Virus record (IMG/VR): IMGVR_UViG_3300020190_000109
Location: 1 to 44,347 of that record
Origin: a virus
Direction: 5' to 3' (one strand)
Length of the DNA stretch: 44,347 nt
How positions within the stretch are numbered: the first letter of the stretch is position 1; the number at the start of each line of letters is the position of its first letter. The notes under the pieces are model-generated. The model saw only the letters and a list, made by a program, of their open reading frames with translations. It had not been told where the DNA came from and did no database searches. Both the position numbers and the translations under genes were made by a program. Shown here piece after piece: positions 1-44,347 of this stretch.

Positions 1-443
1 TTACTATTTCTAATATCATTAATTGGTCCAAAAACACTAGTATCAGAACCACTTATAACAACAAACTCTAAGTTATAATTTCCAGTAAAAAATAAAGAAC
101 TATTAATATCAATATCTGCTGTAAAACTAACACCAGGATCTCTAACTACTAAAACAGTTCCACTAGCTTGTGTACCGGTTTTCATTTCAAATGCAAAATC
201 TCTAAACCGCCTTTTTAATAGATCTCCTGTAGCAGTTTCAATATAAAATCCATCTATTAAACTTTCGAGCTCTGACCACATACCAGAAATTGTTGAAGAA
301 ATAGACCTAAATATACTTCCAATAATTGATCCTTCACTGAAGTCGGTTAACTTTTTTGTATTGCCTTGTTGTTGTGATACAAGGGTATCAACCATTTCCT
401 GATTAATGGTTTGAAAAGTTTTTGACTCAAATTCTTTTGGCAT
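1..443 (-). CDS. Baseplate J-like protein, N-terminal part (runs off the window)
   Basis: The reading frame opens with ATG at 443 and stays open to the left edge, so only about 147 N-terminal residues are visible. They have the usual start of the baseplate J/Mu gp47 family. A polar helix is followed by 'DFSEGSIIGSIFRSISSTI' (the family's 'G...R.......I' helix), then 'IDGFYIETATGDLL' (the conserved 'A.G..LD' turn), and then a beta-rich segment beginning 'TGTQASGTVLVVRDPG'. Proteins of this family form the baseplate wedge that connects the hub to fibres. The gene directly follows a gp25/W-like gene, the same W-then-J order as in P2-like and other contractile phages, which strengthens the call. 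The C-terminal domains cannot be seen. Confidence 0.8.
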   Translation of the reverse strand, partial: MPKEFESKTFQTINQEMVDTLVSQQQGNTKKLTDFSEGSIIGSIFRSISSTISGMWSELESLIDGFYIETATGDLLKRRFRDFAFEMKTGTQASGTVLVVRDPGVSFTADIDINSSLFFTGNYNLEFVVISGSDTSVFGPINDIRNS

Positions 444-455
444 ACTTATTGTTCC

Positions 456-944
456 CTAACTAATACTCAAAGAGCTAGACTCATTTGACCCAATACGAAT
501 AGTTTGCTCAGACTCTACGCCGGTAATTTCATACGTAATAGACAAGTTTATCTTTCCACGGGATATATCAACAATGTCCAGATTTATGTCAGTTACCGAG
601 ATGCGCGTATCTTCAGAAATTACCCTAACTACTGTATCAGTAAAATTCTTTACCCAATGATTTGTAAGTGGCTCAGATATAAAGGTATGTAACATAGAGC
701 CATAGGTGCTATCGTAATAAACCCAGTTTTTTGAACCCGCTTCTGTGTAGGTTACTACTAATGCTTGATAAGCTCCAAGCGGAGTTCTAAGCCTTCTAAT
801 CAAACTCTCTTTTACGTTAATTTCGTTACTAGCTAAAGCCAAGTCACCATCTTTTATGTCAAAGTCTATTTCATCTACGGGTATTGAGGCTATGATTCTG
901 TTGTCTTTTTGAAGTAACAAATCGCTGAAAGGATCTAATGCCAT
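456..944 (-). CDS. Baseplate wedge protein, gp25/W family
   Basis: This 162-residue protein has the length of T4 gp25 / P2 gpW-type baseplate wedge proteins. A 'DGDLALASNEINVKESLIRR' segment followed by 'LRTPLGAY' matches the family's helix plus 'L.T..G..' loop. The 'YGSMLHTFISEPLTN' stretch resembles the 'YG..l...i..p....' motif. A C-terminal beta strand pair ends the protein. In other myoviruses gp25 joins the sheath initiation ring to the wedge. It lies one gene before baseplate J with only 12 bases between them, and directly follows a putative spike/hub accessory gene. The family call rests on pattern recognition of short motifs and on gene order. Confidence 0.72.
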   Translation of the reverse strand: MALDPFSDLLLQKDNRIIASIPVDEIDFDIKDGDLALASNEINVKESLIRRLRTPLGAYQALVVTYTEAGSKNWVYYDSTYGSMLHTFISEPLTNHWVKNFTDTVVRVISEDTRISVTDINLDIVDISRGKINLSITYEITGVESEQTIRIGSNESSSLSIS

Positions 945-1928
945 TTAATTAGCCTCGCTTTGAAATGCCACTTCATCGCCAGGAAACACATAAGCAGGGA
1001 TTGGACTCATTCCTTCCCATTGAGGTAATTCAATATGCTTTTTAACTTTAGATGCTGTGCCTGTAGGTAATCCAGTTGCTTCGTGTGTTGTAATGATTTC
1101 ACTAGCAACAGGTATAACTGGGTTTACATCAACTCTGCTAGCTTGTACTACAATTTTACTATTAGATCCTTGAGAAATAACACTAATGTCATTATTTGTT
1201 CTTATCTCAAGTTCACCCTCACTAGATATTTTAATTTTAGTTGAGGCTACTACCTCTGCGGTATCAGCAGAAACATGAAACTTTTCGTTTGACAATAAAG
1301 TTATATCGCTAGCAGACACACTATAAACCCCCTTTACAGTAGATAATAAGTTCTGTGCTCGCTGGGTTAATAGGTCTGCCTGCTGTAGTAGCATATGAGC
1401 GAATATAAGCCTCGTATGGGCGCTATCCGTAATAAGGGGTGCTTCACAGCGCATAGCTGTCCCACCGCGCCACAGGAGGCTCCTAAAGACCTTTATGTCA
1501 TTACCTGACAGTATTGTTGTCTGATTGCCTGTAGCGGTGTGTACAGCGTTTGTATTCACTACATCAGCTAGTTGACCCCGACTGTTCCTAATACGAATAA
1601 GAGGCTCGTTATAAGACTTAGCATTGACTGTAGCAAGCTTGTTTATAAGATCAATAAATCCGTTGTAGTCACTAGATGCAACGCCCTCGGCTTCGGTAGC
1701 AAGAATTTTTTGAAGGTTTGCAGATATCTCTATCTTAAGTTTTTGCAAAACTTCGGGATGAGCATCTTCAGGCGGAATCTGTTTTGTACCGGCTGATGCA
1801 TCTGAAACAAGTGTGGCTGCCAAAGGCTTTTCTACAGAAGCCATCAACCCTATAGACTGTATTGAGTTTGATTTAGCTTGTTCTGCCATTGCAGAGCCAA
1901 ACTTGATTACTTTTGAATCACTAATCAT
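945..1928 (-). CDS. Baseplate protein with short beta-helix-like repeats (unrecognised)
   Basis: This 327-residue protein has no family that I can name. Residues about 205-265 are an alternating polar/hydrophobic series ('ISSEGELEIRTNNDISVIS' and following). It resembles the beta-helical 'G.I.I.a...I.I.a' strands of gp5/VgrG-type spikes and of baseplate hub proteins. The N-terminal half is helical and rich in Ala, Ser and Gln. A possible coiled segment precedes the beta region. The start codon overlaps the stop of the 450-aa gene upstream by four bases (ATGA), so translation is probably coupled. Its place between spike/hub-type genes and gp25 suggests a baseplate component. That role is inferred from position. 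Confidence 0.5.
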   Translation of the reverse strand: MISDSKVIKFGSAMAEQAKSNSIQSIGLMASVEKPLAATLVSDASAGTKQIPPEDAHPEVLQKLKIEISANLQKILATEAEGVASSDYNGFIDLINKLATVNAKSYNEPLIRIRNSRGQLADVVNTNAVHTATGNQTTILSGNDIKVFRSLLWRGGTAMRCEAPLITDSAHTRLIFAHMLLQQADLLTQRAQNLLSTVKGVYSVSASDITLLSNEKFHVSADTAEVVASTKIKISSEGELEIRTNNDISVISQGSNSKIVVQASRVDVNPVIPVASEIITTHEATGLPTGTASKVKKHIELPQWEGMSPIPAYVFPGDEVAFQSEAN

Positions 1929-3277
1929 GATGCTAAGCCTGCAAAAGCATCTTCAAGAAAAGGGGTATTTGAAAGGTACTTAGTTATTTCTAAACCCTCT
2001 TGACCCAAACTTGTTAAAGTCTCGTCATTTGCTGTGGGAAGAGCACTGTAATTAGAAATTCTTTCAAGTTGATTAATTGCTACAACAGCTATTAAACCTT
2101 CTGCACCTGTAACACCACCAAAACTATTTATCGTATTTTTCCAAGTCTCAAAAGTAGTTTCAAACAAATCAAAACGTTGAGTATTATTTAAACTTGTTGA
2201 ACCCCCATAAGCACTTAATAAAATACTTAGTAAATTATTTACATATGTTGAACTTTTTACTGCTGCGTCATTATAAGATGAGTTTTCGCTTAAAACAGAA
2301 ATAAGTTCATTAGGGGTTGTATTAGAGTTACTTGGCACTGACGACAAACTATTCCAAGTATCTTGATACTCATCAAATATTCTTTTATGTGTAAAATATT
2401 CCATAAGTATTGTAGATATACTTGTAGGGTTCTTTAAAGTAGATTTTAGGTTAGATAACCAAACCTGTGGGTGACTTGTATATCCAGCTTGTTGATACAG
2501 GCTCTTCATGGCTGTTGCTACATTATGTGGAATCTCTTCTAGGGCCTTATCAAGTTGTCTTAAACACATAAAAGCTTTGTAGTTTACAACAGTCCGTAAA
2601 CCAATAATTGCAACTAATTCTGCAAGTTCAGTGGATACTGTAAGTCCATCAAGTATCCAGCTATTAGTTGCACTCATATCAATAAGGCTTGCCCAGCGAG
2701 CAAGTAAGGTCTGTGGAATTTGATTTGTGCCTGAGCGTAAACCTGGTACAGGGTAGTACGGTAAAAGATTTGCAATTATCTGTGAGCTAGTTGTATTAGA
2801 ATTTTCAGGAAGATTTTTTGCTAGTGTATAGGCTGTGTATAAATCTAAATTATGTTGTTGCAGATTATCACCACAAGCCATGTAAAATAAGTTTCCAGGT
2901 ATAGCTGGTACCAGTAACGGGTTAGCAAGCACGCTCTCAAAATGTATTGGATTTTTATTTGTCTCAGGCTCAGCGTACAGCTTTGATGCCGGTATTTCAG
3001 ACATTGCGCTGAGTGTCTCATCATGGGTTAAGACATAGCCACAAATAAAGTTCCTCATTTGCTGTGTGTATTTCTTTAGAGAAGATGCGGGATTTTCAAT
3101 AACATCATTACTTGTATTAGCTGCTTCTGAACTAACTTTAGACAAGTATTCCTGAAGAAGCTGTAAAGCTTTCAAGTCCTGTACTAAGTTTGTTGCAGTT
3201 TGTACAGTATCCAGCACACTAGGATCAGGGCTTAATACTTTGGCTCTGATTGTACTTGTTGACGTATCTAAATTCAT
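1925..3277 (-). CDS. Hypothetical helical baseplate-region protein
   Basis: This 450-residue protein is predicted by eye to be largely helical. It is rich in Ser, Thr, Asn and Leu, with many 'LL..Y' and 'LA..' patterns, no signal peptide and no clear membrane span. I do not recognise a domain. Codons are strongly A/T-ending, as in its neighbours. It starts one base after the stop of the 160-aa gene and overlaps the next gene by four bases, so it belongs to the same tightly packed baseplate transcript. A structural or assembly role in the baseplate is the only inference supported. Three of its neighbours also lack recognisable families, so this part of the baseplate appears divergent. Confidence 0.5.
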   Translation of the reverse strand: MNLDTSTSTIRAKVLSPDPSVLDTVQTATNLVQDLKALQLLQEYLSKVSSEAANTSNDVIENPASSLKKYTQQMRNFICGYVLTHDETLSAMSEIPASKLYAEPETNKNPIHFESVLANPLLVPAIPGNLFYMACGDNLQQHNLDLYTAYTLAKNLPENSNTTSSQIIANLLPYYPVPGLRSGTNQIPQTLLARWASLIDMSATNSWILDGLTVSTELAELVAIIGLRTVVNYKAFMCLRQLDKALEEIPHNVATAMKSLYQQAGYTSHPQVWLSNLKSTLKNPTSISTILMEYFTHKRIFDEYQDTWNSLSSVPSNSNTTPNELISVLSENSSYNDAAVKSSTYVNNLLSILLSAYGGSTSLNNTQRFDLFETTFETWKNTINSFGGVTGAEGLIAVVAINQLERISNYSALPTANDETLTSLGQEGLEITKYLSNTPFLEDAFAGLAS

Positions 3278-3760
3278 TTATGTCCCTGAATCGGGTCTTT
3301 GCTTTCCTGTGCGGTTTATAACCCGATTTGAGTTTAGTTTGTAGCTATGCTGTGGATGTGGTGTACATGCTAATACAGATCCAACACCCTCAACGGTAGG
3401 GAGCTCTGAACCTACAATAGCATCTGCACTACTACTTTGGGGTGGAGTATGCCCGTAAAAAGTAATACGCTCTTGTAAACTGGGTCCAGCTTCAGGCTGC
3501 GGTACTAATTTTGTAGGATCAGGTAAAGCAAGATTTGTATTAGGTGAGTTAAGTCCAGGGATATTGTCTGTCAAAATATTACCTATATTACTAAATTCAA
3601 GGCCATAAATTGAATAACCTTTCACAAGTTGCTCAGCAGAGTTTTTTACTACTGCTACCTGCGCATTAAGATAATTACTAATAGACTGGTGGTTAAAGCT
3701 TAAATTACTAAATATACTAGTAGCATCTAATAGCTTATTAAATTCTCCTAGATTAGCCAT
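3278..3760 (-). CDS. Hypothetical small baseplate-region protein
   Basis: This 160-residue protein begins after a good ribosome binding site (GGAGGG, 5 bases from ATG). The N-terminal 70 residues are helical and polar. The rest is Pro/Ser/Thr/Asn-rich, including 'NIPGLNSPNTNLALPDPTK', and looks like an extended linker. The C-terminus carries a short basic tail ('VINRTGKQRPDSGT'). No family is recognised. It sits immediately downstream of the OB-fold spike-like gene and abuts the next gene without a gap. A connector or adaptor of the central baseplate is possible, but this is inference from position only. Confidence 0.45.
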   Translation of the reverse strand: MANLGEFNKLLDATSIFSNLSFNHQSISNYLNAQVAVVKNSAEQLVKGYSIYGLEFSNIGNILTDNIPGLNSPNTNLALPDPTKLVPQPEAGPSLQERITFYGHTPPQSSSADAIVGSELPTVEGVGSVLACTPHPQHSYKLNSNRVINRTGKQRPDSGT

Positions 3761-5857
3761 TTATACCCTCCAGTAAACCTGAGATTTAGCCAATGCATTT
3801 GCAACAAATGTGTATCGTTCAATTGTTGTAGTCCACCATTTTAAAGCCAGCGGATCTGATATGTCTCCCAAATAAGTTTGAAAAATTTGTAAAAATTCTT
3901 GTTTTGATACAGCTGAAGTTTTTCCAGCATATGTACTTAAAAATGTTTGAGCTAGTTCTTTACCAGGCTGTCCATTAAAAAGCCTAAGCATAAGATAAAT
4001 AATAAAACTACTAGTCCATAGCTGAGAAACAACCTGACCACTTTTACCAAGCTTATCTACTAGTTTTAGTGCTGTTGTATTAGATTTAAACGGCGAACCT
4101 ACACGGCCCGTAAATGCTTCAATATCAGAGTTGTATTCTTTTATAATGTATAAAATTTCTTGTACTAGTGTACGAACCTGGGCTGTATAACCACCAGCAA
4201 CGCCATACTTCAAACTATTTGTGGTGTGACTAATACCGGTTGTATCAAGGTATAAACGATCAAGAAATCTTTTTCCAGATGTATCTTTTAAAGCTGCTAC
4301 ATTTGGTACATAAAAGTTGTTCGCTTTTAACCAACCCTCGGCTGAGGTAGATATTTCTTTTAAATTTGCATGTGTTATATCTGCATAAGTGTATTGTTTT
4401 TTATTATTTGGTGATAAAGTATATCCTGTAAATCCAGCTAACTTATTAAAGTTTGATCTATCACTTAACATACTTTCTTTATAATTTATATCATTAAATC
4501 CAAAAATATTTTCATGTATAAATAAATCTACATTATTTTCAATAGTACTTATAGAAGCATTTTTTATTTTATAAAGCTTTAGTGGGTATGAATTTAGTAA
4601 CGTTTTTAATCCAACTGCCTGTGAGTTATATAACAGTGAAAGTCTTAGTGCAGCAATTAAATTAATCCAAGCAGATCCGTAACCATTTAAACCATTAAGG
4701 CAATTTAAGTTATTAGAAGTAGCTGGGTCAAAGCTATTTAAATTTCCTACAAGTGCTGTTGATGGAAAATAAGATCCACCAATTTTGCTTACATTTAAAC
4801 CCTCAGTATAAACTCCCGCTGTGAGTGCTCCAGCAATTAAGTATTTAAAGTTATCTGTAGGTTTGTAATTAGTTCTTACAAAGTTTAGTAAAGTTTTACT
4901 ATCTTCAGTTTTATTTGTATAAAATATATCGGATTGCTCAATAACAGAAAAGTAGCCTTTAGATTTTAATTTAAATTCAGCAGCTTCTTTTATAGCTAAT
5001 TCATAAATTAGTGGTGAAACTCTAAATTCAAATTTTTCTGGAAATAGAAAATTTTCTAAATTAGTTTTAACTTCTAAGTCAAGGGACTCTACTAAATCAT
5101 TTAGGGGATCTTTTAAAAATGATGATACAGGTTGACTAGAGCCTAAAGCAAATACATCAATTTCTTTTGCAAGACTATGAATGATGTCTCCAAACATACC
5201 AACATGACCCACCCCATCTTTATCAACCCAGGGTGAAATACCAGCTGGGGTGCTATCTTTGACAGCGTTTTTGATAGCTTGACTTGACGGTGTTTTAGGG
5301 TTTAAAAGAGTTTTCAGCTTAAACCCATTTGCTACAACAATCTTTCCGCCTACAGCATTTTGACTGTAAGGTGCAAATCTAAAGCCTCGAGCTGCATTCT
5401 GCTTTGTCCAGTAAGTGTCTGAACCACCATCTAAAAACCTAAAGCCATTACCGTCTTTGTCCACAGCTATGTACTTCGTAGGGGGCTCTATATCGTCTTT
5501 TAAGACGGGTATTACACTAGTAATGACTGGCTCAATCCGCCCTGAAATAAACGTTATTTGGACGTGTGTACCGGGCTCTAAAGGCTCAGGCATCCTTGCC
5601 CTATACCTTGTGAAGTTAGACTTTACGGTTTTGACTTCGCCGTCTACAACGTCTTCTGCGTTTTCAGAGACGTTAAGGAGTTTTACCTCAACCGTATTAA
5701 AATCTGAATCACCACCTGGTACAGCTACAATCGCAAAACTTTCCAAGACATTAACAGACTCTACAATCCCAAATCGGGTTGTACTAGATTCTTGTTTTTT
5801 CTCTACAACGGTCTTGAATTGCTCAAGACCTAATCCGCGTAAAAAGTTTTGATCCAT
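3761..5857 (-). CDS. Baseplate spike/hub-like protein with N-terminal OB-fold-like domain
   Basis: This 698-residue protein opens with a short helix. Residues about 25-120 then read as a five-strand OB-fold pattern: 'FGIVESVNVLESFAIVAVP', a variable middle, then 'GTHVQITFISGRIEPVITSVIP'. This is the arrangement of gp5-type baseplate spike and V-like proteins ('G.V.......v.V.....g........pG..V.v.......p.vlG'). About 570 residues follow, Asn/Lys/Tyr/Leu-rich and mainly helical, with no recognised domain. The gene follows the hub-lysin gene by 11 bases and precedes the other baseplate genes, as expected for a spike or hub component. The long C-terminal extension is unlike a classical small spike and its role is unknown. 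Confidence 0.6.
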   Translation of the reverse strand: MDQNFLRGLGLEQFKTVVEKKQESSTTRFGIVESVNVLESFAIVAVPGGDSDFNTVEVKLLNVSENAEDVVDGEVKTVKSNFTRYRARMPEPLEPGTHVQITFISGRIEPVITSVIPVLKDDIEPPTKYIAVDKDGNGFRFLDGGSDTYWTKQNAARGFRFAPYSQNAVGGKIVVANGFKLKTLLNPKTPSSQAIKNAVKDSTPAGISPWVDKDGVGHVGMFGDIIHSLAKEIDVFALGSSQPVSSFLKDPLNDLVESLDLEVKTNLENFLFPEKFEFRVSPLIYELAIKEAAEFKLKSKGYFSVIEQSDIFYTNKTEDSKTLLNFVRTNYKPTDNFKYLIAGALTAGVYTEGLNVSKIGGSYFPSTALVGNLNSFDPATSNNLNCLNGLNGYGSAWINLIAALRLSLLYNSQAVGLKTLLNSYPLKLYKIKNASISTIENNVDLFIHENIFGFNDINYKESMLSDRSNFNKLAGFTGYTLSPNNKKQYTYADITHANLKEISTSAEGWLKANNFYVPNVAALKDTSGKRFLDRLYLDTTGISHTTNSLKYGVAGGYTAQVRTLVQEILYIIKEYNSDIEAFTGRVGSPFKSNTTALKLVDKLGKSGQVVSQLWTSSFIIYLMLRLFNGQPGKELAQTFLSTYAGKTSAVSKQEFLQIFQTYLGDISDPLALKWWTTTIERYTFVANALAKSQVYWRV

Positions 5858-5868
5858 ATATGTAACTT

Positions 5869-8800
5869 CTAGTATCCCCCAAACGGTAGTTTTGGTTCTT
5901 CACGCGTAGGTATTCTACTAGGTATAAACTTAGATTCTCCTGCTTTTTCAGAATTAATTAATCCTGGAATCTTTGCTTTAAGATCTGCTATTTTTCCATT
6001 CAAATAAACAATAATTGGATCGATTTGCTTGTATAAGATAGGAAAATTTTTTCTCATTTCTATAACGTGTTGTCTTTCAGCAACATATATAAAATACTTA
6101 ACTAATTCTTTTTGAGTTGGTGTATACAAAAATGTTTCTGCTTGGTCTTCTAAACCTTTACCAGGTTCGGTATTATTAATTGCTATTTCAATTGCTTGAT
6201 TTAAGGCTTTCTCATAATCTGAAAAAAGTACAGTTACTGTATCAAGATAGCCACCTATAAACTTTCCTGCATCCCACCCTAAAATACTTAATATAATAAT
6301 ACCTAGTACGCCACCTAAAACAACTCTAAGAGCAGCCGTACCAGTTTCAAAAATTGCAGCTAAGATAGAATTGTATATTACAGTAGCTGTAGATCTTATA
6401 AAAAGTGCTACCCCAGCAGCTGCTGGTCCTGTAAACGTTCCTAAAATTTTTAAAATAGTTTCATTTGCTTTTGAGCTAGCAAAATCAAATGGCCATACTA
6501 CCATTCTGGGTGGTATAAAATCATAATCATTCCTTGCTTCAATAATTGGTCTGTTTTCTTCCATTACCTCATTAAAAAGTTGTATATCTTCAGGGTTTAA
6601 CAAAAACTTTTGTATAGGTTGATTATTTGCATCTAAAAAATACTCAGCAACAGATTTTGGAAGTGGTGGATTTGCTGCTTTTACTTTTTCTACTAATTTA
6701 TTAGCTTTACGATATACTTCATTAACGGCACTTGTATAATGAACACCATATTTATAATTAAACTTCCCTGCAGAAACTTTTTCAGAATCAACTAAAGGTT
6801 CTTTGAATTCTGTAATAGGTTTTCCTAAAGTCCAACATAAATATTGATAAGTAAAAATTTCATAAGCAGCTATTAGTTCTTCTAGCTCTTTAGCTAACAC
6901 AGCATGGGCGTATAGTACCATTAATTCTGTTGAATAACGTATATAAGAAGATTGTCTTATCTTTGATACATTTATAGGTTTAACAAGATTATCTATAGGA
7001 ATATTAAGATCACCTGAATCTAGAGCCGGATCTCTACTCAAAGCTGAAACATCTAGGGCACTATTTTGTAATCTAAGAATCTCTTGCAAGTGTGCAGGCA
7101 ACTTACGCGGATCAAATGAACCTTGTGGATCTACAACTACACCCATAGTTACGCAACCATTTTGAACGCCACCCGACGAAAACATATGGATGACGCCCTC
7201 TAAGCGCATTACGTGGTTGTCAAAAAACCCCATATTATTTAAACGCACCATATGGCTTGGTCGCATATCTGGATTTAGCGGAACCATGAAATCTGCTGTA
7301 TGTAAATCTTTTCCATGTACATTAATCATTGCATTCAAGATTAAGTCCATAGTGTTTGTTGTTACCGTTTCATCAGAAGTCTCATCCCAGAGAAATCTAT
7401 TTCGAATCGGTAGTCTAAGTTTACTTACAAACTTAAGTGGCTGTGCTGTAGTTGGGCCTAAAAGCCCAGGATTAGTTATATCAATGGTGCTTTCGCTAGG
7501 AACTGGTGGCTCTGCAAAAGCTGATTCTTTCTTAGCTGCTGCGCTTGTTGATGCAGTAGCTGCACCGTAAGATGTTGCATCATTTGTTAGTGCCATAGCT
7601 TGTTCATATGTAATTCCTGAGATTGTTGGTGTACCAAAAAGACTCTGGCTTGCACTAATTTTTGCTTTACCACCCGCACTATTATTGTGTTGAGGTGTAA
7701 CTAGAGTAAATCTTGTAACCATACCTAAAGTAGACCAACTTGAATGTGCAGAAAGTACATTAGGTTTAATTTTATTAGTAACGGGTTCAAATGGATCCCT
7801 TGTAGGATCACCCCAAGTAATTGGTGCTCTACGATCTTTAGATCTAACTAGTTCGAATGGATCTCTTTTAGGATCACCCGAACTAATTTCTGTCCCAACT
7901 TTTTTATAAGATAATATCCAAGGATTATCTTCGCCCCGTAATACAGAAATATCTTCAGTTATTGCAACAGTAGTTACAGTTGATGCATCAGTTCCAGTAG
8001 TTCGGGATTTTTCAGCAGCCAGCCAACCATTATAAAGTGGTAACCACAATAGTTCTTTTGTGGGTGGATAAACTGCAGATGATCGCCTAGCCCTGATATT
8101 ATTTGCATACCGCTTAGTCTCAGTATTTGTAATAATTGAAGAAGAAATAATTGTATCAAAAGAAAGTTTTCCAGGATTGCTTCTGAGTTCTTGCTCTACA
8201 ACATATATAAATTGAGGTTTTTTTGTTCCAGGAACTATATTACCCGCGCCTACATATAGTGTTAGTGTAAACATAAGAGCATTTTCTGTAGATAATTTTC
8301 CAGCATTATATAAATCTTCAATGCTTTGACCGTTAAAGTATTTAGCTCGAGCTTTGTTAACCATGACTTGCCAACCCATCTCTAAGTTATAGAGAGGATT
8401 ACTCTTTAAAAGAGATACATCTACTCCAGTTAAACCACTCTTCGCGTTAGGCATAACTTGTGCAAGGCCTACAGCGCCGGCATTTGAAGTATTAACCTCT
8501 CCGTCTTTGTAGTGCAACCACTGGCTTTCCAATTGAATTTGTGCAGCAAATGTAATCGGATCCAAAAACTTTGGACTACGCGCTTGTTGACTTAATTGAA
8601 TAATTTTACTTGCCCATTCATAAGCGGTTTTTTCATCGATTTTATTTGATGTTTTGAATCCTGTTATAGGTGCATAAGTTTCTGTACCAACGTAATTGTT
8701 ATAAAGTTTGATAGCTCTAGCTAAACCATCCAAGTTGTAGCTAGCAGCTCCAGCTGACTTAATACCCACACCTCCGCCAAACAGAGAAGCATCTTTAGTT

Positions 8801-9801
8801 CGCTTATAAGGCTCCCCACGAAGTCTACAAGACCAGGCTATATTACCTGTGTTAGGGTCACAGTACAGTTCTCTGGGAACTGTCTCGATACTTGAAAACC
8901 ACCTAATAGCATCCACAGGAAACTGATCTAGCAAAGCGTAAGGAGAGGCTCCGTTAGCAAGTGCACCTGTATGCTCCTTTGTAACCCCAGTAGCCCCACC
9001 AAAAAGTTTCATAGGAGGTCTTCCGCTGGGATGAAACAATAACTCGCTTGCTGGTGTACAAGCACCATTACTACCTTGGGTTATAAGTGTTTGTACAATT
9101 TTTGTTCGATCAACACCTGTAGTAAAATCTTGACCAGGTATTGTTATGCCACCAAAAATCTTTGTATCAATTAAAAACCGCATTCTGTCCCGCGCAGTAA
9201 TAATACAATTTACACCATCTGCAGGACTGTCTCCTCTACCAAGTTTAAGGTCTACTGTATCAATAACCCCTGTAAATACTTTAGTAAACTTTACTGGATT
9301 TACCTCATATGTAAGACTTACATATTTTCCTACTTCGTCAAACTTAGATAAGTACCCCATCCATATTTCGATTTCCATTTCTGGTCGAACTTCTTGTGTG
9401 TATGGGTCATCTTTAGTACCTGATTCAGTACCAAACAAACTATATCTACGAGCATCAAACTCTTTAGGTGCAGTTCCAGAGTACTCTAATCCTGGTGCTG
9501 GTATGGGACTTTCAAGAAAAGGTAAATCTATACCAAGTGCTATTCTTGCAGATGATGCTGCGTAATACCTTACAAGCTGAACTCGAGCATTCAAAACTTT
9601 CCAGGCTGTATTTGAGTGAAAGACTCTTTTCCAACCACCTAAAGGTTTTATACCAGAAGCCGTATGCGCGTTGTATTGTGGCTGCGTACACACAACAATA
9701 CATGTCGGTACAGTTTCAGATGAGTTTGGTAGAGTGTGGTCACTATCACTCATAACATAAGAATAGTTAACACCACCCTTACTATTTGGAACCCATCCCA
9801 T
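5869..9801 (-). CDS. Tail hub protein fused to lytic transglycosylase (SLT) domain, hydrophobic C-terminal region
   Basis: This is a 1310-residue mosaic. Residues about 1-330 resemble gpD/gp27-type hub proteins, including 'GVIDTVDLKLGRG' and 'ITARDRMRFLIDTKIFGG'. Residues about 400-540 form a soluble lytic transglycosylase domain. The likely catalytic Glu is E425 in 'QIQLESQW', followed by 'GAVGLAQVMP' near 442-451 (the GLMQI-type loop), an 'NPLYNLEMG' motif and 'LYVGAGNI'. The middle and end are long and partly helical. Residues about 1120-1185 are strongly hydrophobic and Gly-rich, like a membrane-active segment. The protein probably centres the baseplate and cuts peptidoglycan during DNA entry. 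ATG is preceded by AGGAG with a long (12-base) spacer. No tape measure gene lies between the tube gene and this one, which is unusual. Confidence 0.78.
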   Translation of the reverse strand: MGWVPNSKGGVNYSYVMSDSDHTLPNSSETVPTCIVVCTQPQYNAHTASGIKPLGGWKRVFHSNTAWKVLNARVQLVRYYAASSARIALGIDLPFLESPIPAPGLEYSGTAPKEFDARRYSLFGTESGTKDDPYTQEVRPEMEIEIWMGYLSKFDEVGKYVSLTYEVNPVKFTKVFTGVIDTVDLKLGRGDSPADGVNCIITARDRMRFLIDTKIFGGITIPGQDFTTGVDRTKIVQTLITQGSNGACTPASELLFHPSGRPPMKLFGGATGVTKEHTGALANGASPYALLDQFPVDAIRWFSSIETVPRELYCDPNTGNIAWSCRLRGEPYKRTKDASLFGGGVGIKSAGAASYNLDGLARAIKLYNNYVGTETYAPITGFKTSNKIDEKTAYEWASKIIQLSQQARSPKFLDPITFAAQIQLESQWLHYKDGEVNTSNAGAVGLAQVMPNAKSGLTGVDVSLLKSNPLYNLEMGWQVMVNKARAKYFNGQSIEDLYNAGKLSTENALMFTLTLYVGAGNIVPGTKKPQFIYVVEQELRSNPGKLSFDTIISSSIITNTETKRYANNIRARRSSAVYPPTKELLWLPLYNGWLAAEKSRTTGTDASTVTTVAITEDISVLRGEDNPWILSYKKVGTEISSGDPKRDPFELVRSKDRRAPITWGDPTRDPFEPVTNKIKPNVLSAHSSWSTLGMVTRFTLVTPQHNNSAGGKAKISASQSLFGTPTISGITYEQAMALTNDATSYGAATASTSAAAKKESAFAEPPVPSESTIDITNPGLLGPTTAQPLKFVSKLRLPIRNRFLWDETSDETVTTNTMDLILNAMINVHGKDLHTADFMVPLNPDMRPSHMVRLNNMGFFDNHVMRLEGVIHMFSSGGVQNGCVTMGVVVDPQGSFDPRKLPAHLQEILRLQNSALDVSALSRDPALDSGDLNIPIDNLVKPINVSKIRQSSYIRYSTELMVLYAHAVLAKELEELIAAYEIFTYQYLCWTLGKPITEFKEPLVDSEKVSAGKFNYKYGVHYTSAVNEVYRKANKLVEKVKAANPPLPKSVAEYFLDANNQPIQKFLLNPEDIQLFNEVMEENRPIIEARNDYDFIPPRMVVWPFDFASSKANETILKILGTFTGPAAAGVALFIRSTATVIYNSILAAIFETGTAALRVVLGGVLGIIILSILGWDAGKFIGGYLDTVTVLFSDYEKALNQAIEIAINNTEPGKGLEDQAETFLYTPTQKELVKYFIYVAERQHVIEMRKNFPILYKQIDPIIVYLNGKIADLKAKIPGLINSEKAGESKFIPSRIPTREEPKLPFGGY

Positions 9802-9835
9802 GTATAGCTGTAACTCCTAATTCTAGATAATACTA

Positions 9836-9855
9836 GATACTACTTATATAGTATC
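9836..9855. promoter_or_regulatory. Inverted repeat with GATACTA half-sites upstream of the hub operon
   Basis: GATACTA at 9836-9842 and its reverse complement TAGTATC at 9849-9855 are separated by six A/T bases. The element lies about 35-55 bases upstream of the hub gene start and after the terminator of the tube gene. It is therefore in the right place for an operator or promoter of the baseplate transcript. A TATATA-rich core could serve as a -10 element on the minus strand. Related GATACT/AGTATC elements occur at 23957-23965 and 43433-43447. Confidence 0.4.
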
Positions 9856-9865
9856 ACACGAAAGC

Positions 9866-9903
9866 AAAAAAAAATAAGCCCCCGGTAAAGCTACCGGGGG
9901 CTT
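9866..9903 (-). terminator. Rho-independent terminator after the tail tube gene
   Basis: A perfect 12-bp stem (AAGCCCCCGGTA paired with TACCGGGGGCTT, 9876-9903) has a 4-base loop. On the minus strand it is followed by an A and then nine consecutive T (9874-9866). It starts 13 bases after the tube gene and separates the head/sheath/tube transcript from the hub/baseplate transcript. Confidence 0.95.
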
Positions 9904-9915
9904 AAATAATTTTAC

Positions 9916-10419
9916 TTAACTAATAGTGATACCTTCAGCAGTGCCCTGCCACTGGTTTGCAACAATATTACGACCCGATGTTGCACCAAAAGACATTGTG
10001 TCTACTTTACAAAACTGCAACATGTAAGATGTTGGACCACCAGACCTAACCTGTCCATGCTGGTTAGCCATCTGGTCATCTACAAAGTCTGCTTTCTCTA
10101 CACCTACTTTAAAGGTAATAGTAAATCGACGAGCACGTTTAATTTTATTATTTCTACTAATACTATTGCTATCAAAAAATCCAAAAGTGTCTTGTAAAAC
10201 TTTTGTATTTAACATACCGCGTTCACACTGCCAAACAATATTAACTTCACCGTCTAGGTGTCGTGGGATACGTTGATTAAGTTCTAAGTATGTTTCCGTA
10301 ACGTTGACAACACGTACTAGAATGGATGTAAAACGGCCAACTAAGATTGGACCGCCAATGGCAGTAATACTAACATCCACGTCAAACCCCTGAATAGGGT
10401 CAAGAATATTATTTGACAT
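9916..10419 (-). CDS. Tail tube protein (probable)
   Basis: This 167-residue protein is beta-rich. Strands such as 'FDVDVSITAIGGPILVGRFTS', 'VRVVNVTETYLELNQRIP' and 'RARRFTITFKVGVEKADF' fit the single-domain beta-barrel of contractile tail tube proteins. Its length is typical (about 140-175 residues). It lies immediately downstream of the sheath gene, 16 bases away, the standard sheath-tube order, and a strong terminator closes the transcript after it. The phrase 'HLDGEVNIVWQCERGMLNTKVLQ' resembles the long loop region used for stacking of tube rings. No signature motif proves the call, so position carries most of the weight. Confidence 0.72.
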   Translation of the reverse strand: MSNNILDPIQGFDVDVSITAIGGPILVGRFTSILVRVVNVTETYLELNQRIPRHLDGEVNIVWQCERGMLNTKVLQDTFGFFDSNSISRNNKIKRARRFTITFKVGVEKADFVDDQMANQHGQVRSGGPTSYMLQFCKVDTMSFGATSGRNIVANQWQGTAEGITIS

Positions 10420-10435
10420 TACTGTATTCTCCTAA

Positions 10436-13400
10436 TTATTGTCCAGCTTGAACAGTAACTGAAACAGGTACTACTCTATGTAAGCCTACTGTAATAAAGT
10501 CTGCTGGGTACACCGGGGTAAAGAACATATCTACCCTTAACATACCTTGAGCAATCATGTTTGGTGTATTGTTTTCTGAGTCAACCTTAGTTTGCTGGAA
10601 TCCATCAATTCGACCTTGTAGTTTCAACATGTACATAATTTGATCTACTGTTCCTGCAACTGTTGAACGTAGCTGACTATTATTAGGTTCAGACTTTGCA
10701 AACTGCAGAGCCTGGAAGGTTGTACCCCGAATAAAGTTATAAACCCTACGGAGTGCAATCCAATTCCATGCCGGGTCTGAAGATAGGCTCCTACCATTTA
10801 GGCAGTGGAAATTACCGGATACTTGATCTGGAATAATCATTTCCAGCCTGGCCTTTGTATATGCGTTATAAGCCTGGCTGCCTGTTACAGGAATGTCTAC
10901 TGCAGAAATTCCGGTAAATGGTGCTGCACTTGTACGCGCAGCTGGTGAAGCTTCAAAGCGCTGCATAGCAGCAATATGCCCAGCGTAGAAACCGTCTGGT
11001 GGTGTAGACAGTGGTGCAAGATCTGAACGCTTAGAATATGTAGACCATCCACCAACCATGACTGCATAAGGACTATCAAGATTAGCTGTTTGTAACTGCG
11101 CCTGAGAAGCAGATAACCTGCGATCAGCTGCTAGTACTGCAATTCGAAGTCCGTTAATTTCATTAGATGCTGCAGCTTTTTCAATAAGCTTCTGACGAAC
11201 TCCTGGGTGTGTATTTCCAGAAGCAATTAAAATATTTACTGAATCTGAGTCAATTGCGTCCAGAACACGAAGATAGTCTTCAAATGTTGGTGGAGGACCA
11301 TCCTGACCACCTAGTAATGGTAGATCTGATACAGCATGAATATCATCATCCAATGCATCCTCTAGGGGGTTTACATAAATAGCTTTAATGTAATTTGATT
11401 GGCTTGTAGGAATAACAACTCGATAAGGCTTGCTGCCGTCTAAAGAAGTTTTCAAGTCAAACTGGAAGATCTCAACATCACCGTTATAAGTAGCGGTCAG
11501 AGAGATAAGCCCATTGTCCTTCAATACACTTACTTTTGCAAGATTGGACCATATCCCTTCAGAAGCAGCTTCAATCCTTAGTACATCCCCATTTACAGCC
11601 TTACCATATACTTCAGTGCTAAAAGAGCCAAGGTTATTCTGGGCAGCATTACCAGTTAGAGTATACTGGCCAATAACAACCTGATCACGGGTTGCTTGAT
11701 TTACAGTTTTAATTACTAAATTTCCTGATGCGTCAATTTCAGCAACAACATAGTTACTACCGTTATCTCCTACTGCTGGGTTACAGGTAGCTGCAGCTAA
11801 AGATTTTGTAACTCCATTAATTGTTACTTCACCAGAATTCAGCGTTAAAAGAACTTTGTTAGAATCCCACGAAAGTGTTGCTGTTGCTTGAGCGCGAACA
11901 AACTTACGGCGGCTAATTACAACATGTCCCTTTTTAGGGCCATCTTCACCGCCTTGAAGTAAAACGCTTAAACCATTTGATAGGTCAGATAGTAGGGCAT
12001 TTGGTGCTCCGGAACGGTACTTCATACCTAGTGAACCAATTGTCGACAAACTGCCAGACTGATAAAGTCCAACATTTAGTAGTGAGGCATTGCCTTCTGC
12101 ACCTAAAAACCTACTTGTAAGTACAAGTTCGTTTAAAACTGGTCGTACAGTTGCTGTAAGACCTAGACCCCGACTATTCAAGCTCTGGGATAGAGCTGCG
12201 GCAAGAGACTCTGCAGTAGTAGATCCCTGAACCACGTCTGCTTCTGCCCCTAGCATTATGTGGAGATGGAACGGCTTTACGGCACCTCCAGGCTTAAAAA
12301 GTTTAGAATTAGACCAGGTTGCAGTTACGTTTGCGGAAACCTTTGCACTAAGAGTAACATCAGCACTCATTGGTGCAGCAGGAGCAGGACTTACTGTTAG
12401 GACACCAGCATTTGCTACAAAATTTAAGTCGGAACGTGCTTCCTGTAACTGACGCTTTAGGTCTGCAACTAGGGCAGCTACAGTAACTAATGCAGGTTTT
12501 AAAACACCAGGATTGTTAAGAGTCGCCGTTCCAGTAGGAGAAGGGCTACCTGTTGCAGGTATCACAGAAGCCGTAATACTAATGTTAGCAAATGACTTGT
12601 TAGCCACTGCAGCTACTGTTAAAACACCATCATTAGCAACGGTTAAAGTTACATTTCCCTGTGCAAGAAAAACTGGATTTTTTTGTGTAAAGTTTGTCCG
12701 AATATCATCCATAAGGTTTTTAATAGTATTACTACTGGTTTTAAGAGTTGATTGAACATTAATACCACCAATAGTTACTGAGACCTTTTCACCCTCGGCA
12801 ATAGCTGCGGGAGTTACAGTTACAGACTGTGCATCCTGACGAGTAGCAGTAGCCTCAGTAAGTCCAACTTTTGCGGTTACGAAGTTTCCATTAGCTACTG
12901 ACGACCCTAAAGTAACTGTTAAGTCGCTTGAAATTGCAGACTGGTCGTACTCTACCGCAAAATTCAAGTTGCTACCAGAAAGCCTAACCAAGCTATCTGG
13001 AAGAAGTTCAGCACCATCTGGGAGCATAAACTTCATACCGCTATTAGCAACAACACTACCAGGCTGGTTACGATCTACAAGTCGAAGAGCTAGTGGAAGA
13101 CCATCGATTGATGATTGAAGGTTTACAACGTTACCAGCTGCAGAAGCTCGCATAAATCCAAAGTTAAAAGCATTAACTGCAGTAACAATGTCTTGAGCTA
13201 GATCTTCTTTTGAAGTAACGCCTTCTCCTAAAACAGGAACTACATATCCTGTAGACATCAATACAACCTTGCCACTTGCAGTTGCAACACCATCTAACAC
13301 AGGACGCAGATAGCCTGTTGCGGGGCGAGCTTGTCCCATTACACGTCGGACACCAAAGTCCCGAGCGCCCTGGTCCATTGCAGTTTGAATTGCAATAGAA

Positions 13401-13585
13401 CCATTCTTTGTGTCAGTACCAAAAATCTTTGCTAAATTTTCAGGTGTATCAACTAACACAAACTGGTTGTTAGGACCTTTTGTAAATTCCCCTACAACCC
13501 CAATACGGGCAAAGGAAACTGGTGCAACAGGCCTAGGGCCTACGTCGCTCTCATCAAATGAGATATTTGGGAAAATATCAGCCAT
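10436..13585 (-). CDS. Tail sheath protein, unusually long (1049 aa)
   Basis: The chosen start is ATG at 13585, behind AGGAGGAAGG, giving 'MADIFPNISFDES'. The N-terminal about 110 residues read as a sheath entry domain ('GVVGEFTKGPNNQFVLVDTPENLAKIFG', then 'A...GA..F.VRRVMG'). The C-terminal about 300 residues, from 'LLGGQDGPPPTFEDYLRVLD' near 753 to the end, hold the conserved sheath domain. That domain includes 'LNGRSLSSDPAWNWIALRR' and 'FIRGTTFQALQFAKSEPNN'. It forms the contractile outer sheath around the tube. Sheaths usually run from about 400 to 660 residues. Here about 640 residues of Val/Ala/Thr/Ser-rich beta sequence lie between the two conserved parts. This looks like several Ig-like or adhesin-type domains that would decorate the outside of the tail. 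Confidence 0.88.
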   Translation of the reverse strand: MADIFPNISFDESDVGPRPVAPVSFARIGVVGEFTKGPNNQFVLVDTPENLAKIFGTDTKNGSIAIQTAMDQGARDFGVRRVMGQARPATGYLRPVLDGVATASGKVVLMSTGYVVPVLGEGVTSKEDLAQDIVTAVNAFNFGFMRASAAGNVVNLQSSIDGLPLALRLVDRNQPGSVVANSGMKFMLPDGAELLPDSLVRLSGSNLNFAVEYDQSAISSDLTVTLGSSVANGNFVTAKVGLTEATATRQDAQSVTVTPAAIAEGEKVSVTIGGINVQSTLKTSSNTIKNLMDDIRTNFTQKNPVFLAQGNVTLTVANDGVLTVAAVANKSFANISITASVIPATGSPSPTGTATLNNPGVLKPALVTVAALVADLKRQLQEARSDLNFVANAGVLTVSPAPAAPMSADVTLSAKVSANVTATWSNSKLFKPGGAVKPFHLHIMLGAEADVVQGSTTAESLAAALSQSLNSRGLGLTATVRPVLNELVLTSRFLGAEGNASLLNVGLYQSGSLSTIGSLGMKYRSGAPNALLSDLSNGLSVLLQGGEDGPKKGHVVISRRKFVRAQATATLSWDSNKVLLTLNSGEVTINGVTKSLAAATCNPAVGDNGSNYVVAEIDASGNLVIKTVNQATRDQVVIGQYTLTGNAAQNNLGSFSTEVYGKAVNGDVLRIEAASEGIWSNLAKVSVLKDNGLISLTATYNGDVEIFQFDLKTSLDGSKPYRVVIPTSQSNYIKAIYVNPLEDALDDDIHAVSDLPLLGGQDGPPPTFEDYLRVLDAIDSDSVNILIASGNTHPGVRQKLIEKAAASNEINGLRIAVLAADRRLSASQAQLQTANLDSPYAVMVGGWSTYSKRSDLAPLSTPPDGFYAGHIAAMQRFEASPAARTSAAPFTGISAVDIPVTGSQAYNAYTKARLEMIIPDQVSGNFHCLNGRSLSSDPAWNWIALRRVYNFIRGTTFQALQFAKSEPNNSQLRSTVAGTVDQIMYMLKLQGRIDGFQQTKVDSENNTPNMIAQGMLRVDMFFTPVYPADFITVGLHRVVPVSVTVQAGQ

Positions 13586-13598
13586 GGTAACCTTCCTC

Positions 13599-14909
13599 CT
13601 ATTGGGGGCTTGGATTAGGGGAATCAAACAACAGAAACTCTCGAATTGGTCGACGAGTTTCAAAGTTTAGTCCGTATACCTGTCCTGTAATCAGGTACAA
13701 ATCATTGGTTGCTGGATTAATCATATCAGAAGGATCTATTCGTTCCCCAACTTTTGGATGACCAACTCCATACACCAAGTGAAACTTTTCCAAATTCCAA
13801 GACACCGAGATCCACTGAGATTTATCAGTTAAGTCTAACGCGCCGTTTACCAACTTTGCATTTGGGCCGGGAATTTGTGTAAACGGGCTACCGTCATAAG
13901 TGAATAATTGATTTGTTATCTTGTTAAAGTATAGCGGAATATCGCCTAGTGTGAGCACACCAACTGGTAAAAGATCTAGGTTAATAAATGATTTTGTAGT
14001 ACCAGGTCCATACAAAGCTTCTGTTGAGAGCGGTTGATTAGTTTGTGGATTATAGAGAGTACTTATACCATCATCCTCGGAAACACGCCAAGATCTCCAG
14101 CTAAGCGGCTGTCTAGTAGGGGTATTTAAAAATACCTGACCAAAACCAGTTAGTACCGTACCAAGAGCTGGTCTAAAAAATACAGGATGGCCATTAGCTT
14201 CTAGTGATCCAATTAAAATATCCTTTCCACGAATGATGCCATCAGTTTTCCAAGAACGTAGTGGATTGTAATATACTTGCCACATTAATTCTGCTGTATG
14301 CAAAATAAGGCTTCCGCCCTGGTCCCATGTAGTTGATATATGATTAATCCAGGTTACCTGGGAACCTCTAATTAATCCACCTAAATTAAAAAGTTCGTTA
14401 GACAGGGCAAGCCTTATATACTCGGCGTAATCTCTAAGTATTTGTTCTGCATAATTAAACTCAAAAGTTTGTACACCAAGGTTAGTACCAAATAATCCAC
14501 GTTGACCAAGGCTTGTATTTGCTTGTTTCTTTGTATCAAGCGTATAGCCAAGCATATCAAGTCGTATTTTTATATTTGCCGTAGCCATATCGATGGCTCG
14601 TATAGGATTTTGTGGATCAGGTCCAATCAGCCCGTATGGTACTAAAGATACACTTGCATTTTTAGACTCTGGTGTAGGCCTGCTTGTTCCTTCGTAGTAG
14701 TACGGATAAACAGAAACTGTTAATCCCTGTTCTTTAAGCTCTACACCAGAAAAGTTTCTAAACTTTACAGGTTTAACTAAACGACCGTCTGGTCCTACAA
14801 TATTTGCTGCACCTGTAAGAAGCTCATGTTTAGCTAGCTCTGTAATAGTCTTTTCAATAATATCGTTTAAAGTTGTAGGTTTACCAAAGGTACGAGTTTG
14901 TAAGCTCAT
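13599..14909 (-). CDS. Probable neck/head-tail joining protein (unrecognised)
   Basis: The likely start is ATG at 14909, two bases after the TAG of the preceding gene, giving 436 residues beginning 'MSLQTRTFGKPTTLND'. The N-terminus is helical ('LNDIIEKTITELAKHELL'). The body is mixed alpha/beta, with aromatic-rich phrases such as 'LTVSVYPYYYEG' and 'AELMWQVYYNPLRSW'. No family is recognised. The gene lies between the head genes and the sheath gene, where neck, tail terminator and sheath-terminator proteins are usually encoded. An upstream ATG at 14954 would overlap the previous gene by 44 bases and has no better ribosome binding site. The function is inferred from position. Confidence 0.5.
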   Translation of the reverse strand: MSLQTRTFGKPTTLNDIIEKTITELAKHELLTGAANIVGPDGRLVKPVKFRNFSGVELKEQGLTVSVYPYYYEGTSRPTPESKNASVSLVPYGLIGPDPQNPIRAIDMATANIKIRLDMLGYTLDTKKQANTSLGQRGLFGTNLGVQTFEFNYAEQILRDYAEYIRLALSNELFNLGGLIRGSQVTWINHISTTWDQGGSLILHTAELMWQVYYNPLRSWKTDGIIRGKDILIGSLEANGHPVFFRPALGTVLTGFGQVFLNTPTRQPLSWRSWRVSEDDGISTLYNPQTNQPLSTEALYGPGTTKSFINLDLLPVGVLTLGDIPLYFNKITNQLFTYDGSPFTQIPGPNAKLVNGALDLTDKSQWISVSWNLEKFHLVYGVGHPKVGERIDPSDMINPATNDLYLITGQVYGLNFETRRPIREFLLFDSPNPSPQ

Positions 14910-14910
14910 A

Positions 14911-16518
14911 CTATCGTCCGCTATCCAGCATACGACGTATGCGAGCAAGGCCATCTTTCATTTGATTAGAAGGATTAGCCTCTACAGACTTAGCACTACC
15001 TGTACCACGAGCATCAAGTGTGACACTTTCTGTGCGGCCTAGCGTAATAGAGCTAACAACTACAGAATCTACATCAGGATCAAAGGACTGTACGTTGTAA
15101 GCCCTTGTGGCTAATGCAGTATCAATACCCTCTGGGAGGGCTGTAATCTGGAACAGGAACTTCATGTCAGTTTCAGGATCAGTACTAAAACCAACAAGGT
15201 CTAGAGCAGGTACATACGAAATCGCTCCAACTACGTCTGTAACCTTGATAGACGGGAGTACAGCTCCTAAAACCTGTTGTGCTGCACGCTTGTTACCAAG
15301 GTCCACTGCAATCGCCTCAACGAGGTTTAGTGCTGTCCAACCATTTTGTACAGGGATTGTAACCTCAGCATGTACGCGTGCTGGCGTATTGCTATGGCCA
15401 CCTGTTACTACTTGGGAAATCTTGTACTTAAGTGTATTAGCTGAATTATCAGTTTTTAAAGCAGATAGTGTGCCAGATACAATTGCTGGCTGTACCCTAA
15501 AACATAAAATATCTGATGGATGGAAATTAACGCTAGGATCCATTGGCATAATAAAATCAGAGTTTCTGATATCTGCCAGAATAACAGGATTCTGCGTGGA
15601 GCTAGCTAAAGCATAGTCAGCTCCGTAACCAACAAGCAGCCCAGAAAGTCCAGGTCGTAAAGCTCCACCTTCAGTGTGGACAAGACTCATGCTAGCTAAA
15701 GCTGCAATTGCTGTGGTGCTTTGACGATTTTGTAGTGTAGCCTCAAATACTTGACCACTAACCTTGGCCGTATATGAGACACCAGCAACAACTACAACAC
15801 GTTCTGCTGCCTTTGGTGTATTGCTTTTATCCATTGAAATCAGTTCAATCTGCCGAATACCGGCAAGTTGGATAGATTTCAAAGACAGTTTTCTTAGTAA
15901 CTGTGCAGGTGTATCACCGATAGCAACTGGGATCGTAAGGGCTTTACCATCAAAATAAACCCGTAGCTCACCAGCTTCCTGTGCTCCCGTATAGGGTGAT
16001 GCACTTGCATAAGCTGCCTGGTATGTTGCTGGGTCAGCATCGAGTGCTAGACCAAAGCTACGTGCCTGCAGGTTTTCAGTTACAGTAGCCCTAATAGCTG
16101 TAACAACGCCACCTAGAACTGGTGAGCGAATAAAATCTTCAAGATCTTTCTCAGCTTGCTTTTCTAGCATCTTTGCGTAATCACGCTGCGGATCGAGCTG
16201 AGCTGCAAGACGAGCCGTCATAGATGCACAAGCAAATCGAGCAATAATGGCTCGTAAGCCCTCGGCAACTATTTCAGTATTTAGTACGCGGTCTAATAAC
16301 AGTTCTGCTGCCCGCTGTAAAGTGGGGTCTGACAGATCCGTAATTCGACCGTAAAAAACGTTACGACCCAGGGTATCGGTAGCTGTAAGCAGCTTGAACC
16401 GAACCCTGGGGTAAGCGTGTACCTTGACGTATGGCGCTACCTCATCATCGGTAGCATTACTCAAGATAACATTGAGTGCGCGTACCATGTCATAGGTAAC
16501 AGTTTCTGCGAAGTCCAT
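14911..16518 (-). CDS. Hypothetical virion protein between capsid and sheath genes
   Basis: This 535-residue protein has no confident family. Residues 1-150 are helical and contain 'ETVTYDMVRALNVILSNATDDEVAPYVKVHAYPRV', cut here only for orientation, followed by many Ala/Arg-rich helices. The remainder is beta-rich with Val/Thr/Ser strands. A charged C-terminus ends 'GLARIRRMLDSGR'. It starts at ATG 16518, 38 bases after the Ala/Glu-rich gene. Its place between the capsid genes and the neck/sheath genes suggests a head-tail connector, a head completion protein or a structural adaptor. Codon use is intermediate between the G/C-ending capsid genes and the A/T-ending baseplate genes. Confidence 0.45.
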   Translation of the reverse strand: MDFAETVTYDMVRALNVILSNATDDEVAPYVKVHAYPRVRFKLLTATDTLGRNVFYGRITDLSDPTLQRAAELLLDRVLNTEIVAEGLRAIIARFACASMTARLAAQLDPQRDYAKMLEKQAEKDLEDFIRSPVLGGVVTAIRATVTENLQARSFGLALDADPATYQAAYASASPYTGAQEAGELRVYFDGKALTIPVAIGDTPAQLLRKLSLKSIQLAGIRQIELISMDKSNTPKAAERVVVVAGVSYTAKVSGQVFEATLQNRQSTTAIAALASMSLVHTEGGALRPGLSGLLVGYGADYALASSTQNPVILADIRNSDFIMPMDPSVNFHPSDILCFRVQPAIVSGTLSALKTDNSANTLKYKISQVVTGGHSNTPARVHAEVTIPVQNGWTALNLVEAIAVDLGNKRAAQQVLGAVLPSIKVTDVVGAISYVPALDLVGFSTDPETDMKFLFQITALPEGIDTALATRAYNVQSFDPDVDSVVVSSITLGRTESVTLDARGTGSAKSVEANPSNQMKDGLARIRRMLDSGR

Positions 16519-16556
16519 TAAAACCTCTCGAGACCCTTACCTAGACATAGTGCTTT

Positions 16557-16970
16557 TTACTCAGCCTGTGCGGCTTCGGGCTCGGCTTTCTTACGACCGC
16601 GACCTTCTGCCTTTACTACAGGCTCTTCAGCTGCAGGAGCAGCTTCTACAGCAGGCTCTTCAGCCTTTTCTTCGACAACTGGCTCTGGGGCGACAACAGG
16701 TTCAGCCGCTGGGGCTTCAACCTTAGGAGCTGCAGGAGCTGCAAGAGCAGCCTTAAGCTCAGCAAGGGAGAAGTTCTCGGGACTGAAGTATGCAAAACCC
16801 TGACCAGAAATACTGCTAAAACCAACTGGAGAGTAGTGGCTTCCACCACGAATCTCGAGTAGTTCCCGGACAAGAACAGGATCCTCAGAGTGGACTAAAT
16901 CGCCCACCCCGAGTACCCGGTCTAGCTTTTCATTCCGGTGTGCATGTCGAGTCAACAATACGTACTGCAT
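16557..16970 (-). CDS. Small virion-region protein with Ala/Pro/Glu-rich tail
   Basis: This 137-residue protein follows a ribosome binding site (GGAG, 9 bases from ATG). The N-terminal 75 residues look like a compact domain: 'HRNEKLDRVLGVGDLVHSED', then 'VRELLEIRGG' and 'YFSPENFSLAELKAAL'. The C-terminal 60 residues are a low-complexity Ala/Pro/Glu/Val tail ending in a short basic-acidic stretch ('GRGRKKAEPEAAQAE'). Such a tail is likely extended and flexible. The gene lies after the capsid and decoration genes, so a head completion or accessory head protein is plausible. The family is not recognised. The tail is GC-rich and repetitive at the DNA level. Confidence 0.5.
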   Translation of the reverse strand: MQYVLLTRHAHRNEKLDRVLGVGDLVHSEDPVLVRELLEIRGGSHYSPVGFSSISGQGFAYFSPENFSLAELKAALAAPAAPKVEAPAAEPVVAPEPVVEEKAEEPAVEAAPAAEEPVVKAEGRGRKKAEPEAAQAE

Positions 16971-16995
16971 CGATGCTTACTCCTATTACGTCAGT

Positions 16996-17556
16996 TTATA
17001 GACGACGAGCCTTGAGGTTGCTAACGGCTGTAATATCGTTGGTATCAACTTCAACAACAGCTAGAGCAAGGCTCCGACCCTTGTAGAAATCGCTATCAGG
17101 GATCTGAGCGCCCATCTTGAAAGCTGAAGCATCGTAGTTAGCTTCAGGAACTACAGCAATTTCAGAACCAACCTGAACACCAGCTGCGGCACCATTGGCA
17201 GGATCAGCAGCAAGAAGAGCAGCAGCCATATCAGCAGCTACGAGCTTACCACCATAACGAAGTTCAAAAGCATCAACAAGGCCGTTAGCATCAACTGTGG
17301 GATGAGCATACAGAACATAGAAACCATCGTCAAGGCCGTTAACTGAAGGAGCAGCAACGCCAGCAGCCATAGTTGCGTTACCGACCTGAAGGTCAATAGA
17401 GGGAGAGACATGCACGCCAAGAGCGCGCTTCATCTTGATGAGGCCGGGGGCAACGGTGGCAACACCTGCACCTGACCGAGCGACGAGACAACCTGCAACT
17501 ACCCGAGCTTCACCAAATCGGGAGTCTAGACCGCCCCACTGTTCATTGAGTCCCAT
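16996..17556 (-). CDS. Probable capsid decoration / head stabilisation protein
   Basis: The start chosen is ATG at 17556, behind AAGGAG, giving 186 residues beginning 'MGLNEQWGGLDSRFGEARVV'. The protein is rich in Ala, Gly, Val and Asp with many short strands ('ARVVAGCLVARSGAG', 'DGFYVLYAHPTVDANG', 'LALAVVEVDTNDIT'). It fits a beta-structured structural protein. It immediately follows the major capsid gene and shares its G/C-ending codon use, as expected for an abundant virion component. No decoration family signature is recognised, so the role is inferred from position, composition and codon use. A start at 17604 would read through the stem-loop and lacks a ribosome binding site. Confidence 0.55.
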   Translation of the reverse strand: MGLNEQWGGLDSRFGEARVVAGCLVARSGAGVATVAPGLIKMKRALGVHVSPSIDLQVGNATMAAGVAAPSVNGLDDGFYVLYAHPTVDANGLVDAFELRYGGKLVAADMAAALLAADPANGAAAGVQVGSEIAVVPEANYDASAFKMGAQIPDSDFYKGRSLALAVVEVDTNDITAVSNLKARRL

Positions 17557-17583
17557 GATATTTCTCCTTGGGGTTTGAAGTAT

Positions 17584-17606
17584 GGGTGGGGTTTTAGGCC
17601 CCACCC
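17584..17606 (-). promoter_or_regulatory. Stem-loop between capsid and decoration genes
   Basis: An 8-bp GC-rich inverted repeat (GGGTGGGG / CCCCACCC, 17584-17591 and 17599-17606) with a 7-base loop sits just after the capsid gene stop. No T-run follows it on the minus strand. It is therefore better read as a transcript-stabilising or attenuating hairpin that sets the ratio of capsid to downstream product than as a full terminator. Confidence 0.5.
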
Positions 17607-17619
17607 TATACTAACTTAC

Positions 17620-18804
17620 TTAAGCGATAACAGTTGCACCACCGATGGCGCCTTCGATGTCTGAAGCAAACTGAGCAACAGTCATCAAGCCGATCCAATC
17701 GGGATACTTGACGTAGGGCAGACCGCAGTTACCAATCTGGACAGAGCGGCCAGGAGCCTGGGGAGGAGTGGTATCGGGGCCGGAACGGCTCCACATACCG
17801 GGCTTGCCATCTGGAGCTTCACCAGGAGCATACTGAGTAGCGCCAAGCTTGATGCCGGGCTGCATCTGGTGCATGGCAGCGAGAAGAGCAACACGGTTCT
17901 GGGGCCAGATCTTGTGGCGACCAGCAGTCCCACTAAGAGCGCCGGCAGTACCAGCAACGGCCCCATCATCTACGATCATATCGAAGGTGACAACGCGGAG
18001 ACCGGCAATGGCTTCGATTTCACCATCACGCCAGGTGACGTGACCGGTGACGTTACCAGCACCGGAACCCTCTAGGAATCCACGAATACGGGGGTGGATT
18101 TCAAGCATGGTCTTGAGGTCGCTGGTCATAACCAGGTGAGTTGGGGGAGTCTTGGCTAGGTTGAGCATGCGGCGACGCATCTTGATGATGTCGTGTACAG
18201 GGTTGGAGTTGGTGAAGTCAGACCATTCATAAGAACCCTGAGCATTCTGGAAACCAGCAGTACCAACGGTACCAGGATTAGCAATAGTAACCAGGTTCTG
18301 AGCGGGGATACCGGTGTTGACGTTGATGGACATGCCGGTGCGGGGATCGGTGTAGTTGATTGCACCAAGAATGGCCTGTGCACGAAGAAGGGTCCACAGC
18401 ATGTTCTGACGAGCAACAAGCTGCTGCATACGATCAGTAACAACCTGAAGGCCATTGGCTTCGTTCATGGTACCGGGTTCACGCAGGTTGTTGATAACAT
18501 CCTGGGGAATGAAGTCGGACTCACGAATGTAGACGGGGAATACTGACATCCGCTCAACCTTGGTGGAAGGCTGGAGGGCGTCTGGACGACCGGGCTCAAC
18601 AATGGGTGAGAACCCGAGATCCATGGTCACACGCTCGATTACGATTGTGCGATCCTGGGTGTACTGTGGGGGGAAGAATTCAGCAAGGGGATCACCGGCG
18701 AACTGCTCGAACTTCTTTGCGAGCATGGTGAGCTGTGTGGGACCCAGTGCCAGAATGTCTACTGGTGTGGTCTGGGCCCAATCCTGGGCGAAGGGGGAAG
18801 GCAT
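17620..18804 (-). CDS. Major capsid protein, lambda gpE-like
   Basis: This 394-residue protein has the length and pattern of gpE-type HK97-fold capsid proteins. The N-terminal arm includes 'PTQLTMLAKKFEQFAGDPLAEFFPP'. An E-loop-like region has 'IVIERVTMDLGFSPIVEPG'. A 'YIRESDFIPQDVINNLREPG' segment corresponds to the conserved 'i...d.i....l'. The long spine helix includes 'QVVTDRMQQLVARQNMLWTLL', followed by the beta-rich axial domain with 'THLVMTSDLKTMLEIHP'. A good ribosome binding site (GAGGAG) precedes the ATG. The gene is visibly GC-richer with strong preference for G/C-ending codons, consistent with high expression. It directly follows the protease/scaffold gene, the usual order. Confidence 0.88.
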   Translation of the reverse strand: MPSPFAQDWAQTTPVDILALGPTQLTMLAKKFEQFAGDPLAEFFPPQYTQDRTIVIERVTMDLGFSPIVEPGRPDALQPSTKVERMSVFPVYIRESDFIPQDVINNLREPGTMNEANGLQVVTDRMQQLVARQNMLWTLLRAQAILGAINYTDPRTGMSINVNTGIPAQNLVTIANPGTVGTAGFQNAQGSYEWSDFTNSNPVHDIIKMRRRMLNLAKTPPTHLVMTSDLKTMLEIHPRIRGFLEGSGAGNVTGHVTWRDGEIEAIAGLRVVTFDMIVDDGAVAGTAGALSGTAGRHKIWPQNRVALLAAMHQMQPGIKLGATQYAPGEAPDGKPGMWSRSGPDTTPPQAPGRSVQIGNCGLPYVKYPDWIGLMTVAQFASDIEGAIGGATVIA

Positions 18805-18833
18805 AATTTTTAGTCTCCTCTAAGTACTAGGCC

Positions 18834-19304
18834 TTACTCAGCCTTACCAAACCGGTCAGCTAGAAGGTTGCCGTAAACGAACTTGCCACCTTCTGGCTCA
18901 ACCTGCACACTCTGACTCAGGACCTGCTTAGCGCCGACCTGATTGAAATTAACTCGGTTTTCTTCTGGGAGCTTATCCAGAAGGCCGAATAGTAGATCTG
19001 AAAGATTAGTCTCAGAACCACCCATCGAGAGCTTCTGCTCAAATCCGGCGTTACGGACTGCAGAGACGACTTCATCCACCAGTACAGGTGGAATACGGTC
19101 GCGCTTTGCAGCTTCGGCACGCTGGCTAAGCTTTAGCTCGTACTTTTCCTGAGCAGTTGCAGCAGCCTGATTAGCTAAAGCGTCACGCTCGTTCTTTAGA
19201 GCGGACTTTTCAGCCTGCTCCGCTTCAAGGGCGGAGACGGTCTGACTGAGCTTCTGCTCGAGCTCGGCAAGCCGAGCTTCGAGAGCCTCATTCTGTTCCG
19301 GCAT
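18834..19304 (-). CDS. Nested in-frame scaffold protein (internal start within the protease gene)
   Basis: Inside the protease gene an in-frame ATG at 19304 is preceded by GAGGAGGG (19319-19312) with a 7-base spacer, one of the best ribosome binding sites in the window. The product would be 156 residues beginning 'MPEQNEALEARLAELEQKL'. It has an N-terminal coiled coil and then a globular tail reaching the common stop. This is the arrangement of lambda C/Nu3 and Mu I/Z, where the scaffold is made from an internal start of the protease gene. The site lies exactly at the border between the accessory domains and the coiled coil. Expression as a separate product is inferred. Confidence 0.75.
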   Translation of the reverse strand: MPEQNEALEARLAELEQKLSQTVSALEAEQAEKSALKNERDALANQAAATAQEKYELKLSQRAEAAKRDRIPPVLVDEVVSAVRNAGFEQKLSMGGSETNLSDLLFGLLDKLPEENRVNFNQVGAKQVLSQSVQVEPEGGKFVYGNLLADRFGKAE

Positions 19305-21737
19305 GTGAATACCCTCCTCGTGGGTAGTGTGACTTGCCGAGGGGGTCTCCACCCCTGCAGCATCGGTGCTGAGCATCTGCTGTTGCTCAGCAGCTACTCC
19401 TTGACTCAGGGCCTCGACTAAGTAGGCTACGGCCCCTTGTGGGTGGTGGGGTGGCATGGGACGGTAATCACGAGTTTCACTACCGTTATTTCCCCTATCA
19501 CCCTGGTTGGAAAGCATCTCAGAACCCTGCGGTGCCCCCTTGACCTGTTCGCCATTGACATAGAGAGCGCTCAAATTAGCATCTGCCGAAGCAGTGTGCC
19601 TCTCTGAAACTTCAATGCCAAACTTGTTTGCTGCTGCACGAATACGGCGCATTGCAGATTCTTTTTCACCAGGAGTTAGATCCTTGGTCTGATTGAACCT
19701 AGCAAGAGCATTACGAACGTGAGACGCATCATGAATTGGAAGCTTACGCTTCTCAGGAACAGCAAACTGATCAGCATCTAGTGACTTACGGGCACGGTAG
19801 GTCAGCTGAGCAAGCTGCTCATCATTACGATCCATGAGCTCATCTTCAAAATCATCCATGAAGATTTCGTAATTGTTTGCACAGCAGTAGTCCATGCAAT
19901 CCATGTCGGACATTGAAGCTAAATCAAGGTCCATGTGCTTCATAGACAGCATCTCATTTGGCATCTTTTCCATGTGCCCAGTGTACCTCTCTTCAGAAAT
20001 TGACTCTTGTGATAGAGCTTGAAGTGTGGAAACCTTATGACCAACATATTCGTCAGTTGATTTTAGTTTACCATCTTCTTTGCGATAAATCTGAATTCGA
20101 GCAGCAGGATCATCTGGACTTCCTGTAATCTTTACAGGAATTCCTGGAACATTACCATTCTTGACAATGCCTACAACCTTACCCATTGCAGTACCGCCAG
20201 AAGATCCCCACTTAACCATTGAGCCTACGCCCATGGCGTACATTTCAGACTTGCTGTTGCTCATTTCCTGCTTCTTTTCTTCTTGACGCAAGATACCATC
20301 AACCCAAGACTTACCAGGATCTCCACCCCAGAGCAGCCAAGCAATTGCCCCACGGTCACCCTCAGCGGGGCTACCAGACTTGTTCTTTTCGTGGCGGGCA
20401 AAGAATGAACGCATGCGCCTGATAGTCTTTAAAGGGAGTGAAGAACCGTCTGCTAGATCTCGAGCGCGAGCTACCCCGCTACCAATACCTTGTTTTCCAG
20501 CTTCACGCGTATCTAGACCACCGCGGCCAAACTTCTTACGGAACTCAAGTCCACGCCGAGCAGCTGCACGAACACTCTGTGGTGGAACAAAGCCATCAGA
20601 CAGGCTTTCATGCATATCTGCCTCATATTCTTCTTCAGCTCGGAATGAAAGCTCTTCTTTAGCCGCACCCACCTCATAAGATAAGAACTCCTGATTCGAA
20701 AGCTTCATGAGATCTTCGTTAGACATACGGACAATCTTTTCGCCCATGGAAAGGTACTCAGGAAGCGCAGGAGGCTTCATTCCAGTACCGCTTTGATCAG
20801 GACGACCCTTTACAAGAATGCCATTCTTATAAACTGGGGTATCTGTAAAGATTGATGCTGTGAACTTCTGAGCAAGAGGCTTAAGATCTTCTTCCTGCTC
20901 CATCATGGAACACATCTGCTTCATGGCAAGCTTGAAGTCTTCTTCAGACATGCCATTTGAAAGATAAAGACCGTATGCTCCCTGGATACTGAGAGTCATA
21001 CGGTTTGAATAAGCTTCTTCGCTTTCTTCTGCACCCTGCTTCATGCTAAGGCACATTTCCTTCAGGCCCGGCATCATAGGCGCAGCAGATTCTTCAACAG
21101 CAAGCTTCTGCATATCGCCATGACGCTCATCATCACCCTTAGCAGCAAAAGGATTCTGGCTAAGCAGCTGAGACAGACCATCAAAGGCTAGTGACAGCCG
21201 CTGCAAGAATGTGGCCTGATCAGGCATTTCAGTAGTCTCCTTCATATTAAGCACAAAGAATTGCTCATCAGATACGTTATTGCTAAGCACCTGATTACGT
21301 GGAAGATCTGGTACAAATGGTGCATTTGTAAGTGATACTGCAGTTAGTACAGTACCAATTCTACCTTGCCCAAGTTTCTTTCCAGGGGCATTCCGGGTAA
21401 GTTCTGCAGAAGCGTAGCGGTACTTACCGTCACGAATTTCATTTACTACCGTTGGGTCTACGGTCTTGAAGATTCCAAACAGGATATCATTTTCTTGCTC
21501 AATCTTGGATAAGAATGCAGTTGCAGGTTCACCATCTGCTGCGCCAGCGTACCGCGCGTGGCCGTAACGTAAGTAAGGCTCGAAGCCCCATTCGTTCTTT
21601 TCAAAGTTACGCCTGATGTCGTCAAAGTCTTTTTGTGTAAACCAAACGTAGTCGTACGCCGGATGTTCCCAAGCACCCAGTCGGGCGATGGGAATCTTAA
21701 GCATGCTGCTTAATTCTTGTGTTTGCGTAAAACTCAT
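18834..21737 (-). CDS. Head maturation protease (Mu I-like) fused through extra domains to scaffold
   Basis: This is a 967-residue multi-domain protein. Residues 1-170 match the Mu protease I pattern: 'IARLGAW', 'FTQKDFDDIRRNFE', 'YGHARYAG' (H60), 'YRYASAEL' (S110) and 'AVSLTNAPFVPDL'. Residues about 385-480 contain the phage domain with 'VRAAARRGLEFRKKFGRGG', 'RARDLADG', 'SFFARHEKNK' and 'AIAWLLWGGDPGKSW'. Residues about 500-570 resemble the DUF2945/HVA1 type ('VKWGSSGGTAMGKVVGI', 'DDPAARIQIY'). Residues about 665-711 resemble a DUF6582-type segment ('LPIHDASHVRNALARF'). The last about 156 residues are a Glu/Ala/Leu/Gln coiled coil typical of scaffold. The protease should cleave the scaffold during head maturation. 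The fusion is much longer than Mu I (about 360 residues). Confidence 0.8.
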   Translation of the reverse strand: MSFTQTQELSSMLKIPIARLGAWEHPAYDYVWFTQKDFDDIRRNFEKNEWGFEPYLRYGHARYAGAADGEPATAFLSKIEQENDILFGIFKTVDPTVVNEIRDGKYRYASAELTRNAPGKKLGQGRIGTVLTAVSLTNAPFVPDLPRNQVLSNNVSDEQFFVLNMKETTEMPDQATFLQRLSLAFDGLSQLLSQNPFAAKGDDERHGDMQKLAVEESAAPMMPGLKEMCLSMKQGAEESEEAYSNRMTLSIQGAYGLYLSNGMSEEDFKLAMKQMCSMMEQEEDLKPLAQKFTASIFTDTPVYKNGILVKGRPDQSGTGMKPPALPEYLSMGEKIVRMSNEDLMKLSNQEFLSYEVGAAKEELSFRAEEEYEADMHESLSDGFVPPQSVRAAARRGLEFRKKFGRGGLDTREAGKQGIGSGVARARDLADGSSLPLKTIRRMRSFFARHEKNKSGSPAEGDRGAIAWLLWGGDPGKSWVDGILRQEEKKQEMSNSKSEMYAMGVGSMVKWGSSGGTAMGKVVGIVKNGNVPGIPVKITGSPDDPAARIQIYRKEDGKLKSTDEYVGHKVSTLQALSQESISEERYTGHMEKMPNEMLSMKHMDLDLASMSDMDCMDYCCANNYEIFMDDFEDELMDRNDEQLAQLTYRARKSLDADQFAVPEKRKLPIHDASHVRNALARFNQTKDLTPGEKESAMRRIRAAANKFGIEVSERHTASADANLSALYVNGEQVKGAPQGSEMLSNQGDRGNNGSETRDYRPMPPHHPQGAVAYLVEALSQGVAAEQQQMLSTDAAGVETPSASHTTHEEGIHMPEQNEALEARLAELEQKLSQTVSALEAEQAEKSALKNERDALANQAAATAQEKYELKLSQRAEAAKRDRIPPVLVDEVVSAVRNAGFEQKLSMGGSETNLSDLLFGLLDKLPEENRVNFNQVGAKQVLSQSVQVEPEGGKFVYGNLLADRFGKAE

Positions 21738-21845
21738 TTAATTCCTAAAGACTTTAAACTTTCTCTAGGGCGTACTTATCATACTCTAGCAGATCATATC
21801 TAGTTTGTGCAAATAATAGCTAGAAAATATTAAAGTTCCTAGATT

Positions 21846-21868
21846 GTGGGCCGGGATCACCGACCCAC
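21846..21868 (-). terminator. Stem-loop after the 132-aa membrane protein gene (weak terminator or attenuator)
   Basis: On the minus strand RNA, GUGGGUCGG pairs with CCGGCCCAC (9 bp including one U-G pair) around a 5-base loop, starting six bases after the stop of the upstream gene. The sequence after it is AT-rich but has no immediate T-run. The 136-base gap 21738-21873 otherwise holds AT-rich sequence with TATGAT-like boxes. A promoter for the protease-capsid transcript may lie there, but no clear -35/-10 pair is visible. Confidence 0.4.
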
Positions 21869-21873
21869 TCATA

Positions 21874-22272
21874 TTACTCCTGAGAGGTTGGGATAGACTT
21901 TATACGCTCAGCAAGTTTCTTTTCTAGTTGTACCATAACGACAGCTGCAATCTTCTTAGCTTCCTTTTTATTTTTTGCAGCATCAACGACACCAGCAGCA
22001 ATCAAGTCAGTTACTTCACGTAAATCTGGGTCATTTTCCTTTAGACCTGAGAGCTTAGCTTCAATAGACTCAAGCATTGGTAATGCGGCATCATCAAGCA
22101 CTGTCGGTGATTTACGAATTTTATCCATTAGATTTCGTACAAGCTGTGCAAGTAGTGGAAACAAGTATGTAGCTACGAGCATAGCCAAAAACCCTGCTAA
22201 CAGGCTTGCAGGATCAAACCCAAAAACTTTTAAAGCCGCTAATACAGGGTTTAAAACTCCATTCTCAAACAT
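21874..22272 (-). CDS. Small membrane protein, holin-like (inferred)
   Basis: This 132-residue protein has a hydrophobic N-terminal segment at about residues 20-45 ('ASLLAGFLAMLVATYLFPLL'), preceded by a second mildly hydrophobic stretch ('VLAALKVFGF'). A long charged helical tail follows, rich in Lys, Glu and Ala, ending 'LAERIKSIPTSQE'. One or two membrane segments with a charged cytoplasmic tail are common in phage holins. The gene neighbours another small membrane protein 12 bases upstream. No endolysin is seen next to it and no family signature is visible, so holin is only one option. A virion membrane or ejection protein would also fit. Confidence 0.45.
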   Translation of the reverse strand: MFENGVLNPVLAALKVFGFDPASLLAGFLAMLVATYLFPLLAQLVRNLMDKIRKSPTVLDDAALPMLESIEAKLSGLKENDPDLREVTDLIAAGVVDAAKNKKEAKKIAAVVMVQLEKKLAERIKSIPTSQE

Positions 22273-22284
22273 AATCCTTTCTCC

Positions 22285-22722
22285 TTAGTGGCCTAGACCA
22301 CCAATATTTTGAACTGGTAACCCCACTTTCTGAAGAAGTACTGATAGTAAAACAAGTAAAACAACCTGAATCATACTTCCCATCAAAAACTGTTTCCAAC
22401 CAAAAGCTAGTTGCTTTTTATCAGTAAAAAAGGTTTTTGCAAGCTGTAAAGTTTCAGTATAATCTTCTTGATATTTTTTTACGGATTCAATGTCTTTACG
22501 AAGTTGGCCTAGTTCACCTTCGTGTACAACAGCAACTGTTTTTAATCCACCACGACCGTCGCCATTACCATTAATAGATTTCAAAACGTAGTCTAAACCA
22601 GTCTTCAAATCGTCTTGGCGCTCTTCCATATTTTCTGTAATTTGCAAGATACGCTCAATTTGGCGTCCTTGCTCAATTGTCATTTGTAAAAGAGTCTTAT
22701 TAAGAGGATTATCGTCGTTCAT
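22285..22722 (-). CDS. Small protein with coiled coil and C-terminal transmembrane segment
   Basis: In this 145-residue protein, residues about 5-45 are amphipathic and polar ('MTIEQGRQIERILQITENM'). A 'NGNGDGRGG' hinge follows, then a second helix. A single strong membrane span lies at about 113-132 ('MGSMIQVVLLVLLSVLLQ'). This layout (coiled coil plus C-terminal membrane anchor) is seen in XhlA-type and other lysis or antiholin accessory proteins. The start overlaps the end of the upstream 64-aa gene by 14 bases. With the adjacent 132-aa membrane protein it may form a lysis pair. That pairing is inferred from adjacency, not from recognised families. Confidence 0.45.
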   Translation of the reverse strand: MNDDNPLNKTLLQMTIEQGRQIERILQITENMEERQDDLKTGLDYVLKSINGNGDGRGGLKTVAVVHEGELGQLRKDIESVKKYQEDYTETLQLAKTFFTDKKQLAFGWKQFLMGSMIQVVLLVLLSVLLQKVGLPVQNIGGLGH

Positions 22723-22903
22723 GACCCACCTCTTCTGAAACCTCTAATCCAAGATCTTCAGCCAGAATGGGGCCATCAGTTTTTACTTTCTTAGAACGTT
22801 TACGTCTGGTTCTTGGCAAAGCTTCATCAATCTTTTTTGCAACAAGGCTTAGTTGCTCTTGTGCAATTTTTATAAGTTCTTCAGAACTTTCTTCAGAAGT
22901 CAT
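22709..22903 (-). CDS. Small charged protein, unknown
   Basis: This 64-residue protein starts at ATG 22903, directly behind GGAGGAGGG. An earlier ATG at 22918 lies before that ribosome binding site and is less likely. The N-terminal half is acidic and helical ('EESSEELIKIAQEQLSLVAKK'), the middle is strongly basic ('PRTRRKRSKKVK'), and the end is acidic again. No membrane segment or family is recognised. It overlaps the next gene by 14 bases and closely follows a BppU-like gene. The basic patch could bind nucleic acid or an acidic partner, but there is no direct evidence. Confidence 0.5.
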   Translation of the reverse strand: MTSEESSEELIKIAQEQLSLVAKKIDEALPRTRRKRSKKVKTDGPILAEDLGLEVSEEVGHERR

Positions 22904-22904
22904 A

Positions 22905-23231
22905 CTACCCTCCTCCAAGGGTTGGGAATATATTGACCTTCATCTGAGAAATAGTTTGAGAACTACCATCTGACAAAATTAGTTCTAATTCAGCATCAAG
23001 ACCGTTTTGTGCAATGTCAGTATCGCCAGGTTCCCAGCTAAAGTCACATCTACCTTCAGTGGGTGAACCAACTGGAACACAAGCTCTGCGAATAAGTACT
23101 AATCCAGTTTCTTTGTCACCTACTACAAAGTTCACAGTTTTATTAGTTAGGTCAAAGACAACACCGTTTGCACGGATATTAAAACGGATTGAGGGCTTGG
23201 TTCGATACTGGCCAATTTCGATAACGACCAT
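22905..23231 (-). CDS. BppU N-terminal-like small structural protein
   Basis: This 108-residue protein resembles the N-terminal domain of BppU-type baseplate upper proteins. 'KPSIRFNIRANGVVFDLTNKTVNFVV' matches 'i.f.v..nG...dLtg.tv.f', followed by 'CDFSWEPGDTDIAQNGLDAELEL' (the 'G.v.y.w...Dt...G.Y..e..l' pattern) and a final strand. In lactococcal phages this domain anchors receptor-binding proteins to the baseplate. Here it is free-standing. The ATG follows GAGG and lies five bases after the stop of the 58-aa gene. Codons are A/T-rich like its neighbours. Confidence 0.6.
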   Translation of the reverse strand: MVVIEIGQYRTKPSIRFNIRANGVVFDLTNKTVNFVVGDKETGLVLIRRACVPVGSPTEGRCDFSWEPGDTDIAQNGLDAELELILSDGSSQTISQMKVNIFPTLGGG

Positions 23232-23236
23232 CAGAC

Positions 23237-23413
23237 CTATTCCTCAACAAACTCTACGTCTACACTAAACACGTCTTGTAGGGTTGCTACATCTACAGCA
23301 AACTGCTGTGTGCTAGCTTCAACATCAATAGGCATAAGAATATCTTCAGCAGGGCGGGGCTGCGACCTTACCCATATGCCTTTTGTAAACAATGCCAATA
23401 AATCTACTGGCAT
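23237..23413 (-). CDS. Small 58-aa protein, unknown
   Basis: A short reading frame fills the gap between two genes. The ATG at 23413 directly abuts the TAA of the upstream gene (TAAATG), and the TAG at 23239-23237 is five bases before the next start. The protein begins 'MPVDLLALFTKGIWVRSQP' and ends acidic ('DVFSVDVEFVEE'). The tight packing on both sides and the absence of any other use for the 180 bases support a real gene. No domain is recognised. It may belong to the same small structural cluster as the BppU-like gene. Confidence 0.6.
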   Translation of the reverse strand: MPVDLLALFTKGIWVRSQPRPAEDILMPIDVEASTQQFAVDVATLQDVFSVDVEFVEE

Positions 23414-23902
23414 TTAGTTACCACCGTACCTTATAACGTCACCATTTGAATCGGTATCAATATTGATTTGGTACTGCTCTTGTAAATTCACAAGGCTCCA
23501 ATCTGGTGCGCTGTCCTTTTTAATATCAACCTGAATCACACTTGGATTTACAGGGTTGTTAGCTGTTCTACGCTGGTTCTTTTCTTTGAGACCTTGCACT
23601 TCTGTTTTAAGATTTTGAATACTGTTGTCAATTACTTCTAGATCTGCAGAAATACTGGATGTTCGTGTATCAACAATACTAAAAGCTCGTCTAACGGGTG
23701 TGCCTCCGTTATCCCAAATAATTACAAAGTCTGAGTTATCGTCTAAATCAAGATTTACACCGTAAGTACCGCCACCAAGATCTATAACTCCTAGTATTGT
23801 ACGCGGAGCTACTTCTACACCCAGATTATTCTTGACTGTATAGCCAACTGTAGTCAGCCCCGCTTGGGAGCTGCCCAGAAGCCCAGCCAGAAATACTCTC
23901 AT
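23414..23902 (-). CDS. Hypothetical structural protein with beta domain and short coiled coil
   Basis: This 162-residue protein begins at ATG 23902. The first 80 residues are beta-rich ('LTTVGYTVKNNLGVEVAPRT', 'GGTYGVNLDLDDNSDFVIIWDNG') and look like an immunoglobulin-like domain. It resembles the small domain common in phage virion proteins that binds fibres or the baseplate. A coiled-coil segment follows ('IDNSIQNLKTEVQGLKEKNQ'), then a polar C-terminus. It heads a run of small genes after the strong terminator of the fibre gene. A fibre or head-fibre accessory role is plausible, but no family is certain. Confidence 0.5.
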   Translation of the reverse strand: MRVFLAGLLGSSQAGLTTVGYTVKNNLGVEVAPRTILGVIDLGGGTYGVNLDLDDNSDFVIIWDNGGTPVRRAFSIVDTRTSSISADLEVIDNSIQNLKTEVQGLKEKNQRRTANNPVNPSVIQVDIKKDSAPDWSLVNLQEQYQINIDTDSNGDVIRYGGN

Positions 23903-23950
23903 TATGTTAGATTCCTTTTCCCATAATAACCTAGAAAAGGTAAATAAGCC

Positions 23951-23976
23951 TATATAGATAGTATCAGATATCTAGG
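23951..23976 (-). promoter_or_regulatory. Possible promoter/operator upstream of the small-gene operon
   Basis: Between the fibre-gene terminator and the 162-aa gene lies a TATATAGATAGTATC element with an adjacent AGATATCT palindrome (23968-23975). On the minus strand it reads GATACTATCTATATA, closely related to the element at 9836-9855. Its place just after a terminator and about 50-70 bases before a gene start fits a promoter or operator. Confidence 0.4.
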
Positions 23977-23977
23977 T

Positions 23978-24009
23978 AAAAGAGAGGGGGTAGGGTTACC
24001 CCTACCCCC
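23978..24009 (-). terminator. Rho-independent terminator after the fibre repeat gene
   Basis: A perfect 10-bp GC-rich stem (GGGGGTAGGG at 23986-23995, CCCTACCCCC at 24000-24009) has a 4-base loop. On the minus strand it is followed by TCTCTTTTA. It begins about 17 bases after the fibre gene stop and separates it from the downstream small-gene operon. Confidence 0.85.
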
Positions 24010-24025
24010 TCCGTGTTATCTAGGC

Positions 24026-25696
24026 TTAGACGTTACCGGTGAAAGGAAGTGACAGGTAGCCGAGCTTCATGCCTGCAACTAGGTCAGCAGCGCGGACCTT
24101 GATGGAGGTAGAAGTGGCGTTGTTGTTGCCGATTTCGAAGTAGAAGCCGTCGTTGTTGGGTGAAGCAACGGTGCCGCTGTCGGGAAGCTGGAAGTCGGTG
24201 TCGACGAATACGATCAGGTTACCAACACCAACCTTGAAGGAAGGAACGGTGAGGGTTACGAGACCGTCGACTGCACCGCTGATATCGTCGGCGAGGATGG
24301 TGTAGCTGTTACGGCCAACCTTCCAATCGTTAACGGCATCAACAGCTGCATCTAAGTCAGCAAGTGCGCCCTGGACATCAGCAGCATCGATTACGGCTAG
24401 GTTGGTATCATCGAAGCTGATAGCGGTAGCAGCATGTGCACCTTCAGCATCGGTGATGTGGGCGTAGAGGGCGGCATCTAGGTCAGCAATGGCGTTCTGT
24501 ACTTCAGAGGCATCAACGTACTGGAGACCAGCATCGTTGAAGCTGATTGCTGTAGCAGCATGGGCGCCTTCGGCATCAGTGATGTGAGCATAAAGAGCAG
24601 CGTCGAGGTCAGCAATAGCATTCTGAACTTCATCAGCGTCAACATACTGTAGACCGGCATCAGCAAAGCTGATTGCGGTTGCAGCGTGTGCACCAACAGC
24701 CTGATCCTTGTGAGCCTGTAGAGCAACGTCTAGATCAGCGATGGCTTCCTGAACGTCATCAGCATCAGTGTTGTCCAGACCAGCAGCAGCAAAGCTGATG
24801 GCGCTAGCATCGTGAGCATCGGTGGCGTTGGTGATGTGGGCATTGAGGGCTGCATCGAGGTCAGCAATTGCTTCCTGAACATCATCAGCGTCGGTGTGAG
24901 CGAGACCAGCAGCAATGAAGCTGATTGCAGAGGCGTCGTGAGCGTCAACAGCGTCATCTAAGTGGTCCTGTAGAGCGCTACCGGCTGAACCTAAAGATGC
25001 AGCTAGTGCATCTAGAGCATCAGCAACGGTTGTGGGATCTGGATCTTCCCAGTCAGCAGCAACGGCAGGGGTGTAAGCAACGGAACCAGTGATGGTGCCG
25101 GAAGCGTTGATGTCAACAACGGCTAGATCGTTAACTTGGAGGTCAACGAGTGCACCCAGGCTGACGCCGTCAGCCTGAACGAAAGAGGCAAGGAACTTGT
25201 CGTTGGCTTCATCCCAGACTAGACCAGCGAAGTCACGCTTGGCGCCAGCAGCTGCAACGTTACCACGTTCAATTACGAAACCAGCATAACCGCTGGGTAG
25301 AGCAACACCAGCAGCGTTGAGGTCAGCGCGGTTGAGCTGGATTAGCTTGTCAGCGATTTCAACAACGGTGGAGTTAACGGTGGTGGTAGTGCCGTTGACG
25401 GTCAGGTCACCGGTGATTACAACGTTGTTTGAGAAGGTACGGTTACCGGCAATGGTAGCCTTGAGGTCTAGACCGTTAGCGCCAACTTCTAGAGCATTAG
25501 CAGAAGCTAGCTTGATACCAAGAGCGTTGGTAGCAATTTCTAGACCCTTGTTAGCTGCTAGGTTTAGCTTGAGGTCATTGTTGACGCCGTCGAGAACGAT
25601 TGCACCACCGGAATTAACAACATCAGCATTGAACAGTGAAGCCTTTACGCTATTAGCGCGTAAAGACTTATAAGCAAACGCCTGATTAAGAGACAT
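24026..25696 (-). CDS. Fibre-like virion protein with five 42-residue repeats
   Basis: The start is ATG at 25696, behind GGGGAGGAG, giving 556 residues beginning 'MSLNQAFAYKSLRANSVK'. Residues about 90-120 have the phage fibre signature 'VVITGDLTVNGTTTTVNST', common in fibres of T4-like marine phages. Five tandem 42-residue units follow (see repeat feature), each with 'A.AISF..AGL..' and 'DVQ.AIADLDAAL.AH'. The C-terminal domain is beta-rich, ending 'MKLGYLSLPFTGNV'. The repeats probably build a trimeric shaft. DNA is clearly GC-richer than neighbouring genes, with G/C-ending codons like the capsid gene, suggesting high expression. It is its own transcript, between a leader of about 160 bases and a strong terminator. 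Confidence 0.72.
   Translation of the reverse strand: MSLNQAFAYKSLRANSVKASLFNADVVNSGGAIVLDGVNNDLKLNLAANKGLEIATNALGIKLASANALEVGANGLDLKATIAGNRTFSNNVVITGDLTVNGTTTTVNSTVVEIADKLIQLNRADLNAAGVALPSGYAGFVIERGNVAAAGAKRDFAGLVWDEANDKFLASFVQADGVSLGALVDLQVNDLAVVDINASGTITGSVAYTPAVAADWEDPDPTTVADALDALAASLGSAGSALQDHLDDAVDAHDASAISFIAAGLAHTDADDVQEAIADLDAALNAHITNATDAHDASAISFAAAGLDNTDADDVQEAIADLDVALQAHKDQAVGAHAATAISFADAGLQYVDADEVQNAIADLDAALYAHITDAEGAHAATAISFNDAGLQYVDASEVQNAIADLDAALYAHITDAEGAHAATAISFDDTNLAVIDAADVQGALADLDAAVDAVNDWKVGRNSYTILADDISGAVDGLVTLTVPSFKVGVGNLIVFVDTDFQLPDSGTVASPNNDGFYFEIGNNNATSTSIKVRAADLVAGMKLGYLSLPFTGNV
24317..24943 (-). repeat. Five tandem 126-bp coding repeats in the fibre gene
   Basis: Five in-frame units of 42 codons encode 'AHDASAISF' or 'AHAATAISF' starts and 'EVQNAIADLDAALYAHITD'-type ends. 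Units 3 and 4 are nearly identical in protein and units 1 and 2 are close to each other. A degenerate sixth copy may precede unit 1. The array is protein-driven, because synonymous codon differences separate the units. Confidence 0.85.
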
Positions 25697-25854
25697 TTGT
25701 TTATTCTCCTCCCCTTTACGGGATTTAAGCGGGCAAGATTTGAACACCCACCCGGGTGATCGACTCTAATTATTCTAAGTGTACAACTATCATGACATAG
25801 AACTTTGCCTAGATCTAAACAAAATTCTACACCATAATTGGTTATCTGGCTTAG
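25697..25854 (-). promoter_or_regulatory. Leader/promoter region of the fibre repeat gene
   Basis: This 158-base gap contains no convincing gene. It holds a CACCCGGGTG palindrome near 25748-25757 and AT-rich boxes (TAGAAT-like near 25775 on the minus strand), consistent with a dedicated promoter for the highly expressed fibre gene. The -35/-10 assignment is uncertain. Confidence 0.35.
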
Positions 25855-26220
25855 TTATCCCGGATCTATCGCGCTAGAAAGAGGAAAAGGTAATGCAAGT
25901 ATCTCAAAGGTTTCTCCGCCTTCTGTAGGGTCAGTTAGACGGATATGCGTACTGTCTAGTTCAATATAGGATTCACCAAGCACCTGCTTTACCGTGTTAC
26001 CCCAGAAAATCAAACTGTTTGTACCAGGGGTGTAAGCTACCCCCTGCTCTGACAAATCAATGTCTGTAACCCCTGCAGGCATGCTCTGGACATAAAACCG
26101 CTTTGGGGTAGCCGACCGGGTATTGACCAAATCGGTTTCAAGAGTAGTTACCCGTTCCAGGAGCTGTGCGATGACTTCATCGTAATCTGGAATGAACGGA
26201 ATATTGATACTTGGTGCCAT
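25855..26220 (-). CDS. Small fibre/structural protein with beta-sandwich pattern
   Basis: This 121-residue protein has an N-terminal coiled-coil helix ('DEVIAQLLERVTTLETDLV'). A beta domain follows, with 'FYVQSMPAGVTDIDLSEQG', 'YTPGTNSLIFWGNTVKQVLG' and 'YIELDSTHIRLTDPTEGGE'. The second half matches the pattern of a common small domain in phage fibres and virion proteins ('Y..G.n.L.V..nG....g.dY.e....i.f......Gd.i.i'). A trimerising stalk plus head domain is likely. It lies in the fibre gene cluster, the last gene before the strongly expressed fibre gene. Confidence 0.6.
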   Translation of the reverse strand: MAPSINIPFIPDYDEVIAQLLERVTTLETDLVNTRSATPKRFYVQSMPAGVTDIDLSEQGVAYTPGTNSLIFWGNTVKQVLGESYIELDSTHIRLTDPTEGGETFEILALPFPLSSAIDPG

Positions 26221-26238
26221 GTATTACGAACCTTATTT

Positions 26239-26490
26239 CTAACCTGGTTCTGCGTTTGCCTTGCGAGCTGCATGATCTTTCATAACAGTATCGCGCAGCT
26301 CAAGCTGGTTTGCAAATACTGGTAATAAATCTAGTTTTGCGTGTTCGCATAGTGCTTTTACTTGTAGCATAAGAGCTTTAATTTGCTCGTTAGAATCAAA
26401 TCTACTAGCAGTTTCTTCCGATACTTCAGAGTAGGTATTAGTATTAGTAATCCACACAAAATTTTTAGATTTATCTAATTTCTTTAACAT
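26239..26490 (-). CDS. Hypothetical small protein in the fibre cluster
   Basis: This 83-residue protein overlaps the 3' end of the preceding gene by 20 bases. It has a short N-terminal beta segment ('KNFVWITNTNTYSEV') and then a helical charged body ('EQIKALMLQVKALCEHAKL', 'QLELRDTVMKDHAARK'). The shape is reminiscent of small fibre assembly or chaperone proteins found beside fibre genes, but no family is recognised. Cys and charged residues are scattered. Role unknown. Confidence 0.45.
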   Translation of the reverse strand: MLKKLDKSKNFVWITNTNTYSEVSEETASRFDSNEQIKALMLQVKALCEHAKLDLLPVFANQLELRDTVMKDHAARKANAEPG

Positions 26491-26998
26491 CTACTATAAT
26501 TTCCTCTGGAAATAAATATCCTTTTGCCCAAGGATTTTCTCCATTTAAGCAAAAATTAAATACTGGTTTTAACTCTTCCTGTGTTGGATTACTACCAAGC
26601 TCATTATGAAAAATTTGTATGTAATTATAGTCTTTATCTAAACTATTTGTATTTTCTCTTGTAACTATTTTTATACCTGTATCTAGCCATGAAGTAGTAC
26701 CTACTGGTAAGTATGCTAATAACAAATTTCTAGGGTAGTCGTAGTTAATTCGGTAATCTTTTATTTTATACATTTCACTTACTTTATATACATACAGTGA
26801 AATTTCTGTTTCATTCAATAAACCTACTATTATTGCTAAATCTTCCTCACCGTAAGTACTCCTAAAATAGTTATGTTTTAAATTAAGCACTATTTCCTTA
26901 TTCTCTAAAAGTATATTTAAAACTTCTTTTTTTAAATCTATTTTTGAATGAAAGGGTTTAGTTACCTTAGCGTGGGTTCTAACGTGAGATAAAATCAT
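26471..26998 (-). CDS. Hypothetical protein in the fibre cluster (unrecognised)
   Basis: The chosen start is ATG at 26998, behind TGGAG and five bases after the fibre gene stop, giving 175 residues beginning 'MILSHVRTHAKVTKPF'. It is very AT-rich in codon use. The sequence is mixed alpha/beta and aromatic-rich, with 'NYFRSTYGEEDLAIIVGLL', 'YPRNLLLAYLPVGTTSWLD' and, near the end, 'NPWAKGYLFPEEIIVDV'. It may be a fibre chaperone or a small virion protein. A longer form from 27058 would overlap the fibre gene by 56 bases and lacks a ribosome binding site. Low codon similarity to the fibre genes suggests a different origin. Confidence 0.45.
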   Translation of the reverse strand: MILSHVRTHAKVTKPFHSKIDLKKEVLNILLENKEIVLNLKHNYFRSTYGEEDLAIIVGLLNETEISLYVYKVSEMYKIKDYRINYDYPRNLLLAYLPVGTTSWLDTGIKIVTRENTNSLDKDYNYIQIFHNELGSNPTQEELKPVFNFCLNGENPWAKGYLFPEEIIVDVKEIR

Positions 26999-27002
26999 TA
27001 CT

Positions 27003-29240
27003 TTAACTCCAACCAGTTCCACTAGGTGCAACTGCACCAGGCTCAAGCAACCATACACTTATAAAACAAAATGAATTAGGATTAGAACCAGAAGAATTTG
27101 TAGTAATTTTATTACCTCTTCTAACACCAACTGTATAGTTAATGGTAACTATACCCCCATCGCCTACAGTATCATTTGTCATTGCTCCGATAACAGTCCA
27201 TTGGTCACTAACTGAAATTGTCCACTCAACATCAATTAAATTATCACCTGGGGGTGGAGGACCTTTATCAAATCTAGTTGAAAGTACTTTAAAAACAGAT
27301 AGTCTAGTGTAACCCTGTAGCTGTTCTCCCCAGTATTCAACTGGGTGCGAAGCTGGGTGCGATACTTCCTGGATACTAGGGTAATTATCTCGTTTATACG
27401 TTGATAAGCTATCTGCTATATTTGCTCTACTAACTGTTAATCCAGCTGTACCGTCAACCAATCCGTCGGCTAGTGCGGCCCTATCAACATAGGTTCCAAG
27501 GTACTTGTCGGTATTTGCAACCCACCTTAAGTAACCACGTTGTGTTGCAGTACCGTCTTGCCAAGACGTTGCATCCCAGTTAACGTCACCACCATAAGGG
27601 TGGTTGTTAAACGTCCTGATAACCCAGGCCCAATCCCTGGTTCCATTCTGTTTTATATCAGATACAACAAATTCAGGTATTCCTCCAGAGTAGGTAGTAT
27701 CCCCGATACTACCTCCCTCGTACATACCTGCAGAAATTAGCCATCCATGTGATTGAGGGGCTTTGATGCCTTCACCAATTAGGCGTGGGTTAAATGAATC
27801 TCTAGCAAAAGTTCCAGTTAAATCCCCAGCTAAAACCCTAGGTATATACTTACCCGTCGTACCCCCTGAGGGTAGAAAAGCATGATAGCCATCTAAAGTA
27901 TCGGCATTAATTCCAGAATCATCGGGCGGAGCAATATTATGATAACTTTCTCGAGCATGAAGATCATCTAGCTTGTCAGCATTGATACCCTCTTCGGGAC
28001 CTCCGCCACTAAATCGATAAACACCGTGAGTTTTATCTACTACTAGAGTACTTTGGGCTACATTTGTAACAGTAACAACTAGCACATACAGATTAGCTCT
28101 AGGTCCCTTTTGAGCGGTAGTAAGAGTTAGAACTTTATTACTACCGCTATCGGTATCTGTACCACTACCTGTAAAGGCTGCCAGCACACTTTCATTAGCA
28201 GTAATTGCAGTTTTAACTGCTGTGCGTACGTCTTCTAATGTTGGGTTTGTTGTACTAATATTTGCCGTAACATTGGTACCAACTTGTGTGCCGTCAGGGC
28301 CGTAAAGTTTAAGTGTAACCACATCATTCTGTTTAGGGCTACCGCTAAAAGTAATAGCAGCTGTTGCTGCAATTTCCTGACCACGAGTTAGCAGAGTTGA
28401 TGCAGTGGCTACATGCCCTAAACTTTTATCAACACCATCGAGTGTATCTGCGTTTAGCCCTGAATATAGTGCAGGTGCCTTTCCCTGATAAGTTTCTCGA
28501 GCATGAAGATCATCTAGCTTGTCAGCATTGATACCCTCTTCGGGACCTCCGCCTTTAAATCGATAGATGCCATGAGGAGTTTTATCTACGTAAAGGTTGC
28601 TTTGTGCTCCCTTTGTAATACTAACAACTAGCAAATACAGATTAGCTCTAGGTCCCTTTTGAGCGGTAGTAAGAGTTAGAACTTTATTACTACCGCTATC
28701 GCTATCTGCACCATTATTTGCAAAGGCTGCCAGCACACTTGCATTAGCACCAATTGCAGTTTTAACTGCTGTGCATACGTCTTCTAATGTTGGGTTTGTT
28801 GTACTAATATTTGCTACAACCTCGTTACCGATTTGTGTGCCGTCAGGGCCGTAAAGTTTAAGTTTAACCGTGTCACCTTGTTTAGGGCTACCGCTAAAAG
28901 TAATAGCAGCTGTTGCAGCAGTACCATCTGTACTATTGAAGTTTAGTGCACCCTCTACATGCCCTAAACTTTTATCAACACCATCAAGTGTATCTGCATT
29001 TAGTCCTGAATAAACTGCAGGGGCCTTTCCCTGGTAGACTTGCTTGGCGTGATAGCCATCAAGCATGTCTGCATTCATGTAACCTGAGGCAGCATCTGTA
29101 GGTAGATCTGCAGACGGATCCCCAGCCAAAGTATCAACTACAGAGGCATCATGGCCCTGGCCAATGCCGTGAACGCGCTTTGTAGCTCCACCGCTACGTA
29201 CTTTCTTCTGTAGGTGGTTAATAAACGATAGTAAATCCAT
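27003..29240 (-). CDS. Tail fibre-like protein with duplicated 182-residue blocks
   Basis: In this 745-residue protein the N-terminal part has the fibre motif 'NADTLDGVDKS' and 'NADMLDGYHAK', repeated as 'INADKLDDLHARE' and 'GINADTLDGYHAF'. This 'NADtLDG.ha' motif is common in tail fibre and adsorption proteins of T4-like and aquatic phages. Between motifs are beta domains with 'TAAITFSGSPKQGDTVKLKLYGPDG' (start of each unit, duplicated). The C-terminal 200 residues are a distinct beta-rich head that ends near 'SFCFISVWLLEPGAVAPSG', a plausible receptor-binding domain. It directly follows the portal gene, an unusual place for a fibre gene. Confidence 0.65.
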   Translation of the reverse strand: MDLLSFINHLQKKVRSGGATKRVHGIGQGHDASVVDTLAGDPSADLPTDAASGYMNADMLDGYHAKQVYQGKAPAVYSGLNADTLDGVDKSLGHVEGALNFNSTDGTAATAAITFSGSPKQGDTVKLKLYGPDGTQIGNEVVANISTTNPTLEDVCTAVKTAIGANASVLAAFANNGADSDSGSNKVLTLTTAQKGPRANLYLLVVSITKGAQSNLYVDKTPHGIYRFKGGGPEEGINADKLDDLHARETYQGKAPALYSGLNADTLDGVDKSLGHVATASTLLTRGQEIAATAAITFSGSPKQNDVVTLKLYGPDGTQVGTNVTANISTTNPTLEDVRTAVKTAITANESVLAAFTGSGTDTDSGSNKVLTLTTAQKGPRANLYVLVVTVTNVAQSTLVVDKTHGVYRFSGGGPEEGINADKLDDLHARESYHNIAPPDDSGINADTLDGYHAFLPSGGTTGKYIPRVLAGDLTGTFARDSFNPRLIGEGIKAPQSHGWLISAGMYEGGSIGDTTYSGGIPEFVVSDIKQNGTRDWAWVIRTFNNHPYGGDVNWDATSWQDGTATQRGYLRWVANTDKYLGTYVDRAALADGLVDGTAGLTVSRANIADSLSTYKRDNYPSIQEVSHPASHPVEYWGEQLQGYTRLSVFKVLSTRFDKGPPPPGDNLIDVEWTISVSDQWTVIGAMTNDTVGDGGIVTINYTVGVRRGNKITTNSSGSNPNSFCFISVWLLEPGAVAPSGTGWS
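27941..29032 (-). repeat. 546-bp tandem duplication in the fibre-like gene
   Basis: Two adjacent copies (27941-28486 and 28487-29032) share long identical blocks at a constant offset of 546 bases (182 codons, in frame), such as the stretch beginning TCGAGCATGAAGATCATC. A degenerate third copy of the block start is visible from about 29033. Near-identity at the DNA level points to recent in-frame duplication, with room for recombination that changes fibre length. Confidence 0.85.
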
Positions 29241-30956
29241 CTACTTATCCGCCTCTGGAGTTTCAGACTCTACAACAGAATTTTCAGATTCCTGGGGTTT
29301 TGGGTTACCAGACTTGATGGTTGCCATGTTCTGGCGATGTGCATGCTTGGCACTCATGACCCGAACATCATGATCACGCTGAGCTTTGTCCCGCTCAAGA
29401 GCCTGCTTTTCCATCATTTCTCTGCGCTTGAGGGCTAACTCAGCCTTCTTGTCTGCAAGCTGCTTTTCCTTCAGATCGTGGGCAGCACCAGCGTTATAAG
29501 CTACCTGCGCCTCTGAACCCTTCGCCTTGACCATGGCAGCCTGAGCCTTGATGCGGTCGTTAACAACCTTGTCAGCGGGCGCAAGAAGAAGCCTGTGGTG
29601 GTCTTCTTCAGACAGAGCAGGCTTGATATCCTTGCTAGGAAGACCAAACATCTCACGTACTTCATTGATGTCATCTTCATCAGAACGGCTGAGGTAACCG
29701 TTACTTACAAGCTTGTCGAAGATTGTGGCCATAGTCTGAGCAGCTGAAGGATCGTAGGGATCAATTACAAACTCACCCGGACGGGTATCCTTGAAGTTGA
29801 GTTGAATCATTCGACCAATAACTTGTTTACAGAATGGCTGAACAATCTCTCGAGCCAAGGCCTTGACCATCAACCTGAATGTATTCCAGTGGGTTTGTCC
29901 TGGGTTTGAGAGCCCCGCAGAGCCCTCTTCAAGAAGTAGCTGTGGAATCAACAAGCCCCTGAAAATAGAACGGTTGTAATAGTTGATGGCATCCAAGAAC
30001 ACCGACCCAAAGTTATTGCCAGTGGTCAACGTATCAATCTTGATATCATCCTGCATTGAAGGTCGCTGGAATACAAGAGCCGTACCACGATGCATATTGC
30101 TCATGGCTGATTCTGCAGCTTCCCTAATAGTCATGTTACGAGTTTTACCAGTTGCAGGATCACTAATCAAGTCTGGGGTAACGCCTGCAGGAACAACTGC
30201 GTAAGCTACTGGCGTACCGTAACGGTCTAGAGCTACGTTGTACATCTCAAGAACGATGTCCTTGAGGAGCCAGTTCTTGTAAACCCTCTGAATAGCACTG
30301 GTGCCTGTATAGATACCAGAACGCTTACCGTGAATAGTCAAGCAAATCTTGTTCAGGGGCAAGTTGTTGTAGGTAGCCCCATTAACTCCAATTTGCCACA
30401 CACCCGTATGAGAAATAGTTGCTGGTGGTTGGTAGTAAGGATTATCCAAAGGGCCCTCTACGAGGCGTCCATGTACGTTAGGAACAATAAGAACAGATGC
30501 GGGATGATAGTTGATCAGCTCATCCACCTGAATCTTACCGTCTACAAGCTTCCAGAGAATTTCAGAAACCGAGTATCCAAAGGTCAGGCTTGATTCAACA
30601 AGCTCACCGATTGCGTACTCGATAGTGGTTTCCATCTCACCAATAGCCTTACGCACAAACTTTTGAATCTCTGGGTCGGGATGACGGTATTCCTGAAGCG
30701 ATGCAATAAGTGCAAGCTTCATGAACTCAATTCCCGTCCCAACAGTTTCGTCAGTTTTTGCAGCCCGCTCAAATTCAATTAGCCGGCTGGTGTCTTGCGG
30801 TGTAAGGTACTGGGTAAGCATGCCGGGACCGCGAGACAGGGTCGAACCGACCTGTCTCGCAGAACCCCGAGGAAGCCGGTCATGCTCCACAGCTGCTGCG
30901 ACTTTCTCTGCCTCAGCAACTACGGGGTTGGACCCCGACCGTCTCCGTGTAGCCAT
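29241..30956 (-). CDS. Portal protein (Mu gp29 / DUF935-like)
   Basis: This 571-residue protein has the central portal pattern of the Mu gp29/DUF935 group. 'DETVGTGIEFMKLALIAS' and 'YAIGELVESSLTFGYSVSEILWK' (wing) are followed by 'NKICLTIHGKRSGIYTGTSAIQRVY', 'DRYGTPVAYAVVPAG' and 'EEGSAGLSNPGQTHW'. The C-terminus is a long charged helix (Lys/Glu/Ala-rich, 'DKKAELALKRREMMEKQ') typical of the portal barrel or crown. It forms the dodecameric DNA gate at one capsid vertex. The start has AAGGG upstream and lies 28 bases after the frameshifted chaperone stop. The large subunit of terminase, which usually precedes the portal, is not in the window. Confidence 0.85.
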   Translation of the reverse strand: MATRRRSGSNPVVAEAEKVAAAVEHDRLPRGSARQVGSTLSRGPGMLTQYLTPQDTSRLIEFERAAKTDETVGTGIEFMKLALIASLQEYRHPDPEIQKFVRKAIGEMETTIEYAIGELVESSLTFGYSVSEILWKLVDGKIQVDELINYHPASVLIVPNVHGRLVEGPLDNPYYQPPATISHTGVWQIGVNGATYNNLPLNKICLTIHGKRSGIYTGTSAIQRVYKNWLLKDIVLEMYNVALDRYGTPVAYAVVPAGVTPDLISDPATGKTRNMTIREAAESAMSNMHRGTALVFQRPSMQDDIKIDTLTTGNNFGSVFLDAINYYNRSIFRGLLIPQLLLEEGSAGLSNPGQTHWNTFRLMVKALAREIVQPFCKQVIGRMIQLNFKDTRPGEFVIDPYDPSAAQTMATIFDKLVSNGYLSRSDEDDINEVREMFGLPSKDIKPALSEEDHHRLLLAPADKVVNDRIKAQAAMVKAKGSEAQVAYNAGAAHDLKEKQLADKKAELALKRREMMEKQALERDKAQRDHDVRVMSAKHAHRQNMATIKSGNPKPQESENSVVESETPEADK

Positions 30957-30984
30957 TTGTTACCCTTAAGTGTAGGCAGCAGAC

Positions 30985-31922
30985 CTACTTGAACCTACCG
31001 TGGAAGTCACCTTGTAAGAATGCTGCATCAGCAGCAGCCTTACGTTCACGCTCAGCAAGCCCCACTAGTGCATCTTCCCAAGCCGCTGCTTCATCATCGG
31101 ACATGTTATAGAATTCACTAGGTTGAATATTACCATAACGAGCTAGCTGAGCGCCAACGTCAAGGTTTAAGATAGTACGGTACTGCTGCCGAAGGCTTTT
31201 TTTGCCTGCTGGTTGATCTGCTGCATGTCGGAGCGATTCAGGAAGTACAGGCTCATGAAGACTGCCTGGTAGAACTGTGATTCCTTGATGGTTAGCTTAT
31301 CAAACCGCTTGTTCCAAACAAACTGGGTAAGATCTACAGTAAGCTCAGTTTCACCAAACTTAAGTAGGCAAACCATTGCAAGTGCTTCTTCAAGCTTGCC
31401 CTGCTTACGAATCATTTCTGACCCCTCAGGACCTGAAAGAAGCTCACGACGATCATGGTTGCGGGGAGCACGGAAGCTAAGCTTGCGACCACTAGGAAGA
31501 ACAACCTTGGTTGTTCCGTCTTCTTCAAGCTTCTTTGCTAGCTTCTGAGCTTCAGCAAGCTCTTCTTCCCCAAGCATGACAGCGCGTACAAAGGTTTCTT
31601 CGTAGAACTGTGCATCCTTATAATCTAGAAGATCCTGTTTACGCTGCCACAGCTCGTTAGTGACATCCCGCTCATCCTTGGTTACCAAACAAGTAAATGC
31701 AAGGGCACTATCTAGCTGACCGGTCTTGGCAAGCATGTCACCATCAAAACCTTCAGTAATGTCCCTACGCTCAGATCCCAGGGGCTCACGGTAAGTAACT
31801 ACCGTACCGCTTGGTAGTGTAAGAGATGTAGTAACAGAAGCTGAAGTCCGTGATGCCTGGGCCTTACCAGACTTTGAAGGACGTTCAGAAACAGAATCAT
31901 TTTCGGGTGTAAGGTCGCTCAC
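30985..31922 (-). CDS. Tail assembly chaperone, -1 frameshift fusion product (about 312 aa)
   Basis: This product needs a -1 ribosomal frameshift at the A AAA AAA heptamer (31203-31197), at the end of the 251-residue chaperone frame. After slipping at codons 241-242 the ribosome reads 70 further residues to TAG at 30987-30985. The extension starts 'SLRQQYRTILNLDVGAQLAR' and includes 'FYNMSDDEAAAWEDAL', a charged helical domain with 'GLAERERKAAADAAFLQGDF'. That open frame is preserved for about 210 bases with no ATG at its 5' end and no independent ribosome binding site. This is the arrangement of lambda G/GT and of T-domain chaperones of many tailed phages, in which both products guide tape measure and tube assembly. 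Confidence 0.82.
31167..31922 (-). CDS. Tail assembly chaperone, unshifted form (251 aa)
   Basis: The start is GTG at 31922, behind GGAGGATCCT. Residues 36-130 and 141-241 are two related copies of a tail-assembly-chaperone-type module. Each begins 'LPSG....yR.P...(E/D)RR(D/E)', continues with an 'A(M/F).CL(V/L)' helix, and ends in 'QFY...F......L'. A Ser/Thr-rich leader precedes them. The duplication within one chain is unusual. The frame ends with 'AKKAFGSSTVLS' just after the slippery heptamer. It should act as the abundant G-type product. The gene is divergent from the 3166-aa gene. It precedes the portal gene instead of lying between tube and tape measure. Confidence 0.72.
   Translation of the reverse strand: MSDLTPENDSVSERPSKSGKAQASRTSASVTTSLTLPSGTVVTYREPLGSERRDITEGFDGDMLAKTGQLDSALAFTCLVTKDERDVTNELWQRKQDLLDYKDAQFYEETFVRAVMLGEEELAEAQKLAKKLEEDGTTKVVLPSGRKLSFRAPRNHDRRELLSGPEGSEMIRKQGKLEEALAMVCLLKFGETELTVDLTQFVWNKRFDKLTIKESQFYQAVFMSLYFLNRSDMQQINQQAKKAFGSSTVLS
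31197..31203 (-). promoter_or_regulatory. Programmed -1 frameshift slippery heptamer
   Basis: On the minus strand the sequence is GC A AAA AAA GCC, a canonical X XXY YYZ heptamer in the zero frame (codons GCA AAA AAA). The downstream -1 frame stays open for 70 codons. The zero frame stops ten codons after the site. A GC-rich segment with CTTCGGCAGCAG follows and may form a stimulatory structure. Confidence 0.85.
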
Positions 31923-32062
31923 AGGATCCTCCGGTGGTATACGGTCTAAAGCTATAAGGTATTCTATCTAGACCAATAATAAAAGTCTAGCAGAATATAG
32001 ATATTTTATACCACGTCAATGCTAAACTAATTCTTGGGGGAGAAAAATTTTAAAAAGTACTG
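31923..32062. promoter_or_regulatory. Divergent promoter region between chaperone and giant gene
   Basis: These 140 bases separate two divergent genes and are strongly AT-rich. An imperfect inverted repeat has GGTCTA (31944-31949) and TAGACC (31969-31974) arms. TATAAAATATCTATATTC on the minus strand and TAGATATTTTATAC on the plus strand could supply -10 elements. The giant gene's ATG (32063) has a GGGGGAG motif about 20 bases upstream, too far for a classical ribosome binding site, so its initiation may be weak or structured. Confidence 0.5.
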
Positions 32063-35000
32063 ATGAACAGGATCGCTCAAAGCAACTATGAGAGTTTGCA
32101 GGCTGCACAAGCCAAGCTAACTCTTGCTGAGCTTATCAACAAAAAGATTACAGCACTATTTGTTGGCTTGCAAGATGGCCATATAGACCTAAACGGGGTA
32201 GACCCTAAAGAAAGCCCTACAGATTCATATGCGACTTTACTAAAAATAAGGCGCGTTATGCGTCAAACAATGGGTCTAGCTTATCAAGATGACTTTATTC
32301 AAGATTTACGAGAACTAGTCAAACCTGAAAATATTAAATTATTTGTTCAAGGTCTGATAACTGAAGGATTTATTTCTGAAAACTCTGATGACATAAACTT
32401 TCTTATTAATGAGCTTGAAAGTAAAAATATTGAAGATGTTTTAACTTTTACTCGAGAACAAGCTCGAAACAGCCTATTTGGTACTTTAGCTAAATTCCAG
32501 GAAACAGACAGCGATACTCTATACGACGAAATTGGTTTTCATTTTGGTCGCCCTAACATACTGGATGAAAGGGGATTTCTTACCAGTGAGAAAGTAAATC
32601 GTTTAGTAAACACCCTAAAACAACACTTAGGTGGTGCAACTGCTAGAGGTTACGGTTTAATAACTGGAGCTACTGTAGGACAAGCAGCACTACTAAACAT
32701 ACTCACAGCTTCAAAGTCTGTTGATGTATCTATGTTCCAGCTAGAACATAGTTTAATCCTGTCTGCCCTTTATTACAAAAAACAACAATTTAGTATGCTG
32801 AATCGCATGTCAACAGAACATCGCACAATCAATGTGCTTCTTGCTGCAGCGCATAATCCTAACGGTGGTGAGGGTTATGATCCGTACTTCAACTGGATAA
32901 ACCAAGCCGGTAAAGCTTTACTAGGTGATAGTGTATCTTTTCATGAAGTAATGGGCAGTTATGCACACGAAAAGTTTATTGCAACGGATTTACCATCTTG
33001 GGTTATCCAGTTAAAGTACGGGTCATATGTGGTTGGTAACTCTATAAAAAAATCTACAGTTATGATTGGGTCCTTTAACATGACCAGGGGTGCTCTGGGA
33101 AATATTGTTGATAATCACGGAGCCCTTTCTAATGCTAGACCATATAACTTTGAGCTTGGATTCAATATTGGGTATGAGCTAGTTCGTTATGGCGGTATGA
33201 AGTTTAGTACATTTGCAAAAATAATTGGAGAAGCCCGCGGATACGTAGATAGAGTAATACAAAATAAATTTCCAAATATAAACAATCATCCTGAACACAT
33301 ACTTAGTGGTCCAGAAACTTATACACGACTACAAAAAGCTCTTGGGCTTGGTAGCTCAAGTCTTGGTAATAAAGTTGATGCATTCTTTATGCTTAACGTT
33401 ATTACAGATCGAGGGATGCTGGATGTTGATGGTAAGGGTGAAAAAGGTAGAGGTTTATTCCACACTATTCATGACAAACTAAGTGCCAGTAAAGATAGCA
33501 CCATCACAATATTTGTAACTGAGGGATTTAGAGATATCAGATCTTCTGATATATCAAATGGTGAGGGTGTTGAGCAAAGTAAGGCTATGCAAGCCTTACG
33601 TCAACTTGAACATGAATTCGAAGGTAGATTTAAGATTGTTGAAGTACGTCAACATGTACATGCAAAGTCTTTCATGGTGTTTCACGATGGTATAAACAAC
33701 AACAAAGGTGGTTTTGAATTAATTGCAGGGTCAGCCAACGTTAGTGCTGAATCTTTAGGGGGTAGTACTACAGAACTTGGCCTTTACCTAGGAAGTCAAC
33801 ACTTTGAAGATGACTCGTTTTTAAGGCAACAAGCAGAAAACATTTTAAGTAACCTGTGGATGCATTCACATCGTGCAGGTAAGGGCATAAACCCACTTAA
33901 AAACCTAAACATGTCTAGCGCTGATAGAATCATGCTAGAACTTAAAAAACGACTTAACCCATCTCTTTCTCGATTAATTACAGTAAGTGAAAACCGACAA
34001 GGCGTAGGAAGCCTTATAAGCCTAAGCATAAGTATTAAAGATCCCAGTACTGGAAAAATATTTGAAGTAAAAGATGCGGTTAAACTAAGCATTCAACAAT
34101 ACAACAGTGATCCAAACAGGCTATTTATTCCTGAATTACAAAAAGTAATCGACCCAGTTATAGGCCAAGATAAAAATTCTACAGTCAAGTACGGAACAGG
34201 TACTGAGCGCGGGCATTTGCGTGTTGTTGAGTACACTGCAGGTGAAGTTGTTGCTGCAGCTCTTGAAGAAATTTCAATAGAGCTCGAAAAATCTACACTA
34301 AATCTGCTAAGCCGGTATGGAGATAGATTACTACTTACCACCAGTGGTCAAAGTTTCTTTAAACGTCAACTACGTCGTATGGGTAGTGAAATAGGTCTAG
34401 AAATTTTACGTCACCAGGAAGGGTTGCCTATTGGGTCTCGTACAAACGAACAAGCTCGACAATTACAAAGACTAATTTTTGGTATTGAGTACAAGGACCG
34501 CAACCTTATTGATGCCCTTCAATTAGACCCTTCAATGGCTTTAGACACTGACTCAGCTTTTAGCCTACACCAACTTGCCAGGATGTTTGGCGGAGATGAG
34601 ACTAACGTTATCCCACTACTTAGCCTAAGAGAAGAAAACCGCCCAATACTTTCACCGATGTCAATAGAGCGTAGTTTTGAAAAGTTTGCAGCTTTACAGG
34701 AAGAAATGCTTGGTCTTAACAAAAAGCACGTAGCCGGTAATGCACCCAGTGAAGTTATTAGGGTAAAAGACGGAAAACTAGTTGTAGAGCCACTACTATT
34801 CACCCTACTCGCAGAAAGCTTATCTTGGGACAAGCCTGCAAAAATACTACTAGCAGATGCTTTTAATTACCTAACAGCTACAAATTACGATGACTCTACA
34901 CAAGCTGTAATGTCCTTGATGAACCCTGCAAAATTAGCGCAGTGGGCACAACGTTTACAGAACATGCTTGGTAGTGACGTAGGCTACATGCATGTAAATC

Positions 35001-38000
35001 CCGGTAGCCCAGCAGAAAAGAACTTCAGACGAGTCGAAATGCCGTTTGGGCCGCCCAGACCAGACGGAAAACCTCGTATGTCTACAGAATTTAGATTCTT
35101 GCTTCTCTGGGGGTTAAACGAGCAAACATATGTACAAGCCGATGCATTCCGCGGAGCAAACGTTGGATACAGGACACAAATGTCCTTCCAGGTATATACC
35201 AGAGAAGCTTTAAGTGGTGCAGATGAAGTAGCTAGCAGTATGTTTGATGGCCGAGTAAAACTTGGCCCAGACGGTAACTGGATGGTATTTGACAACCGTA
35301 CAAACAGTTACATAGAAGCAGACCCAAATAAACCTCTGCTAGAAGTTACCCATCAAGAAAGACATATCCACGGACCTGTAGTGATTGTAAATGGTAAGAG
35401 AGAGGTCCTAACCATGGCCAATCCTATCTACGGTCAACGCGGAGCCCGTGTAATTATTCACGGTATCGTACAAGAAACTGACGCTGGGGGCAGGCAGGTA
35501 TTCAAAGCAGACGCTGAAGTTTTACAGCCTGTAAGCAGTTCAATGCGTATGCTATCTCAAACCATGAAAATGGTATTTACAGGCTTGGGTAGCTTTGTAG
35601 ATGAAACAGGAAAACGTCGAAGCTTCTTTACAGATCTTGTTGAATCAATCAACAAAACATTTTTTAGTGAAAACTACTTTAAAAAACAAAATAGGGAAGC
35701 AGCTGATTATTTTGGAAAAGCTTTTAGGGGTTTAGGGCTAGCTAGTGACACAAACCAACAAATCATGGATGCTCAAAAGCTCCACGGTGTTGTGGGTGAG
35801 AGCATAATCAAGTCGGGTGTAGCCTTGTTGCACACCGGCTACACCCTACTAGAAGGTTACTACGACGGTGGTGCTTGGTCTGATAGTTTCCTGGAAATGT
35901 TTGAAACCAGGAAAGGTAGAGAACGATTTAGCACAATGCTTGAAAGTATCAAGCAAAGTTTAGATAAAAAGGGTTCTGTTAAGACTTCAGATGTACGCAA
36001 GCGTTATATGCTTGACAGCATTGAACAACTACTGGGTTCTGATAATAGTCTAGAAACCGGTATCAAAGAAGCTCTAGCTAATGATAATCAAGCTCTCAAA
36101 AAAGTTGTAGAGTCGATACGAAAAGGTGAGCTTAAAAACATCAGTGATCCATTTGCAAAGATGGTTATTGCTGCAGCAGCTGCGTATCACATTTATAACG
36201 GTATACACCATTCTGAGATGCTTAATGATGCTATGCGCGAAACTACGAAGAGGATGGCAGGTACCTGGGGTGGTGTAGATTCCCGTGTAATATTTGGTGC
36301 GGCAATTCCAATTGTTATGAGGGACGACATTAGTGTAGCTCAGTTCCCCATGTCTAATAGGCAGAGTGCAATTTTCCATACAAACTACGTTGGAAACCAC
36401 TCCCAAATAATGCTTAAAGCTATATCTACAAACCGAGAAACAATTCGTCGTCGAGAAGTAGTATCTGAACTTTTTGCTATTGGGTATTTAGGCGGTACTT
36501 CTATTGTTGCTTCTAACTACGCTAAAAAGTCATTACAACATGGAGGTAAATCTGTTGATATAGGTCTACTTCAAAAAGAAAACATACAACTTGCAGGTGT
36601 ACACTTTGAACCTTTTGCTTATACCTTTACTGGTATGAGTTCTGAGTCTGAAGGAGCGCTATCTAGAATTTCTGAAGTTGTCCGTAGGCTTACATATGAA
36701 GATTTAAGTGATAAAGATTTACAAGCAGTACAGGAAGAATTTAAAAAGAGCCTGTCAATAATTAAAAAAGATTACACCACCCACAGTGGAAATACAAATA
36801 CTCGTACAAGTCCACAAAGAGAAGAAAATCGTATTCAAAGCTTCAAGCTACAGCATAAAGCTCGTTTAGGTGGCGCTGTAATTTATGTACCCGTTCTTAG
36901 TTTTGATCGTGAACATAACTCGTTTACCCATGAAATTGCTGATCTCTCTTATGAAAAGATTTCCTTACCCTCGCCAGATGCAGCTGTAAAACTACAAAAC
37001 TTTGATGACTACGTTGGTGATATTCTCAACCTATCTCACGAAATCCAACGTGAAAACATAGCTATTAGAAACATTATCAAGATGGCAGAAATTTTTGGTG
37101 GGCACGTATCTAGTGCAGCCAGAGATCAATATGAACAATTTTTACTAAAAGTAGAAACTTTAAAGGCCAAAATTAGAGAAGCAAGTACTACAGATATTCA
37201 AAAAACAATATCTGCACTAAGTGGTGTTCAGGGCTTTGCACAGATTGCTAACACATTTGGTAGCTTTGATGGATTAGTATTTTCAGAAGATAAACAGGGT
37301 AGAAAAATAAGCGTAGATAACGTTATAGTCATGGGCGATGAAGTCATGGCTGCTGTAACAAAAGAATCTCTAACAGCGCTAAGAATTGTCAAAAAGTTTG
37401 TTAGCCAAGTTGCACTAGGTAAACAATTAAATGTTAGTGCGGATGATCCCACAGGTAATAGTCCAGTACTAAAACTTAAAGGTAAAAAAGTTATTGTACG
37501 GCGTGGAAAAGAAATCCGGTACACATTTGAAAGCTTAAACTTTGGGGAAGATTCTTATTTAAGTACAGCTACAGACACCTACGATGGAAACCATTCAGAT
37601 GTACGCGGAGTATCTGCAGTATTAAAACAAATTGGTGTTGCTTATGATCTTCAACAAAGTGAAAGAACAGGATTTTTGAAATTAATTCAAGAAAAGAAAA
37701 AATTACAAAAACTGCGTGTAGAAAACAATAAAGAAAAAAATAGACGTAATAATACTCTAGTAGATAAAATACAAGATCAAGAACAACTTATTGAAAAATT
37801 ATCTTCAAAACACTTTTACGAATCTGGTCTAAGGGGTGTATTTAGTCTAAAAGTACAACAACACGCTTTAAAAATGCAACTTAATAAAATAGAAAATCAA
37901 ACTGGTGTAAACGCTATTGAACTACAAGAAGCTCGACTAAAGCATGGCCTTGTTTCTGAACGATTAGAAGTACTAGCTTTTACAAAAGATAACCTTACAA

Positions 38001-41000
38001 CTCTACATAGTAAAATTCGACAAGTAAAAGAAAACCTAAACAATAAATCTATATCTGTTGCAGATAAAAAAGAATACAAAAAAATGCTTGCATTCTTAAA
38101 AGGACAGCAGCATAGAATAAACGCTGGATTAGTCTATACATCCACAGAACTAATGTCGCAGGTTTCCTATGAAGATATTGATCATGCATTTATGGCAGCT
38201 GGAATTGACTTAGACCATGAAGTAACTCATGCAATTGATAATAAGTCAATGAATAAAACCTTAAGCACAAATGCACTTGTAGAGCTTCTTCAACTTGGTC
38301 ATGCTGCTAGACAAGCTGGTTTAGCAGTAGCAGGTCTTCGTGCAGGCGGCCCTGTAGGTAACTTTGGACCTGTCGGTTATTTTGCTATGAACGTACGTGA
38401 CTTTAACGCACACATGCGTAGAATAGATTCAAACTTTAACTTGGACCCTTATATGAACCGTCGAGCCATGTTCTTGCATATTTCAGGTATGGCATTAAAC
38501 CTTGGTGACTTTGACGGCGATAACATTGTTATCAGTCAAATAAAACGATACACATTTTTAAAATCTCTAGATTCTCTAACGCACGGTGGTATTGGTGCCG
38601 TAGACAGTTACCTTGCTGATGGTGTTGAAGGTCTACGTAAAAAGAATGTTTCTGAAAAAACTATTGAAGCCTTGTTCAGGGAAATATCTGGTAACAGGCT
38701 TGGTGGTTATGAAAATCTAAGTTTACTCGAAGAAATGCATAAACTAGAGCAGGAAATTTATCGCCGTAATGGAAATTTATTAGTCGAGCAGACAGAACGA
38801 TACCTTGGGCTTCACAAAGGTGAACTAAGAAACAAAATCCAGACAGAAGAAGCTTTTAAAGATTTATGGCATGACGCTCAAGGTAATTCAACAGCTGAAG
38901 AACTTTTGTTATTTAAGTATGCTTCACAACTTAATATGTTTGCAAATGATATGTTTGGTCATGCTGAACAAAAAGCTACTGGTGCCATAAATGCATACTT
39001 GAAAAAATCTAATAATTCAGTATATGTAAGTGCTGAAGAAATTGATAGAAGCGCCTTTGAAAAGTTTTTACAAAGTGAAGAGGGACAAGCATTTCACAAT
39101 GATTTAAAAGGCTGGTATAAAGGTCAAAGCACAGCAATGGTTAACAAGTATTTAGAAAATATACTTGGTACTGAAGTTGATGTTAATACAGTTCTTAAAT
39201 ACGGTGTACAAGTTGCGTTTGCTTCTACAAAGTTAATCGGTAACTGGACAAACATTCAAACAATGCAGCAGTCCATGAACTCCTATAGCCGTTATGAATC
39301 TTACAACCACATGCAGAGGATGAAAACAGCAGTTATTGCTGCTGCAGAATCTCGTGGTGATAGTGCTGAGTCAATTGAACAATTTAAAAACAATGTAGAA
39401 AAACTTCAGAATGAAAGCCTTGCCCATAATGACGAAATACATCAAAGACTTTCAGGCTACATGTTGAATTTACAGCAAGCAACACGTGACGCGATTAAAG
39501 AAAAATCTGCGCTTGCTCTACGCGATACTTCACAAGAATCTGTATTTGAATCCATGGTCAAAGATAATGTACTTATTAAAGCTATTGATAAGAGCTATAC
39601 CCTTATTTATGGTCGATCAATCTTTGATGTGGACAATAGTTACGATTCAGAAATGAGCCGAGAGAGTGACCTCGCTAAAGTCCTGACAACCCTTAATGTT
39701 GATGAAGCTATAAAAATTGGCTTTACCGAGGGTGGTCAGATGCAAGCTGAAATCACCAGTGCTTTATCAAGTCACGAGCATTATATGGCTGTTGTAGAGC
39801 ATATGATTTTGCCTCACCTTGAAGCTATGGCAAAAATGCAAAAGGACTTTTTAAGTAAAGAAGTTCCAAACCAACTTGCTGTTATGAGCAATGCTGAAAA
39901 GCTAAAGTTCTTAATGAGTGATGAGTCTGGGATATCTGCTAGCGGGCGAACCACAGCACTCTTAATGGCTCACTCGATGTGGAGAGATTATGAAAATTAC
40001 TCCGCTATGAAAACTTATACAAAGTCCCTTATGATGAAAGATGCTTCAAACTTTGAAAATGCTCGTAATAGCTTAGACGACCACTTAAAACTTGTTGTAT
40101 TTTATGAAGCAACAAAGGGTGGAAAACTTAATGAAGCGGGTATTGATAGATTACTTGGAGACATTGTTTCATCATATGTATCAAGTGACTACGGACTTGA
40201 CAGATTAGTATCAGACGCAAGAAGCATTGACTCTACTGGGTACTTTGCAGATAGCATGACAACCCTATTAGCGAGCTATATGGGTGGTCAAAACATAGAT
40301 AGCAGGCTTCAAGCACTACAAAGAAACAATCAAGTTCAGTACCAGATTCTTGCGGAAATGGAATACGAGCTAGCAGACGCTGTACGTGCAAATCCATCTG
40401 TTCAAGTTAGCTCACAAGTAGAAACAAAAGAGGCACTTGAACATCTTAAAAAAGCTGCAGCTCCCGCAGATCCTAATAAACCCAGTGCAGATCCATCAAA
40501 AGGTCCTTTAGCAACTGCATCACAAGCAGATGGTACACAAACTCCAGAAGAAGTGAAAGATGCTGCCTTACAAGATCCTTCAGTAAATCGTTTAGAAAAA
40601 CAAATGTCAGAAGTTAAAGATATTGCTCAGCACAGAGCCTTTAAACAAGAATTAGATGTATCCAGAGAAATAAAAGCCTACCGACAGGGTTTTGGTAGTG
40701 CACTTGGACACATTGCCCATCAAGGACTTATGGCCCTTATTCCTAGCTTGTCAAAGAGCATGGGAATATTCGGTGCAGGTGCAAGTGTTTTCGGTATGAG
40801 CCAGGTAGCCCAAGCTCAACAACTTGTACACGGTACTAGGGAAGGTGAAGATTCAAACACCACAACTGTATTCAACAAGATGAAAGATTACTTGATGACT
40901 ACAGCACTTATGTGGGAACCTCTTATGTCTTTACGAGCTCTACCTGCAATGGTTAACTCGCAAGAGCAAGCCCTAGCAAGTGCTGCAGGAGTTATTATCC

Positions 41001-41563
41001 CGCTTGTAGTTGGTACTGCAGCTGCTTCTAAAACACTACAAGCTACAAATGTAGTGGGATTCGGCCCTAGAGCTCCATTAGGTGCTCTAGCCCGTGCAAG
41101 CTCTATTTCTTCGCTTATAGGTATGATGGCCGCGGGTCACACAGTCAATAAGTTTATTGAAAATGCTATAAGACTAAGACACCATAACAGAGAATCTGAG
41201 TTGTTAATGCACCATCAGATTGCTGAAGACGTTAATCTGGCAAAAGCTATTGAAGCTGATTTCTCAGAACTTCCAGAACTCGTCTCAAATAAACTTGAAG
41301 ATCCATCAATACGTATGGTTGAGTGGGATGGCACTGTAATTGATACAGACGATACGCTTAAAGCTACAGACTTCAGTGAAGGTCTGTACCTTAATGACGG
41401 AACTTCTGTTGCTGGTGACATAGTAACCGCATACGGAGACAATACTCCAGAATCAATGAACATGCCTCAAGACATGAATGAAAGTAGTGCGGATCGTATT
41501 GCAAGAGAACAGGGTAATGTAACCTCATACCTTGAACGGTTTAGTAGTTGGTTTAAACGTTAG
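32063..41563 (+). CDS. Giant virion protein with N-terminal PLD-like domain and RNA-polymerase-like DFDGD motif (3166 aa)
   Basis: One uninterrupted frame of 3166 residues. Residues about 190-620 carry two phospholipase D-superfamily motifs: H302-x-K304-x4-D309 with G336-S-F-N339, and H533-x-K535...D542 with G556-S-A-N559. Core strands read 'LLNILTASKSVDVSMFQLE'. Residues about 1860-1990 are coiled coil. At 2149-2153 lies DFDGD, in 'FLHISGMALNLGDFDGDNI', matching the Mg-binding loop of beta-prime-type two-barrel RNA polymerases (as in YonO and crAss-phage virion polymerases). 'GLRAGGPVGNFGPVGYF' precedes it. Residues about 2885-3030 contain hydrophobic Gly/Ala-rich stretches. The size and gene position fit a packaged, ejected protein; tape measure is an alternative. 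Enzymatic function is inferred. Confidence 0.7.
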   Translation: MNRIAQSNYESLQAAQAKLTLAELINKKITALFVGLQDGHIDLNGVDPKESPTDSYATLLKIRRVMRQTMGLAYQDDFIQDLRELVKPENIKLFVQGLITEGFISENSDDINFLINELESKNIEDVLTFTREQARNSLFGTLAKFQETDSDTLYDEIGFHFGRPNILDERGFLTSEKVNRLVNTLKQHLGGATARGYGLITGATVGQAALLNILTASKSVDVSMFQLEHSLILSALYYKKQQFSMLNRMSTEHRTINVLLAAAHNPNGGEGYDPYFNWINQAGKALLGDSVSFHEVMGSYAHEKFIATDLPSWVIQLKYGSYVVGNSIKKSTVMIGSFNMTRGALGNIVDNHGALSNARPYNFELGFNIGYELVRYGGMKFSTFAKIIGEARGYVDRVIQNKFPNINNHPEHILSGPETYTRLQKALGLGSSSLGNKVDAFFMLNVITDRGMLDVDGKGEKGRGLFHTIHDKLSASKDSTITIFVTEGFRDIRSSDISNGEGVEQSKAMQALRQLEHEFEGRFKIVEVRQHVHAKSFMVFHDGINNNKGGFELIAGSANVSAESLGGSTTELGLYLGSQHFEDDSFLRQQAENILSNLWMHSHRAGKGINPLKNLNMSSADRIMLELKKRLNPSLSRLITVSENRQGVGSLISLSISIKDPSTGKIFEVKDAVKLSIQQYNSDPNRLFIPELQKVIDPVIGQDKNSTVKYGTGTERGHLRVVEYTAGEVVAAALEEISIELEKSTLNLLSRYGDRLLLTTSGQSFFKRQLRRMGSEIGLEILRHQEGLPIGSRTNEQARQLQRLIFGIEYKDRNLIDALQLDPSMALDTDSAFSLHQLARMFGGDETNVIPLLSLREENRPILSPMSIERSFEKFAALQEEMLGLNKKHVAGNAPSEVIRVKDGKLVVEPLLFTLLAESLSWDKPAKILLADAFNYLTATNYDDSTQAVMSLMNPAKLAQWAQRLQNMLGSDVGYMHVNPGSPAEKNFRRVEMPFGPPRPDGKPRMSTEFRFLLLWGLNEQTYVQADAFRGANVGYRTQMSFQVYTREALSGADEVASSMFDGRVKLGPDGNWMVFDNRTNSYIEADPNKPLLEVTHQERHIHGPVVIVNGKREVLTMANPIYGQRGARVIIHGIVQETDAGGRQVFKADAEVLQPVSSSMRMLSQTMKMVFTGLGSFVDETGKRRSFFTDLVESINKTFFSENYFKKQNREAADYFGKAFRGLGLASDTNQQIMDAQKLHGVVGESIIKSGVALLHTGYTLLEGYYDGGAWSDSFLEMFETRKGRERFSTMLESIKQSLDKKGSVKTSDVRKRYMLDSIEQLLGSDNSLETGIKEALANDNQALKKVVESIRKGELKNISDPFAKMVIAAAAAYHIYNGIHHSEMLNDAMRETTKRMAGTWGGVDSRVIFGAAIPIVMRDDISVAQFPMSNRQSAIFHTNYVGNHSQIMLKAISTNRETIRRREVVSELFAIGYLGGTSIVASNYAKKSLQHGGKSVDIGLLQKENIQLAGVHFEPFAYTFTGMSSESEGALSRISEVVRRLTYEDLSDKDLQAVQEEFKKSLSIIKKDYTTHSGNTNTRTSPQREENRIQSFKLQHKARLGGAVIYVPVLSFDREHNSFTHEIADLSYEKISLPSPDAAVKLQNFDDYVGDILNLSHEIQRENIAIRNIIKMAEIFGGHVSSAARDQYEQFLLKVETLKAKIREASTTDIQKTISALSGVQGFAQIANTFGSFDGLVFSEDKQGRKISVDNVIVMGDEVMAAVTKESLTALRIVKKFVSQVALGKQLNVSADDPTGNSPVLKLKGKKVIVRRGKEIRYTFESLNFGEDSYLSTATDTYDGNHSDVRGVSAVLKQIGVAYDLQQSERTGFLKLIQEKKKLQKLRVENNKEKNRRNNTLVDKIQDQEQLIEKLSSKHFYESGLRGVFSLKVQQHALKMQLNKIENQTGVNAIELQEARLKHGLVSERLEVLAFTKDNLTTLHSKIRQVKENLNNKSISVADKKEYKKMLAFLKGQQHRINAGLVYTSTELMSQVSYEDIDHAFMAAGIDLDHEVTHAIDNKSMNKTLSTNALVELLQLGHAARQAGLAVAGLRAGGPVGNFGPVGYFAMNVRDFNAHMRRIDSNFNLDPYMNRRAMFLHISGMALNLGDFDGDNIVISQIKRYTFLKSLDSLTHGGIGAVDSYLADGVEGLRKKNVSEKTIEALFREISGNRLGGYENLSLLEEMHKLEQEIYRRNGNLLVEQTERYLGLHKGELRNKIQTEEAFKDLWHDAQGNSTAEELLLFKYASQLNMFANDMFGHAEQKATGAINAYLKKSNNSVYVSAEEIDRSAFEKFLQSEEGQAFHNDLKGWYKGQSTAMVNKYLENILGTEVDVNTVLKYGVQVAFASTKLIGNWTNIQTMQQSMNSYSRYESYNHMQRMKTAVIAAAESRGDSAESIEQFKNNVEKLQNESLAHNDEIHQRLSGYMLNLQQATRDAIKEKSALALRDTSQESVFESMVKDNVLIKAIDKSYTLIYGRSIFDVDNSYDSEMSRESDLAKVLTTLNVDEAIKIGFTEGGQMQAEITSALSSHEHYMAVVEHMILPHLEAMAKMQKDFLSKEVPNQLAVMSNAEKLKFLMSDESGISASGRTTALLMAHSMWRDYENYSAMKTYTKSLMMKDASNFENARNSLDDHLKLVVFYEATKGGKLNEAGIDRLLGDIVSSYVSSDYGLDRLVSDARSIDSTGYFADSMTTLLASYMGGQNIDSRLQALQRNNQVQYQILAEMEYELADAVRANPSVQVSSQVETKEALEHLKKAAAPADPNKPSADPSKGPLATASQADGTQTPEEVKDAALQDPSVNRLEKQMSEVKDIAQHRAFKQELDVSREIKAYRQGFGSALGHIAHQGLMALIPSLSKSMGIFGAGASVFGMSQVAQAQQLVHGTREGEDSNTTTVFNKMKDYLMTTALMWEPLMSLRALPAMVNSQEQALASAAGVIIPLVVGTAAASKTLQATNVVGFGPRAPLGALARASSISSLIGMMAAGHTVNKFIENAIRLRHHNRESELLMHHQIAEDVNLAKAIEADFSELPELVSNKLEDPSIRMVEWDGTVIDTDDTLKATDFSEGLYLNDGTSVAGDIVTAYGDNTPESMNMPQDMNESSADRIAREQGNVTSYLERFSSWFKR

Positions 41564-41850
41564 TCTTCTAGAGAAAATAACAGATAAGTAATCTGATCCT
41601 GAATTTCTCGAAGAGCAACCTTGTCAAACTCTGTAAGCTCAGCCTTACGCAACTTCTTCATGCGCTCTAGCAAATGCTTTGGGGAGCCTGAGTACACAGA
41701 AACCATGCGTTCAATTACATCACCAATCTTGCGACCTTCATGAATTGAATAGTCTCTAATTGCATCCGCAAATGAAGGTCCTATGCTTGCATTGAACTGG
41801 ACCTTGTGGGTCTTTGGCCTACCAGGTCTCTTAGGTGGATTACTAGCCAT
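41560..41850 (-). CDS. Small ribbon-helix-helix-like DNA-binding protein with AT-hook-like N-terminus
   Basis: The start is ATG at 41850, with GGAG 7 bases upstream, giving 96 residues. A TTG at 41862 upstream is less likely because it overlaps the ribosome binding site. The N-terminus 'KRPGRPKTHK' has an AT-hook-like RGRP-type core (PGRPK). 'VQFNASIGPSFADAIRDYS' followed by 'EGRKIGDVIERMVSVY' fits the strand-helix-helix order of ribbon-helix-helix (Arc/MetJ/CopG) repressors. A charged helical C-terminus follows. Its stop overlaps the giant gene stop by 4 bases in tail-to-tail orientation. It may repress this operon or regulate the structural transcripts. Confidence 0.6.
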   Translation of the reverse strand: MASNPPKRPGRPKTHKVQFNASIGPSFADAIRDYSIHEGRKIGDVIERMVSVYSGSPKHLLERMKKLRKAELTEFDKVALREIQDQITYLLFSLED

Positions 41851-41905
41851 GGGTATCTCCAAACAATAGTAAATATAGTCTAGATTGATCTAGGACTAAT
41901 TTACA
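41851..41905 (-). promoter_or_regulatory. Inverted repeat before the RHH gene
   Basis: Between the FlgT-like gene stop and the RHH start lies TAGTCTAGATTGATCTAGGACTA (41877-41899, given in parts: TAGTCTAGAT and ATCTAGGACTA). It is an imperfect inverted repeat of about 10 bp with one extra base in the right arm. It could be the operator of the RHH protein itself. No T-run follows, so it is not a clear terminator. Confidence 0.4.
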
Positions 41906-42634
41906 TTATATCCAAATAATCGACAATAGTTTAGTCTGAGTGACGATTTTTGGATCTTTTGGACCAGGTATTATTAGTTTTTTCCACGGGTAGTAAGCTA
42001 CTACATCTTCAGTCCACAAGATTTTTCCAAGTTTATTTTTAAACTGCGCCTGAATAAATAAGTAGTCAACTCCATTACTAAAAAACTTTGGATGATACTT
42101 TGTATTAGGCCTAGAAATATCTAGATCGACACAGAGGCTAAATTCTCCGTCAGAAAACCTAGGTGATATTCCCAAGACCTTGATAGGGTACTTCTTACGA
42201 AACTGTAAATCATTCATAAATAGGTTCAAAGCTTTAGATTCATTTTCTACAGCTACTTCATGTTCTTGTTTCTTTATATGGGTATAAGCCACATCACCGT
42301 AAAACTGTGCAACCTTGATTCCTAGTAAAACCCCGTTCATACCTAAAGCGTGATTTTTATTAGGAGGAAATAGATCGTTTACTAAAGCTTTTTCATTGAC
42401 AGTACATAACACATGAGCTGTCCAGCTAGATTTATTCTTTACAAGCTTATAAACCCTATAGTTCGTAATATAAGCCGTACTTCTGGTAATAATTGTCTCA
42501 GAAATAAGTTGACCATTATAAACAAGAGTCTTGGCATCAACCAAGACTCTTGTTTGCTGTTCAACCCCATTTTTAAGGGCTCCCAGAACCGCTAAATCAG
42601 GCGTTTCACCGGACCCAGCGGAAGATATCTCCAT
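41906..42634 (-). CDS. FlgT N-terminal-like / LPP20-operon-like protein
   Basis: This 242-residue protein starts at ATG 42634, overlapping the upstream gene's TAA (TAATG), so translation is coupled. Residues about 18-80 read 'ALKNGVEQQTRVLVDAKTLVYNGQLISETIITRSTAYITNYRVYK' in short pieces: 'GVEQQTRVLVDAKTL', 'NGQLISETIITRSTAYI' and 'HVLCTVNEKALVNDL'. This matches the FlgT N-terminal / H-ring-type domain ('A...A....G..v...t.v.ng.l..d.i...s.gyi..y.v......v.v.v.a.v'). The C-terminal half is unique and aromatic. No signal peptide is visible, unlike periplasmic FlgT. Either it is cytoplasmic or it depends on the upstream secreted partner. Confidence 0.5.
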   Translation of the reverse strand: MEISSAGSGETPDLAVLGALKNGVEQQTRVLVDAKTLVYNGQLISETIITRSTAYITNYRVYKLVKNKSSWTAHVLCTVNEKALVNDLFPPNKNHALGMNGVLLGIKVAQFYGDVAYTHIKKQEHEVAVENESKALNLFMNDLQFRKKYPIKVLGISPRFSDGEFSLCVDLDISRPNTKYHPKFFSNGVDYLFIQAQFKNKLGKILWTEDVVAYYPWKKLIIPGPKDPKIVTQTKLLSIIWI

Positions 42635-43113
42635 TACTGGGAAATCTCGTCCTGAAGCCTATAAAAGGCCTTTTCCGGCATTACCCACTGCACCCAGACA
42701 GAATACCTCACACCCTCAGAAGTTTGACGGCTTTCCCAGTAAACATTTTTCTGGCGTAGAGACTTCAAGATAGCTGCGGCACTCCACGTAATCTGCTCGT
42801 TAACCTGCTCGACACTGTTCTTGGTGTTTAGCTGCGACTGGGTCTTTACAGTGGTTTGTAGCTGTTCTGCAAGTTGTGCAAGCGCGTAGGCTTTTGCAAG
42901 TCGAACTCCCGACTCTGCGGAGAGTGCGCTAGTGGATGTAGTAATAATCGTGATAAATCCTGGGATATCTTCTTGGCTAGATACCCACTCGGGGCGGCTA
43001 CCGGAATTATCAGTTGCGCGGTCAAGTACTGGTTCCCGATATGCTGCGGCTCTTACAGTTCCGGCACACCCGGACATAAGTGCTGCGGCCAACAACGCAT
43101 TAAGTATTTTCAT
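42634..43113 (-). CDS. Predicted outer-membrane lipoprotein, LPP20/FlgP-like
   Basis: This 159-residue protein has a short positively charged N-terminus, a hydrophobic core and a lipobox with Cys16 ('NALLAAALMSGCAG'), so it should be lipidated. The mature part has 'SRPEWVSSQEDIPGFITII', then an Ala-rich amphipathic helix ('RLAKAYALAQLAEQLQTTV') and a 'YWESRQTSEGVRYSVWVQW' strand pair. This matches the LPP20/FlgP pattern ('.PeWv.........g.G.........A...A...l...l.......W.d..G.yy.la.l.k'). FlgP forms an outer-membrane-associated ring with FlgT in sheathed flagella. In a phage, a surface lipoprotein could mediate superinfection exclusion or another envelope change; that is inference. Confidence 0.6.
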   Translation of the reverse strand: MKILNALLAAALMSGCAGTVRAAAYREPVLDRATDNSGSRPEWVSSQEDIPGFITIITTSTSALSAESGVRLAKAYALAQLAEQLQTTVKTQSQLNTKNSVEQVNEQITWSAAAILKSLRQKNVYWESRQTSEGVRYSVWVQWVMPEKAFYRLQDEISQ

Positions 43114-43353
43114 GCTTGCAGCTTAATGGAAACCCTATAGATTTGTCTAGGGGGTATTTCATCAAAATTTTTGGTGCGTGTATTTGGGTCCTCTGCCCTA
43201 AGTCGATTTTCTATTAAATTCTCAGGTCAGGTCCCTTGTGAAATCGCGGGTAATAATTTCGCCTAGATTATATTTTTGAGAAGTGCTTGAGCGTGGGTGG
43301 TGGGCAATGAGTGTGTATTGGTACCCCCCTATGATCAGGGTTGTAACCAAAAT

Positions 43354-43377
43354 GAAAAATTTTAGTGTCCTACACTC
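43354..43377. repeat. 24-base direct repeat, copy 1, within a hairpin
   Basis: Begins GAAAAATTTTAGTGTCC and ends TACACTC. It is identical to 43515-43538, 161 bases downstream. Copy 1 also forms part of a hairpin (CCTACAC at 43369-43375, GTGTAGG at 43379-43385, loop TCT), flanked by GAAAAATT/AATTTTTC arms to 43400. Confidence 0.9.
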
Positions 43378-43403
43378 TGTGTAGGTTTCTAGAATTTTTC
43401 AAC

Positions 43404-43424
43404 CCCTAAAACTTTGTTTTAGGG
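43404..43424. repeat. Perfect 9-bp hairpin CCCTAAAAC / GTTTTAGGG
   Basis: Nine base pairs with a TTT loop directly follow the hairpin of repeat copy 1. It has no T-run on either side, so it is not a classical terminator. It may be a protein-binding or replication-related structure. Confidence 0.8.
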
Positions 43425-43432
43425 CCATGTTT

Positions 43433-43447
43433 GATACTGTAAGTATC
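43433..43447. promoter_or_regulatory. GATACT-GTA-AGTATC palindrome
   Basis: A 6-bp inverted repeat with a 3-base centre shares its half-site with elements at 9836-9855 and 23957-23965. It overlaps the first of the 18-base repeats. Confidence 0.45.
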
Positions 43448-43485
43448 TTATATACATGGGAAGACCTTGTAAGTATCTGTATTAC
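43438..43485. repeat. Two imperfect 18-base direct repeats (iteron-like)
   Basis: TGTAAGTATCTTATATAC (43438-43455) and TGTAAGTATCTGTATTAC (43468-43485) are spaced 30 bases apart. They differ at three positions and are followed by GGTATACC, an 8-base palindrome (43487-43494). Confidence 0.75.
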
Positions 43486-43514
43486 GGTATACCAAACTTA
43501 CGGCCTTTCCACAC

Positions 43515-43538
43515 GAAAAATTTTAGTGTCCTACACTC
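43515..43538. repeat. 24-base direct repeat, copy 2
   Basis: Identical to 43354-43377. Here the hairpin partner (GTGTAGG) is missing, so the repeat is conserved without its fold. This suggests that the linear sequence is what matters. Confidence 0.9.
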
Positions 43539-43631
43539 AAGAGCCTGAGGGCTAGAGTATCCCTTCTTAAAGGGAACCCAAGACACTTAAAGTTTTTCCT
43601 AGGTAGTCTCATCAGCTGCTTAGTATGAAGC

Positions 43632-43650
43632 GTATAAGTGATACTTATAC
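43632..43650. promoter_or_regulatory. Operator-like palindrome in front of the coiled-coil gene
   Basis: GTATAAGT and ACTTATAC (8-bp arms) are separated by GAT and end 9 bases before the ribosome binding site GGAGG (43659-43663). A TATAAG box in the left arm could be the -10 element, so a protein bound here would block transcription or initiation. Confidence 0.6.
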
Positions 43651-43671
43651 AGAACATTGGAGGAAATCCAC

Positions 43672-44313
43672 ATGATCAGTACCATCCTTTTGGGGTCCTT
43701 GGGCCTCACGGCCCTCGGCGTGTGGGCTAAGGGGGCCGTCCGTCGCTACGGCGACGCGATGGTCGCCGAAGCCCGCGCCGAGGTCGAGGCCGAGGCTAAG
43801 GCCAAGGCGAAGGTCGAAGCCCTCGTGGCCGCTGCCCGCGCCGAGGCCAAGGCGGAGGTCCTGCGCGAGCAGGCCGCTGCCGACGCCGAGGCCAAGGCCG
43901 CCGAGGCGGAGGTGAAGCTCCTCCGGGAGCGGATCCTCGCCGAGGTCGAGGACCGAGCCCGCGAGGTCGCCGCCGCCCAGGCCAGGGGCCAGGCCGCCCA
44001 GGCCGCCCAGGCGCAGGTCGAGGCCGACAAGGCCAAGGCCCTCGCCGAAGGAGTCCGGGCCCTCGTGGCCAAGGCCCGAGCCGAGGCCAAGGCGGAGGTC
44101 CTGCGCGAGCAGGCCGACGCCGAGGCCAAGGCCGAGGCCGCGGCCCAGGCACTGGCCTGCCTCAGGGCTCAGGCCTTGGCCCTGGCCAGCCAGGCCGAGG
44201 CCATGGTCGAGGCTGAGGCTGAGGCCAAGGCCAAGGCCAAGGCCAAGGCCGCCAAGGCCCGCGCCCCCAAGGCCCCCAAGAAGGCCCACCCCGCGGGATT
44301 CCGCGTGAGGTAA
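43672..44313 (+). CDS. Membrane-anchored Ala/Glu/Lys coiled-coil protein with basic H1-like tail, very GC-rich
   Basis: The start is ATG at 43672, with GGAGG 8 bases upstream, giving 213 residues. A TTG at 43657 is upstream of that site and unlikely. Residues 2-19 are a membrane span ('ISTILLGSLGLTALGVWA'), followed by basic 'KGAVRR', so the body is probably cytoplasmic. Residues about 30-185 are nearly uninterrupted helix, with Ala/Glu/Lys/Arg heptads such as 'RAEAKAEVLREQA' occurring twice, 80 codons apart. The tail 'KAKAKAKAAKARAPKAPKKA' resembles histone H1 or bacterial H1-like proteins. G/C-ending codons are almost universal, quite unlike the AT-leaning surroundings. No family is recognised. 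A role in tethering DNA or virion parts to the membrane is speculative. Confidence 0.65.
   Translation: MISTILLGSLGLTALGVWAKGAVRRYGDAMVAEARAEVEAEAKAKAKVEALVAAARAEAKAEVLREQAAADAEAKAAEAEVKLLRERILAEVEDRAREVAAAQARGQAAQAAQAQVEADKAKALAEGVRALVAKARAEAKAEVLREQADAEAKAEAAAQALACLRAQALALASQAEAMVEAEAEAKAKAKAKAAKARAPKAPKKAHPAGFRVR
43840..44115 (+). repeat. 240-base-offset direct repeat in the coiled-coil gene
   Basis: Identical 36-base blocks at 43840-43875 and 44080-44115 lie inside wider similar segments that begin at CCCTCGTGGCC (43820 and 44060). The offset is 80 codons, in frame. Shorter GCCGAGGCCAAGGCC-type units fill the rest, showing growth of the gene by repeat expansion. Confidence 0.85.
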
Positions 44314-44325
44314 AAGAGTCATGGG

Positions 44326-44347
44326 GTCGGTAGCGAAAGCTGCCGGC
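44326..44347 (+). terminator. GAAA-capped 9-bp hairpin at the window edge
   Basis: GTCGGTAGC (44326-44334) pairs with GCTGCCGGC (44339-44347) through nine pairs including two G-U, around a GAAA tetraloop, 13 bases after the coiled-coil gene stop. The following bases are outside the window, so the T-run needed for a terminator cannot be confirmed. Confidence 0.5.

Follow-up and report, generated by a model that had tools for sequence, protein, structure and literature searches.

The virus record IMGVR_UViG_3300020190_000109 is a 44,347-base fragment, which was analysed over its whole length (the window). It carries a giant open reading frame, P0001, at 32063-41563 on the plus strand; features within this frame are given below by residue and by plus-strand position. 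A first-pass annotation had pointed out this frame, and it is real: it runs uninterrupted for 3166 codons as a single reading frame, and its start codon falls where a homologue, L002, begins. The divergent neighbour encodes the portal protein (29241-30956, minus strand), and the minus-strand genes around it form the morphogenesis cluster of a contractile-tail phage, with portal, major head protein, tail sheath and baseplate. The giant gene adjoins or sits near the portal gene in each of the 11 loci with flank coverage, usually on the opposite strand. Among the other minus-strand genes are fibre-like open reading frames with internal repeats (GINADTLDGVDKSLGHV; HDASAISFAAAGLDNTDADDVQEAIADLDAAL) at 27003-29240 and 24026-25747, and, near the 3' end of the giant gene, a small open reading frame (42634-43113) whose product starts with MKILNALLAAALMSGCAG, a lipoprotein-type signal.

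Does the giant protein stand alone? Direct BLAST with the window protein against phages (50,697 phage records) and plasmids gave no match, and homologues were found by way of the neighbouring portal gene and conserved motifs. On IMG/VR contig 3300042453_004886 the portal shares 69% identity with the window portal, and its gene lies beside a gene for a giant protein of 3304 amino acids that is about 36% identical to the window protein and reads SGMALNLGDFDGD. The window portal is also similar to its counterparts in Microcystis phage Ma-LMM01 and in a Microcoleus phage. Close to the Ma-LMM01 portal is gp080 (YP_851094), annotated as a 'hypothetical protein' of 3562 amino acids, which carries the motifs HPKFFVSD, GTMN and NLGDFDGD. 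It is about 15% identical to the window protein, with no direct BLAST match between them, yet gp080 and its MaMV-type homologues share with it the family, the portal-side position, the phospholipase D (PLD) motifs and the DFDGD sequence. Scans guided by the motifs added more lineages, with proteins of 3.7-4.7 thousand amino acids. The giant frame is thus no singleton; it belongs to a conserved family present in Ma-LMM01-type cyanobacterial viruses, with members in Ma-LMM01, a Microcoleus phage and about ten IMG/VR lineages, which are 3.2-4.7 thousand amino acids long, 14-43% identical and interrupted by huge variable inserts. A search with the core of the protein in 84,980 bacterial and archaeal species genomes confirmed no relative. 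Between two Ma-LMM01-like copies the gene is under purifying selection (dN/dS 0.14 overall), and the ratio around DFDGD, 0.09, is the lowest among the stretches compared.

The amino-terminal part has two lobes. PLD-like lobe 1 (residues 198-375, 32654-33187) has G198, A216, Q226, H302, K304, N339, N362 and E364 invariant in the complete homologues, and contains, by homologue alignment, a first HKD motif, HEKFIATD (residues 302-309, 32966-32989; H302-x-K304-x4-D309), and a GSFN motif (residues 336-339, 33068-33079). Lobe 2 (residues 440-600, 33380-33862), delimited with 11 aligned homologues, holds the second H-x-K, HAK (residues 533-535, 33659-33667), invariant in all complete homologues, together with GSAN (residues 556-559, 33728-33739); the D expected at x4 is missing. 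The two H-x-K and the two GS-x-N motifs are present in every homologue whose N-terminus is intact, and H302, K304, N339, E364, H533, K535, S557 and N559 are conserved across complete homologues. The two PLD motif pairs announced by the first-pass annotation for the first 620 residues are therefore present and conserved at 14-43% identity, the second one without its D.

A profile search, proposed earlier as a check on this domain, bears the assignment out. With the N-terminal 679 amino acids searched, Pfam PLDc_2 (PF13091) matches window residues 213-347 at 27.9 bits (E 2.3e-6), just above the gathering cut-off of 27 bits, and the homologues L002, L016 and L020 also exceed it, at 52.3, 31.3 and 27.8 bits. 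An AlphaFold2 model of the window PLD part is of low confidence (pLDDT 38, from a shallow alignment), but its best Foldseek matches, though none is individually significant, are PLD-superfamily structures in 11 cases out of 11, including NucT, Zucchini, PLD, Nuc, FAM83 and phosphatidylserine synthase. Because the catalytic residues are conserved, PLDc_2 scores above cut-off in four lineages and even a poor model ranks PLD structures best, the superfamily assignment is secure, and the N-terminal part is almost certainly a two-HKD enzyme of this superfamily, as judged from its sequence. It shares two HxK and two GSxN motifs with the PLDc_2 members (Nuc, NucT, Zucchini, phosphatidylserine synthase), but differs from them in being fused to a giant phage protein and in lacking the usual D of the second motif. 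As a guess, its substrate would be nucleic acid rather than lipid, making it a nuclease more likely than a lipase.

The second prominent motif is DFDGD at residues 2149-2153 (38507-38521), a candidate catalytic Mg-binding loop. It stands in the context 'GMALNLGDFDGDNIVIS', as the first-pass annotation said, and the record contains no other exact GAYTTYGAYGGNGAY site. All distinct homologues have it in identical form, except one with DYDGD, and its three aspartates are invariant; loss of the motif among homologues had been named beforehand as a ground for rejecting the polymerase claim, which has thus survived. Hydrophobic, strand-like stretches flank it (e.g. PISFLTMNLG-DFDGD-QYTTIFS). At a distance of 56-65 residues upstream lies a conserved R-x-(x)-P-x-G motif, RAGGPVG in the window protein (residues 2093-2099, 38339-38359), a candidate counterpart of NRAPT in beta' and RNPVMG in gp96 of Thermus phage P23-45. 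In the window protein, DFDGD is followed after about 320 residues by a Q-x-x-R-D-x-I-K-x-K motif, QQATRDAIKEK (residues 2471-2481, 39473-39505), with R, D, I and the two K invariant in all aligned homologues; it might mark the site of a bridge helix or trigger loop. Every N-terminally complete homologue has a further block, K-x(n)-QR-x-x-N-x-x-G (residues 957-970, 34931-34972), which lies behind the PLD part and ahead of the polymerase-like part and is invariant in the family; it might correspond to the 'GDKMAGRHGNKG' loop of beta, but its spacing does not match. An EF-hand, which calls for G at position 6, a hydrophobic residue at 8 and E/D at 12 of the loop, was also considered for DFDGD and ruled out, as positions 6, 8 and 12 misfit: position 6 is N, V, T, P, S or Q, position 12 is I, F, S or H, and no homologue has an acid at 12.

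How does this loop compare with those of known RNA polymerases? In hhalign comparisons with P23-45 gp96, YonO of SPbeta and Escherichia coli beta', the top alignment of the DFDGD segment profile falls on the catalytic loop each time. The gp96 match, over 51 columns and at P 0.0013, is the best among the known polymerases tested and also brings R-x-P-x-x-G into register; YonO follows with P 0.0025, segment against segment, a score reached by none of 150 column shuffles, and beta' with P 0.018. Much of this signal depends on the motif itself, as controls show. When DFDGD is masked, no similarity to YonO remains, and the gp96 score is reached in four of 100 controls with the motif moved and in 11 of 100 with the motif planted elsewhere; the R-x-(x)-P-x-G motif adds to the gp96 match over the motif alone at P of about 0.04-0.11. 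Similarity to RNA polymerases beyond DxDGD is thus only suggestive. With the long core alignment, single-sequence hhalign against gp96, gp66 of phage phi14:2 and YonO gave no match, and the core matched no RNA polymerase among Pfam, PHROGs, NCBIfam and PDB profiles. The earlier proposal that DFDGD is the loop of beta', YonO and the crAss-like phage polymerases needs amending as well: beta' and gp96 agree with D-[F/Y]-D-G-D, but the YonO loop is D-N-D-G-D, and the crAss-like polymerases compared, which have no profile match to the giant family, almost always have D-F-D-[I/V]-D, with D-Y-D-I-D in one. The polymerase half of that proposal is supported only at the level of the motif, through the invariant aspartates, their beta'- and YonO-like, non-EF-hand context and the profile matches on catalytic loops.

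A second barrel was sought upstream. Residues 1145-1175 (35495-35587) are a tentative candidate for a lysine-bearing barrel segment, with R1162 and K1169; R1162 and K1250, the latter downstream of the segment, are conserved in 12 of 12 sequences, as is K1169 after a small shift of the alignment. The candidate segment has no significant match to rpoB and YonO profiles, and a second barrel with R1162, K1169 and K1250 as its basic residues is a guess. AlphaFold2 applied to the core of homologue L017 (residues 1800-2999, a stretch that probably missed the candidate second barrel) gave a pLDDT of 42 from a shallow alignment, and Foldseek with this model returned coiled-coil noise and no polymerase match. 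As the established PLD part is modelled equally poorly, this outcome is uninformative on the fold and does not count as negative. Residues from roughly 1100 to 2500 may constitute a highly divergent single-chain two-barrel RNA polymerase, and a polymerase identity of the mid-chain region is, on present evidence, moderately probable. Membership of the two-barrel class is not claimed: of its defining features, one, the conserved DxDxD loop, is found here.

Could this be a conserved structural or ejection protein whose PLD domain is active but whose DFDGD loop binds metal in a structural capacity, not as an RNA polymerase active site? This is unlikely, although it is the most serious alternative. 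It accords with the want of significant RNA polymerase similarity beyond the loop and with published Ma-LMM01 transcription data, which require no phage polymerase (PMC5780444). It is harder to reconcile with the misfit of the loop to an EF-hand, with the match of D-[F/Y]-D-G-D between hydrophobic strands to beta', gp96 and gp64, and with three aspartates that stay invariant in a family otherwise 14-43% identical.

Among known systems, the giant protein would work most like P23-45 gp96, a proven virion RNA polymerase fused to a tail tape measure protein (PMC10770324), and more loosely like the crAss-like virion polymerase. With gp96 it shares a giant phage chain, DFDGD, the upstream R-x-P-x-x-G and a membrane segment (PMC10770324). 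The order of parts differs, however: gp96 has the polymerase at its N-terminus and, behind it, a tape measure that includes a metallopeptidase, with no reported PLD, whereas in the window protein the PLD part comes first and the polymerase-like part lies mid-chain. The spacing from R to D also differs, being 56-65 residues in the giant family and about 38 in gp96. The D-[F/Y]-D-G-D loop between two hydrophobic strands is common to the giant family, beta', gp96 and gp64. The crAss-like polymerase phi14:2 gp66, whose role as a virion RNA polymerase is known, and its giant relatives are giant virion proteins with a D-x-D-x-D loop. YonO shows a similar order of motifs, RSP...PIS...DxDGD beside RSPP...PIS...DFDGD in the giant family, but is a single enzyme of about 840 amino acids, in whose sequence no PLD motif or hydrophobic tail was noted. 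The literature searched contains no paper describing a PLD-fused virion RNA polymerase, so that the first-pass remark that no virion polymerase with an N-terminal PLD domain is described holds within it.

The precedent of gp96 raises the prospect that the chain is a tape measure protein fused to polymerase and PLD domains, a version of the polymerase reading in which it would also set tail length. A long helical stretch is predicted at low confidence between the motifs, and no tape measure protein was recognised among the window open reading frames tested, although the tape measure gene may lie outside the window, which is a fragment. The gene sits beside the portal gene, usually on the opposite strand, and not between tube and baseplate genes, and lengths in the family range from 3.2 to 4.7 thousand amino acids, which makes a tape measure role improbable. 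Least credible of all, and very improbable, is a polyvalent protein ejected against the host or its defences, acting chiefly as a PLD nuclease, with a polymerase-like region that is a degenerate, inactive relic: PLD-family nucleases are widespread in phage-host conflict and the family does carry huge variable inserts, but the catalytic aspartates of a relic would drift, yet they are invariant, in the stretch of lowest dN/dS among those compared.

The favoured reading, for which the balance tips slightly, is that of a virion-associated, ejected fusion of a PLD enzyme and a two-barrel RNA polymerase that transcribes the first phage genes, with the PLD part cleaving phosphodiester bonds during entry. 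Its architecture, a giant chain with a polymerase motif and hydrophobic segments, supports a virion polymerase, since it is like that of gp96. A hydrophobic C-terminal segment (residues 2969-2992, 40967-41038) is found in the same relative place in all homologues, which fits an ejected, membrane-contacting protein. A virion location and ejection are suggested by these conserved segments, the portal-side position of the gene and analogy. The protein, its gene being beside that of the portal, would be packaged during assembly and would enter the cell together with the phage DNA, its C-terminal segments serving passage through the envelope; the polymerase-like region would then transcribe the first phage genes, and the PLD domain would serve during entry as a phosphodiesterase, with nucleic acid or lipid as its target. 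It is about as likely as not that Ma-LMM01-type cyanophages and their relatives possess a family of virion RNA polymerases that had gone unrecognised, joined in one ejected chain to a two-HKD PLD enzyme.

The main evidence against a virion polymerase is the published view of Ma-LMM01 transcription. In a transcriptome study, sigma70-like motifs preceded genes of the early, middle and late classes, from which use of the host polymerase was inferred (PMC5780444), and according to the paper on MaMV-DH01 no RNA polymerase is encoded (PMC9927357). These conclusions are based on promoter prediction and annotation, and are therefore unlikely to have detected so divergent a polymerase. If the polymerase part is confirmed, these viruses carry a transcription enzyme of their own, contrary to these publications. 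A freshwater cyanophage group that includes the best-studied Microcystis phage would deliver its own RNA polymerase, with Ma-LMM01-type phages not reliant on the host enzyme only, and the protein would be the first PLD-fused virion polymerase. The way in which Ma-LMM01 operates its three expression classes with host transcription unchanged would become directly testable; a PLD enzyme would be added to the few activities known to be delivered alongside a virion polymerase, and the theme of polymerases fused to ejection proteins, seen in gp96 and the crAss-like phages, would be extended. The cultured model Ma-LMM01, with its gp080, puts tests of a virion polymerase within reach.

Two further observations concern related genomes. 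Directly upstream of the early operon gp063-gp054 of Ma-LMM01 are about 6.7 tandem copies of a 42-bp repeat (L036:43271-43551), which could possibly be a promoter array for an unusual polymerase. Contig 3300042453_004886 encodes two adjacent paralogues of about 1.25 thousand amino acids, 35% identical to each other (L008:4500-8372 and L042:1387-5073; contig positions 109100-112972 and 113555-117121), a pair absent from the nine related genomes searched. One reads RAPQSLP...IDNGDHDGD and the other RAPMKTP...RGDFDGE, with an altered third acid, and by these motifs they look like further two-barrel RNA polymerase candidates, perhaps non-virion ones.

Follow-up and report, generated by a model that had tools for sequence, protein, structure and literature searches.

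The right-hand end of the viral contig IMGVR_UViG_3300020190_000109 raises the question of how a phage fragment with an overall GC content of 42% comes to end in an open reading frame (ORF) with a GC content of 0.743, and what the product of this ORF might do in the infected cell. The window, that is, the whole stretch of DNA analyzed here, is the complete IMG/VR record of 44,347 bases; the features that bear on the question are collected in Table 1.

A preliminary description of this DNA placed the ORF at positions 43672-44313 and reported an abrupt jump to extreme GC content, a protein consisting almost only of Ala, Glu, Lys, Arg, Val and Gln, and open frames in both strands caused by biased codons; the coordinates proved right, and these three observations were borne out. 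The maximum likelihood change point of the GC content is position 43692, 20 nt inside the ORF. The GC content of the three codon positions is 0.80/0.51/0.91, and the value for the third position (GC3) compares with 0.21 to 0.58 for the 27 other window ORFs tabulated (28 in all, picked by hand from 88, with overlapping ORFs and the small ORF 41560-41862 set aside). The amino acid composition alone does not account for the high GC content because back-translations of the same protein with phage codon usage (n=2000; mean GC 0.527, sd 0.0105) top out at 0.560. The six predominant amino acids make up 164 of the 213 residues (77%), and this is the only ORF in which they reach at least 65% among 987 ORFs of at least 100 amino acids with a ribosome-site-like sequence, drawn from the window together with nine related records, of which two were covered in part. 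The antisense frame is open because TTA, CTA and TCA are rare in the sense frame, and both frames use the same triplets.

The ribosome-binding site and the ATG straddle the GC step with normal spacing. The terminal hairpin has a folding energy of -15.4 kcal/mol (z -4.09), and none of 200 shuffled sequences was equally stable. Contigs often end at hairpins and repeats, and the terminal hairpin, of a type that a related contig carries in many copies, would explain the end of this contig at 44347. Together, the ribosome-binding site, the start and stop codons and the terminator-like hairpin form a complete expression unit, and ORF 43672-44313 is almost certainly a real gene of the phage.

Table 1. 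Features at and upstream of the GC-rich ORF (window coordinates)
Feature	Position	Strand	Remarks
Giant ORF, 3166 aa, GDFDGD at residue 2149; syntenic anchor	32063..41563	+	Relatives in G003 and G005
Small ORF directly after the giant ORF	41560..41862	-	Same place in G003; no Pfam family
24-nt direct repeat, first copy, with GTGTCCTACAC palindrome	43354..43377	+	Upstream of the GC-rich gene
24-nt direct repeat, second copy, 100% identical	43515..43538	+	Upstream of the GC-rich gene
8-3-8 palindrome GTATAAGT..ACTTATAC, candidate operator or promoter	43632..43650	+	Directly before the ribosome-binding site
Antisense open frame, 225 aa, not counted as a gene	43645..44322	-	Mirrors the sense codon bias; no Pfam family
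Ribosome-binding site GGAGGAA	43659..43665	+	8 nt from GGAGG to ATG; read from the sequence
Orphan ORF, 213 aa, Ala/Glu/Lys-rich	43672..44313	+	ATG at 43672, stop TAA at 44311-44313
Hydrophobic N-terminal segment, codons 2-22, candidate single membrane helix	43675..43737	+	Followed by K20, R24, R25
Continuous predicted alpha helix, residues 10-196	43699..44259	+	AlphaFold2, single sequence, mean pLDDT 84.8
Internal duplication, first copy, codons 50-68	43819..43875	+	89% identity over 83 nt
Internal duplication, second copy, codons 130-148	44059..44115	+	Offset of 80 codons
Basic Ala/Lys/Pro tail, residues 197-213, net charge +6	44260..44310	+	Lys-Ala-Pro pattern
Terminator-like hairpin, 9-bp stem, GAAA loop	44326..44347	+	Truncated at the contig end; a U-tract, if any, would lie outside

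The 24-nt direct repeat upstream of the ORF has two matches in the window, a number reached in none of 100 shuffles. Its 14-nt core occurs in 47 stretches of IMG/VR, with a single match in each, which we put down to chance. The promoter scan found 2 candidates against 2.6 expected, no excess over chance; no Rfam family reached its gathering score, and three weaker Rfam matches in 41500-44347 (E 0.13-0.45, two of them inside the GC-rich ORF) were rejected. The window contains no tRNA genes.

The capsid protein encoded in the window matches those of 10 phage records at 25-30% identity, namely Microcystis phages of the Ma-LMM01 kind (25% identity and E 2e-27 for Ma-LMM01 itself) and a Microcoleus phage. 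Closer relatives are IMG/VR contigs, including one that is near-identical (G001), two at 76-78% (G002 and G003) and one at 48% (G005). A search for the host with the capsid profile in GTDB contigs gave 367 pattern matches, none of which was confirmed.

The most informative relative is G003 (IMGVR_UViG_3300042453_004886, 194,626 bp), which is colinear with the window, with the portal, the capsid and the giant ORF region in the same order. The match extends into the small ORF that follows the giant ORF (69% DNA identity between window positions 41597-41807 and G003 positions 103789-103999), and right after this match G003 turns GC-rich, from approximately 104.3 to 119.8 kb. The 500-nt segment with the highest GC content is found 2.1 kb beyond the giant ORF in the window (0.768), compared to 1.4 kb in G003 (0.736) and, again downstream, 3.3 kb in G005 (0.662). 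In three more distant contigs that also have a giant ORF with a DxDGD motif (G010, G015 and G024), the GC maximum is located elsewhere, the second highest peak of G024 being about 1.3 kb downstream of one giant DxDGD ORF; thus, the placement is seen in the window and in 2 of the 5 related contigs with such an ORF, the two closest ones. In two other contigs, G009 and G006 (63% GC throughout), no giant DxDGD ORF was seen, and they were counted neither way; within the 50 kb of Ma-LMM01 that were covered, the GC content does not exceed 0.55 and no such peak was seen. The five contigs were read piece by piece, and the pattern carries no probability because the comparison was post hoc, made with the window already seen.

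The GC-rich block of G003 opens with two tandem paralogs of 167 and 165 amino acids (GC3 of 0.88 and 0.90), both Ala-rich and with basic C-terminal ends, and encodes, among others, a 51-aa protein with one membrane segment. These G003 genes (104412-105640) share with the ORF their place, the GC3 of 0.88-0.90, the Ala-richness, the basic end and the codon usage, but differ in having another sequence, no N-terminal membrane segment and a GRFVKA-type end. Indeed, the block genes of G003 and G005 are not homologous to ORF 43672-44313, and for those of G003 no relatives were found outside G003. In G005, the giant ORF is followed by small genes with intervening hairpins (identified by eye) and then by a single 1236-aa DxDGD protein. 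Collectively, these comparisons point to ORF 43672-44313 as, very probably, the gene that opens a GC-rich block at a conserved genome position. In addition, ten copies of a 54-nt terminator-like cassette, consisting of a hairpin arm, TTTAAAAAGAG and GGTGCGT, were observed between the genes of the G003 block (L014:5043-13453); the cassette is a candidate terminator, promoter or both. The tRNA genes of G003 number three (Lys-TTT, Asn-GTT and Ile-TAT).

Codon usage divides along the same boundary. With codon sets chosen by hand and G003 block genes 3-5 represented as two ORFs, the codon usage of the ORF correlates with that of G003 block genes (r of 0.90 and 0.92) and of a GC-rich G005 gene (0.81) compared to -0.39 for the giant ORF of the window itself; the G003 block shows a correlation of -0.25 with the G003 giant ORF, and the giant ORFs of the window and G003 correlate with each other at 0.90. 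High GC content alone yields much of this correlation; a more specific resemblance is the preference for GCC over GCG, GTC over GTG and CCC over CCG, which the ORF has in common with the first two genes of the G003 block. The recurrence of this codon style at the corresponding position of a relative indicates that the composition belongs to the place rather than to one gene.

This result bears directly on the possibility that the gene was acquired laterally from a GC-rich host or mobile element, as cargo with a role that is not yet fixed, which we consider unlikely. A codon usage opposite to that of the phage's own giant ORF, a GC3 far above the range of the other window ORFs and the lack of relatives of the gene within the phage group are all compatible with transfer, but the codon style recurs at this position in a relative, and no donor was detected in 72,556 plasmids, 50,697 phages and, by short peptide patterns, IMG/VR and GTDB contigs. 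The matching codon usage of the G003 block makes a single recent arrival in this phage alone less plausible but is compatible with the block having been acquired earlier, and the recent transfer considered in the preliminary description found no backing in these searches. No homologs of the ORF product were found in the same phage and plasmid sets or in the PDB, nor in IMG/VR or GTDB contigs, where the searches relied on short peptide patterns that favor close relatives and recovered the own record as the positive control. A search for the same gene in related phages, which the preliminary description had proposed, came back empty in 3 and then in 25 related records. Comparison to Pfam, PHROGs, NCBIfam and PADLOC at E up to 10 gave chance-level matches only, a viral structure library gave nothing above chance, and open-licence PMC papers gave nothing relevant on a similar protein. 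Given that the patterns favor close relatives and that low-complexity filters may hide some homologs, we use "orphan" for a protein with none found by these searches.

The reading of the ORF as the start of a GC-rich gene block draws attention to the giant ORF upstream, the product of which is, by its motif only, a candidate virion RNA polymerase. The DxDGD motif is present in the giant ORF and in ORFs of the 1.2-kb class. Searches of the PDB with the sequence and profile of the giant ORF were empty, and its structure model has a mean pLDDT of 33.7, which makes it unusable for recognizing two double-psi beta-barrels. Separately, the first half of the giant ORF shows a sub-threshold match to the PLD-like family PF13091 (E 2.7e-5). 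A second family of large proteins with a DxDG[DE] motif was observed downstream of the giant ORF in both G003, as paralogs of 1272 and approximately 1192 amino acids that are encoded within the GC-rich block (L014:9157-12975 and L014:13549-17127), and G005 (1236 amino acids, L084:13517-17227); these G003 and G005 proteins have no Pfam or PHROG match, and the hhalign comparison of this family with the giant ORF is weak (probability 4.9, E 0.008). An orphan block near both the giant and the second DxDGD proteins is found in G003 and G005; the window ends short of the point at which a second protein would be expected.

Two better-characterized phages provide points of comparison. In Ma-LMM01 (Fukuivirus LMM01), according to the accessible part of the RNA-seq report, the early genes, defined as those expressed within the first hour of infection, are gp054-gp063, which form one 5.8-kb block and have no known homologs, and host sigma-70 promoters are used throughout (PMC5780444), an observation that makes it less likely that Ma-LMM01 depends on a virion polymerase. 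Open-licence PMC papers contained nothing relevant on a virion polymerase of LMM01. The early block adjoins gp064 (L187:13812-18833), a hypothetical protein with a GDADGD motif that weakly matches the 1236-aa protein of G005 (22%, E 0.001), and the giant gp080 contains a DFDGD motif. Similarly to the ORF, gp054-gp063 are small orphan genes that adjoin a large DxDGD protein, and three of them (gp056, gp057 and gp059) have a strong hydrophobic, membrane-like segment by hydropathy; in contrast, their GC content is 0.35-0.54, none matches the ORF in sequence, and the block lies 14-20 kb from the giant ORF, beyond the lysis genes, unlike the arrangement in the window. Early gp061 has a homolog in the GC-rich block of G003 (34% over 125 aa, 2e-18), the only match among the 39 LMM01 proteins tested, and this link is loose because the family is also present in Paenibacillus phages and archaeal viruses.

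In Thermus phage P23-45, the accessible part of the report describes a giant DFDGD protein as the virion polymerase that transcribes the pre-early genes, a second polymerase gene among them, and a repeated terminator motif near these genes (PMC10770324). The identity of the P23-45 polymerase is experimental, whereas that of the giant ORF in the window is assigned by motif, and that part of the report mentions no relative of ORF 43672-44313. The likeness of the putative early block to those of Ma-LMM01 and P23-45 would be one of layout and motif and, by this analogy, we lean slightly toward early expression of the ORF.

The predicted protein combines three elements, the first of which is a hydrophobic N-terminal segment with a Kyte-Doolittle mean of 1.72 over 19 residues, a borderline value for a membrane helix, and pLDDT values of 47-56 across the first 20 residues. 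In the AlphaFold2 model, built from the single sequence with no alignment, pLDDT is at least 90 for 148 of the 213 residues, and the last 13 or so residues are low, like the first 20. Low-complexity Ala/Glu/Lys sequences are easily modeled as helices, and the long helix in the model is thus modest evidence. A heptad period of 3.5 was as strong in 379 of 500 shuffles for the LIVMCF residues and in 489 of 500 for hydropathy; among the 13 periods tried, 3.6 (1/500 shuffles) and 4.0 (2/500) stand out for LIVMCF. Given the lack of a heptad period among the hydrophobic residues, a canonical coiled coil is unsupported. The internal duplication keeps even synonymous codons, indicating that the gene was in part extended by a recent duplication of DNA. 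Of the repeat-built membrane coiled coil with a histone-H1-like tail that had been proposed for this protein, there remain the single duplication at an 80-codon offset with runs of Ala-Glu and Ala-Lys, the hydrophobic N terminus, the long single helix in the AlphaFold2 model and the basic tail (net +6); no support was found for a heptad pattern, coiled-coil periodicity or a relationship to histones, and the membrane helix is borderline. All things considered, the product is probably anchored in a membrane.

The basic tail invites comparison to DNA-binding proteins, such that the ORF product would tether phage or host DNA to the membrane, the tail binding the DNA and the N terminus serving as the anchor. 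The net charge of +6 in the last 17 residues, the Lys-Ala-Pro pattern and the candidate membrane anchor are in line with this model. However, there is no profile match to linker histone H1 or Hc1, the sole Pfam match at E up to 10 being unrelated (E 2.8), and a tail this short and basic would bind RNA, ribosomes or acidic lipid as well, so that nothing favors DNA and a tether specific to DNA appears improbable.

The N-terminal membrane helix followed by a long helix is also the architecture of Rz-type spanins, in which case the helix would be periplasmic and pair with a lipoprotein. A lipoprotein-like ORF (42634-43113, minus strand; LPP20 match with E 0.00028, below Pfam's cut-off) is indeed located 0.56 kb away; however, it is on the other strand and divergent, and within the window no same-strand lipoprotein, adjacent or nested, was found. 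Furthermore, Pfam and PHROGs, searched at E up to 10, yielded no match to an Rz or spanin family. Under the positive-inside rule, positive charges flanking a membrane segment stay inside the cell; here, the charges follow the hydrophobic segment and none precede it, which places the helix inside the cell, although the rule is weak in this case. Taken together, these observations make an inner-membrane spanin distinctly improbable. In TolA, domains I and II likewise consist of a membrane helix and a long Ala/Glu/Lys helix, but the ORF product has no TolA profile match and its model shows no C-terminal globular domain.

Finally, an assembly chimera, with GC-rich DNA of another organism joined at about 43650, as the preliminary description had also envisaged, would fit the abrupt step at the contig end, the fact that the near-identical G001 spans only window positions 1-27713 and so does not cover the junction, and the absence of the exact terminal hairpin sequence from all other IMG/VR contigs, but is very unlikely because the ribosome-binding site and the ATG straddle the step, which lies 20 nt from the start codon, the gene has its own hairpin, of a kind present in many copies in G003, which would explain the contig end, the small ORF 41560-41862 is conserved in G003 just before its GC-rich block, and the GC maximum is syntenic in two relatives, with the shared codon style at the same place in a close relative making the start of an early gene block likelier than an assembly error.

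We therefore tentatively favor, at somewhat below an even chance, a joint reading in which the ORF opens a GC-rich early (host-takeover) block and encodes a membrane-anchored rod with a basic tail. Under this scenario, the GC-rich block downstream of the giant DxDGD protein would consist of small genes, each with its own terminator, and the ORF would be expressed early. The hydrophobic segment may hold the protein in the inner (or thylakoid) membrane of the host, with the N terminus outside, and a single alpha helix of approximately 28 nm (187 residues at the alpha-helical rise of 0.15 nm per residue) would reach into the cytoplasm, where the basic tail at its tip could bind something acidic, for example nucleic acid, ribosomes or a second membrane. 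The positive charges directly after the hydrophobic segment and the basic tail are compatible with a rod that lies in the cytoplasm and ends in a basic tip. Keeping a target close to the membrane might serve host takeover or the exclusion of competing phages, but a specific role of this kind is doubtful.

A broader possibility is that, in a single phage lineage, a fixed position, the putative pre-early block beside a giant polymerase-like protein, keeps a separate GC-rich codon dialect even as the genes occupying it turn over without homology, the orphan membrane rod being one product of such a block; the dialect would match the codon preference of the host while host translation is still unmodified. 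This proposal is speculative and quite unlikely as it stands. Orphan early genes are where phages keep takeover and exclusion proteins, which are hard to recognize without homology, and if base composition marks the early block in this lineage, it would provide a way to find such genes from sequence alone. Furthermore, two codon styles split at a gene boundary within one small genome would allow a direct test of the tuning of early genes to the unmodified host.

Elsewhere in the window, ORF 24026-25747 contains internal repeats at 24336-24976 with an offset of approximately 126 nt, apparent as self-like matches to the near-identical contig G001.
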